A DNA stretch of 35,673 bases from Puniceibacterium sp. (GTDB lineage Bacteria > Pseudomonadota > Alphaproteobacteria > Rhodobacterales > Rhodobacteraceae). A program made the position numbers and the translations under genes. Location of the stretch: the NCBI GenBank assembly GCA_024636635.1, contig JAGXGV010000172.1, forward strand, positions 1 through 35,673. Direction: 5' to 3'. The notes beneath the pieces were generated by a model. It saw only the letters and a list, made by a program, of their open reading frames with translations, was not told the origin of the DNA and searched no databases. Positions 1-35,673 of the stretch are shown here, piece after piece; position 1 is the stretch's first letter, and every line of letters begins with the position of its first letter.

Positions 1-1
1 A

Positions 2-2173
2 TTGCAGGTGCCGCAGCCCGAAGCGGGCCAGTCCATCGGCGCCGGACTGACCCCCAGCCGCGAAGCGACCACACCCGCCACACCCATTGCCGCCTTTGTC
101 AGCCTTCGGGCCAGCCGGGACCCGCCGGGGACACCGCCAAAGGTCCAGTCGCCCGCCCTGTCGCCACGCGACACCGCCGGGACTGACACTGCTCCGCGCG
201 TCGAAATGCGGCCCGGGCAAGCGCCGGACCCGCTGCCCCGGCCGTCCGGCGCACAAGCCCCGTTTGACGGCAAGCGGCCTGCCGGACCGTCAACGCTGTC
301 GTCCGAACGGCCTGACCCCGTGGCACCGGTACCTGCCGAACGCACAGCACCCGTGCAACCCAAAGCTGCACCTGTCGCGACACGGAAAAAAGAGCCGGTG
401 CCGGACAGCGCGGCGCTTGCCCCCATTGCCAGCCTGTCGCGTCCATCGGGCGATGCGACCGACCTGAAGGCAGACAAAAGCGCGAAGCCCACGCCCGGCA
501 GCCTTGTCAAAGGCTTCTTCAGCCGACGGCCAAAGGGCCGCATCCAGCCTGCTCCACCCGCACCGCCCGGTGCTGAAAGCCCGTCCAAGCCACAGGCCAC
601 GCAACAGGCCGCGCCACAGGCAAAATCCGCCGACCATCCCCGGCCGGCAAAGGCCGCTTCGGACGGATCCGGCGCAACAACCGGGAAACCGGGGCGCATC
701 GCGGCGTTCAAGCCATCGCGCAAGGTCGACACCCAGCCGAAGGTTGCTGGTGGCGGGGCAGCGGTGATGAGCGCGCAGGACAGCGAACGCGAGCGTATGA
801 CCGTGTTCGGTGCCCGCCAGAAAGACAGGCAGATCGGCGGCAAGCCGCGGTTCCTGGGTCTGATGTTGACGGCGGCGCTTTTGATCCTTCTTGCCGGTGT
901 CGCCGCCTGGGCCTCGGTCTTTCTGGACGAGGGGCTTGCGCGGTTCTTCCGTCCCGATGTCACACCCCGGATCGAAATCGCCGAAGTGTCCGAAGATCCG
1001 GACGCCGGGGCGGCAGAGCTGGCCCCGGATGCCGCCGCATTGCCCGCCACCCCAGACGCCGGGACAGAGACCGGGGCGCAAGAGGATATCGCGCTTGCCG
1101 CGCCCGTGTCCGAACCGACCCTGCCCGGCGACGGGACCATCCGGGACAGTTCGGGGATTGATGCCCCTGACGTCCCTGCGCACGACCTGACACCTGAAGA
1201 GGCCGATGCAACCTATGCGGCGACCGGAATCTGGCAGCGGTCGCCAATTGCGCCGCTTGAACCGCAGCAGACCGTGATCGAAGACCTTTACGTCGCCTCG
1301 ATCGACCCCGAAGTTCAGCAATTCGATGCCGTGGCGCTTCCGGCGGCGCAGGAACAACGCCGCGATGTGATTTACGAATCGCCGCGGTCCCCGCTGCCGG
1401 CCGATGTGGTCTTCGATCTTACCGAACGCGGCTTCGTGCGCGCCACGCCCGAAGGCGCGATCAATCCGGATGGCATTCTGATCTACGCGGGCCTGCCGCC
1501 TGCCGTGCCGCCGCAGCGTGGCGCCTCTTTGGCCCTGACGCAGACCGAACCGGTGCCCGACCCCGGCGCCACCGAAAGCGGTGCAAAGGCGGACCGCTTT
1601 GAAGCGTTTCGCCCGAAATCGCGCCCCGGCAACCTGATCGAGCGCAACGAGCGGGCCACCCTGGCGGGCGCATCCGTAGCCGAGTTGGCCGCTTTCCGCC
1701 CGAAACTGCGCCCTCTGGTCGAGAAGCAGGAGGAAGAGGCGGACGTCACCGCTACCGATCTGGCCATCGGACAGTCGGCAAAGCCGCTGCCCCGCCCGCG
1801 CGACATCCAGCGGATTGTCGAGGCGGCCCGCGTCACCCCTTCCGCACCCGCACCCGCCTCTGCACGGGAAGCCGAGAGCGTTCAGGTGGCTGCGGTCGCG
1901 CCGCGCACCGTTGCACCGTCGATCCCGTCGAATACCTCGGTCGCGCAGCAGGCCACGGTGCGCAATGCGATCAATCTGCGCCAGCTCAATTTGATCGGCG
2001 TCTATGGCAAACCGTCCAGCCGCCGCGCCCTTGTCCGGCTGTCGAACGGCCGCTACCAGAAGGTCAAGGTGGGCGACTCCATCGACGGCGGCCGTGTTGC
2101 CGCCATCGGAGAGACCGAGTTGCGCTATACCAAGAGCGGGCGGAACCTGGTCATCAAGATGCCCCAGGGCTGA
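2..2173 (+). CDS. Large Pro/Ala-rich single-pass membrane protein with PilP/GspC-like C-terminus (5' partial)
   Basis: The frame is open to the left edge, so the true start lies outside the window; 723 codons are visible. Residues 1-280 are very rich in Pro, Ala, Ser and Lys and look disordered. A single strong hydrophobic segment follows at about residues 283-309, then a long acidic, Pro-rich stretch. The last ~70 residues (about 655-723) form a compact basic domain with the pattern LIGVYG, RRALVRL, KVGD and LVIKMP, which resembles the small beta domain of PilP/GspC-type secretion and pilus proteins. I infer a cytoplasmic N-terminus and a periplasmic C-terminal domain that could tether an envelope complex. 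No pilus or secretion gene is adjacent, so the function is unknown. The gene stands alone, 186 bp before the Kef-type antiporter gene on the same strand. The reading frame is secure; the domain assignment is moderate. Confidence 0.75.
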   Translation: MQVPQPEAGQSIGAGLTPSREATTPATPIAAFVSLRASRDPPGTPPKVQSPALSPRDTAGTDTAPRVEMRPGQAPDPLPRPSGAQAPFDGKRPAGPSTLSSERPDPVAPVPAERTAPVQPKAAPVATRKKEPVPDSAALAPIASLSRPSGDATDLKADKSAKPTPGSLVKGFFSRRPKGRIQPAPPAPPGAESPSKPQATQQAAPQAKSADHPRPAKAASDGSGATTGKPGRIAAFKPSRKVDTQPKVAGGGAAVMSAQDSERERMTVFGARQKDRQIGGKPRFLGLMLTAALLILLAGVAAWASVFLDEGLARFFRPDVTPRIEIAEVSEDPDAGAAELAPDAAALPATPDAGTETGAQEDIALAAPVSEPTLPGDGTIRDSSGIDAPDVPAHDLTPEEADATYAATGIWQRSPIAPLEPQQTVIEDLYVASIDPEVQQFDAVALPAAQEQRRDVIYESPRSPLPADVVFDLTERGFVRATPEGAINPDGILIYAGLPPAVPPQRGASLALTQTEPVPDPGATESGAKADRFEAFRPKSRPGNLIERNERATLAGASVAELAAFRPKLRPLVEKQEEEADVTATDLAIGQSAKPLPRPRDIQRIVEAARVTPSAPAPASAREAESVQVAAVAPRTVAPSIPSNTSVAQQATVRNAINLRQLNLIGVYGKPSSRRALVRLSNGRYQKVKVGDSIDGGRVAAIGETELRYTKSGRNLVIKMPQG

Positions 2174-2248
2174 CCGGGCTGCGGCACCAACAGTCTGCCG
2201 GACCACGCGCCAGGCCCCTGCGTTGCCACGCGGCCAGGGCGCGAGGGC

Positions 2249-2278
2249 GGAAATCCGGGCAGGATGCCGGAGATTTCC
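2249..2278. repeat. Inverted repeat between the PilP-like gene and the Kef-type gene
   Basis: Seven-base arms GGAAATC (2249-2255) and GATTTCC (2272-2278) are perfect complements, with an extra inner CGG/CCG pairing. The element is 75 bp after the first gene's stop and 81 bp before the antiporter ATG. No T-tract follows on either strand, so it is not a classical intrinsic terminator. It could be an operator or an mRNA structure. No function is proven. Confidence 0.3.
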
Positions 2279-2359
2279 ATGACTTCATTGCATCGGCGGT
2301 TGTATTGACCCGGCGTCCCCCCGCATCATGGGACATCACGCGAGAGGGGTCATATTCGA

Positions 2360-4246
2360 ATGGAATCGTTCCTGTTTCAGGCTTCGGTCTATCTGCTTGC
2401 TGCGGTGATCGCCGTGCCACTGGCGGCGCGGTCGGGGCTGGGATCGGTGCTGGGGTATCTTCTGGCCGGGATCGTTATCGGCCCGGTCTTCGGAGTTGTT
2501 TCCGCGTCAAGCGATCTGCAACATTTTGCCGAATTCGGCGTGGTGATGATGCTGTTTGTCATCGGGCTGGAACTGGAACCGAGCGCGCTCTGGAACATGC
2601 GCCACCGTCTGATCGGATTGGGCGGATTGCAGATCACCGTGACGACCCTGGCGGTGATGGGCGGCGGCATGCTGCTGGGCCTTGCCTGGGCCCCCGCGCT
2701 GGCGGTCGGAATGGTGATGGCGCTGTCCTCGACCGCAATCGTGCTTCAGACGCTGAGCGAGAAGAAGCTGATGCAGACCAACGGCGGGCGGTCCGCTTTT
2801 TCGGTGCTGCTGACGCAGGACATCGCGGTGATACCCATGCTGATCCTGCTGCCGCTGCTTGCCGGTGGGATGGCCGACCCGGTGCTGGGGCTTGACGGGT
2901 CGATTCAGCGGGCCGCGACCGGACATGCCGCCGACAGCGGCGCGCATGGTGCCAAGATGTCGCTTGTCGACGGGCTGCCCGGCTGGGGTGTGACGCTGGT
3001 CACGCTTGGCGCGGTGGCGGCGATCATCCTTGGCGGTGTCTACGGCGCGCGCCCGCTGTTCCGTTTCATCGATACAGCCCGCCTGCCCGAGATGTTCACC
3101 GCCGTTGCCCTGCTGATCGTGGTGGGCATCGCGTTCCTGATGCTCATGGTGGGGCTTTCGCCCGCGCTTGGCGCCTTTCTGGCCGGTGTGGTGCTGGCCA
3201 ACAGCGAATTCCGTCATCAGCTTGAATCCGACATCGCACCCTTCAAGGGCCTGCTTCTGGGCCTGTTCTTCATCACTGTCGGGGCCGGCATCAATTTCGC
3301 CACCCTTCTGTCCGCGCCGTTCGTCATCCTGGGCCTCGCGCTGGGGATCATGGCGATCAAGGGCGCGGTACTTTTCGGACTCAGCATTCTTTTTGGGATG
3401 CGCGGTCGCGACAAATGGCTCTTTGTGCTCAGCCTCGCGCAGGCCGGCGAGTTCGGCTTTGTGCTGATCTCGTTTTCGTTGCAGCAGAATGTGCTGACCG
3501 GGGTTCTGGGCGAACGGCTGCTGCTGGTCGTGGCGCTGTCGATGCTGATCACACCGTTGCTGTTCATCCTGTACGATGTGCTGTCGCGACGCATGGTCGA
3601 CACCGATGATACCCCCTTTGACGATCATATCGACGAAAAGGGGCCGGTGATCATCGCCGGAATCGGACGCTTCGGCCAGATCGTGAACCGTATGGTGCAA
3701 TCCTCGGGATTCAGGACCGTGGTGATCGACCACGACCTCAAGACCATCCAGTTGATGCGCAAGTTCGGTTTCAAGGGCTTCTTCGGTGACCCGACCCGTC
3801 CAGAATTGCTGCATGCCGCAGGGTTTGATTCGGCGCGGGTTCTGGTGGTGGCGCTGGATGATCCGGCGGCGGTGACCAAACTGGTGACATATGCCAAGCG
3901 GCTGCGCCCGGACCTGCATGTAATCGCCCGCGCGCGCGACCGCACCCATGTCTACGCGCTTTATCAGGCCGGGGCCGATGACATTGTGCGCGAGACGTTT
4001 GATTCGTCACTGCGCGCGGGGCGATATGTCCTGGAGAACATCGGCCTGACCGAATACGAGGCCGCGAAAGCGCAGGACACATTCTTTCATCACGATCGTC
4101 TTACGGTGCGGGAATTGGCAGGATTCTGGGACCCCAACATTCCCGCCTCCGAAAATGCGGCCTATATCGCACGTGCAAAGGAGCTCGAGAAGGATCTGGA
4201 AACAGCCCTTCTTTCGACGCTCGACAACAGGACCGACGCGGCGTGA
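2360..4246 (+). CDS. Monovalent cation:proton antiporter-2 (CPA2) family protein, KefB/KefC type
   Basis: Predicted inner-membrane K+/H+ antiporter of 628 residues, close to the usual 600-620 of KefB/KefC. Residues 1-410 hold about 12 hydrophobic segments typical of the Na_H_Exchanger fold. After a short linker comes a cytoplasmic TrkA-N (RCK) domain, with the nucleotide-binding motif G434-I-G436-R-F-G439 and the acidic end of the second strand in VVIDHD. The IARARD and ETFDSSL segments match the Kef RCK domain. In enteric bacteria Kef systems export K+ and acidify the cytoplasm during electrophile stress under glutathione control. No KefF/KefG-type quinone reductase subunit lies beside it, so glutathione control here is inference. 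The start at 2360 has a GAGAGGGG Shine-Dalgarno-like stretch upstream. It is the last plus-strand gene before a minus-strand block. Family confidence is high; exact subtype (KefB, KefC or YbaL) is uncertain. Confidence 0.9.
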   Translation: MESFLFQASVYLLAAVIAVPLAARSGLGSVLGYLLAGIVIGPVFGVVSASSDLQHFAEFGVVMMLFVIGLELEPSALWNMRHRLIGLGGLQITVTTLAVMGGGMLLGLAWAPALAVGMVMALSSTAIVLQTLSEKKLMQTNGGRSAFSVLLTQDIAVIPMLILLPLLAGGMADPVLGLDGSIQRAATGHAADSGAHGAKMSLVDGLPGWGVTLVTLGAVAAIILGGVYGARPLFRFIDTARLPEMFTAVALLIVVGIAFLMLMVGLSPALGAFLAGVVLANSEFRHQLESDIAPFKGLLLGLFFITVGAGINFATLLSAPFVILGLALGIMAIKGAVLFGLSILFGMRGRDKWLFVLSLAQAGEFGFVLISFSLQQNVLTGVLGERLLLVVALSMLITPLLFILYDVLSRRMVDTDDTPFDDHIDEKGPVIIAGIGRFGQIVNRMVQSSGFRTVVIDHDLKTIQLMRKFGFKGFFGDPTRPELLHAAGFDSARVLVVALDDPAAVTKLVTYAKRLRPDLHVIARARDRTHVYALYQAGADDIVRETFDSSLRAGRYVLENIGLTEYEAAKAQDTFFHHDRLTVRELAGFWDPNIPASENAAYIARAKELEKDLETALLSTLDNRTDAA

Positions 4247-4318
4247 CGTCGGTGGGGGCTAGTGTCTTGGCCGGTCGGTAAGGAGGTCGGGCTGTGCCGC
4301 CCCTGTATGGCCGGTTAA

Positions 4319-4348
4319 AAAGGGTCGGGCAGGAAAGGGTCGGGCAGC
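4319..4348. repeat. Short 15-bp direct repeat downstream of the Kef-type gene
   Basis: Two 15-bp copies (4319-4333 and 4334-4348) share AAAGGGTCGGGCAG and differ only at the last base. A third, degenerate copy at 4349-4363 matches 10 of 15 positions. The repeat lies in the convergent gap between the antiporter and carD. No function is evident. Confidence 0.5.
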
Positions 4349-4367
4349 CAAGAGTGGGGCGGACATG

Positions 4368-4394
4368 AAAAAAACCGCGCCTTGCGGGCGCGGT
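4368..4394 (-). terminator. Rho-independent terminator of carD
   Basis: On the minus strand a perfect 7-bp GC-rich stem (plus-strand arms ACCGCGC 4374-4380 and GCGCGGT 4388-4394, 7-nt loop) is followed by a run of seven U residues (plus-strand A-tract 4368-4374). It lies 24 bp after the carD stop codon, the textbook position and form for an intrinsic terminator of the minus-strand transcript. Confidence 0.85.
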
Positions 4395-4418
4395 CTGGAT
4401 CATGAGAAGGAACAGCGT

Positions 4419-4928
4419 TCAGGCGGCGCGGCCGACCAGAACCTCGCCCACCTCACGGGCTGCGGTCACTTCGTCTCCACCGGCGACGGCAGCGACTTCG
4501 CGGGTCAGCCGTTCAAGGGCTGCTTCGTAGAGCTGGCGTTCGGAATAGCTCTGTTCGCGCTGGTCATCGGCACGGTGCAGATCGCGCACGACCTCGGCGA
4601 TGGCGATCAGGTCGCCCGAATTGATCTTCTGCTCATATTCCTGGGCACGACGCGACCACATCGCCTTCTTGACCTTGGCCTTGCCTTTGAGCGTCTTCAT
4701 CGCCTGGCTTACCACATCCGGAGAGCTGAGTGACCGCATGCCGATTTCCGACGCCTTGTGGGTCGGAACACGCAGGGTCATCTTGTCCTTTTCGAACGAG
4801 ATCACGAAGAGTTCCAGAGAGATACCCGCAATGTCCTGCTCTTCTATCGACACGATCTGGCCCACGCCGTGAGCGGGGTAGACAACATATTCGTTCGGGC
4901 GGAATTCGGATTTCTTCGTCTTTGTCAT
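4419..4928 (-). CDS. carD: CarD/CdnL family RNA polymerase-binding transcription regulator
   Basis: A 169-residue protein of the CarD_CdnL_TRCF family, the usual length for alphaproteobacterial CdnL. The N-terminal part (about residues 8-65, with EYVVYPAHGVGQIVSIE) is the Tudor-like module that binds the RNA polymerase beta subunit. The rest is helical and charged, matching the DNA-contacting C-terminal domain that stabilises open complexes at rRNA and housekeeping promoters. The ATG at 4926-4928 is chosen over longer in-frame alternatives because AAGGAAG sits just upstream and conserved sequence starts there. It has its own 281-bp upstream region containing two dyads and ends in a strong intrinsic terminator, so it is probably transcribed alone. 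Upstream on the same strand are fdxA, hslR and a helicase gene, a neighbourhood I recall as common in Rhodobacterales. Confidence 0.95.
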   Translation of the reverse strand: MTKTKKSEFRPNEYVVYPAHGVGQIVSIEEQDIAGISLELFVISFEKDKMTLRVPTHKASEIGMRSLSSPDVVSQAMKTLKGKAKVKKAMWSRRAQEYEQKINSGDLIAIAEVVRDLHRADDQREQSYSERQLYEAALERLTREVAAVAGGDEVTAAREVGEVLVGRAA

Positions 4929-5067
4929 TTGTGCTTCCTTACAAGCTCGCCTGTGCGCAGGCGACAAGAAAAGTGACCGGAGGAAAACCTCCGCCCACAT
5001 GGCTCATGATCTTCAGTTTAGCCCCCGGGGTGCAGACAGCCCGGATCGTATACGCATAACGTTTTCA

Positions 5068-5091
5068 TTTGTGTCACGACAGTAACACAAA
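5068..5091. promoter_or_regulatory. Dyad in the carD upstream region (possible operator)
   Basis: Perfect 7-base inverted arms TTTGTGT (5068-5074) and ACACAAA (5085-5091) are separated by 10 bases. The element is AT-rich against its surroundings and lies 140-163 bp upstream of the carD start. Its size and symmetry suit a dimeric regulator. I could not define a convincing -35/-10 pair around it, so the role is inferred only from position. Confidence 0.35.
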
Positions 5092-5130
5092 ATATGATCA
5101 CTTCCTAGCGCAGCGCAGAATCCAAGCTTT

Positions 5131-5154
5131 TGCAAGCAGCATCAATTGCTTGCA
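5131..5154. repeat. Perfect 8-bp inverted repeat downstream of fdxA
   Basis: Arms TGCAAGCA (5131-5138) and TGCTTGCA (5147-5154) are exact complements with an 8-base loop. It lies 56 bp after the fdxA stop and about 200 bp upstream of carD. Neither strand has a following T-tract, so it is not a standard terminator. It may be a second operator for carD or a 3' stabilising hairpin for fdxA. Confidence 0.35.
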
Positions 5155-5209
5155 CTGAACGGTTCGGAACATTTCACGCGGCGCGGCGGCGCGTGTTTCG
5201 AATCAGGAC

Positions 5210-5548
5210 TCAGCCACCCTCGCCCGGTGCTTCGGAAAAGTACTTGTCGAGCTTGCCGGTTTCGCCATCACGCTCTTCGGCGTCCGGCAGAGGGTCCTTC
5301 TTGGTGATGATCACCGGCCAGAGTTCGGAATACTTGCGGTTGAACTCGACCCATTTTTCCGCTTCCGGCTCGGTGTCCGGCCGGATCGCATCCGCTGGGC
5401 ATTCCGGTTCGCACACACCGCAATCGATACATTCATCGGGGTGGATCACCAGCATGTTCTCGCCTTCGTAAAAGCAGTCCACGGGACACACTTCGACGCA
5501 GTCGGTGTATTTGCAGGCAATGCAGGAATCGTTGACGATGTAGGTCAT
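5210..5548 (-). CDS. fdxA: 7Fe ferredoxin FdxA
   Basis: A 112-residue low-potential electron-transfer protein carrying one [3Fe-4S] and one [4Fe-4S] cluster, homologous to Azotobacter ferredoxin I. By alignment to that protein, Cys9, Cys17 and Cys50 bind the [3Fe-4S] cluster and Cys21, Cys40, Cys43 and Cys46 bind the [4Fe-4S] cluster; Cys12 and Cys25 correspond to the free cysteines. The C-terminal half ([20 protein letters not shown]) is the usual FdxA extension. The length is normal and nothing is missing. It starts 51 bp after the hslR stop on the same strand, so it may share that transcript or use its own promoter. The redox partner cannot be deduced from these neighbours. Confidence 0.95.
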
Positions 5549-5599
5549 TCTGGTCCGGTCCGTATTCTTGTCCCGGACTAGCTAGATCACCCGGCGGGA

Positions 5600-5989
5600 T
5601 CAATCAAGCGCCTCTCCCCGGGTTTGATCCATCCTGCGGCGATCTCGCTTGGTCGGGCGGCCCTTGCCCTCGTATCTGGGCACTTGCGGTTCGGGGTCGC
5701 GCGACGCGCGCAGTTCAGGCGGCGCAAGATCCTCGTAGAGCATGCGCGCCTCGGGAGCAGGTCCGCGGCGAGCGCCCGGCGCGACAATCCGTATCACGCG
5801 AACTTCTTTTTCCTGCGCAAAGGTCAAAACGTCGCCGGTCGCCACCAAAGTTGCAGGCTTGGTGACCCTGGAGCCGTTCACCCGGACGCCAGAGCCCGTA
5901 ACAGCCTTGGCCGACAGGCTGCGGGTCTTGAAGAACCGCGCCTGCCAGAGCCATTTGTCGAGACGGATCCGTTCAGCCGGGTCCGCCAC
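5600..5989 (-). CDS. hslR: S4-domain RNA-binding protein, heat shock protein 15 (HslR) family
   Basis: A 129-residue small basic protein. Residues about 8-60 form the S4 RNA-binding fold (IRLDKWLWQARFFKTRSLSAK and GVRVNGSRVTKPATLV). The C-terminal tail is rich in Arg and Lys (RPTKRDRRRMDQ). In E. coli Hsp15 binds stalled 50S subunits that carry peptidyl-tRNA and helps recycle them; the same role here is family inference. The start codon is GTG (plus-strand CAC 5987-5989), placed directly after the TAG stop of the helicase gene with no spacer, which implies translational coupling. An AAGGAC about 13 nt upstream, inside the helicase gene, could serve as ribosome binding site. Confidence 0.9.
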   Translation of the reverse strand: MADPAERIRLDKWLWQARFFKTRSLSAKAVTGSGVRVNGSRVTKPATLVATGDVLTFAQEKEVRVIRIVAPGARRGPAPEARMLYEDLAPPELRASRDPEPQVPRYEGKGRPTKRDRRRMDQTRGEALD

Positions 5990-8900
5990 CTAGGACTTGT
6001 CCTTGAACCCCATCAGCGCGGCGGCGAAGGGATTGTCGGGGTCGATGGCCTTTTCGCGACGCGGCGGGCGCGCCTCGTAGGATTGTCCGCCCCTGTCGTC
6101 ACGCTCGGGGCGTTTGCCACCGGGTTTGCCGCCAGGCTTGCCCTTGCCCTTGCCACGCGGCCGGTCACCCTGCCCGCCGCCACGATGGCCGCCTTCGCCG
6201 CCACGATGGCCGCCTTCGGCACCGCGCTGGCCCCCTTCGGCACCGCTTGCTTGCGCGCCTTCGGCAGTTTTTCCCTGCGCGCCTTCGGCAGTTTTTCCCT
6301 GCGCGCCTTCGGCAGTTTTTCCCTGCGCGCCTTCGGCGCGGCGCCTCCGGTTGCCCTGTCCACCTTCGCGGCCACCGGCATCACGGCGTGGACCGCGGTC
6401 GCGGTTGCCCCGATTACCGGCCCAGGTGAAGGTATAGAACGATTCGGTTTCCGCACCCGCCATCGCCGCATCCGGCGCTGTACCCAACGGGATCTCTTCG
6501 GCGGCGACATCCGCGACCGGGGCTTCGGGGGCGGGTTGCGCCGGTTCCTCGGCAATCGGTGCCTCGCCCGAATCCGGGATGGCGGTCACTGCCTCGGGCG
6601 CTTCAGGCACGTCTTCGCCTGTTTCGGGCTGTTCGGTGATGGCACCCGCTTCGCTGACCTGGCCGACATCGAACACCGGCGTGTCGGCTGCGGCCTCGGC
6701 GGGGGATTCTTCCTGAGGATGGGCCAGTTCGGCCTCGGCGTCCTTGGGCACGACAGCGTCCACTGCCTTGACCTTGGTCCGCTCGCCCTTTTCGGCCTTG
6801 TAACCCATGCCGCCCATGAGGTCGGCAAACTGTTCCAGCGTCATGCCGGTGATCGACAGCATGTCGGCCCGGGCTTCGAAACCTGCGCGGCTGTCCTCGG
6901 CGCGCAGAAGATCGGCAAGCCGTTCCAGCATGTCGATGCGAATCGCGCGCTGTCCCGACTTGCGGTAGCCGGCGATGGAGTAATGTTCGGCCGGGATGTC
7001 GGCGATGTTGGGCACGGTGACCATGCCGGCAGGCGGCGCTTCGGGGAATTCGTCAAGCCCCTGACGCAGGCTCCAGAGCACCAGGCGCAGGCGCGTCGGC
7101 GCGGGTTTCAGCAGCAGCGGCATGAAAACGGTATATTGTCCGAACCGGATGCCGTGCTTGCGCAGCGCCGATCGCGCCTCCTGGTCGAGGGTCTTGACCT
7201 CTTCGGCGATTTCGGCGCGGGGGATGATACCCATCGCCTCGACCATGCGGAAGCCGAAGCCACGCGCCAGTCCGGTAAGCGTTTCGTCATGCTGGATGTT
7301 CAGCAGCGGTTCGAACAGGGCCGCGATCTTGCGGTCGATGAAGTGCTGAAGGCGGCGTTGCACCTTTTGCAGCACATCCGGCCCGGCGTCGTCGTCGACA
7401 AAGGCCACGATGCGCGGCTTTAGAGCATCGTCACCCGCAGCCAGTTTGCCCACCGCCTGGCTGCCCCACATGAGACCGCCCTGTTCGGTAAAGTCGATTT
7501 CGGTATCCGGCGCGTTATAGAACCGGTCCGCGCGCAGATGGAAATGCGGCGCGAGCGCCTGAAACGACGCGGTCTTGAGCGTCTTGGCCTCTTGTCCTGT
7601 CGCGTCCTTGTCCTGACGAAACCGGAACCCTTCGAGCTTTCCGACGAATTCACCTTCGACGGTCACCTCACCCTTGTCATTCACTTCGGCCAAGAGGGCC
7701 TCCTTCTGCTTCAACCGCCGCAACAGGACTGACGTCCGCCGGTCAACAAATCTTTGCGTCAGACGCTCGTGCAGAGCGTCCGACACGCGGTCTTCTACAG
7801 CGCGAGTCGTGTCGCGCCAATGCAATTCGTCACGGACCCAGCCCTTGCGCTGTGCCACATAGGTCCATGTGCGGATAAATGCCAAGCGTTTCGAAAGAGT
7901 GTCGATGTCTCCATCGATTCTGTCGATCCGTTTGACCTGCCGCGCCATGAAATCATCCGGCACACCGCCCCGCTGATGCAGGTGACCAAAGATAACCTCC
8001 AGCAGGCCCGCATGTTCCGAATGACTTATACCACGAAAGTCGGGGATTCGGCAGACATCCCACAGCAGGCGCACCGACGCCGGGTCGGACGCCCGCGCCA
8101 TGACCTCGGCCACCTGCGCCAGCGTCTTGAGCGCCATGAGGTCGTCGGCATCGCGCGCCCTGACCAGCCGTTCGTCGGCGGGCGGCTTTTCCAGCGACTG
8201 CACCAGCCTGTCGATGCTGCCGAAACCCAGATCCGCGTTGCGCCAGTTGAGCTTGCGCAGCGGGGTGAACTGGTGGTTGCAGATCGCTTCGGCCCATTCG
8301 TCGGGAAGCGGGCCTGCCTCTCCGGTGACACCGAAGGTGCCGTTGGACATGCCGCGCCCGGCGCGGCCCGCGATCTGGGCCAGTTCGTTGGGCTGAAGGT
8401 CGCGCATGCGCCGACCGTCGAACTTGGTGAGCGCCGAAAACGCCACATGGTCGATGTCAAGGTTCAGGCCCATGCCGATGGCATCGGTCGCCACCAGGTA
8501 GTCCACGTCGCCGTTCTGATAAAGCTCGACCTGCGCATTGCGCGTGCGCGGGCTGAGCGCGCCCATGACCACCGCCGCGCCCCCCTTCTGACGGCGCAGC
8601 AGTTCCGCAATGGCATAGACGTTGTCGACCGAAAAGCCGACGATCGCGCTGCGCGGGGCAAGGCGCGAAATCTTCTTCGGGCCGGTATAGCTAAGTGTGC
8701 TCATCCGTTCGCGGCGCACGAACTCGACGCCGGGCACAAGCGCCGCGATGGGGCCGCGCATCGTGTCGGACCCCATGAAAAGCGTTTCGTGCTGGCCGCG
8801 CATACGCAGCAGACGGTCGGTAAAGACGTGGCCCCGTTCGGGGTCGGCGCAAAGCTGGATTTCGTCCACGCCGACAAAATCCGTGCCCATGCCCTCGGGC

Positions 8901-9145
8901 ATCGCCTCGACCGTGCAGACCCAATAGGCGGCGCGGGGCGGGACGATGCGTTCCTCGCCTGTCACCAGCGCGACCACACCGGGGCCGCGCACCGCGACGA
9001 TCCTGTCATAAACCTCGCGCGCAAGCAGGCGCAGCGGCAGACCGATCATGCCCGTGCGATAGCCCAGCATCCGTTCTATGGCGTAATGGGTCTTGCCAGT
9101 GTTCGTCGGGCCAAGGATGGCCGCGACCCGTGCGCGTTCGGCCAT
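5990..9145 (-). CDS. SUV3-like DExH-box RNA/DNA helicase with long low-complexity C-terminus
   Basis: A 1051-residue superfamily 2 helicase resembling mitochondrial SUV3, the RNA-degradosome helicase; alphaproteobacteria encode such homologues. Walker A GPTNTGKT is at residues 12-19, motif II DEIQ at 94-97 and motif VI QIAGRAGRG at 257-265. The conserved region runs to about residue 800. Then follow an acidic Pro/Ala/Glu stretch, a tandem octapeptide (EGAQGKTA, about residues 937-965), Gly-rich GGHRGGEGG units and a basic tail that resembles RGG-type RNA-binding sequence. The ATG at 9143-9145 has GAAGGGCGG upstream. It is followed without a gap by hslR, suggesting a shared role in RNA or ribosome metabolism. 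The substrate is unknown. Helicase identity is very secure; the RNA-decay role is inference. Confidence 0.92.
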   Translation of the reverse strand: MAERARVAAILGPTNTGKTHYAIERMLGYRTGMIGLPLRLLAREVYDRIVAVRGPGVVALVTGEERIVPPRAAYWVCTVEAMPEGMGTDFVGVDEIQLCADPERGHVFTDRLLRMRGQHETLFMGSDTMRGPIAALVPGVEFVRRERMSTLSYTGPKKISRLAPRSAIVGFSVDNVYAIAELLRRQKGGAAVVMGALSPRTRNAQVELYQNGDVDYLVATDAIGMGLNLDIDHVAFSALTKFDGRRMRDLQPNELAQIAGRAGRGMSNGTFGVTGEAGPLPDEWAEAICNHQFTPLRKLNWRNADLGFGSIDRLVQSLEKPPADERLVRARDADDLMALKTLAQVAEVMARASDPASVRLLWDVCRIPDFRGISHSEHAGLLEVIFGHLHQRGGVPDDFMARQVKRIDRIDGDIDTLSKRLAFIRTWTYVAQRKGWVRDELHWRDTTRAVEDRVSDALHERLTQRFVDRRTSVLLRRLKQKEALLAEVNDKGEVTVEGEFVGKLEGFRFRQDKDATGQEAKTLKTASFQALAPHFHLRADRFYNAPDTEIDFTEQGGLMWGSQAVGKLAAGDDALKPRIVAFVDDDAGPDVLQKVQRRLQHFIDRKIAALFEPLLNIQHDETLTGLARGFGFRMVEAMGIIPRAEIAEEVKTLDQEARSALRKHGIRFGQYTVFMPLLLKPAPTRLRLVLWSLRQGLDEFPEAPPAGMVTVPNIADIPAEHYSIAGYRKSGQRAIRIDMLERLADLLRAEDSRAGFEARADMLSITGMTLEQFADLMGGMGYKAEKGERTKVKAVDAVVPKDAEAELAHPQEESPAEAAADTPVFDVGQVSEAGAITEQPETGEDVPEAPEAVTAIPDSGEAPIAEEPAQPAPEAPVADVAAEEIPLGTAPDAAMAGAETESFYTFTWAGNRGNRDRGPRRDAGGREGGQGNRRRRAEGAQGKTAEGAQGKTAEGAQGKTAEGAQASGAEGGQRGAEGGHRGGEGGHRGGGQGDRPRGKGKGKPGGKPGGKRPERDDRGGQSYEARPPRREKAIDPDNPFAAALMGFKDKS
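6252..6337. repeat. 24-bp perfect tandem repeat inside the SUV3-like helicase gene
   Basis: Three identical 24-bp units (6252-6275, 6276-6299, 6300-6323) are followed by a 14-base partial copy (6324-6337), about 3.6 copies. The unit is a multiple of three, so it encodes an in-frame octapeptide repeat (EGAQGKTA) in the disordered tail. Absence of silent changes between copies points to recent slippage or recombination. Confidence 0.95.
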
Positions 9146-9176
9146 GAGCCGCCCTTCATACTCTTCCAGAGGCTGA

Positions 9177-9770
9177 TTACAGCTCGGTGCCCCGCACCCC
9201 GGTCTCGAGCCGCTTCAAAGCGGCCGTCACATCCGGATCATGCGGTCGGATCTCAAGTACCCGGGAATAGACATCATACGCAAGGGCAGGCTTGCCCAGC
9301 TGGTCGAACAATGCGCCCAGACCCCGCAGCGCGCCAAAATGCCTTGGATTAAGCGCAAGCGTGTGTTCAAGCGCATTGGCCGTCAGACCCAGTTGTTCGC
9401 TTTGATAAAAAGCCATCGCGAGACCGTGCCAGCCTTCGGCAAAGTCCGGGGCATGGTCGGTCAGGGCGGTGAAATGGTCGATGGCGGTGCGGGTGTCGTT
9501 CACCTCGAGCGCGTCACGCCCACGCTTGAGCAGCAGGTCCATCGCAGCTGAGCCGCTTTTGGACCATTCCAGGCGAATCTCCCTTTCCAGCCGCGCCGCC
9601 TCTGCCTCGTCCGCCTGGGCGAGATCCTGCAACAACGTCGCGCTGCGATCCGTTTCCTGTACGGTTTCCTGTGCACTTTCCTGTGCGGTAGCGGACAGGG
9701 GTAGGGAATTTATGACTAGAGCGGCAAGTGCCGCCACGGTAGATTTGTGTTTCATCTGCACCATGCTCAT
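9177..9770 (-). CDS. Exported TPR-repeat protein of unknown function
   Basis: A 197-residue protein that begins with a signal-peptide-like segment (MKHKSTVAALAALVINSLPLSATAQ, starting at internal Met6), so export to the periplasm is likely. After a Glu/Gln/Ala-rich linker, residues about 85-190 form tandem tetratricopeptide-like helices (ALEVNDTRTAIDHFTALTDHAPDFAEGW and related units). TPRs are protein-interaction scaffolds; no partner or enzymatic motif is visible. Three in-frame ATG codons (9770, 9764, 9755) compete. None has a strong Shine-Dalgarno; 9764 has AGG at good spacing and 9755 gives the cleanest signal peptide. It ends 31 bp before the helicase gene and lies upstream of it on the same strand. 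Confidence 0.75.
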   Translation of the reverse strand: MSMVQMKHKSTVAALAALVINSLPLSATAQESAQETVQETDRSATLLQDLAQADEAEAARLEREIRLEWSKSGSAAMDLLLKRGRDALEVNDTRTAIDHFTALTDHAPDFAEGWHGLAMAFYQSEQLGLTANALEHTLALNPRHFGALRGLGALFDQLGKPALAYDVYSRVLEIRPHDPDVTAALKRLETGVRGTEL

Positions 9771-9842
9771 AACCTGGATGCAGGGTAGCGCAGCCTGCGT
9801 GAATTACCACCCGCAAGATGATGCAGATCAGGGAGAGCACGG

Positions 9843-10133
9843 ATGAGTGAATATATGACCGAGGCGATGAAGGCGATGAACGAGAAGATGGCAGGCCAGG
9901 ATTTTGACGGCACCGCCAAGTTCGACGTGAAGGACGAAGGCACTTTCATGCTCGATTCGACCGGCGCCCATCCCGGCGACGAGGCCGCCGATGTCACGCT
10001 GTCCGCCGACGCCGACACGTTCCGCGCGATCTTCGAAGGCGATCTGAACCCCACAAATGCCTTCATGTCCGGCAAGCTGGCCATCGACGGCGACATGGGC
10101 ATGGCGATGAAGCTCGCCTCGGTGCTGGGATAG
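9843..10133 (+). CDS. SCP2 sterol-binding domain protein
   Basis: A 96-residue cytosolic protein that is a single SCP2-like domain: an N-terminal helix rich in Met, Lys and Glu, a beta segment (GTAKFDVKDEGTFMLDS), the central VTLSADADTFRAIFEGDLNPTNAFMSGKL region and the final KLAIDGDMGMAMKL helix. SCP2 domains bind hydrophobic ligands such as acyl chains; no specific ligand can be named. A GGGAG precedes the ATG. The next gene, an alpha/beta hydrolase, starts 8 bp downstream, so the two are almost certainly co-transcribed, which hints at lipid metabolism. Confidence 0.9.
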   Translation: MSEYMTEAMKAMNEKMAGQDFDGTAKFDVKDEGTFMLDSTGAHPGDEAADVTLSADADTFRAIFEGDLNPTNAFMSGKLAIDGDMGMAMKLASVLG

Positions 10134-10141
10134 GGGGAATC

Positions 10142-11113
10142 ATGGATCTGACCCCTGCCCCGTTCCGTGCCGATCTGGCTGAAGGACCCGCCGGGGCAAG
10201 CGCGTTCTGGATCCATTCCGAAGACGGGCTGCGCCTGCGCGTGGCCCATTACCCGGCTGAAGGGACATCGCGGGGCACTGTCCTGCTGTTCCCGGGCCGC
10301 ACGGAATATGTCGAGAAATACGGCCGCACGGCCTGCGATCTGTCGGCGGCAGGTTACGACACCCTGACCATCGACTGGCGCGGTCAGGGGCTTGCGGACC
10401 GGATGCTGGCGGATGCGCTGATCGGGCATGTCGCCCTATTCACCGATTACCAGCGCGATGTCGCCGCCATGGGCGCCGTGGCCGAGGCGCTGGACCTGCC
10501 GCGTCCGCTGCACCTGATTGCACATTCCATGGGTGGTTGCATCGGTCTGCGGGCGGTCATGGACGGCCTGCCCGTGGCGTCCTGCGTGTTCACCGGCCCG
10601 ATGTGGGGCATCCAGATGTCAAGACCGCTGCGCCCTGCCGCCTGGGCGCTCAGCTGGGGAAGCGGCCAGGTCGGTCTGGGCCACATGTTCGCGCCGGGTA
10701 CAAAGCCGGCAAGCTACGTCATCAGCGAACCGTTCGAGGCCAATCTGCTGACCCGCGATCCCGGGATGTTTGCCTACATGCGCCGACAGGTGGCCGAAGT
10801 GCCTGGGCTTGCCCTGGGCGGTCCGTCACTGCGCTGGCTGCACCAGTCCTTGCAGGAATGTCGTGCGCTGAACCGGCGGCCTTCGCCCGACCTGCCCTGT
10901 CTGACCTTCGTCGGAGCGAACGAACGGATCGTCGATGTCCCCCGCATCCGCGACCGCATGGCACGCTGGCCGCGTGGCACACTCGAGATCGTCGAAGGCG
11001 GCGAACACGAGGTGCTGATGGAAGGTCCGAAGATCCGTGCGCAGCTGATGCCAAAGATACTGGCCCTGTTCGACAGCGCCGCGCCGGCCGGTCAAAGCGT
11101 GCAGACCGCGTGA
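10142..11113 (+). CDS. Alpha/beta hydrolase, lysophospholipase (PldB)-like
   Basis: A 323-residue alpha/beta hydrolase of the serine aminopeptidase S33/lysophospholipase group. The nucleophile elbow is A-H-S129-M-G-G, an acidic residue lies in VGANERIVDVPRI, and the catalytic His is in GGEHEVLME near the C-terminus. The oxyanion-side segment LFPGRTEYVEKY is also typical. There is no signal peptide, so it is probably cytosolic or membrane-associated. TAGGGGGAATC immediately before the ATG supplies the ribosome binding site. It follows the SCP2 gene by 8 bp, suggesting a lipid or lysophospholipid substrate, but this is inference from family and context. Confidence 0.88.
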   Translation: MDLTPAPFRADLAEGPAGASAFWIHSEDGLRLRVAHYPAEGTSRGTVLLFPGRTEYVEKYGRTACDLSAAGYDTLTIDWRGQGLADRMLADALIGHVALFTDYQRDVAAMGAVAEALDLPRPLHLIAHSMGGCIGLRAVMDGLPVASCVFTGPMWGIQMSRPLRPAAWALSWGSGQVGLGHMFAPGTKPASYVISEPFEANLLTRDPGMFAYMRRQVAEVPGLALGGPSLRWLHQSLQECRALNRRPSPDLPCLTFVGANERIVDVPRIRDRMARWPRGTLEIVEGGEHEVLMEGPKIRAQLMPKILALFDSAAPAGQSVQTA

Positions 11114-11151
11114 CGCCACTGGCGTACGGCCTGTCTGACGACGGTGGCGTC
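11112..11151 (+). repeat. Inverted repeat directly after the hydrolase stop codon
   Basis: Perfect 8-base arms GACGCCAC (11112-11119) and GTGGCGTC (11144-11151) are separated by 24 bases and begin within the hydrolase TGA. A related TGACGCC recurs at 11161. No T-tract follows, so intrinsic termination is doubtful. The hairpin may protect the mRNA 3' end or separate the hydrolase operon from the exonuclease gene at 11205. Confidence 0.35.
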
Positions 11152-11204
11152 GGGACTGCCTGACGCCTCTGGCATCGCCGCGCGGGCATCCTATGTAACG
11201 TTTC

Positions 11205-12221
11205 ATGCGCGCACCGGTCCTCACCTTCACCGAACGGGGCATCTTCTGCCCGGCGGGCGGCTTTTACATCGATCCCTGGCGCCCCGTGGACCGGGCGTTG
11301 ATCACACATGGCCATGCCGATCACGCCCGCCCGGGCCATGGCCGCTACCTGTCCACGCGACAGGCCGCGCCGGTGATCCGCCACCGTCTGGGCGACATCA
11401 CCCTTGAAACTGTGTGCTACGGCGAAACGCTGTGGATCGGCGATGCCGAGGTGTCGTTCCACCCGGCCGGGCATATCCCCGGATCGGCGCAGATCCGTGT
11501 CGCCGTCAAGGGCGAGGTCTGGGTGGTTTCGGGCGATTACAAGATCGTGCCCGACGGTTTGTCGGAGTCGTTCGAGCCTGTTCCCTGCCACAGCTTCATC
11601 TCGGAATGTACCTTCGGGCTGCCGGTGTTCAAATGGGCCGACCAGTCCGAAGTCGCGGCGGAATTGAACGGCTGGTGGTCCGCAAACGCAGCGAACGGGG
11701 TCACGACGATCCTTGGCGCGTATGCGCTGGGGAAGGCGCAGCGGCTGATGACGCTGCTGGACCCGGGGACCGGGCCGATCCTGACACATGGAGCGGTCGA
11801 GGCGACAAATGAAATCCTGCGCGCGCAGGGCTATACCCTTCCGGACACGATCCGCGTCACGCCGGACATCCATATCAGGGACCATCCCGGCGCGCTTGTG
11901 ATCGCGCCGCCCTCTGCGCTTGGTTCGCCGTGGTCGCGGCGGTTCGGGGTGTCCTCATCCGGTTTTGCCTCTGGCTGGATGCGTCTGCGTGGCGTGCGCA
12001 GGCGGCGCGCCGCTGATCGTGGATTTGTCATGTCCGATCACGCCGACTGGGACGGTTTGCTGACGGCGATCCGTGCGACGGGTGCGGAAAACATATACGT
12101 GACACATGGTTACACCGACATTTTCGCACGCGCGCTGACCGAAATGGGCTGGGCTGCAAAAGTGGTGCCGACCGAGTTCGGCGGAGATGAGGACGACGGG
12201 ACAACGGAAGATGCCGCATGA
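11205..12221 (+). CDS. Ligase-associated DNA exonuclease (metallo-beta-lactamase fold)
   Basis: A 338-residue metallo-beta-lactamase/beta-CASP-like nuclease of the ligase-associated family (TIGR04122 by recollection). The metal motif HxHxDH is H35-G-H37-A-D39-H40. Further ligands are expected in FHPAGHIPGSAQI, the VVSGDYK segment and the late MSDHADWDGL motif. Homologues were described as mRNA 3'-end-processing-factor-like proteins but are always found with an ATP-dependent DNA ligase, and are thought to process DNA ends before sealing. Its stop codon overlaps the ligase start by 4 bases (ATGA, 12218-12221), so the two are translationally coupled. No membrane or signal segments are present. 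Family confidence is high; exact DNA substrate is inference. Confidence 0.92.
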   Translation: MRAPVLTFTERGIFCPAGGFYIDPWRPVDRALITHGHADHARPGHGRYLSTRQAAPVIRHRLGDITLETVCYGETLWIGDAEVSFHPAGHIPGSAQIRVAVKGEVWVVSGDYKIVPDGLSESFEPVPCHSFISECTFGLPVFKWADQSEVAAELNGWWSANAANGVTTILGAYALGKAQRLMTLLDPGTGPILTHGAVEATNEILRAQGYTLPDTIRVTPDIHIRDHPGALVIAPPSALGSPWSRRFGVSSSGFASGWMRLRGVRRRRAADRGFVMSDHADWDGLLTAIRATGAENIYVTHGYTDIFARALTEMGWAAKVVPTEFGGDEDDGTTEDAA

Positions 12222-13810
12222 AGGAATTTGCAGCCCTTTTCACCGCCATCGACCAGACCACCAAAACAAGCTTGAAAACAAGGGCTTTGGCGCATTACTT
12301 CACCCACGCCCCTGACAGTGACAAGCTTTGGACCATCGCGTTGTTTTCCGGTCGTCGCCCGAAACGGGCCGTCACCACGACGCAGTTGCGCGAATGGGCT
12401 GCGGAAAGCGCCCGGGTGCCGCTCTGGCTGCTGGAAGAATCCTATCCGGTCGTCGGCGACCTTGCCGAAACAATCGCCCTGGTTCTGCCAGAGCCAGAGA
12501 CAACGACAGATCTGCCTTTGTCTTACTGGATCTCGATGTTGCGCGACCTTTCAAAGGTGACGCCCGAGGGGCGCAAGCAACGCATCCTTGACGCTTGGGG
12601 TCAGTTGGACAGCACCGAACGGTTTCTGTTCAACAAGCTGATCACCGGGGGCTTTCGCATCGGAGTGAGCCAGAAACTGATGACCCGCGCGCTGGCACTG
12701 GCCACCGGACAGGACGAGGCGAACCTTGCGCATCGGCTGATGGGGGGGTGGACGCCGGATTCGACCACCTATCACGCCCTGATCGAGGCCGAGGACAAGG
12801 CTGCGGACCTCAGCCGTCCCTACCCGTTCCAGCTTGCCTATCAGCTTGAAGATGCCCCGGAAAAGCTTGGATCATCAGAGTATTGGCAGGCCGAATGGAA
12901 GTGGGACGGCATCCGGGGCCAGTTGATCCTGCGCGAAGGAGAACACCACGTCTGGTCGCGCGGCGAAGAGCTGATCACTGACCGGTTTCCCGAACTGGCA
13001 CGGGCGCGGGATTTCCTGCCCGACGGCACGGTGATCGACGGCGAGATCGTCACCTGGGACGGCACCGCGCCGATGTCCTTCAATACGTTGCAAAAACGGA
13101 TCGGGCGCAAGACCGTGCCGAAAACGCTGCTGAAGGACGCGCCGGTGGTTCTGCTGGCTTACGATCTTCTTGAACTGAACGGTGCCGATCTGCGCGACAC
13201 ACCGCTGCGGGACCGCCGCGCGCGGCTTGAAACGGTGTTGTCCGCCTTGCCGCCCGAGGCGCCGGTGCGCGCATCTGGCGTCATTGCCTTCGACACCTGG
13301 CAGGCGCTGGCCAAAATCCGCGCCACCGCCCGCGACGCCCGCGCCGAGGGGCTGATGCTGAAACGGCTCGACAGCCCCTATCTGGCGGGCCGCAGGAAGG
13401 GCGACTGGTGGAAATGGAAGCTTGATCCGCTGACCATCGACGCCGTGATGATCTATGCTCAGGCCGGCCACGGGCGGCGCGCCAACCTGTTCACTGATTT
13501 CACCTTTGCTGTCTGGCAGGGCAACGAGCTTGTGCCCTTTACCAAGGCGTACAGCGGGTTGACGGACGCCGAGTTCACCAAGATCACCGCATGGGTGCGC
13601 AAGAACACGCTGCAACGGTTCGGCCCGGTGCGGCAGGTGCGCCCCGAACATGTCTTCGAGATCGCATTCGAGGGGATTCACGAAAGCCCGCGGCACAAGT
13701 CCGGCGTTGCCCTGCGCTTTCCCCGGATGTCGCGCTGGCGCCACGACAAACCGCTGGCCGAGGCGAATTCTCTGGACGATTTGCGCGCCATTCTGGACGC
13801 ATTCGGTTAG
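12218..13810 (+). CDS. Cisplatin damage response ATP-dependent DNA ligase
   Basis: A 530-residue ATP-dependent DNA ligase (LigB/LigC-like bacterial family, TIGR04120 by recollection). Residues 1-190 are the helical DNA-binding domain. The adenylation domain carries motif I with nucleophile Lys228 (K228-W-D-G-I-R), followed by VIDGEIVTWDG (motif III) and EGLMLKR (motif IV). The WWKWK segment is motif V, and the C-terminal OB fold ends with the ALRFPRM element. All catalytic motifs are intact. The ATG overlaps the exonuclease stop. In many proteobacteria this pair is joined by a DEXH helicase and the PdeM phosphoesterase. Neither lies next to it here: the next gene is a peptidase with its own ribosome binding site. 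Confidence 0.94.
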   Translation: MKEFAALFTAIDQTTKTSLKTRALAHYFTHAPDSDKLWTIALFSGRRPKRAVTTTQLREWAAESARVPLWLLEESYPVVGDLAETIALVLPEPETTTDLPLSYWISMLRDLSKVTPEGRKQRILDAWGQLDSTERFLFNKLITGGFRIGVSQKLMTRALALATGQDEANLAHRLMGGWTPDSTTYHALIEAEDKAADLSRPYPFQLAYQLEDAPEKLGSSEYWQAEWKWDGIRGQLILREGEHHVWSRGEELITDRFPELARARDFLPDGTVIDGEIVTWDGTAPMSFNTLQKRIGRKTVPKTLLKDAPVVLLAYDLLELNGADLRDTPLRDRRARLETVLSALPPEAPVRASGVIAFDTWQALAKIRATARDARAEGLMLKRLDSPYLAGRRKGDWWKWKLDPLTIDAVMIYAQAGHGRRANLFTDFTFAVWQGNELVPFTKAYSGLTDAEFTKITAWVRKNTLQRFGPVRQVRPEHVFEIAFEGIHESPRHKSGVALRFPRMSRWRHDKPLAEANSLDDLRAILDAFG

Positions 13811-13916
13811 GAATGGCCCCCGGTAGCCTTTGGGCAATGGTCCGTCAAAGCGGTTTGCCCTTGAGGCCCGCGCCACCGCACCCTACCTCTTGTCTCAACG
13901 AATAAAGGAGAACCCC

Positions 13917-15731
13917 ATGACCAAGCGCCCGCTGTTCGATGCCAATGCCTCTGCCGGGGGCCGCGACCTTGGCGACTTGCCGGAATGGGACCTGTCCGAT
14001 CTTTACACCGGAACGGACGCGCCGGAGCTCAAGCGCGATCTTGACTGGCTCGAACAGGCCTGTGCCAGCTTTTCCGAAGATTATCAGGGCAAGCTTGCCG
14101 ATCTGGACGCCGCAGGTTTCCTGACCGCGATTCGCCGCCAAGAAAAAATCGCAAATATCTCAGGGCGGATCATGTCCTTTGCGGGCCTGCGCTATTACCA
14201 GTTGACCACCGACAGCAGCCGGACCAAGTTCCTGTCCGACACGCAAGAAAAGATCACCATCTACACCACGCCGCTGGTGTTTTTCACGCTCGAGCTGAAC
14301 CGTCTGGACGATGGGTTTCTGGATGGCTTGTTCGCCACAAACAGCGACCTTGCGCGCTACAAACCCGCCTTTGACCGCATCCGCGCGCTGAAGCCCTATC
14401 AGCTTTCGGACGAGATGGAGAAGTTTCTGCACGACGTGGGCGTGGTCGGCGACGCCTGGGAGCGGCTGTTCGACGAGACAATCGCGGGGCTGGAATTCGA
14501 CATCGACGGCGACGCGCTGAGCATCGAATCCGTGCTCAACCTGCTGACCGATCCCGACCGGAGCAAACGTCAGGCGGCCGCCGAAGAACTGGCGCGGGTG
14601 TTTGGCGCCAACATCCGCACCTTTTCGCGCGTGCACAACACGCAGGCCAAGGAAAAAGAGATCATGGACCGCTGGCGCGGCATGCCCACGGCGCAGACCG
14701 GGCGGCATCTGGCCAATGATGTGGAGCCCGAGGTGGTCGAGGCGCTGCGCGATGCGGTGGTTGCGGCCTATCCCAAGCTGTCGCACCGTTATTACAACCT
14801 CAAGCGCAAGTGGCTGGGGCTGGATGTGATGCAGGTCTGGGACCGTAACGCGCCCCTGCCGCTGGAAGAGCCGAAGACCGTCACCTGGGACGACGCCCGC
14901 GCCACGGTGATGAACGCCTACGCCGAATTCGACCCCCGCATGGCGAAGATCGCAGAGCCGTTCTTTGACCGCGGCTGGATCGATGCCGCCGTGAAGCCGG
15001 GCAAGGCGCCGGGGGCATTCGCCCATCCCACAGTGACGGATGTGCACCCTTATGTGATGCTGAACTACCTTGGCAAACCGCGCGACGTTATGACGCTGGC
15101 GCATGAACTGGGCCACGGCGTGCATCAGGTGCTGGCGGCGGAGCAAGGCGAGATGCTGTCGTCCACGCCCCTCACTCTTGCCGAAACCGCCAGTGTCTTC
15201 GGCGAGATGCTGACGTTCCGGCGGATGCTGGACAATGCCAGGACGGACGGTGAACGCAAGGTGCTGCTCGCAGGCAAGGTCGAGGACATGATAAACACGG
15301 TCGTGCGCCAGATCGCGTTCTATGACTTTGAATGCAAGCTGCATGCCGCACGTCGCGGCGGCGAACTGACCCCCGACGACATAAATGCGCTCTGGATGTC
15401 GGTGCAGGCGGAATCGCTGGGCGATGCCTTTGAATACATGCCGGGGTACGAAACCTTCTGGGCCTATATCCCGCATTTCGTGCATTCACCGTTCTACGTC
15501 TATGCCTATGCCTTTGGCGACGGTTTGGTGAACGCGCTTTACGCGGTTTATCAGGAACAGCCCGAGGGGTTTCAGGAGAAATATTTCGACATGCTCAAGG
15601 CGGGCGGGTCCAAGCACCACAAGGCATTGCTGGAGCCATTCGGCCTGGATGCGTCGGATCCGAAATTCTGGGACAAAGGGCTGTCGATGATATCGGGATT
15701 CATCGACGAGCTGGAGGCGATGGAAGACTGA
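13917..15731 (+). CDS. pepF: M3 family oligoendopeptidase (PepF type)
   Basis: A 604-residue cytosolic zinc metallopeptidase that cleaves short peptides. The zinc motif is H396-E-L-G-H400 with the third ligand Glu423 in LAETASVFGEM, the standard M3 arrangement. The N-terminal DLSDLYTG and the late YVYAYAFGDGLVNALYAVYQ segment are also typical of PepF/M3B. The start at 13917 is preferred over an upstream in-frame codon at 13830 because AAAGGAGAACCCC lies directly before it and conserved sequence begins there. It is 106 bp after the ligase gene, probably with its own promoter, and is followed by a set of stem-loops in a convergent gap. Confidence 0.94.
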   Translation: MTKRPLFDANASAGGRDLGDLPEWDLSDLYTGTDAPELKRDLDWLEQACASFSEDYQGKLADLDAAGFLTAIRRQEKIANISGRIMSFAGLRYYQLTTDSSRTKFLSDTQEKITIYTTPLVFFTLELNRLDDGFLDGLFATNSDLARYKPAFDRIRALKPYQLSDEMEKFLHDVGVVGDAWERLFDETIAGLEFDIDGDALSIESVLNLLTDPDRSKRQAAAEELARVFGANIRTFSRVHNTQAKEKEIMDRWRGMPTAQTGRHLANDVEPEVVEALRDAVVAAYPKLSHRYYNLKRKWLGLDVMQVWDRNAPLPLEEPKTVTWDDARATVMNAYAEFDPRMAKIAEPFFDRGWIDAAVKPGKAPGAFAHPTVTDVHPYVMLNYLGKPRDVMTLAHELGHGVHQVLAAEQGEMLSSTPLTLAETASVFGEMLTFRRMLDNARTDGERKVLLAGKVEDMINTVVRQIAFYDFECKLHAARRGGELTPDDINALWMSVQAESLGDAFEYMPGYETFWAYIPHFVHSPFYVYAYAFGDGLVNALYAVYQEQPEGFQEKYFDMLKAGGSKHHKALLEPFGLDASDPKFWDKGLSMISGFIDELEAMED

Positions 15732-15757
15732 GAGCGCAGGCCGAAGGGGCGCTTGCG

Positions 15758-15856
15758 GTCCGGTGTGGGGTGTCCGGACGCGCAGGCGTCGACCCTGCGC
15801 CGGGCCTGAATTTTGGGGGTAGCTGGGCGCGATTTTGGTCGCACCCGGCCCCCTTT
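15758..15856 (+). terminator. Cluster of three stem-loops ending pepF (convergent gap)
   Basis: Three hairpins lie head to tail: GTCCGG/CCGGAC (15758-15779), GCGCAGG/CCTGCGC (15780-15800), and a long imperfect stem with GGGGG/CCCCC outside and GGGCGCGA/TCGCACCC inside (15815-15853, one G-U pair). The last is followed by TTTACTT on the plus strand and abuts the stop codon of the convergent DksA-like gene. The third stem is the best candidate for pepF termination. The U-tract is short, so this is moderate evidence. Confidence 0.45.
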
Positions 15857-16124
15857 ACTTCAATTGCGAATCCTTCGATCCGCGCCGGTTGATGCCGCCG
15901 CGCATCTTGTAGGCACCGTCGCGTTCCTGCTGGCAGTCGATGCACAGCTTCACCCCCGGCAAGGCCACGCGCCGCGCTTCGGGGATAGGTTCCTCGCATT
16001 CCACGCAAAACTCGGCGCTTTCGCCCACCGGGCCGCGCCGGGATTTGAGGCGCGCCAGTTCGTCCGCGATCGATGCTTCGATCTGTTCGTTTACCGCGCC
16101 ATCGCGCGACCATCCACCTGCCAT
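15855..16124 (-). CDS. DksA/TraR family C4-type zinc finger protein
   Basis: An 89-residue protein with a C4 zinc finger, Cys40-x2-Cys43 and Cys61-x2-Cys64, preceded by a helical N-terminal region (NEQIEASIADELARLK). Short members such as YbiI lack the long coiled-coil of true DksA. Family members bind in the RNA polymerase secondary channel and modulate initiation; for a protein this small that activity is not established. It lies between convergent pepF and a divergently oriented glutathione peroxidase gene (117 bp between starts), so its promoter is in that gap. All four cysteines are present. Confidence 0.9.
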   Translation of the reverse strand: MAGGWSRDGAVNEQIEASIADELARLKSRRGPVGESAEFCVECEEPIPEARRVALPGVKLCIDCQQERDGAYKMRGGINRRGSKDSQLK

Positions 16125-16240
16125 GACATATCCTCCGTTTGCGTCAAGATAATCACGCGGATGTGCCCTGGCTAGGGGGATGTGAGTGCTCTTGAAACCG
16201 GGCGGGTCGTGCTATCTTGGTCAATAGGAGGCATAGACCC

Positions 16241-16768
16241 ATGACCCGTACCCTGATGGCCATTGCCCTGAGCTTGGCAACCGCCCTGCCCGCCGCCGCG
16301 CTGGAAACCTTTACCTTCGACAATATCGATGGCGGCACCATCGACACCGCCGACTGGGCCGGGCACCCGGTGCTTGTGGTCAACACCGCATCGCGCTGCG
16401 GCTTTACCCCGCAATATGAAGGGCTTCAGGCGTTGTATGACGATTACCGGGACGAGGGCCTGATCGTGCTGGCCGTGCCGTCCGACGATTTCCGCCAGGA
16501 ACTGGCAAGCGCAGAGGAAGTCAAGGAATTCTGCGAAGTCAATTTCGGTCTGACCCTGCCGATGACGGACATCACCCCAGTGCGTGGCCCCGGTGCGCAT
16601 CCGTTCTACAGATGGGTGGAAAAGACCGCAGGGTTCACGCCTTCGTGGAATTTCAACAAGGTGCTGATTGCCCCGGACGGCAGTATCGTCGCGACCTTTG
16701 GCGCAACGGCCCGGCCCAATTCCAGCGTGATCGTCACGCCGATCAAGGACATGCTGGCCGGTTCCTAG
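16241..16768 (+). CDS. Exported glutathione peroxidase family protein
   Basis: A 175-residue thioredoxin-fold peroxidase with an N-terminal signal peptide (MTRTLMAIALSLATALPAAA), so it probably acts in the periplasm. The peroxidatic residue is Cys53 in NTASRCGFTP, encoded by a normal TGC codon. Trp136 and Asn137 of the catalytic set are present in PSWNFNK. At the position of the usual C-N-Q-F motif the protein has S81-D82-D83-F84, so the catalytic Gln is replaced by Asp. Related proteins with NDF are known to me, so this is probably a subfamily trait. The ATG at 16241 has AGGAGG with a 9-base spacer, which rules out the upstream TTG at 16217. Its 3' end overlaps the convergent nuclease gene by 4 bases. 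The reductant (thioredoxin or glutathione) is unknown. Confidence 0.88.
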   Translation: MTRTLMAIALSLATALPAAALETFTFDNIDGGTIDTADWAGHPVLVVNTASRCGFTPQYEGLQALYDDYRDEGLIVLAVPSDDFRQELASAEEVKEFCEVNFGLTLPMTDITPVRGPGAHPFYRWVEKTAGFTPSWNFNKVLIAPDGSIVATFGATARPNSSVIVTPIKDMLAGS

Positions 16769-17418
16769 CGCCGCGCGGGCCGCCAGCCTGCTGATACCGC
16801 CTCGGATTCGCTGCAAAACCAGCGCTCGCCGTCAGAGGTGTTTATCACTGTCCTGTCGTAATGCTGTTGTCCGGGCACATGATAGATCGCGCCGTTTCCG
16901 GACAGGTTGCCTTTGATCGGGCAGTTACTGTCCTGAGCGACCTGCGGCTTTGGCCGCTGGTCGGCCCGAAAGGCCGCAGGCCGCTGGAATGCCGAACCAT
17001 GCAGCCCGCGTTCCGCGACCACAGCCGCCTTTTCGGCCAGATCGTAATCCCAGCCATATCTGCGATAAGCCAGAAGCAGGCCGTCGCTTACCAGCGCCTC
17101 GCCGATGTCCTGACCGTTCACCGCGCAGCGGGCGACAACGCGACCGTAGCGATCCATATCGGTCTGTTCACAAACAGCCACATGCCCCTGATACCTGTCG
17201 CGCACCTCGGCGCTGACCCAAGCGCCGCAGTCCCAGGCCGCACCGTCCGGTCCGTCGCAGGTCTGATCAGCCTCGGGCGCGTCCACAGCATGCAGCCGCA
17301 CACGGATGTCACCCACGTCAAAGGTATCGCCGTCGATCACACGGATCACACCCGACGGCTGCGCCACAACCGGGTGCGCGAGCGCACACAGAACAATTAG
17401 GGAACAAAATCTTAACAT
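16765..17418 (-). CDS. Secreted thermonuclease (SNase-like) with C-terminal sunset domain
   Basis: A 217-residue protein with a cleavable signal peptide (MLRFCSLIVLCALAHPVVAQ). Residues about 22-145 form the staphylococcal-nuclease fold, with VIRVIDGDTFDV, the catalytic region VRLHAVDAPEADQ and the DRYGRVVARC segment carrying the second catalytic Arg. After a short linker, residues about 165-215 match the sunset domain often fused to nucleases (CPIKGNLSG, IYHVPGQQHYDRT, GERWFCSESEAVSAGWRP) with its two cysteines. It likely degrades extracellular or periplasmic nucleic acid using Ca2+. The start codon overlaps a TTAA-N7-TTAA element, and the upstream 120 bp hold a phased GTTAAC array, so unusual transcriptional control is possible. 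No strong Shine-Dalgarno is seen. Confidence 0.92.
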   Translation of the reverse strand: MLRFCSLIVLCALAHPVVAQPSGVIRVIDGDTFDVGDIRVRLHAVDAPEADQTCDGPDGAAWDCGAWVSAEVRDRYQGHVAVCEQTDMDRYGRVVARCAVNGQDIGEALVSDGLLLAYRRYGWDYDLAEKAAVVAERGLHGSAFQRPAAFRADQRPKPQVAQDSNCPIKGNLSGNGAIYHVPGQQHYDRTVINTSDGERWFCSESEAVSAGWRPARR

Positions 17419-17537
17419 CGGGTTAACATCAGGGCAAACAACCGCGACATCAACCCTTTTCGTTAACCTCGGTTAACGCTGTGCTCTATTTGTTAACCCA
17501 AGTTAACGCCGTGCTTTATTTGTTAACTCACGTTAAC
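17411..17537. repeat. Phased array of GTTAAC palindromes in 30-bp repeats upstream of the thermonuclease gene
   Basis: GTTAAC occurs at 17422, 17462, 17472, 17492, 17502, 17522 and 17532; all distances are multiples of 10 bp. A 30-bp unit containing two GTTAAC sites (4-bp spacer) and a tail ending CTATTT or TTATTT repeats at 17462-17491 and 17492-17521, with a third partial copy from 17522 that runs into the betA stop codon. CTTAAC at 17411 gives an eighth related site. The region is far more AT-rich than its surroundings. It lies between betA and the nuclease gene, both on the minus strand, in the nuclease promoter position. An operator array or nucleoid-protein site is the likely role, but this is inference. 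Confidence 0.85.
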
Positions 17538-19173
17538 GCTGGGCCGTTTCCCAGCGCGGGTTGATCCAGGGTTCGTCGTTCACCGCGGCCAGGCTGCGGT
17601 CCAGAACGTGATCGGCGATCTTTTCTCCGACCATGATCGAGGGTCCGTTGAGATTGCCATTGGTGATGCGCGGAAAGATCGAGGAATCTGCGACCCGCAG
17701 CGCCTCGACCCCGATCACCCTGCCGTGGGAATCGACCACGGCGCCGGGATCGTCCGGTGCCCCCATCCGGCAGGTGCCGCAGGGGTGATAGGCGCTTTCG
17801 GCATGTTCGGCGATGAAGGCATTCAGTTCGGCATCGCTTTGCACATCCGCGCCCGGCTGGATTTCATGCCCGGCATAGGCGGCGAACGCCGCTTGCGCAA
17901 ATATTTCGCGGGTAAGGCGGATGCAGGTGCGGAAATCTGACCAGTCGTCCGGATGGCTCATGTAGTTGAAGCGGATCACCGGCGCATCCGCCGGATCGGC
18001 GGACCTCAGCGTGACCGCGCCGCGCGATTTTGACCGCATGGGACCGACATGGGCCTGAAACCCGTGCCCCTCCGCGGCGACCTTGCCGTCATACCGCACC
18101 GCCAGCGGCAGAAAGTGATACTGGATGTCGGGATAGGGCACCCCGGGCGCGGAGCGCACAAAAGCCGCCGATTCGAACTGGTTCGAGGCCCCCGGCCCAT
18201 CCTTGAGCAGCAGCCAGCGCGCCCCGACATAAGCCTTGCCCGGAAGGTTCCAGTAGGTGAACAGCGATACCGGCTGCGTCGCCTTCATCTGGATGTAAAG
18301 TTCGAGGTGGTCCTGCAGGTTCTGCCCGACGCCGGGACGATCCGCGACAACGTCGATGCCATGCTCGGCCAGATGCGCCTCCGGGCCGATCCCCGACAGC
18401 ATCAGCAACTTTGGCGAATTGAGCGAGGACGCCGCCAATATGACCTCGGTCTCTGCCGTTATCACCTCGGTCTTGCCGCCGCGCAGAACCTCGACCCCGA
18501 CGGCGCGCCCGTCCTTGATCACGACCCGCTGCGCCAGCGCCCGCACCACCTGTGCCCCCAGCTTTTGCGCCGGGCGCAGATAGGCCTTGGCCGCCGACCA
18601 GCGTTCGCCATTGTGAATCGTCGCTTCCATCGGGCCAAAGCCTTCCTGCTTTTCCCCGTTGTAATCCTCGGTCGCCTCGTACCCGGCCTCGATCCCGGCG
18701 TCGACAAAGGCTTGCACCAGCGGATTGTCCCGCTTGCCGCGCGTGATGTGCAGCGGCCCGTCCGTGCCGCGCCAGCCGGATTCGCCGCCGTGCCAATGTT
18801 CCATCCGGCGGAAATAGGGCAGCACGTCGGCATAACCCCATCCCTCGGCACCGGTGTCGCGCCAGTGGTCAAAATCCATCGCATGGCCACGCACGTAGAC
18901 CATGCCGTTGATGCTTGAGGACCCGCCGATCACCTTGCCGCGCGGACAGGCCAGCCTGCGGCCGCCAAGATGTTCCTCTGGCTCGCTCTCGTATCCCCAG
19001 TCATACATCTTCATGTTCATCGGATAGCTGAGCGCGCCCGGCATGTTGATGAACGGCCCCGCATCGGACCCGCCATGTTCGATCACCAGAACCGATTTCC
19101 CGGCCTCTGCCAGCCGGTAGGCCATGGCACAGCCTGCCGACCCTGCCCCAACAATCACATATTCCGCATTCAT
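17533..19173 (-). CDS. betA: Choline dehydrogenase BetA
   Basis: A 546-residue GMC-family FAD flavoprotein that oxidises choline to betaine aldehyde, membrane-associated and coupled to the respiratory chain in known BetA proteins. The FAD-binding GxGxxG is G9-A-G11-S-A-G14. The GMC signature segment [21 protein letters not shown] and the active-site His463 in [12 protein letters not shown] are intact, as is the C-terminal [21 protein letters not shown]. Length matches the family (550-560). GAGAGG precedes the ATG. It is the last gene of the bet locus, 197 bp after betB. Its stop codon lies inside the final GTTAAC of the repeat array. Confidence 0.96.
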
Positions 19174-19370
19174 GTCTTACCTCTCATGGACGATGTGCCG
19201 CGCCACGGAACCGGTCGGACCGTCCTCCCGGAGCGCGGAAGAACCGCCCTCTGCACTGGAACGGACGGTTGCAGGGACGACATGCCCCGCAACCGCGTCC
19301 CAGCGGTTTTCAATACCCAAGGCCGACCCGGACCAGACCCGGGCAAGGCCGCAATCCCCGGCATGCACCG
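19174..19370 (-). other. betB-betA spacer with a precisely fitting small open frame
   Basis: This 197-bp gap is long for an operon. A 63-codon frame starts with GTG at 19366-19368, 2 bases after the betB stop, and ends with TAA at 19177-19179, 3 bases before the betA ATG. Its third-position GC is about 71% by my count, lower than the flanking genes, and a second overlapping frame starts with ATG at 19364. The peptide resembles nothing I recognise. Coding is possible but unproven; it may be a decayed remnant or untranslated spacer. Confidence 0.2.
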
Positions 19371-20822
19371 TCAGAACGGTGCTTCGACGGGCCCCATCCG
19401 GACAAAGACCGTCTTCAGCTGCGAATAATGTTCGATCGCCGCCTTCGAATTCTCGCGTCCCACGCCGGAATTCTTCATGCCTCCGAACGGCGCCTCGACG
19501 GGCGCATCGTTGTACGAGTTGATATAGCAGGTGCCCGCCTCAAGCTGGGCAATCACCCGGTGCGCCCGCTTGAGGTCATTGGTGAAGACCCCGGCGGACA
19601 GGCCGAATTCGGTGTCGTTGGCGCGGGCGATCACCTCGTCCTCGTCCTTGAATTCGAGCACCGACATCACCGGCCCGAAGATCTCTTCGCGGGCAATCGT
19701 CATGTCGTCGGTCACGTTGTCGAAGATCGCCGGAGTGAGCCAGAAGCCCGGCTGATCCAGCCGTTCGCCGCCGCGGACCAGCGTGGCGCCTTCTTCTACG
19801 CCCTTGGCGATGTAGCCCATCACGATCTCAAGCTGACGTGCGCTGACAAGCGGGCCGAAGCTTGTGGCCGGGTCCATCGGATCGCCGAACACCGCATTGC
19901 CCAGACGTTCGGACAGACGTGCAACGAACCGTTTGCGGATGCCCTTTTGCACGAACACCCGGGTGCCGTTGGAACAGACCTGTCCCGAAGAATAGAAGTT
20001 CGCCATGATCGCGCCGCCCACCGCATCTTCGAGATCGGCATCGTCGAAGATGACCAGCGGCGACTTGCCGCCCAGTTCCATGGTGACGTGTTTGATACCT
20101 TCGGCAGCGGCGGCATAGACCTTTCGCCCCGTGGGGACCGATCCGGTCAGCGACACCTTGTCGACGCGCGGGTCCGTGACCAGCGCGGCACCCACCGCGC
20201 CCATGCCCTGCACGACGTTGTAGATGCCTGCGGGCGCCCCCGCCTCCATCAGGATCTCGGCCACCTTCAATGCGCAAAGCGGCGTATTCTCGGATGGTTT
20301 GAAGATCATCGCATTGCCACAGGCCAGCGCCGGTGCGCCTTTCCAGCAGGCAATCTGCGTCGGATAGTTCCAGGCCCCGATGCCGACGCAGACCCCAAGC
20401 GGTTCGCGCCGTGTATAGACCCAGTTTTCGCCCAGCTGGATATGTTCGCCCGTCAGCGATCCGGCCAGCCCGCCAAAGTATTCAAGCGCATCGGCGCCGC
20501 TGGTCGCATCGGCGACAGAGGTTTCCTGATATGGCTTGCCGGTGTCCCAGGTTTCCAGCACCGACAGGTCGTGATTGCGCAGCCGCATGATGTCGGCGGC
20601 GCGCCGCAGCACGCGGCCCCGTTCCGTTCCGGTCATCGAGGCCCAAACTTTTTGCGCCTTGTGCGCCGCCGTGATGGCCTGTTCGATCACCGCAGGGGTG
20701 GCGGCATGTACCGTTGCGATAACCTCGCCCGTGGCCGGATAGACCACCTCGATCCTGTCCCCGTTGGTATCTTCGACATAATCGCCGTCGATGAAGTGAC
20801 TGGCTTTCGGTTGCGTCTGCAT
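19371..20822 (-). CDS. betB: Betaine-aldehyde dehydrogenase BetB
   Basis: A 483-residue NAD(P)+-dependent aldehyde dehydrogenase that converts betaine aldehyde to the osmolyte glycine betaine. The catalytic Cys283 lies in GQVCSNGTR and the general base Glu249 in MELGGKS. The cofactor segment [21 protein letters not shown] and the BetB-type C-terminus ([20 protein letters not shown]) are complete. Length is the family norm. AAGGAAAAAGA before the ATG is a strong ribosome binding site. It sits between the BCCT transporter gene (63 bp upstream) and betA (197 bp downstream), completing the choline-to-betaine pathway. Confidence 0.97.
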
Positions 20823-20865
20823 GAAGTCTTTTTCCTTTTCGATTCCGCGCCGGACGCTGCGGCCC

Positions 20866-20880
20866 GGGGCGTCAGGCCCC
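20866..20880 (-). repeat. Small intercistronic hairpin between the BCCT gene and betB
   Basis: Perfect 5-bp arms GGGGC (20866-20870) and GCCCC (20876-20880) with a 5-base loop begin 5 bases after the transporter stop codon. No U-tract follows, so read-through into betB is expected. It may act as an mRNA processing or stability element that sets different levels of transporter and enzymes. Confidence 0.3.
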
Positions 20881-20885
20881 CGAAA

Positions 20886-22076
20886 TCAATCGAAGTCGAG
20901 CGCGGGTTTCTTGTAGGTTCCCTTGACGTCGGTCATCACGTGGCGGTGCCGCATGGCGATGGTGACCAGCGTGCCCACGTAAAGCGCGATGACGATGCCG
21001 CCGATCCATTCGATCTGAAGCCACTGGCTTTTGAACAGCAGGGTCAGGGTGAACAGCACAAAGGTGTTGCCCGCGACATAGGTCCATTTGCCGAAGCGCT
21101 GCGTCGTCAAGTTCAGGTTGTCCGTATAGAGGCGGATCAGCGAGTCAAGCGAGTTGATCACAAAGGTCGTCCCGACCAGAACCATCGCCCAATTGACCAG
21201 ACCATCGGTCGAGATGCTGTTTTCGTAGTAGTAATACAGCACCGCGAACCACACGGCGAGCGGGATGGACGGGATGATCAACAGCGCGGCCAGCATGTGC
21301 TGGGTCTTCATCCCGCCGACAAAGCGCGAGGTGAATTGCCCGATCATCACCGACCAGGCGAACCACCAGAACAGGTAGAATTCGTGATAGTCCGTCAGTG
21401 GCAGCACGAACCTGTGGATGTTGCCGAAATAGCCGCCGATGTTGCCGATGGTCGTGCCGAATTCGCTGATCGACATGCCCGCATAGACCCACATCCCAAG
21501 GATCAGCGCAAGGAACAGCACGGTCGACCCGATGCTGAGCACCTTCACGAACTTGATGTCGGTCGAGCTGTAGGACGCGGCCAGGATCACCGCGAAGACG
21601 ATGACATAGAAGGTGGTGACAACCGATTCCCCATCCCCGATGGAGGGCAGGTAATACGGCAGATAGATCAGGAAAAGCGACCCGGTAAAGGCGCAGGTCG
21701 TCACGATGACGATGTTGTTCACCAGCCGAACGAGCGGCTTTTCAAAGAATTTAACCCGCGGTTCGATCGCGCAGAAATAAAAGGCGGTGAGGAAGTAGAA
21801 GGCCCAGATCAGGAACCCCCAGAAGCCGAATTCCAGCGCCAGCGGATTGGTGAAGGCATAGGCCGGATTGGTTTCGGTATCAGCATAGAGCGGATAGTCG
21901 AAGGCGAGGGGGAACATGATCAGCCCCACATCGAGGCCAGAGGTGAACAGGATCGCGATGAACACGAACAGCGGCACGGGGTCCGGCCCGGTCAACCGCA
22001 AGTTCCACCATTTTATGGTCACGAAGATCACCAGCCCAAAGGCCATCAGGATCCCGAACGAGATCAGGTATGTCAT
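20886..22076 (-). CDS. BCCT family transporter, short form (probable choline uptake)
   Basis: A 396-residue polytopic membrane protein with about 10-11 hydrophobic segments. BCCT features are the LRLTGPDPVPLF segment before the glycine-rich helix, the Trp box region FYLFWWFAWSVMIGQFTSR, and TTFVINSLDSL, which matches the BetP TFFITSADSA region. Typical BCCT proteins have 500-700 residues and 12 helices; here the first helix, the periplasmic loops and the long C-terminal osmosensor are reduced or absent. In the ion-coupling segment (BetP GMGIG) this protein has S46-G-L-D49-V-G, with an acidic residue. The ATG at 22074-22076 follows GGGGATAGAT. Its place between betC and betB suggests choline or betaine uptake. 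Substrate is inference. Confidence 0.82.
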   Translation of the reverse strand: MTYLISFGILMAFGLVIFVTIKWWNLRLTGPDPVPLFVFIAILFTSGLDVGLIMFPLAFDYPLYADTETNPAYAFTNPLALEFGFWGFLIWAFYFLTAFYFCAIEPRVKFFEKPLVRLVNNIVIVTTCAFTGSLFLIYLPYYLPSIGDGESVVTTFYVIVFAVILAASYSSTDIKFVKVLSIGSTVLFLALILGMWVYAGMSISEFGTTIGNIGGYFGNIHRFVLPLTDYHEFYLFWWFAWSVMIGQFTSRFVGGMKTQHMLAALLIIPSIPLAVWFAVLYYYYENSISTDGLVNWAMVLVGTTFVINSLDSLIRLYTDNLNLTTQRFGKWTYVAGNTFVLFTLTLLFKSQWLQIEWIGGIVIALYVGTLVTIAMRHRHVMTDVKGTYKKPALDFD

Positions 22077-22246
22077 ATATCTATCCCCTTTTTTATTTCT
22101 TATGTCCGATGTGCAGCCGGTCCCAGTGTCGTATGACAACAGGGTTTCACCGGTCCGGTTCCCCTATCAAGGCGGAAAATCGCCAGGTCACTCGCCACGC
22201 GGGAACCTTTTCGATCCTTCGAGATCGTTCAGGTCCATGTGATTTC

Positions 22247-23692
22247 TCATATACCTTTCGCTGGCTTTTTGCAGCGGCTGAAATCCCAGGGGTAAAATCC
22301 CCCCTGCCGCAGCGCCTCGTAGACGACCCAGCGCCGCGCCTGGCTTTCGCGCACCTCGCCGTCGAATGCTTCAAGATCCCAGCGTGCCGCCGCCATGATG
22401 CGCAGGCGTTCCAGCACCGCGGCATGTTCGGGCGCTTCGGCCAGATTGCGCAGTTCGTGCGGATCTGCGTCCAGATCGAAAAGCTGTTCGGGATCAAGCG
22501 CGCAGTTGGTGTATTTCCATTGCCCCTCGCGCAGGGCCACCATTGGCGAATACGAGGCTTCGGCGGCGTATTCCATGGCGACCGGGCTTTGCCGCGTGCC
22601 ACCCTGCCCCAGCGGCACAAGGCTTTCCCCGGTGGTCCAGGGCATCACCTCTGCCATGCTGACGTCTGCCAGGTCACACAGCGTCGGACAGATGTCGATA
22701 TTGCTGACCGGCACGCTGACCAGGCCCGGCGTCATCTGCGGCGCGGCGATCATCATCGGCACCCGCGCCGAGCCTTCGTAAAAGCACATCTTGTACCACA
22801 GGCCCCGTTCACCCAGCATGTCGCCGTGGTCGCTGACCAAGACGACAATCGCCTCTTGCCGGGTGCGTTCGAGCACATCCAGCACCTCGCCGATCTTGTC
22901 GTCGAGGTAAGAGATATTGGCGAAATAGGCCCTGCGCGCCCGGCGGATATGTTCTTCTGTGATGTCGTAGGACCGCCAGTCGTTGGCATCAAAGATGCGC
23001 TGCGCATGGGGGTCATGGTCGGCGTAATCCATCGCCGGAACCTTGGGCAGCAGGTGGTCACACTCTTCGTACAGATCCCAGTATTTCCGCCGTGCCACAT
23101 ACGGATCATGCGGATGAGTGAAGCTGACCGTCAGGCACCAGGGGCGCGGGTCTGCACCACGCGCCAGATCGTACAGTTTCTGTTGCGCAAGGAAGGCCAC
23201 CTCGTCGTCATATTCCATCTGGTTGCTGGTCTCGGCGACACCCGCGCCCACAACCGAGCCCATGTTGTGATACCACCAGTCGATCCGTTCGCCGGGTTTG
23301 CGGTAATCCGGGGTCCAGCCGAAATCGGCGGGGTAGATGTCGGTCGTCAGCCGCTGTTCAAAGCCGTGCAACTGGTCGGGGCCGACAAAGTGCATCTTGC
23401 CCGACAGGCAGGTCTGGTAGCCCGCGCGCCGCAAGTGGTGGGCGTAGGTTGGAATGGAAGAGGCGAACTCGGCGGCATTGTCGTAGACGCCTGTCCCGCT
23501 GGGCAATTGCCCCGACATGAAGGCCGCCCGCCCCGGCGCGCACAAGGGCGACGCGGTATAGGCATTGGCGAACCGGGTCGACCGGGCCGCAAGCCGTTTC
23601 AGGTTGGGCGCGTGCAGCCACTCCGCCGGTCCGTCCGGGAACAGCGTTCCGTTCAGCTGGTCCACCATCACGATCAATATGTTCTGTGTCAT
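22247..23692 (-). CDS. betC: Choline-sulfatase BetC
   Basis: A 481-residue type I sulfatase that hydrolyses choline-O-sulfate to choline and sulfate. The sulfatase signature C51-A-P53-G-R55 contains the cysteine converted to formylglycine by a maturase encoded elsewhere. The N-terminal metal site is in ILIVMVDQLN (Asp11) and a second in VSDHGDMLGERG. The C-terminal GGFYPWDF motif is typical of BetC rather than other sulfatases. There is no signal peptide, which fits the cytoplasmic choline sulfatases. Its ATG overlaps the betI stop (ATGA, 23689-23692). It lets the cell draw choline, sulfate and osmoprotectant from a common marine and plant osmolyte. The next gene, the transporter, follows after 170 bp in which I see only weak dyads. 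Confidence 0.95.
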   Translation of the reverse strand: MTQNILIVMVDQLNGTLFPDGPAEWLHAPNLKRLAARSTRFANAYTASPLCAPGRAAFMSGQLPSGTGVYDNAAEFASSIPTYAHHLRRAGYQTCLSGKMHFVGPDQLHGFEQRLTTDIYPADFGWTPDYRKPGERIDWWYHNMGSVVGAGVAETSNQMEYDDEVAFLAQQKLYDLARGADPRPWCLTVSFTHPHDPYVARRKYWDLYEECDHLLPKVPAMDYADHDPHAQRIFDANDWRSYDITEEHIRRARRAYFANISYLDDKIGEVLDVLERTRQEAIVVLVSDHGDMLGERGLWYKMCFYEGSARVPMMIAAPQMTPGLVSVPVSNIDICPTLCDLADVSMAEVMPWTTGESLVPLGQGGTRQSPVAMEYAAEASYSPMVALREGQWKYTNCALDPEQLFDLDADPHELRNLAEAPEHAAVLERLRIMAAARWDLEAFDGEVRESQARRWVVYEALRQGGFYPWDFSRCKKPAKGI

Positions 23693-24270
23693 GTGTTGTT
23701 CTGCCTCTCGATCAGTGCTTCGCCGCAGGTCAGGACCTGCGCGACGGCACTTTCTTCAAATCCCGCGCTGCCCAGGGCCGCACGCAGGTAGAACCCGTCG
23801 ATCAGCGCACCCAGCACTTCGGCGGCGGGCGCGGGCTGAGCCATGTGGACCCGGAGCGCGTGTATCAGGTTGGACCGCAGCCGCCTCTGATAGACCCGAA
23901 GCAGGCGCGCCGCATCGGGATCACGCTGCGCAAGCACATAAAAACTGAGCCAGGCTGAAATTACGGGCGGTTCGAAACAGCTTTGGGCAAAGTTTGCCTC
24001 GATGATGGCGCGCAGCCGGTCTTCGGGGCGATGTGACGCGCGAAGCGCGGAGCGGACTTCGGCCGAATATTCGGTCAGAATGTGGCGCATGGCCGCCAGA
24101 AAGATCTGCGCCTTGCCGCCAAAGTAGTGATGGGCCAGCGCGGATGACATGCCGGCCCGCCGCGCGATCTGCCCGACGGTCACATCCAGCGAACCGGCGG
24201 CGCCGATTTCCTGTACGGTGGCATGAACGAGCGCGGCGCGGCGCTGCGGCTCCATCCCGATCTTCGGCAT
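23689..24270 (-). CDS. betI: Transcriptional repressor BetI (TetR family)
   Basis: A 193-residue TetR-family regulator, close to E. coli BetI (195). The helix-turn-helix is at about residues 30-55 (VTVGQIARRAGMSSALAHHYFGGK). The C-terminal domain has the BetI pattern (ISAWLSFYVLAQRDPDAARLLRVYQRRLRSNL and ALIDGFYLRAALG). In characterised systems BetI represses the bet genes and choline relieves repression. The ATG at 24268-24270 is chosen because AGGGGG lies 7 bases upstream and homology begins at MPKIGMEPQRR. It is the first gene of the locus and overlaps betC. A TetR-type palindrome 36 bp upstream is its likely autoregulatory site. Confidence 0.94.
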   Translation of the reverse strand: MPKIGMEPQRRAALVHATVQEIGAAGSLDVTVGQIARRAGMSSALAHHYFGGKAQIFLAAMRHILTEYSAEVRSALRASHRPEDRLRAIIEANFAQSCFEPPVISAWLSFYVLAQRDPDAARLLRVYQRRLRSNLIHALRVHMAQPAPAAEVLGALIDGFYLRAALGSAGFEESAVAQVLTCGEALIERQNNT

Positions 24271-24305
24271 TGCGAATCCCCCTTGACGGGTGCAGCCTGC
24301 CAATC

Positions 24306-24323
24306 ATTGACTGACTGGTCAAT
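24306..24323. promoter_or_regulatory. betI: Probable BetI operator
   Basis: Perfect inverted repeat ATTGAC-(6)-GTCAAT at 24306-24323, 36 bp upstream of betI. Size, symmetry and the TTGAC...GTCAA core are typical of TetR-family operators. On the minus strand its TTGACC could also serve as a -35 hexamer, so bound repressor would block the promoter. The identification rests on pattern and position. Confidence 0.65.
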
Positions 24324-24412
24324 CAAAGCTTCGCAATCACGGGAACTCCCTGTCCTGCGGCGGTGACGATGCTGAAATTTTGGTCCGGACTCTGCAAACT
24401 CGGGGACATCTT

Positions 24413-24440
24413 TCCGCCAATTGCGACAATTCCGGGCGGA
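24413..24440 (-). terminator. Strong stem-loop after the DMT transporter gene
   Basis: Arms TCCGCCAATTG (24413-24423) and CAATT...GGCGGA (24427-24431, 24435-24440) pair over 11 bp with a 3-base loop and a 3-base bulge, directly after the transporter stop at 24441. Without a U-tract it is not a textbook terminator, but it probably marks the transcript 3' end and insulates the bet promoter downstream. Confidence 0.4.
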
Positions 24441-25370
24441 TCAGACCTTTGTCGCCGGTGCGGGCGGTGTGATGTGCCTGCGCTTCAGTCGCGCCTCGCG
24501 CCAGGTGATGAAACTGACTGACGCCAGGATCACGCAGCCCCCCGCGATCACCCAGGGGTCCGGTGATTCGCCAAAGAACGCGGCGCCCAGCAGCACCGAC
24601 CAGACAAGCTGAAGAAAGGTTACCGGCTGCGTGATTGTCACCGGCGCCGCCGCAAAGGCCAGCGTCATCGTGAAGTGCCCCGCCGTCGCAAAGAACGCCA
24701 CGCCGAACAGCACGCCCAGATCCGCAAGGCTGGGCGTCACCCACTGCGCCCAGGCAAAGGGGGCAAGGCAGATGGTCACCGTGACCGACAGCAGCGCGAC
24801 GACCGCAACCGCCGACACCTCGTCCGACAGGATCTTGGCGGTCAGGTAAGAGCCGGAATAGAACAGCGCCGTGCCCAGCATCGCAAAGTGCCCCGGATCA
24901 AGTTCCCGGAACCCCGGACGCAGGACCAGCAGCGCCCCGGCCAGCGCCGCGCAGATCGCAAGGATGCGCCGCGTCGCCAGACGCTCGCGCAGCAAGATCA
25001 CCGCCAGGATCGTGACCCCGACCGGCGTCAGATAGTTCATCGCAGTGACCTCGGCCAGCGGCAGGCGGGCCATGGCGTAGAACCACAACAGCACCCCAAG
25101 CGCGTGGACAAACCCGCGCATCCCGAACAGCGACCACTGCCGTCGGCTGAGCCGCACGGCGGCAAGCTGCCGCCAGACCGGAATGAGAAAGACCAGCCCC
25201 ATAAGGTAGCGGATAAACGCGCTTTCGGCGGCTGGCACACGCGTGCCCAGCGTCTTGACCAATGCCGTCACAAGGACAAAGCACAGCCCCGTCACCACCA
25301 TCCACAGGATACCGACCATAGGCCGGTTGCCGGACGCACGGTCCGGCGGCATGTCGGTGGTTGATGTCAT
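24441..25370 (-). CDS. DMT superfamily (EamA-type) transporter
   Basis: A 309-residue inner-membrane protein with about 10 hydrophobic helices arranged as two EamA repeats. The first repeat ends near LPLAEVTAMNYLTPVGVTILAVILLRERL, the second near APVTITQPVTFLQLVWSVLLGAAFFGE; both carry the Pro/Gly-rich motif typical of drug/metabolite exporters. The substrate is unknown; homologues export amino acids, nucleosides or drugs. The start at 25370 (ATG) is preferred to a TTG at 25433; a further ATG at 25349 is possible and the ribosome binding site is weak. It is upstream of betI on the same strand but is separated by a strong hairpin and the BetI operator, so it is unlikely to belong to the bet unit. 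Confidence 0.85.
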   Translation of the reverse strand: MTSTTDMPPDRASGNRPMVGILWMVVTGLCFVLVTALVKTLGTRVPAAESAFIRYLMGLVFLIPVWRQLAAVRLSRRQWSLFGMRGFVHALGVLLWFYAMARLPLAEVTAMNYLTPVGVTILAVILLRERLATRRILAICAALAGALLVLRPGFRELDPGHFAMLGTALFYSGSYLTAKILSDEVSAVAVVALLSVTVTICLAPFAWAQWVTPSLADLGVLFGVAFFATAGHFTMTLAFAAAPVTITQPVTFLQLVWSVLLGAAFFGESPDPWVIAGGCVILASVSFITWREARLKRRHITPPAPATKV

Positions 25371-25476
25371 GTGTTGCCAGGTCTTTCGGTCTTTGCCCGC
25401 CCCTGAACTGCCGGTCCGGGCGGCCTGATGCAAGCGGATTCCGGACCGGGACAGGCAGAGCTTTTGTTCTGCTGCT

Positions 25477-26070
25477 TCAGCCCAGCAGCAACGATCCGGC
25501 GATGACCAGCATCAGCAGTCCGATCAGCACATCGAGCACCCGCCAGGCCCCCGGCCGCGCCAGCACAGGCGACAGCCCGCGCGCGCCATAGCCCAGCGTA
25601 AAGAAGAACACGAAGGATGCGGTCATCGCCCCAAGGGCAAAGGCCAGTCGGTCGTCATAATGTGCCGCGACCGCGCCCAGCAGCACCACCGTATCGAGAT
25701 ATACATGCGGGTTGAGCCAGGTCAGCGCAAGGCAGGTCAGAAGCGCCGCACGCAGCGATTGTGTGCTGCCTTCGGCGCGCAACGTCTCTCCGCCGCGCCA
25801 GGCGGCGATCAGGGACCTAAGGCCATACCACAGCAGGAAGGCCGCCCCGAACAGGCGCATGCCCCATTCCAGACCCGGCACAGCCTGTGTCAGCGTACCA
25901 AAGCCCGCCACCCCGGCGGCAATCAGCAGCGCATCGGACAGGGCGCAGGTCAGGCAGACGGCAAAGACATGGCTTCGGACCAGCCCCTGCCGCAGGACAA
26001 AGGCGTTCTGTGCCCCGATGGCAAGGATCAGGCTTAGCCCCAGTCCGAAACCCGCCAATGCTGTCTGCAT
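25477..26070 (-). CDS. LysE/ArgO family amino acid exporter
   Basis: A 197-residue membrane protein with about six hydrophobic segments, the LysE/ArgO size and topology. The diagnostic N-terminal LSLILAIGAQNAFVLRQGL and the LALTWLNPHVYLDTVVLLGA segment are intact. ArgO and LysE export basic amino acids such as arginine and lysine; which one applies here cannot be told. Two adjacent ATGs compete. GGAG lies 5 bases from the second (26070) and only 2 from the first (26073), so 26070 is chosen. No LysG/ArgP-type regulator is adjacent. It lies 81 bp downstream of yebC. Confidence 0.9.
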   Translation of the reverse strand: MQTALAGFGLGLSLILAIGAQNAFVLRQGLVRSHVFAVCLTCALSDALLIAAGVAGFGTLTQAVPGLEWGMRLFGAAFLLWYGLRSLIAAWRGGETLRAEGSTQSLRAALLTCLALTWLNPHVYLDTVVLLGAVAAHYDDRLAFALGAMTASFVFFFTLGYGARGLSPVLARPGAWRVLDVLIGLLMLVIAGSLLLG

Positions 26071-26151
26071 CATATCTCCGACATCACGGCATCCGCCACG
26101 CATTGCGGTCTGCACAAGGTTGCGAGGCGCAAACCAGCGCCACGGCATGCA

Positions 26152-26892
26152 TCAGAGCTGGGCCATGACCTCTTCGCTGGCTTCGAAATTGGTGGTGACG
26201 CGCTGTACGTCGTCGTCATCCTCGAGCGCCTCGACCAGCTTCATCAGGGTCTGCATGCCATCAAGGTCGAGTTCGGTCGTGGTGCCCGGACGCCAGACCA
26301 GTTTGGTCGACTCCGATTCGCCCAACGCGGATTCCAGCGCGGTCGCAACGTCGTTCAGATCGGTGTCGGCACACCAGATCACATGGCCCTCGTCCGAGGT
26401 TTCCACATCCTCTGCACCGGCCTCGATCGCGGCCATCATAACCGTATCGCTGTCCCCGACGCCAAGGGGATAGGAAATTTCGCCCTTCCTTTCGAACATG
26501 AAGGCGACTGAACCTGTTTCGCCCAGGTTACCGCCGTTCTTGGTAAAGGTCGAGCGCACGTTGGACGCTGTGCGGTTGCGGTTGTCGGTCATCGCCTCGA
26601 CGATCACCGCGACACCGTTGGGGCCATGACCTTCGTACCGGATCTCGTCATAGTTCTCGGCGTCGCCGCCGATGGCCTTCTTGATGGCGCGGTCGATCAC
26701 ATCCTTGGGGACCGACACTGACTTGGCCTCTTTCACCGCCAGCCGCAGGCGCGGGTTTTTTTCGGGATCGGGATCGCCCATCTTGGCCGCAACCGTGATC
26801 TCTTTCGACAGTTTCGAAAACAGCTTGGCGCGCACGGCGTCCTGACGCCCCTTGCGGTGCTGGATGTTGGCCCATTTGGAATGACCCGCCAT
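26152..26892 (-). CDS. yebC: YebC/PmpR family DNA-binding regulatory protein
   Basis: A 246-residue cytosolic protein of the TACO1/YebC family with the invariant start [18 protein letters not shown]. The central [20 protein letters not shown] and [19 protein letters not shown] segments are conserved, and the C-terminal domain is acidic. Family members act as DNA-binding regulators in some bacteria and, in other recent work, as translation factors for difficult proline stretches. Length is normal. AAGGGGCACGACC before the ATG is a good ribosome binding site. It is divergent from the amidotransferase gene at 27008 (115 bp between starts). Confidence 0.97.
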
Positions 26893-27007
26893 GGTCGTGC
26901 CCCTTGAACAATGCCTGAATTTCGCCCGGCCTTATAGGGCCTAGCGCGGCCGGCTGGCAAGCCCGTCCACACTGGTCCGCCGCCGCGAACTGGGGTAAAG
27001 CCACCGG

Positions 27008-27742
27008 ATGCGCCCGTTCCTGATCCTTCAGCTTCGTCCCGAAACCGATGCCTCGGATGCCGAGTACGCGACCTTTCTGGCCAAGGGCGGCCTGTGCGCC
27101 GACCAGACCCGCCGCCTGCGGCTGGAACGCGAGGATCTGCCTGCCGATCTGTGCCTGAGCGATTATGCCGGCGTGATCGTCGGCGGCGGGCCGGGCTGCG
27201 TCAGCGACGCACCGACGGACAAGGCCCCGGACGAGGCGCGCGCCGAGGCGGCAATCCTGTCGCTCATGCCGCAGATCACCGGCGCCGACCTGCCTTTTCT
27301 TGGCTGCTGCTATGGCATCGGCATCCTTGGGCATCATCTGGGCGCCGAGGTCAGCAAGGCGCGTTTTGGCGAAAATGTGGGCGCCGTGGGCTGCGAAATC
27401 ACAGCCGAGGGGCGGAACGACCCGCTTTTGGCCGGCCTGCCGGAGCGGTTCGACGCCTTTGTCGGCCACAAGGAGGCCGTGCAGGAGTTGCCGCAGGGCT
27501 GCACCCATCTGTTACGTTCGGACCCCTGCCCGTTCCAGATGATTCGTTACAAATCAAACATCTACGCGACGCAGTTCCACCCAGAGGCGGATGCCGGAGT
27601 CTTTGCCGAACGTATCCGCATCTACCGCCACCGCGGCTATTTCCCGCCCGCAACCGCCGAGGCGCTGATCGACATGTGCCACGCCAGCGATGTCACCATG
27701 CCCGAACGCATCCTGCGCAGCTTTGTCGCCCGCTACGGCTGA
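27008..27742 (+). CDS. Class I glutamine amidotransferase (GMP synthase-like)
   Basis: A 244-residue stand-alone class I glutamine amidotransferase domain. The nucleophile is Cys101 in L-G-C-C101-Y-G103-I-G, and the triad is completed by His191 and Glu193 in FHPEAD. The VIVGGGPGCVSD segment supplies the oxyanion strand. Homologues are often annotated as GMP-synthase-like, but no synthetase domain is attached or adjacent, so the ammonia acceptor is unknown. Some relatives hydrolyse gamma-glutamyl compounds. Its last 10 bases overlap the convergent SLC13 permease gene. Confidence 0.88.
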   Translation: MRPFLILQLRPETDASDAEYATFLAKGGLCADQTRRLRLEREDLPADLCLSDYAGVIVGGGPGCVSDAPTDKAPDEARAEAAILSLMPQITGADLPFLGCCYGIGILGHHLGAEVSKARFGENVGAVGCEITAEGRNDPLLAGLPERFDAFVGHKEAVQELPQGCTHLLRSDPCPFQMIRYKSNIYATQFHPEADAGVFAERIRIYRHRGYFPPATAEALIDMCHASDVTMPERILRSFVARYG

Positions 27743-29526
27743 GCCAGTTCCAGCGGCCAGAGCAGCGGGATGGCGATGGAGGCGATCACGCCGATCACGA
27801 TGTTCATCGGAATCCCCACCCGCAGAAAGTCGCTGAACCGGTATCCGCCGGGGCCGTAGACCATGGTGTTGGTCTGGTAGCCGATGGGCGTCGCAAAACT
27901 GCACGAGGCCGCGACCATGACCGCGATCACCAGCGGGCGCGGATCGACCCCCAGCGCCGTGCCCAGCCCGATGGCGATCGGCGTGACCACCACCGCCACG
28001 GCGTTGTTGGACACCATTTCGGTCAGGGTCGAGGTCAGCATGAATACCGCCGCGACCAGCAGCACATGCGGCAGCGTGGCAAGATAGGGCGCCACGCCGC
28101 CCACGATCCGTTCGACAGCCCCCGAGGATTCAAGCGCCGCGCCAATGGCCAGCATGGCAAAGATCAGCGCAAGAAGCTGGCCTTCGACATAGGAAAACGC
28201 CTCGTCCGCGTCGATGCAACCGGTCAGAAGCACCACCGCCACGGCGATCACCGCAAGCGCCAGAATGGGCGCCACGTTGAAGGCCGACAACGCCACGATG
28301 CCGATCAGCGCACCGATGGCAATCGGGGCATGGCCGCGCCGGTAGGCCCGCGCCGAGGGTTGCGAGACATCGACAAGCGCCATCTCTTCGGCCAGCCGCT
28401 TGATGTCTGCGGGCGCGCCTTCGAGCAGCAGGGTATCGCCTACCCGCACCACCAGTTCGTCAAGCTGGCGCCCGATGTTCTGGTTGCGCCGGTGCACGGC
28501 CAGCGGATAGACCCCGAACCGCCGTCGCAGCCGCAGCGCGCCCAGACTGCGCCCGACCATCTTGCAACCCGGCGTGATCAGCACCTCGACCGTCGAGGTT
28601 TCCACAGCCGACACCTGGTCGACACGCTTGAGCTGCGGATTGCTTTGCAGGCTCAGCAGTTCGGTCATCTGCGTGCGCAGGACAACGCGGTCCCCGACGT
28701 TCAGCGACACCGCCGCCAGATCACGGCGCAGCGATTCGTCGCCCCGGATCACGTCGATCAGCCGCACGCCTTCGCGCTTGAACAACTGCACGCTCAGCAC
28801 CTCGCGGTCGATCAGGTTGCTGTCGGGCGGGATCACCGCTTCGGTGAAGAACTTCATCCGGCTGCGGTCGCTCAGCATCCCTGCCATGCTGGTCCGGTCC
28901 GGCAGCAGGAACCGCCCCACAAGAGCCAGATACCCCATGCCCCCTGCGACCAGGATCAGGGCCAGTGGCGTCACCTCGAAGATGGTGAACGGTTCAAGCC
29001 CCCTTGTGCGCGCCACGCCGTCCACCAGCAGGTTGGTCGAAGTGCCGATCAGTGTGGTCGTGCCCCCCAGGATCGCGGCATAACTCAGCGGGATCAGCAG
29101 CTTGGACGGGGTAACGCCCAGCACCTTGGCCAGTTGCACAAAGATCGGCAGCATCACCACCACCACCGGCGTGTTGTTCAGAAAGGCCGAGGCCACGATG
29201 ACGAACGCAAAAATGCCCAGCATCGCCCGCCGGGGCCGTTTCTGCACCTGCGCCTGTGCCACAGTGGTAAAGGCATCCAGCGCGCCGGTGCGCACCAGCG
29301 CGCCCATCACGATGAACATCGCAGCAATGGTCCAAGGGGCGGGGTTGGACAGCACGCCCAGCGCATCGTCATAGGACAGCACCCCCAGCGCCAGCAGCAC
29401 GGCCACACCGCCGATGGCCACAACCTCGGTCGGAAAGGATTCGCGCACGAACAGCGTGAACATGCCCGCCACAACGGCAATCGTGATGAACGCCTGCGCG
29501 CCCTGGCTCAGATCGATGAATTGCAT
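27733..29526 (-). CDS. SLC13 family permease with TrkA-C (RCK-C) domains
   Basis: A 597-residue membrane transporter of the divalent anion:Na+ symporter (SLC13/CitT) group. The N-terminal half has about five hydrophobic segments with the SNAPAPW-like SNPAPWTIAAM and the SYAAILGGTTTLIGTSTNLLV motif. Residues about 205-375 are hydrophilic and hold two TrkA-C-type regulatory domains (REVLSVQLF and GDRVVLRTQMTEL, then GCKMVGRSLG and VGDTLLLEGAPADI). The C-terminal half repeats the transporter fold (TEMVSNNAVAVVVTPIAIGL and SFATPIGYQTNTMVYGPGGY). This layout is typical of bacterial sulfate, sulfite or dicarboxylate carriers; the substrate is not determined. The sulfate released by BetC elsewhere in the window is a conceivable but unsupported link. 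Confidence 0.92.
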   Translation of the reverse strand: MQFIDLSQGAQAFITIAVVAGMFTLFVRESFPTEVVAIGGVAVLLALGVLSYDDALGVLSNPAPWTIAAMFIVMGALVRTGALDAFTTVAQAQVQKRPRRAMLGIFAFVIVASAFLNNTPVVVVMLPIFVQLAKVLGVTPSKLLIPLSYAAILGGTTTLIGTSTNLLVDGVARTRGLEPFTIFEVTPLALILVAGGMGYLALVGRFLLPDRTSMAGMLSDRSRMKFFTEAVIPPDSNLIDREVLSVQLFKREGVRLIDVIRGDESLRRDLAAVSLNVGDRVVLRTQMTELLSLQSNPQLKRVDQVSAVETSTVEVLITPGCKMVGRSLGALRLRRRFGVYPLAVHRRNQNIGRQLDELVVRVGDTLLLEGAPADIKRLAEEMALVDVSQPSARAYRRGHAPIAIGALIGIVALSAFNVAPILALAVIAVAVVLLTGCIDADEAFSYVEGQLLALIFAMLAIGAALESSGAVERIVGGVAPYLATLPHVLLVAAVFMLTSTLTEMVSNNAVAVVVTPIAIGLGTALGVDPRPLVIAVMVAASCSFATPIGYQTNTMVYGPGGYRFSDFLRVGIPMNIVIGVIASIAIPLLWPLELAQP

Positions 29527-29588
29527 TTGCCCAGTAATCCCTGCCCCTCAGACGCGCGTATTCTGACCGAGCGGCGGATCATTCACAA

Positions 29589-29605
29589 GCGCCGCACTAC
29601 GGCGC
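29589..29605 (-). terminator. Hairpin after the YmdB-like gene
   Basis: Perfect 6-bp arms GCGCCG (29589-29594) and CGGCGC (29600-29605) with a 5-base loop, followed on the minus strand by TTGTGAAT. It lies 32 bp after the metallophosphoesterase stop and before the SLC13 gene. The T-run is short, so termination may be partial. Confidence 0.35.
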
Positions 29606-29637
29606 GGCTGTGCCAACACCGACAAGGCCACCCGGTA

Positions 29638-30450
29638 TCATGGCGCGGCTGGTGTTAGCCGACCGCCCTGCCGGATCATGTGGATCGCGGTCGCCCTGCC
29701 GGTGCGGTCGTCGGTTTCGACAAAGACACCGCTCAGCGTCGCCTCGCCCAGGGCGGGCTGGAACCGCGTCTTGCCCATGCCGGTGACGAAACGGCGCATC
29801 GGTTCGGCCTTGTCCATGCCGATGACCGAATTGTAGTCACCGCACATGCCCGCATCCGAAAGATACGCCGTGCCGCCGGGCAGGATCTGCGCATCCGCCG
29901 TGGGCACATGGGTGTGCGTGCCGACCACAAGACTGGCGCGACCGTCGCAGAAATGGCCCATGCCCATCTTTTCGGATGTCGCCTCGCAATGCATGTCTAC
30001 CAGGATCATCTGCGCCTGACCGCCCAGGGGATGGGCGCGCAGCACAGCATCCACCGCCGAAAACGGGTCGTCAAAGGGGCGTTTCATGAACACCTGTCCC
30101 AGCACCTGAAGCACGAGGATCTTGCGCCCGCGGGCATCGGAAAACAGCCGGTGGCCCCGCCCCGGCGCCTGCTTGGCATAGTTCAGCGGGCGCAGGATGC
30201 GGGATTCGGAATCAATGAAGCTCAGCATGTCCTTCTGATCGAAGGCGTGATCGCCCAGCGTCACGCAATCGGCCCCCGAATCCAGCAGCAGGCGCGCATG
30301 TTCGCCGGTGAGCCCCGCACCGGAAGAAGCGTTCTCGCCGTTGACCACGACGAAATCGAGCTTCCAGTCGGCGCGCAGCCGAGGAAGGGTGTCACGGATG
30401 GCGGCGCGCCCGGCGCGGCCCATCACATCTCCGAGGAATAGCGTTCTCAT
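29638..30450 (-). CDS. YmdB-like metallophosphoesterase (TIGR00282 family)
   Basis: A 270-residue binuclear metallophosphoesterase. Metal-binding motifs in order are Asp8 in FLGDVMGRAGR, NGENASSG, GDHAFDQ, VDMHCEATSEK and VGTHTHVPTAD. All are present. In Bacillus the YmdB member is a cyclic-nucleotide phosphodiesterase that affects RNA turnover and biofilm decisions; the activity here is inferred from family. The ATG at 30448-30450 is chosen because the family-wide MRTLFLGDVMGR starts there; upstream in-frame sequence is low-complexity Arg/Pro/Ser derived from a GC-rich spacer. It is 177 bp downstream of the cyclo-ligase gene on the same strand, separated by the G-rich repeat. Confidence 0.93.
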   Translation of the reverse strand: MRTLFLGDVMGRAGRAAIRDTLPRLRADWKLDFVVVNGENASSGAGLTGEHARLLLDSGADCVTLGDHAFDQKDMLSFIDSESRILRPLNYAKQAPGRGHRLFSDARGRKILVLQVLGQVFMKRPFDDPFSAVDAVLRAHPLGGQAQMILVDMHCEATSEKMGMGHFCDGRASLVVGTHTHVPTADAQILPGGTAYLSDAGMCGDYNSVIGMDKAEPMRRFVTGMGKTRFQPALGEATLSGVFVETDDRTGRATAIHMIRQGGRLTPAAP

Positions 30451-30521
30451 GCGGGGATGGGTAGTCGCCGCCGTCCGGAATGCAAAGCGGAATCTCCTGG
30501 ACTGCGACGCTGTCCGCGAAC

Positions 30522-30568
30522 GGGCGGAGCGGGAGGGGCGGGAGCGGGAGGGCGGGAGCGGAAGGGGC
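30522..30568. repeat. G-rich tandem repeat with G-quadruplex potential
   Basis: Three near-identical units of GGAGCGGGAGGG(G)CG (30526-30540, 30541-30554, 30555-30568; 15, 14 and 14 bases) are preceded by GGGC. The plus strand carries eight runs of three or more G within 46 bases with loops of 1-7, which meets the usual G-quadruplex pattern. Flanking genes are on the minus strand, so the G-rich strand is their template and their RNA would be C-rich here. Confidence 0.8.
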
Positions 30569-30595
30569 CAGCCCCTCTTGGCCGCAAGCGGCCAA
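30563..30595. repeat. Paired dyads, possible Rhodobacterales intergenic repeat element
   Basis: AGGGGC-CA-GCCCCT (30563-30576) is followed by TTGGCCG-CAAG-CGGCCAA (30578-30595), each perfectly self-complementary, then ATTCACCCCGGGATATTTGTG. From memory the combination of GGCCGC dyad, GAATT and CCCGGGATAT resembles GC-rich dyad repeats scattered in Roseobacter genomes. Only one copy is present in this window. Confidence 0.5.
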
Positions 30596-30627
30596 TTCAC
30601 CCCGGGATATTTGTGACCCCGAGAAAC

Positions 30628-31191
30628 TCAGAAGGTCAGGGGATCGAGAACGCCCTGCTCGGTCACCACCAGGTCGAGCGGCTGGTCGGTGGGTTCGAGC
30701 GGCAGTGCGTCGGTTTCCTGCGCGCCGTAGGCAAAGCCGATTGCCAGCGTGGCGCGCCGACTGCGCAGCAGTTGAAGTGTGCGGTCGTAAAAGCCGCCGC
30801 CATAGCCGAGACGCCCGCCCTGCCGGGTGAAGGCAACCAGCGGCACGATCAGGATCTCGGGTTCGATGAACCGGTCGGACTCTGGCACCATGGCGCCGAA
30901 GGGCCCTTGGCGCAGGGCGATGCCGGGTTCCCACAGCGAAAATTCCAGCGGCCGGCCCGGCCCCATGATCACCGGAACCGCGACAGGACCGTAAGCGGCG
31001 GCCTCTGCCATTGCCGGGCGGGGGTCGATTTCCGTACGGATTGGCAGGAAGCCCGCAAGCGGCACCCCGCGATAGCCTGCAAGGATTCCGGAAAGGGCAG
31101 AGGAACTGTTGCCGCGGTCCGCCGCGTGGGCCGTCTTTCGCCGCGCGAAGGCCGCTTTGCGCGCCACCGCCTTTGCCTCGGCCAGGGTCAC
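30628..31191 (-). CDS. 5-formyltetrahydrofolate cyclo-ligase
   Basis: A 187-residue cytosolic enzyme that uses ATP to convert 5-formyl-THF to 5,10-methenyl-THF, feeding one-carbon metabolism. Key signatures are the basic N-terminal KAVARKAAFARRK for phosphate binding, FLPIRTEIDPRP, the nucleotide/folate loop GGRLGYGGGFYDRTL and the preceding ILIVPLVAF. Length is normal (180-200). The start codon is GTG (plus-strand CAC 31189-31191), overlapping the mgtE stop as GTGA, so its translation is coupled to mgtE. The functional link between folate recycling and Mg2+ uptake is unclear beyond the need of this ATP-dependent enzyme for Mg2+. Confidence 0.93.
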   Translation of the reverse strand: MTLAEAKAVARKAAFARRKTAHAADRGNSSSALSGILAGYRGVPLAGFLPIRTEIDPRPAMAEAAAYGPVAVPVIMGPGRPLEFSLWEPGIALRQGPFGAMVPESDRFIEPEILIVPLVAFTRQGGRLGYGGGFYDRTLQLLRSRRATLAIGFAYGAQETDALPLEPTDQPLDLVVTEQGVLDPLTF

Positions 31192-32579
31192 AGCAGGACC
31201 AGCACGGCAAGGCCCAGGAAGGCAAAGAAGCCGACCACGTCCGTGACCGTGGTCACAAAGGCGCCCGAGGCCAGCGCCGGGTCGACACCGACCTTTTCCA
31301 GCAGCACGGGGATCACCGTGCCCGCAAGCCCCGCGATCACCATGTTGATCACCATCGCACTTGCGATCACGTATCCCAGCGCGGGCGAGCCGAACCAGAC
31401 GATCCCGACAATCCCCATCACCACCGCAAAGGCCAGGCCGTTGATCAGCCCCACCATCACCTCGCGCCGGATGACGCGCCAGACGTTGGCGCCCGTGAGA
31501 TCCTTGGTCGCCAGCGCGCGCACCGCCACGGTCAGGCTTTGCGTGCCCGCATTTCCCCCCATCGAGGCGACGATCGGCATCAGCACCGCCAGCGCGACGA
31601 TCGTGGCGATCGCATCCTCGAACTGCGCGATCACCAGCGAGGCCATGACCGCGGTCACAAGGTTCACCGCCAGCCAGGGAAACCGCTGTCTGGTCGTCTC
31701 GATCACCGAATCCGACAGCGAGCTTTCACCGACACCCGCGAGCCGCAGGATGTCCTCTTCGTGTTCCTCGTCCAGCACCGCCATCGCATCGTCGATGGTG
31801 ATGACCCCGACCAACCGGTCGCTTTCATCCACCACGGGCGCCGAAATCAGGTGGTACTGGTTGAAGGCATAGGCCACGTCGCCGTCGTAGCGGGCGACGG
31901 GGATGACATGAAACGTCTCTTCCAGGATCGAACTCAGCATGACCTCGCGCCGGGACGCCATCAGGCGACCCAACGCGACGTTGCCGACGGGATGCAGCCG
32001 CGGATCGACCAGCACGATGTGATAGAAGTGGTCCGGAAGATCGTCGGAATTGCGCAGGTAATCGATGGCTTCGCCGACATTCCAGTGTTCGGGGGCCATC
32101 ACCACCTCGCGCTGCATCAGACGACCGGCGGAATATTCCGGATAGGTCATCGACTGCTGCACGGCCACCCGGTCACTGTCTTCCAGCACCTCGAGGATGG
32201 CATCTTGCTGGGTCTGTTCCAGATCCTCGATCAGGTCGACCACATCGTCGCTGTCCAGTTCGCGCACGGCGTCCGCCAGCACTTCGGGCGTCAGAAGGTT
32301 GATGACCTCTTCGCGGATCGATTCGTCGAGTTCGGTCAGGATCTCGCCGTCGAATTCGCGCCCGTAAAGCTTGATCAGCCGCATCCGGTCAAAGGCGCTG
32401 ATCTGTTCGAGCAGGTCGGCGATGTCGGCCGGATGCAGCGGCTCCATCAACGCGATCAGCCTGTCGCGGTCGTGCACGTCCACCGCTTGCAGAATGGCCG
32501 CGATCGACTTGCGCTCGAGCGTATAGGGCTCGTCGTCACGCTCGGTCTCGGGGGTCGGCATTTCGGTGTCTTCGCTCAT
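31188..32579 (-). CDS. mgtE: Magnesium transporter MgtE
   Basis: A 463-residue homodimeric Mg2+ channel. Order of parts: N-terminal superhelical domain (residues about 25-140, with DIADLLEQI and ELDSDDVVDLIEDL), two CBS domains (about 145-265, including DDLPDHFYHIVLVD and DRLVGVITIDDAMAVLDEE), then five transmembrane helices with the pore signature MGGNAGTQSL. The acidic N and CBS domains bind Mg2+ and close the pore when cytoplasmic Mg2+ is high. Length is standard. The ATG at 32577-32579 has GAGGGGCAGAC upstream. A longer in-frame start at 32693 lacks support. It is divergent from guaD (129 bp apart) and overlaps the cyclo-ligase gene by 3 bases. Confidence 0.96.
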   Translation of the reverse strand: MSEDTEMPTPETERDDEPYTLERKSIAAILQAVDVHDRDRLIALMEPLHPADIADLLEQISAFDRMRLIKLYGREFDGEILTELDESIREEVINLLTPEVLADAVRELDSDDVVDLIEDLEQTQQDAILEVLEDSDRVAVQQSMTYPEYSAGRLMQREVVMAPEHWNVGEAIDYLRNSDDLPDHFYHIVLVDPRLHPVGNVALGRLMASRREVMLSSILEETFHVIPVARYDGDVAYAFNQYHLISAPVVDESDRLVGVITIDDAMAVLDEEHEEDILRLAGVGESSLSDSVIETTRQRFPWLAVNLVTAVMASLVIAQFEDAIATIVALAVLMPIVASMGGNAGTQSLTVAVRALATKDLTGANVWRVIRREVMVGLINGLAFAVVMGIVGIVWFGSPALGYVIASAMVINMVIAGLAGTVIPVLLEKVGVDPALASGAFVTTVTDVVGFFAFLGLAVLVLL

Positions 32580-32708
32580 GTCTGCCCCTCGTCTGACTGT
32601 TCCTGACGACCTTAGAAGATCCCCCGACCGAGAAACAGACCCGAGGCGCGATTTACCTTTGTCCGCGCTGCGATTAGCATGCCATATCGGCAACGACAGG
32701 GGTGCCCC

Positions 32709-34010
32709 ATGTCCCGCGACACTCTGCTACTGGGTCAGACCCTGTGCTTTGACGGCTCGCCCTTCGAACTTGGGCTTGGCGCCGCACGGCATGACGCGCG
32801 CGGCGGCATCCTGATCCGCAACGGTCGGGTGCTGGAAACCGGTCATGGTGCCGCCCTGCGTGCGGCCCATCCGCAAGCGCAGGCCGAGGATCTGGGCGAT
32901 GCCCTGCTTTGTGCCGGTTTCATCGACGCCCATGTGCATTACCCCCAGACCGCGATCATCGCGAGCTGGGGCAAGCGGCTGATCGACTGGCTTGACAGCT
33001 ATACCTTCCCCGAAGAGATGCGCTTTGCCGATCCCGCTTATGCCCAAGAGATTGCCGGGCGGTATCTGGACCTGACGGCCGCCCACGGCACCACCACGGT
33101 TTGCAGCTATGGCACCATCCATCCGGCCAGCGTCGACGCCCTCATGGAAGCGGCGCAAAGCCGCGGCCAGCGCCTGCTGGCTGGCAAGACCTGCATGGAT
33201 CGCAACGCGCCCGCACACCTGCGCGACACGCCGCAATCGGCCTATGACGACAGCAAGGCACTGATCGGCCGATGGCACGGGCAGGATCGGCTGTCCTATG
33301 TGATCACACCGCGCTTTTCGCCCACGTCCAGCCCCGGGCAACTGTCGGCGCTCGGGGCGCTCTGGGCGGAACATCCCGATCTGCTGATGCAGACCCACCT
33401 GTCAGAACAACTGGACGAGATCGCCTGGGTCAGAAAGCTGTTTCCCGACGCCCGCGATTATCTTGATACCTATGAAAGCCACGGTCTGCTGGGGGCAAAC
33501 GGGCTTTACGGTCACGCCATCCACCTTGAGCCGCGCGAAAGGGACCGCCTGAAAGAGGTCGGCGCGGCGCTGATCCATTGTCCGACCTCGAACACCTTCA
33601 TCGGGTCGGGGCTGTTCGACATGGCGGGGCTGGTCGCGGCGGGTCAGCGCGTGGGCCTTGCCACCGACACCGGCGGCGGATCGTCGTTTTCCATGCTGCG
33701 CACCATGGCCGCCGCCTACGAGATCGGCCAACTGCGCGGCACCCCGCTGCATCCCGCAGAGCTCATGTGGCTGGCCACCGCCGGGTCTGCCGAGGCGCTG
33801 AGGATCGACGCACATGTGGGAACCCTGGCGCCGGGCAAAGAGGCGGACATCATCGCGCTCGATCTCGGCTCGACCCCCGCCATCGCGCAACGCTCTGCCC
33901 GCGGCGACGATCTGTGGGAGGCACTGTTCCCCACCATCATGATGGGCGACGACCGCGCCATCAGGGCGGTCTGGATCGCAGGGCGAAAGGTGAGCGGCAA
34001 AGCGTCCTGA
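32709..34010 (+). CDS. guaD: Guanine deaminase
   Basis: A 433-residue amidohydrolase that converts guanine to xanthine and ammonia in purine catabolism. The metal-binding H75-x-H77 lies in FIDAHVHYPQ, and later ligands are in MQTHLSEQ, LYGHAIHL and ATDTGGGSSFSM. GuaD-specific segments are DWLDSYTFPEE and CMDRNAPAHLRD. The ATG at 32709 has an AGGGGTG ribosome binding site; an in-frame ATG 30 bases earlier is less well placed. It is divergent from mgtE and convergent with the 8-oxoguanine deaminase gene, 52 bp apart. No xanthine dehydrogenase gene is in the window. Confidence 0.96.
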   Translation: MSRDTLLLGQTLCFDGSPFELGLGAARHDARGGILIRNGRVLETGHGAALRAAHPQAQAEDLGDALLCAGFIDAHVHYPQTAIIASWGKRLIDWLDSYTFPEEMRFADPAYAQEIAGRYLDLTAAHGTTTVCSYGTIHPASVDALMEAAQSRGQRLLAGKTCMDRNAPAHLRDTPQSAYDDSKALIGRWHGQDRLSYVITPRFSPTSSPGQLSALGALWAEHPDLLMQTHLSEQLDEIAWVRKLFPDARDYLDTYESHGLLGANGLYGHAIHLEPRERDRLKEVGAALIHCPTSNTFIGSGLFDMAGLVAAGQRVGLATDTGGGSSFSMLRTMAAAYEIGQLRGTPLHPAELMWLATAGSAEALRIDAHVGTLAPGKEADIIALDLGSTPAIAQRSARGDDLWEALFPTIMMGDDRAIRAVWIAGRKVSGKAS

Positions 34011-34062
34011 TCCGCCGGGCCTGCCCCGCGTTGCGGATCGCCATCCCGGGTCGCGGCAGAGA

Positions 34063-35403
34063 TCAGACGGTTTGCGCCAAACGGTGGGCCAGCCTGTTCT
34101 GGTGCGCGGTCACCTCGTCCAGATCGATCGTGGTCAGGCGGCCGTCGCGCACGATCTGACGACCCTCGACGATCAGATGCCGCACCCTGGACAGCCCGGC
34201 CAGAAGCAGCGCGCCGGCGTCCCAACTTCCCGCCGCCTCGATCCCCGACATGTCCCAAAGCGCCAGATCGGCGCGCTTGCCCACCGCGATCTGACCGCAA
34301 TCGTCCCGGCCCAGCACCCTGGCACCGCCGCGGGTGGCAATCCAGAGCGCCTCGCGTGCGGACATCGCATCGGCCCCGTTCGCGACCCGCTGCAACAGCA
34401 GCGCCTGCCGCGCCTCGCCGATCAGCGATCCGGTGTCGTTGCTGGCGGATCCATCCACACCCAGCCCGACCCGAACCCCCGCATCCCGCATGCGCCGCAC
34501 CGGGGCGATGCCGCTGCCGAGACGGCAGTTGGAACAGGGGCAATGCGCCACCCCGGTGCCGCTGCGCCCGAACAGCGCAATCTCGGCCGGGTCCAGTTTC
34601 ACGCAATGGGCGTGCCAGACATCGGGGCCGGTCCAGCCCAGATCCTCGGCGTATTGCCCCGGACGGCAACCGAACCGGGCCAGCGAATAGGCGACATCCT
34701 CGTCGTTTTCGGCCAGATGCGTGTGCAGCCGCACGCCCTTGTCCCGCGCCAGCAAAGCTGAATCGCGCATGAGGTCGCGACTGACCGAGAAGGGCGAACA
34801 GGGCGCGACGCCCACCCGCACCATCGCGCCCGGACGGAGGTCGTGGAAGGTGTCGATCACGCGGATGCAGTCCGTCAGGATCGCATCCTCGCTTTCCACC
34901 AGCGAATCCGGCGGCAGCCCGCCCGCCGATTCCCCGATGCTCATCGCGCCGCGGGTCGGATGAAACCGCATCCCAATCTCAACCGCGGCCTCGATCGTGT
35001 CGTCAAGGCGCGCACCGTTGGGAAAAAGATAGAGGTGGTCCGAACTCATCGTGCAGCCCGACAGCGCCAGTTCCGCAAGCCCGGTCAGTGCCGAAACCCG
35101 CATCTCTTCGGGGCCGAATCGGGCCCAGATCGGATAAAGCGTGCGCAGCCAGCCAAACAGCAGTGCGTCCTGCCCGCCGGGCACTGCGCGGGTCAGGCTC
35201 TGGTAAAGATGGTGATGGGTGTTCACCAATCCCGGTGTGACCAGACAGGCCGAAGCCTCGATCACCTCACCATGTGTCGCAAGCCCGGGGCCGATTTCGG
35301 CAATCACGCCATCGCGCACCAGGATGTCGACCGCGTCGCATTCGGTGCACGCATCGTCCATCGTCAGGATCTTGCGGGCATTCCGAATCAGGATTTCGGG
35401 CAT
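34063..35403 (-). CDS. 8-oxoguanine deaminase (AtzA/TrzN-type amidohydrolase)
   Basis: A 446-residue metal-dependent amidohydrolase. The first motif is H63-x-H65 in NTHHHLYQSLTRA. Others are LHTHLAEN, WHAHCVKLDPAE, VAHCPCSNCRLGSG and LGVDGSASND, which carries the catalytic Asp. The last two patterns are typical of 8-oxoguanine deaminases, which convert the oxidised base 8-oxoguanine to urate; related chlorohydrolases such as atrazine hydrolase share the fold. The ATG at 35401-35403 follows GTGGAGAAAAA. It faces guanine deaminase, so two purine-base deaminases sit side by side on opposite strands. Activity on 8-oxoguanine is inferred from motif similarity. Confidence 0.88.
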   Translation of the reverse strand: MPEILIRNARKILTMDDACTECDAVDILVRDGVIAEIGPGLATHGEVIEASACLVTPGLVNTHHHLYQSLTRAVPGGQDALLFGWLRTLYPIWARFGPEEMRVSALTGLAELALSGCTMSSDHLYLFPNGARLDDTIEAAVEIGMRFHPTRGAMSIGESAGGLPPDSLVESEDAILTDCIRVIDTFHDLRPGAMVRVGVAPCSPFSVSRDLMRDSALLARDKGVRLHTHLAENDEDVAYSLARFGCRPGQYAEDLGWTGPDVWHAHCVKLDPAEIALFGRSGTGVAHCPCSNCRLGSGIAPVRRMRDAGVRVGLGVDGSASNDTGSLIGEARQALLLQRVANGADAMSAREALWIATRGGARVLGRDDCGQIAVGKRADLALWDMSGIEAAGSWDAGALLLAGLSRVRHLIVEGRQIVRDGRLTTIDLDEVTAHQNRLAHRLAQTV

Positions 35404-35518
35404 TTTTTCTCCACACGTCAGCTTGCGCCCTTTTCGGTGTGAAGTCCGCGTCCGGATGACAGAAAAGGGTCGCAAGGACTCATCCGGTGTACCCTGCTAG
35501 ACGATCCGGCCCTGTTTG

Positions 35519-35647
35519 TCAGCCCCCGAGAAACCTTAAAGCCTGCGTATGCAGGGCGGCGTTGCCCGCAGCGATGACGCGACCGCCCGGATGCGCAGGG
35601 CCACCCTGCCAATCGGTCACGATGCCGCCTGCCGCTTCGATCACGGC
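35519..35647 (-). CDS. Inositol-monophosphatase family protein, probable histidinol-phosphatase (N-terminus missing)
   Basis: Only the last 42 codons are present, ending with TGA at 35519-35521. The visible tail has VIEAAGGIVTDWQGGP and RVIAAGNAALHTQAL, the final helix-strand unit of the FIG superfamily. The EAAGG...DW pattern follows the conserved metal-site WD motif, which would lie just off the end. The TDWQG and AAGNAALH combination is closest to HisN-type histidinol-phosphatases, which release phosphate from histidinol phosphate in histidine synthesis; inositol monophosphatase is the alternative. Truncation is artificial: the frame runs without interruption into the adapter at 35648. Confidence 0.75.
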   Translation of the reverse strand, partial: AVIEAAGGIVTDWQGGPAHPGGRVIAAGNAALHTQALRFLGG

Positions 35648-35673
35648 CTGTCTCTTATACACATCTCCGAGCC
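35648..35673. other. Nextera (Tn5) sequencing adapter at the contig end
   Basis: The final 26 bases begin with the 19-bp Tn5 mosaic end CTGTCTCTTATACACATCT and continue CCGAGCC, the start of the Illumina Nextera adapter. This is library-construction sequence left in the assembly, not genomic DNA. Confidence 0.97.

Follow-up and report, generated by a model that had tools for sequence, protein, structure and literature searches.

A helically phased array of TTAAC pairs upstream of an SNase-family nuclease gene in Puniceibacterium: a locally amplified probable operator and likely target of CtrA

We found that a gene for an SNase-family nuclease in a Puniceibacterium genome is preceded by three copies, all in one helical phase, of a paired TTAAC element, and we favor, with somewhat better than even confidence, the explanation that the array is an operator of this gene for CtrA or a close relative of the OmpR/PhoB type, amplified in this genome. 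Judged from comparison with related bacteria, function as an operator is very likely, and CtrA, which is named by inference, is the likely binder. The element in the nuclease promoter is real and conserved, while its amplification is seen only in the host genome. An operator in the nuclease promoter, as the initial annotation had proposed, is supported because the pair nearest the gene keeps its position, at a fixed distance from both the start codon and a -35-like element, and because the full pattern is nearly specific to this gene. The features are listed below in coordinates of the window, by which we mean the whole 35,673-base stretch of DNA that was analyzed; positions of TTAA are counted from the nuclease ATG.

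16765 to 17418, minus strand: nuclease gene, its product an SNase domain (PF00565) followed at the C terminus by a 'sunset' domain (NF051437), from profile matches.
17412 to 17427, minus strand: TTAA pair spaced by 11 bp (TTAA at -8 and +3), over the -10 region and the start codon.
17425 to 17430, minus strand: weak -10-like element, GATGTT, from column conservation (A at -11 in 50 of 70 rows).
17448 to 17453, minus strand: -35-like element, TTGATG, 13 bp past the second TTAA of pair 1, from conservation.
17462 to 17477, minus strand: pair 1 (TTAA at -58 and -48), the conserved putative regulatory element.
17462 to 17541, no strand assigned: 30-bp tandem unit, 2.7 copies, found by TRF.
17492 to 17507, minus strand: pair 2 (TTAA at -88 and -78), an additional copy in the host genome.
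17522 to 17537, minus strand: pair 3 (TTAA at -118 and -108), with the betA stop codon inside its upstream TTAA.
17533 to 19173, minus strand: betA, choline dehydrogenase, ending within the array (TIGR01810, 802.6 bits against a cut-off of 732.1).

The initial annotation had described seven GTTAAC hexamers separated by multiples of 10 bp, a 30-bp unit with paired sites, and a location ahead of the nuclease gene that merges with the end of betA, and each part of this description held. The window contains seven GTTAAC words and no others (17422, 17462, 17472, 17492, 17502, 17522, and 17532), all equal modulo 10 and hence in a single 10-bp phase, and in dinucleotide shuffles of the window the mean was 1.68 and the maximum 5, with seven reached in none of 100. 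Six of the hexamers form three GTTAAC-N4-GTTAAC pairs with a 30-bp period, the last of them (17532) overlapping the betA stop codon, and the seventh (17422) is half of a separate 11-bp pair, completed by a TTAA at 17412, that overlaps the nuclease start codon. In terms of TTAA tandems, the array region holds three spaced by 6 bp, which are the three pairs, and one spaced by 7 bp. The genome-wide search for the paired site that had been suggested was run on the host assembly, a draft of 3.55 Mb in 174 contigs that is 78.9% complete; GTTAACNNNNGTTAAC matched there with zero mismatches only at the three array pairs, and one further place matched with one mismatch. Elsewhere in the window, a perfect 24-bp tandem repeat (6252 to 6337, 3.6 copies, 100% matches) stands beside 21-bp repeats (6175 to 6246), and a diverged 25-bp tandem repeat of about three copies lies at 11097 to 11173.

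The nuclease gene product has 217 residues, with the sunset domain after the SNase domain, and is probably exported, judging by eye from its hydrophobic N terminus. Behind betA lie betB and a gene for a BCCT-type transporter. Among the typed genes between 13.8 and 22.1 kb, the sole regulator-like protein is a DksA/TraR-type zinc finger (15855 to 16124), and we know of no site-specific DNA binding in that family.

We compared the upstream regions of nuclease relatives, for which a locus search kept 80 of 110 loci and a genome search, matching 77 of 120 genomes, gave 30 loci. The 94 loci with a located start were reduced to 81 with at least 43% identity (L096 excluded), to 76 with a unique upstream region, and to 70 rows starting with ATG; these 70, less L085, which is a copy of the window, are the 69 relatives counted here. 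The regions were aligned gap-free on the start codon, without a tree, and the relatives, which are not independent of one another, were weighted equally. In this alignment of the spacer between betA and the nuclease, which the initial annotation had called for, the pair keeps a constant distance to the start codon. TTAA occurs at -61 to -56 in 55 of 69 relatives, and an exact 10-bp pair stands at the conserved position in 25 and an 11-bp pair in 2; the same test for a 10-bp pair at seven shifted positions gave 0, 0, 0, 1, 1, 0, and 0 of 69. In the window, the conserved pair is the one at 17462/17472, nearest to the gene.

The upstream TTAA doubles as the betA stop codon in 12 rows as scored by a text pattern, which missed at least L046. 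In the 57 relatives in which no betA stop was scored at the site (L085 removed), TTAA is kept in 43 and the exact pair in 24, which argues that the element is not merely the stop codon of betA. The C after each TTAA is present in 24 of 27 and 21 of 27 relatives with an exact pair, and the G before each TTAA in 15 of 27 and 16 of 27. The copies in the window are perfect both as direct repeats and as dyads, but the reading of the sites as palindromes is doubtful in view of the relatives, several of whose copies, such as TTAACCTTTCTTAAC, have no dyad symmetry; the half-site leans more toward a direct repeat of TTAAC than toward a dyad.

A scan with consensus promoters found no sigma-70-type site at the nuclease promoter, so our assignment of the -35 and -10 elements comes from conservation across the relatives. 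In 24 of 27 paired promoters, a TTG starts 13 bp downstream of the first base of the second TTAA, and TTG followed by A or C is found at -35 in 47 of 70 rows, the window among them. At the expected -10 site, the same 70 rows favor A at -11 and T at -10 and -8. Since these elements stand at fixed places, transcription of the nuclease gene probably starts at or beside the ATG.

The combination of pair and -35-like word is almost specific to this nuclease gene. A search of 295 family genomes for TTAACN5TTAACN8TTGA gave matches in 10, against none for a reversed-pattern control, and 9 of the 10 matches, including that in the host genome, are at this nuclease. Eight of the nine have the first base of the pattern 58 bp ahead of the point where the match to nuclease residue 1 starts; the ninth (L135) is on a contig that carries only part of the nuclease, and the tenth match overall (L127) lies away from the nuclease. 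Genes near other 10-bp pairs are mixed and belong to no one class, as seen in 20 places that were picked by hand rather than at random, five of which are one recurring element and one of which (L208) is the nuclease of another genome; an ORF near L201 resembles YifB/ComM by eye only. Within the host genome, the neighbors of other 10-bp pairs are YicC-like and PAS_5 genes, a terminase gene, and ORFs that match nothing in Pfam; those of other 11-bp pairs are trypsin-like, glycosyltransferase, and PAS-domain genes.

Relatives mostly have a single pair at this place, and one, L038, has five TTAA in succession at 10-bp steps. The four same-genus relatives have no exact second half-site at -48 and no array (at two same-genus loci, L097 and L098, the upstream region looks the same as at the Puniceibacterium loci L005 and L006); the pair is therefore not indispensable, and the element has been lost as well as gained. 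Absence of the repeat unit from close relatives had been named in advance as evidence against the claim, and the 30-bp array is indeed absent from these four, whereas the pair from which it is built is found widely across the family. The search of related genomes for the 30-bp unit likewise found two pairs at 30-bp spacing in the host genome alone, and in none of the 294 other family genomes in a draw that holds one same-genus genome; the upstream regions of all four same-genus relatives were read separately.

The origin of the array can be read from the end of betA. Ten relatives, selected for a betA end at the site and including all four of the same genus, have CA(A/G)CGTTAA at -63, and the window has C(A/G)GCGTTAA at -63, -93, and -123, with a distance from the betA stop to the nuclease ATG exactly 60 bp longer than in those 10. 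Since this betA-end word recurs at 30-bp steps, the array is most simply explained as a gain of two 30-bp units, each carrying the end of betA and a pair; on this comparison only pair 1 (17462/17472) is old, and the other two appear to have been gained. Across the units the hexamers are identical, and the spacers and tails have diverged: in each of three comparisons none of the 12 hexamer positions differs, while the 18 remaining positions show 5, 9, and 10 differences (Fisher P = 0.066, 0.004, and 0.0016, the comparisons not being independent), which weakly suggests that selection has kept the hexamers. These data also bear on the alternative that the extra copies are plain products of replication slippage and without function, with the nearest pair alone at work, an account that overlaps with ours as far as pair 1 is concerned. 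The occurrence of the array in 1 of 295 genomes and the betA-end remnants in the duplicated unit fit such an origin, and the unchanged hexamers speak against a lack of function, with the same reservation that the comparisons are non-independent and one P value is 0.066; we consider functionless copies unlikely, though the least so of the alternatives.

The second TTAA pair in the promoter, at the start codon, has its half-sites (-8 and +3) 11 bp apart, as in the CtrA consensus. TTAA is present at -8 in 18 of 69 relatives, at +3 in 45, and at both in 12; the half-site at -8, which the window shares with the 18, overlaps the inferred -10 element, as in promoters repressed by CtrA. Codon usage points to selection on the DNA word itself. 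Where codon 2 encodes leucine it is TTA in 45 of 48 nuclease genes, against 7 of 644 leucine codons later in the same genes, and among leucines at codons 2 to 6 of other genes TTA was used for 0 of 47 in a set of 83 annotated plasmid genes and for 1 of 61 in a set of 125 unannotated flanking ORFs, of which some are surely spurious. Arginine at codon 3 is AGA or AGG in 49 of 55 cases against 55 of 1363 later in the genes, which is weaker evidence because these codons are already common early in other genes (8 of 40 and 8 of 34 arginines at codons 2 to 6). Selection on a DNA word at the nuclease start is thus likely; the word may serve CtrA, the promoter, or translation. Only 2 of 69 relatives have both the start-site pair and the upstream pair, so a joint design of the two is not favored.

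Tandem TTAA half-sites are a mark of CtrA, which binds them on one face of the helix. We counted TTAAC pairs spaced by 9, 10, 11, and 12 bp, with palindromic sites counted on both strands, and found 26, 122, 453, and 46 in 56 family genomes with CtrA (53 with a match over the curated cut-off and 3, the host genome among them, with split or partial genes). The corresponding numbers were 16, 23, 18, and 12 in five family genomes without ctrA, which are of other lineages and two of which are incomplete (G012, 82%; G037, 74%), and the distributions differed between the two sets (61 genomes; chi-square P = 1.6e-15). Pairs at 10 and 11 bp clearly exceed those at 9 and 12 bp only in genomes with CtrA. 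The host genome contributes 8 of the 122 10-bp pairs, 6 of them from the array (both strands), and G038 contributes 50 of the 453 11-bp pairs; without these two genomes the sums are 114 and 399. G038, with 50 11-bp pairs against 1 for the reversed control, stands far above the other 60 genomes. When a reversed-pattern control was used for the 56 genomes, the 11-bp pair was in excess (453 against 212) and the 10-bp pair was not (122 against 214); we regard the neighboring spacings as the fairer comparison, since they are built from identical words. G033, which has no CtrA match over the cut-off, carries, in a stretch of 2.7 kb (C68:25043-27694), five palindromes of the type TTAACAGCTGTTAAC that are nearly identical, and this local cluster falls among the counts for genomes without ctrA.

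The host genome itself carries ctrA in two pieces at contig ends (C112:32371-32916 and C60:444-587). The piece at the end of C112 matches residues 1 to 182 of NF045991 with 322 bits, the cut-off of 350 being for the whole protein, and the C-terminal piece on C60 precedes a LigA-like ORF, both of the latter named by eye. TTAA-N6-TTAA has 7 matches there, of which the array supplies 3, and the reversed control has 10; with no excess, the motif is no argument within the host genome alone. Of the 4 places with the 11-bp TTAAC pair, one is the start-codon pair of the nuclease gene.

Counting against CtrA is the spacing of the nuclease pair, which in the relatives is mostly 10 bp (25 against 2 at 11 bp) when that of the usual CtrA site is 11 bp. 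This spacing, together with a place upstream of the -35 element that is unlike that of the usual CtrA site, leaves some room for another response regulator of the OmpR/PhoB family, or a regulator dedicated to the nuclease, as the protein that binds the TTAAC repeats. Such a protein would also suit the near exclusivity of the pair and -35 pattern to this one gene, and the host genome has several other OmpR-type regulators (10 matches to PF00486). On the other side, TTAAC pairs at both 10 and 11 bp rise with the presence of ctrA, the zinc finger protein is the only regulator-like product typed near the gene, and the motif described for CenR, TGA-N8-TGA, has a different half-site (PMC9275681). 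A binder other than CtrA or a close relative is, in our estimate, rather unlikely.

Three further explanations fared worse. An AT-rich UP element contacted by the alpha subunit of RNA polymerase, with no specific regulator, would agree with AT-rich, phased DNA immediately upstream of a -35-like element, but the conserved C after TTAA marks a specific word rather than any AT-rich stretch and makes this improbable. It is still less probable that the hexamers act as RNA hairpins at the 3' end of the betA transcript, as a terminator, stabilizer, or attenuator. The minus-strand RNA of 17411 to 17541 does fold strongly (-47.2 kcal/mol, z = -5.3, none of 200 shuffles as good), as expected of any palindrome array; there was no Rfam match, the lone terminator-like site within 17350 to 17650 is on the opposite strand, copies such as TTAACCTTTCTTAAC are without dyad symmetry, and relatives keep the distance from the element to the nuclease start even where betA ends elsewhere. 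The nucleoid or partition-type binding site considered in the initial annotation, which phased repeats of a rare AT-rich hexamer might suggest, is very improbable because the array occurs once in the host genome, in one promoter, because not one of the 294 other genomes has two pairs spaced by 30 bp, and because the relatives mostly have a single pair.

Under the preferred reading, an operator for CtrA or a close relative, the ancestral site would have been one TTAAC pair with half-sites 10 bp apart, at -58 and -48, and with the -35-like element 13 bp further on. A 30-bp segment comprising this pair and the end of betA would then have been duplicated twice, probably by slippage, to give three pairs in phase. 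Phosphorylated CtrA could fill the upstream pairs cooperatively and act on RNA polymerase at a promoter with a -35 element of its own, the added pairs raising occupancy and making expression steeper with CtrA phosphorylation, and the 11-bp pair at the start site might serve as a brake that limits transcription when CtrA is high.

In Rhodobacterales, motility, gene transfer agents, and DNA uptake are under the control of the CtrA program. We tentatively propose, as a possibility held with less confidence than the operator itself, that the exported SNase-sunset nuclease is a conserved and so far unlisted member of this program, its response tuned by the addition and loss of in-phase TTAAC pairs; in the titles and opening lines of abstracts on CtrA and nucleases and on thermonuclease promoters of Rhodobacterales, we found no paper that names this nuclease as a CtrA target or deals with its promoter. 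If the proposal is true, the tripled operator of the host genome, with its 30-bp steps, would offer a natural series of one, two, and three sites for the study of cooperativity, and if CtrA binds, degradation of DNA outside the cytoplasm would share a regulator with gene transfer agents and DNA uptake. The locus would also show how, in nature, an operator can be multiplied by steps of whole helical turns, and TTAAC pairs at 11 bp and, more weakly, 10 bp provide a simple genome-wide signature of CtrA, one that was not seen in the five genomes without a CtrA match.

A different phased element was seen in the course of this work. Three TTAA at 10-bp steps, of the TTAACAAGAATTAAC family, are found repeatedly, across five genera; they lie about mid-locus in each of L196 to L200 and at L226:7150-7173 and L227:7428-7451. 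DnaA-box-like words lie near the element in L226, L227, and L199, and an Exo_endo_phos gene adjoins it in three of five. This element may be a replication origin with CtrA-type sites.

Two known types of operator resemble the nuclease element in part. The operator described for CenR is also a 10-bp direct repeat (TGA-N8-TGA) and lies upstream of -35 in activated genes, mostly for envelope or periplasmic products (PMC9275681); it was set aside because the half-sites here are TTAAC. The Crp/Fnr-type site given for D. shibae is TTAAC-N4-GTCAA (PMC7232146), and a dyad of this kind is disfavored by the better-kept C after TTAA and by the copies that lack dyad symmetry. Among CtrA sites, the D. shibae motif is given as TTAAC-N5-GTTAAC, with the usual 11-bp spacing (PMC7232146), and the gafA promoter of R. 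capsulatus is described as bound by CtrA at a site of 11-bp spacing located at the transcription start, gafA being, unlike the nuclease gene, an activator of the gene transfer agent (PMC6363796). Closer in spacing are the flgB2 and fliI2 promoters of R. sphaeroides, also a related bacterium, in which CtrA elements 6 bp apart, and thus of 10-bp period, have the support of mutagenesis, with binding of CtrA to the region detected by ChIP (PMC6180460). Those promoters are flagellar and have one proposed site each, and here three pairs precede the -35-like element in the promoter of a nuclease gene. Most CtrA-activated promoters of Caulobacter are described as having the site at -35 (PMC11264516), an overlap that is not found at the nuclease promoter, where the TTG begins 13 bp downstream in 24 of 27 relatives. 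The Caulobacter pilA promoter has four CtrA sites, of which site 1 overlaps -35, site 2 is 31 bases upstream of site 1, and sites 2 and 3 have the 6-bp spacing (PMC11264516). The pilA sites are irregularly spaced and reach the -35 element, whereas the pairs in the window are exactly 30 bp apart and the nearest one remains upstream of it. In both cases, multiple CtrA-type sites include upstream ones with 6-bp spacing, and the pilA constructs with extra upstream sites, including three copies 31 bp apart, which altered promoter activity and its sensitivity to the level of CtrA (PMC11264516), parallel the 30-bp units found here.
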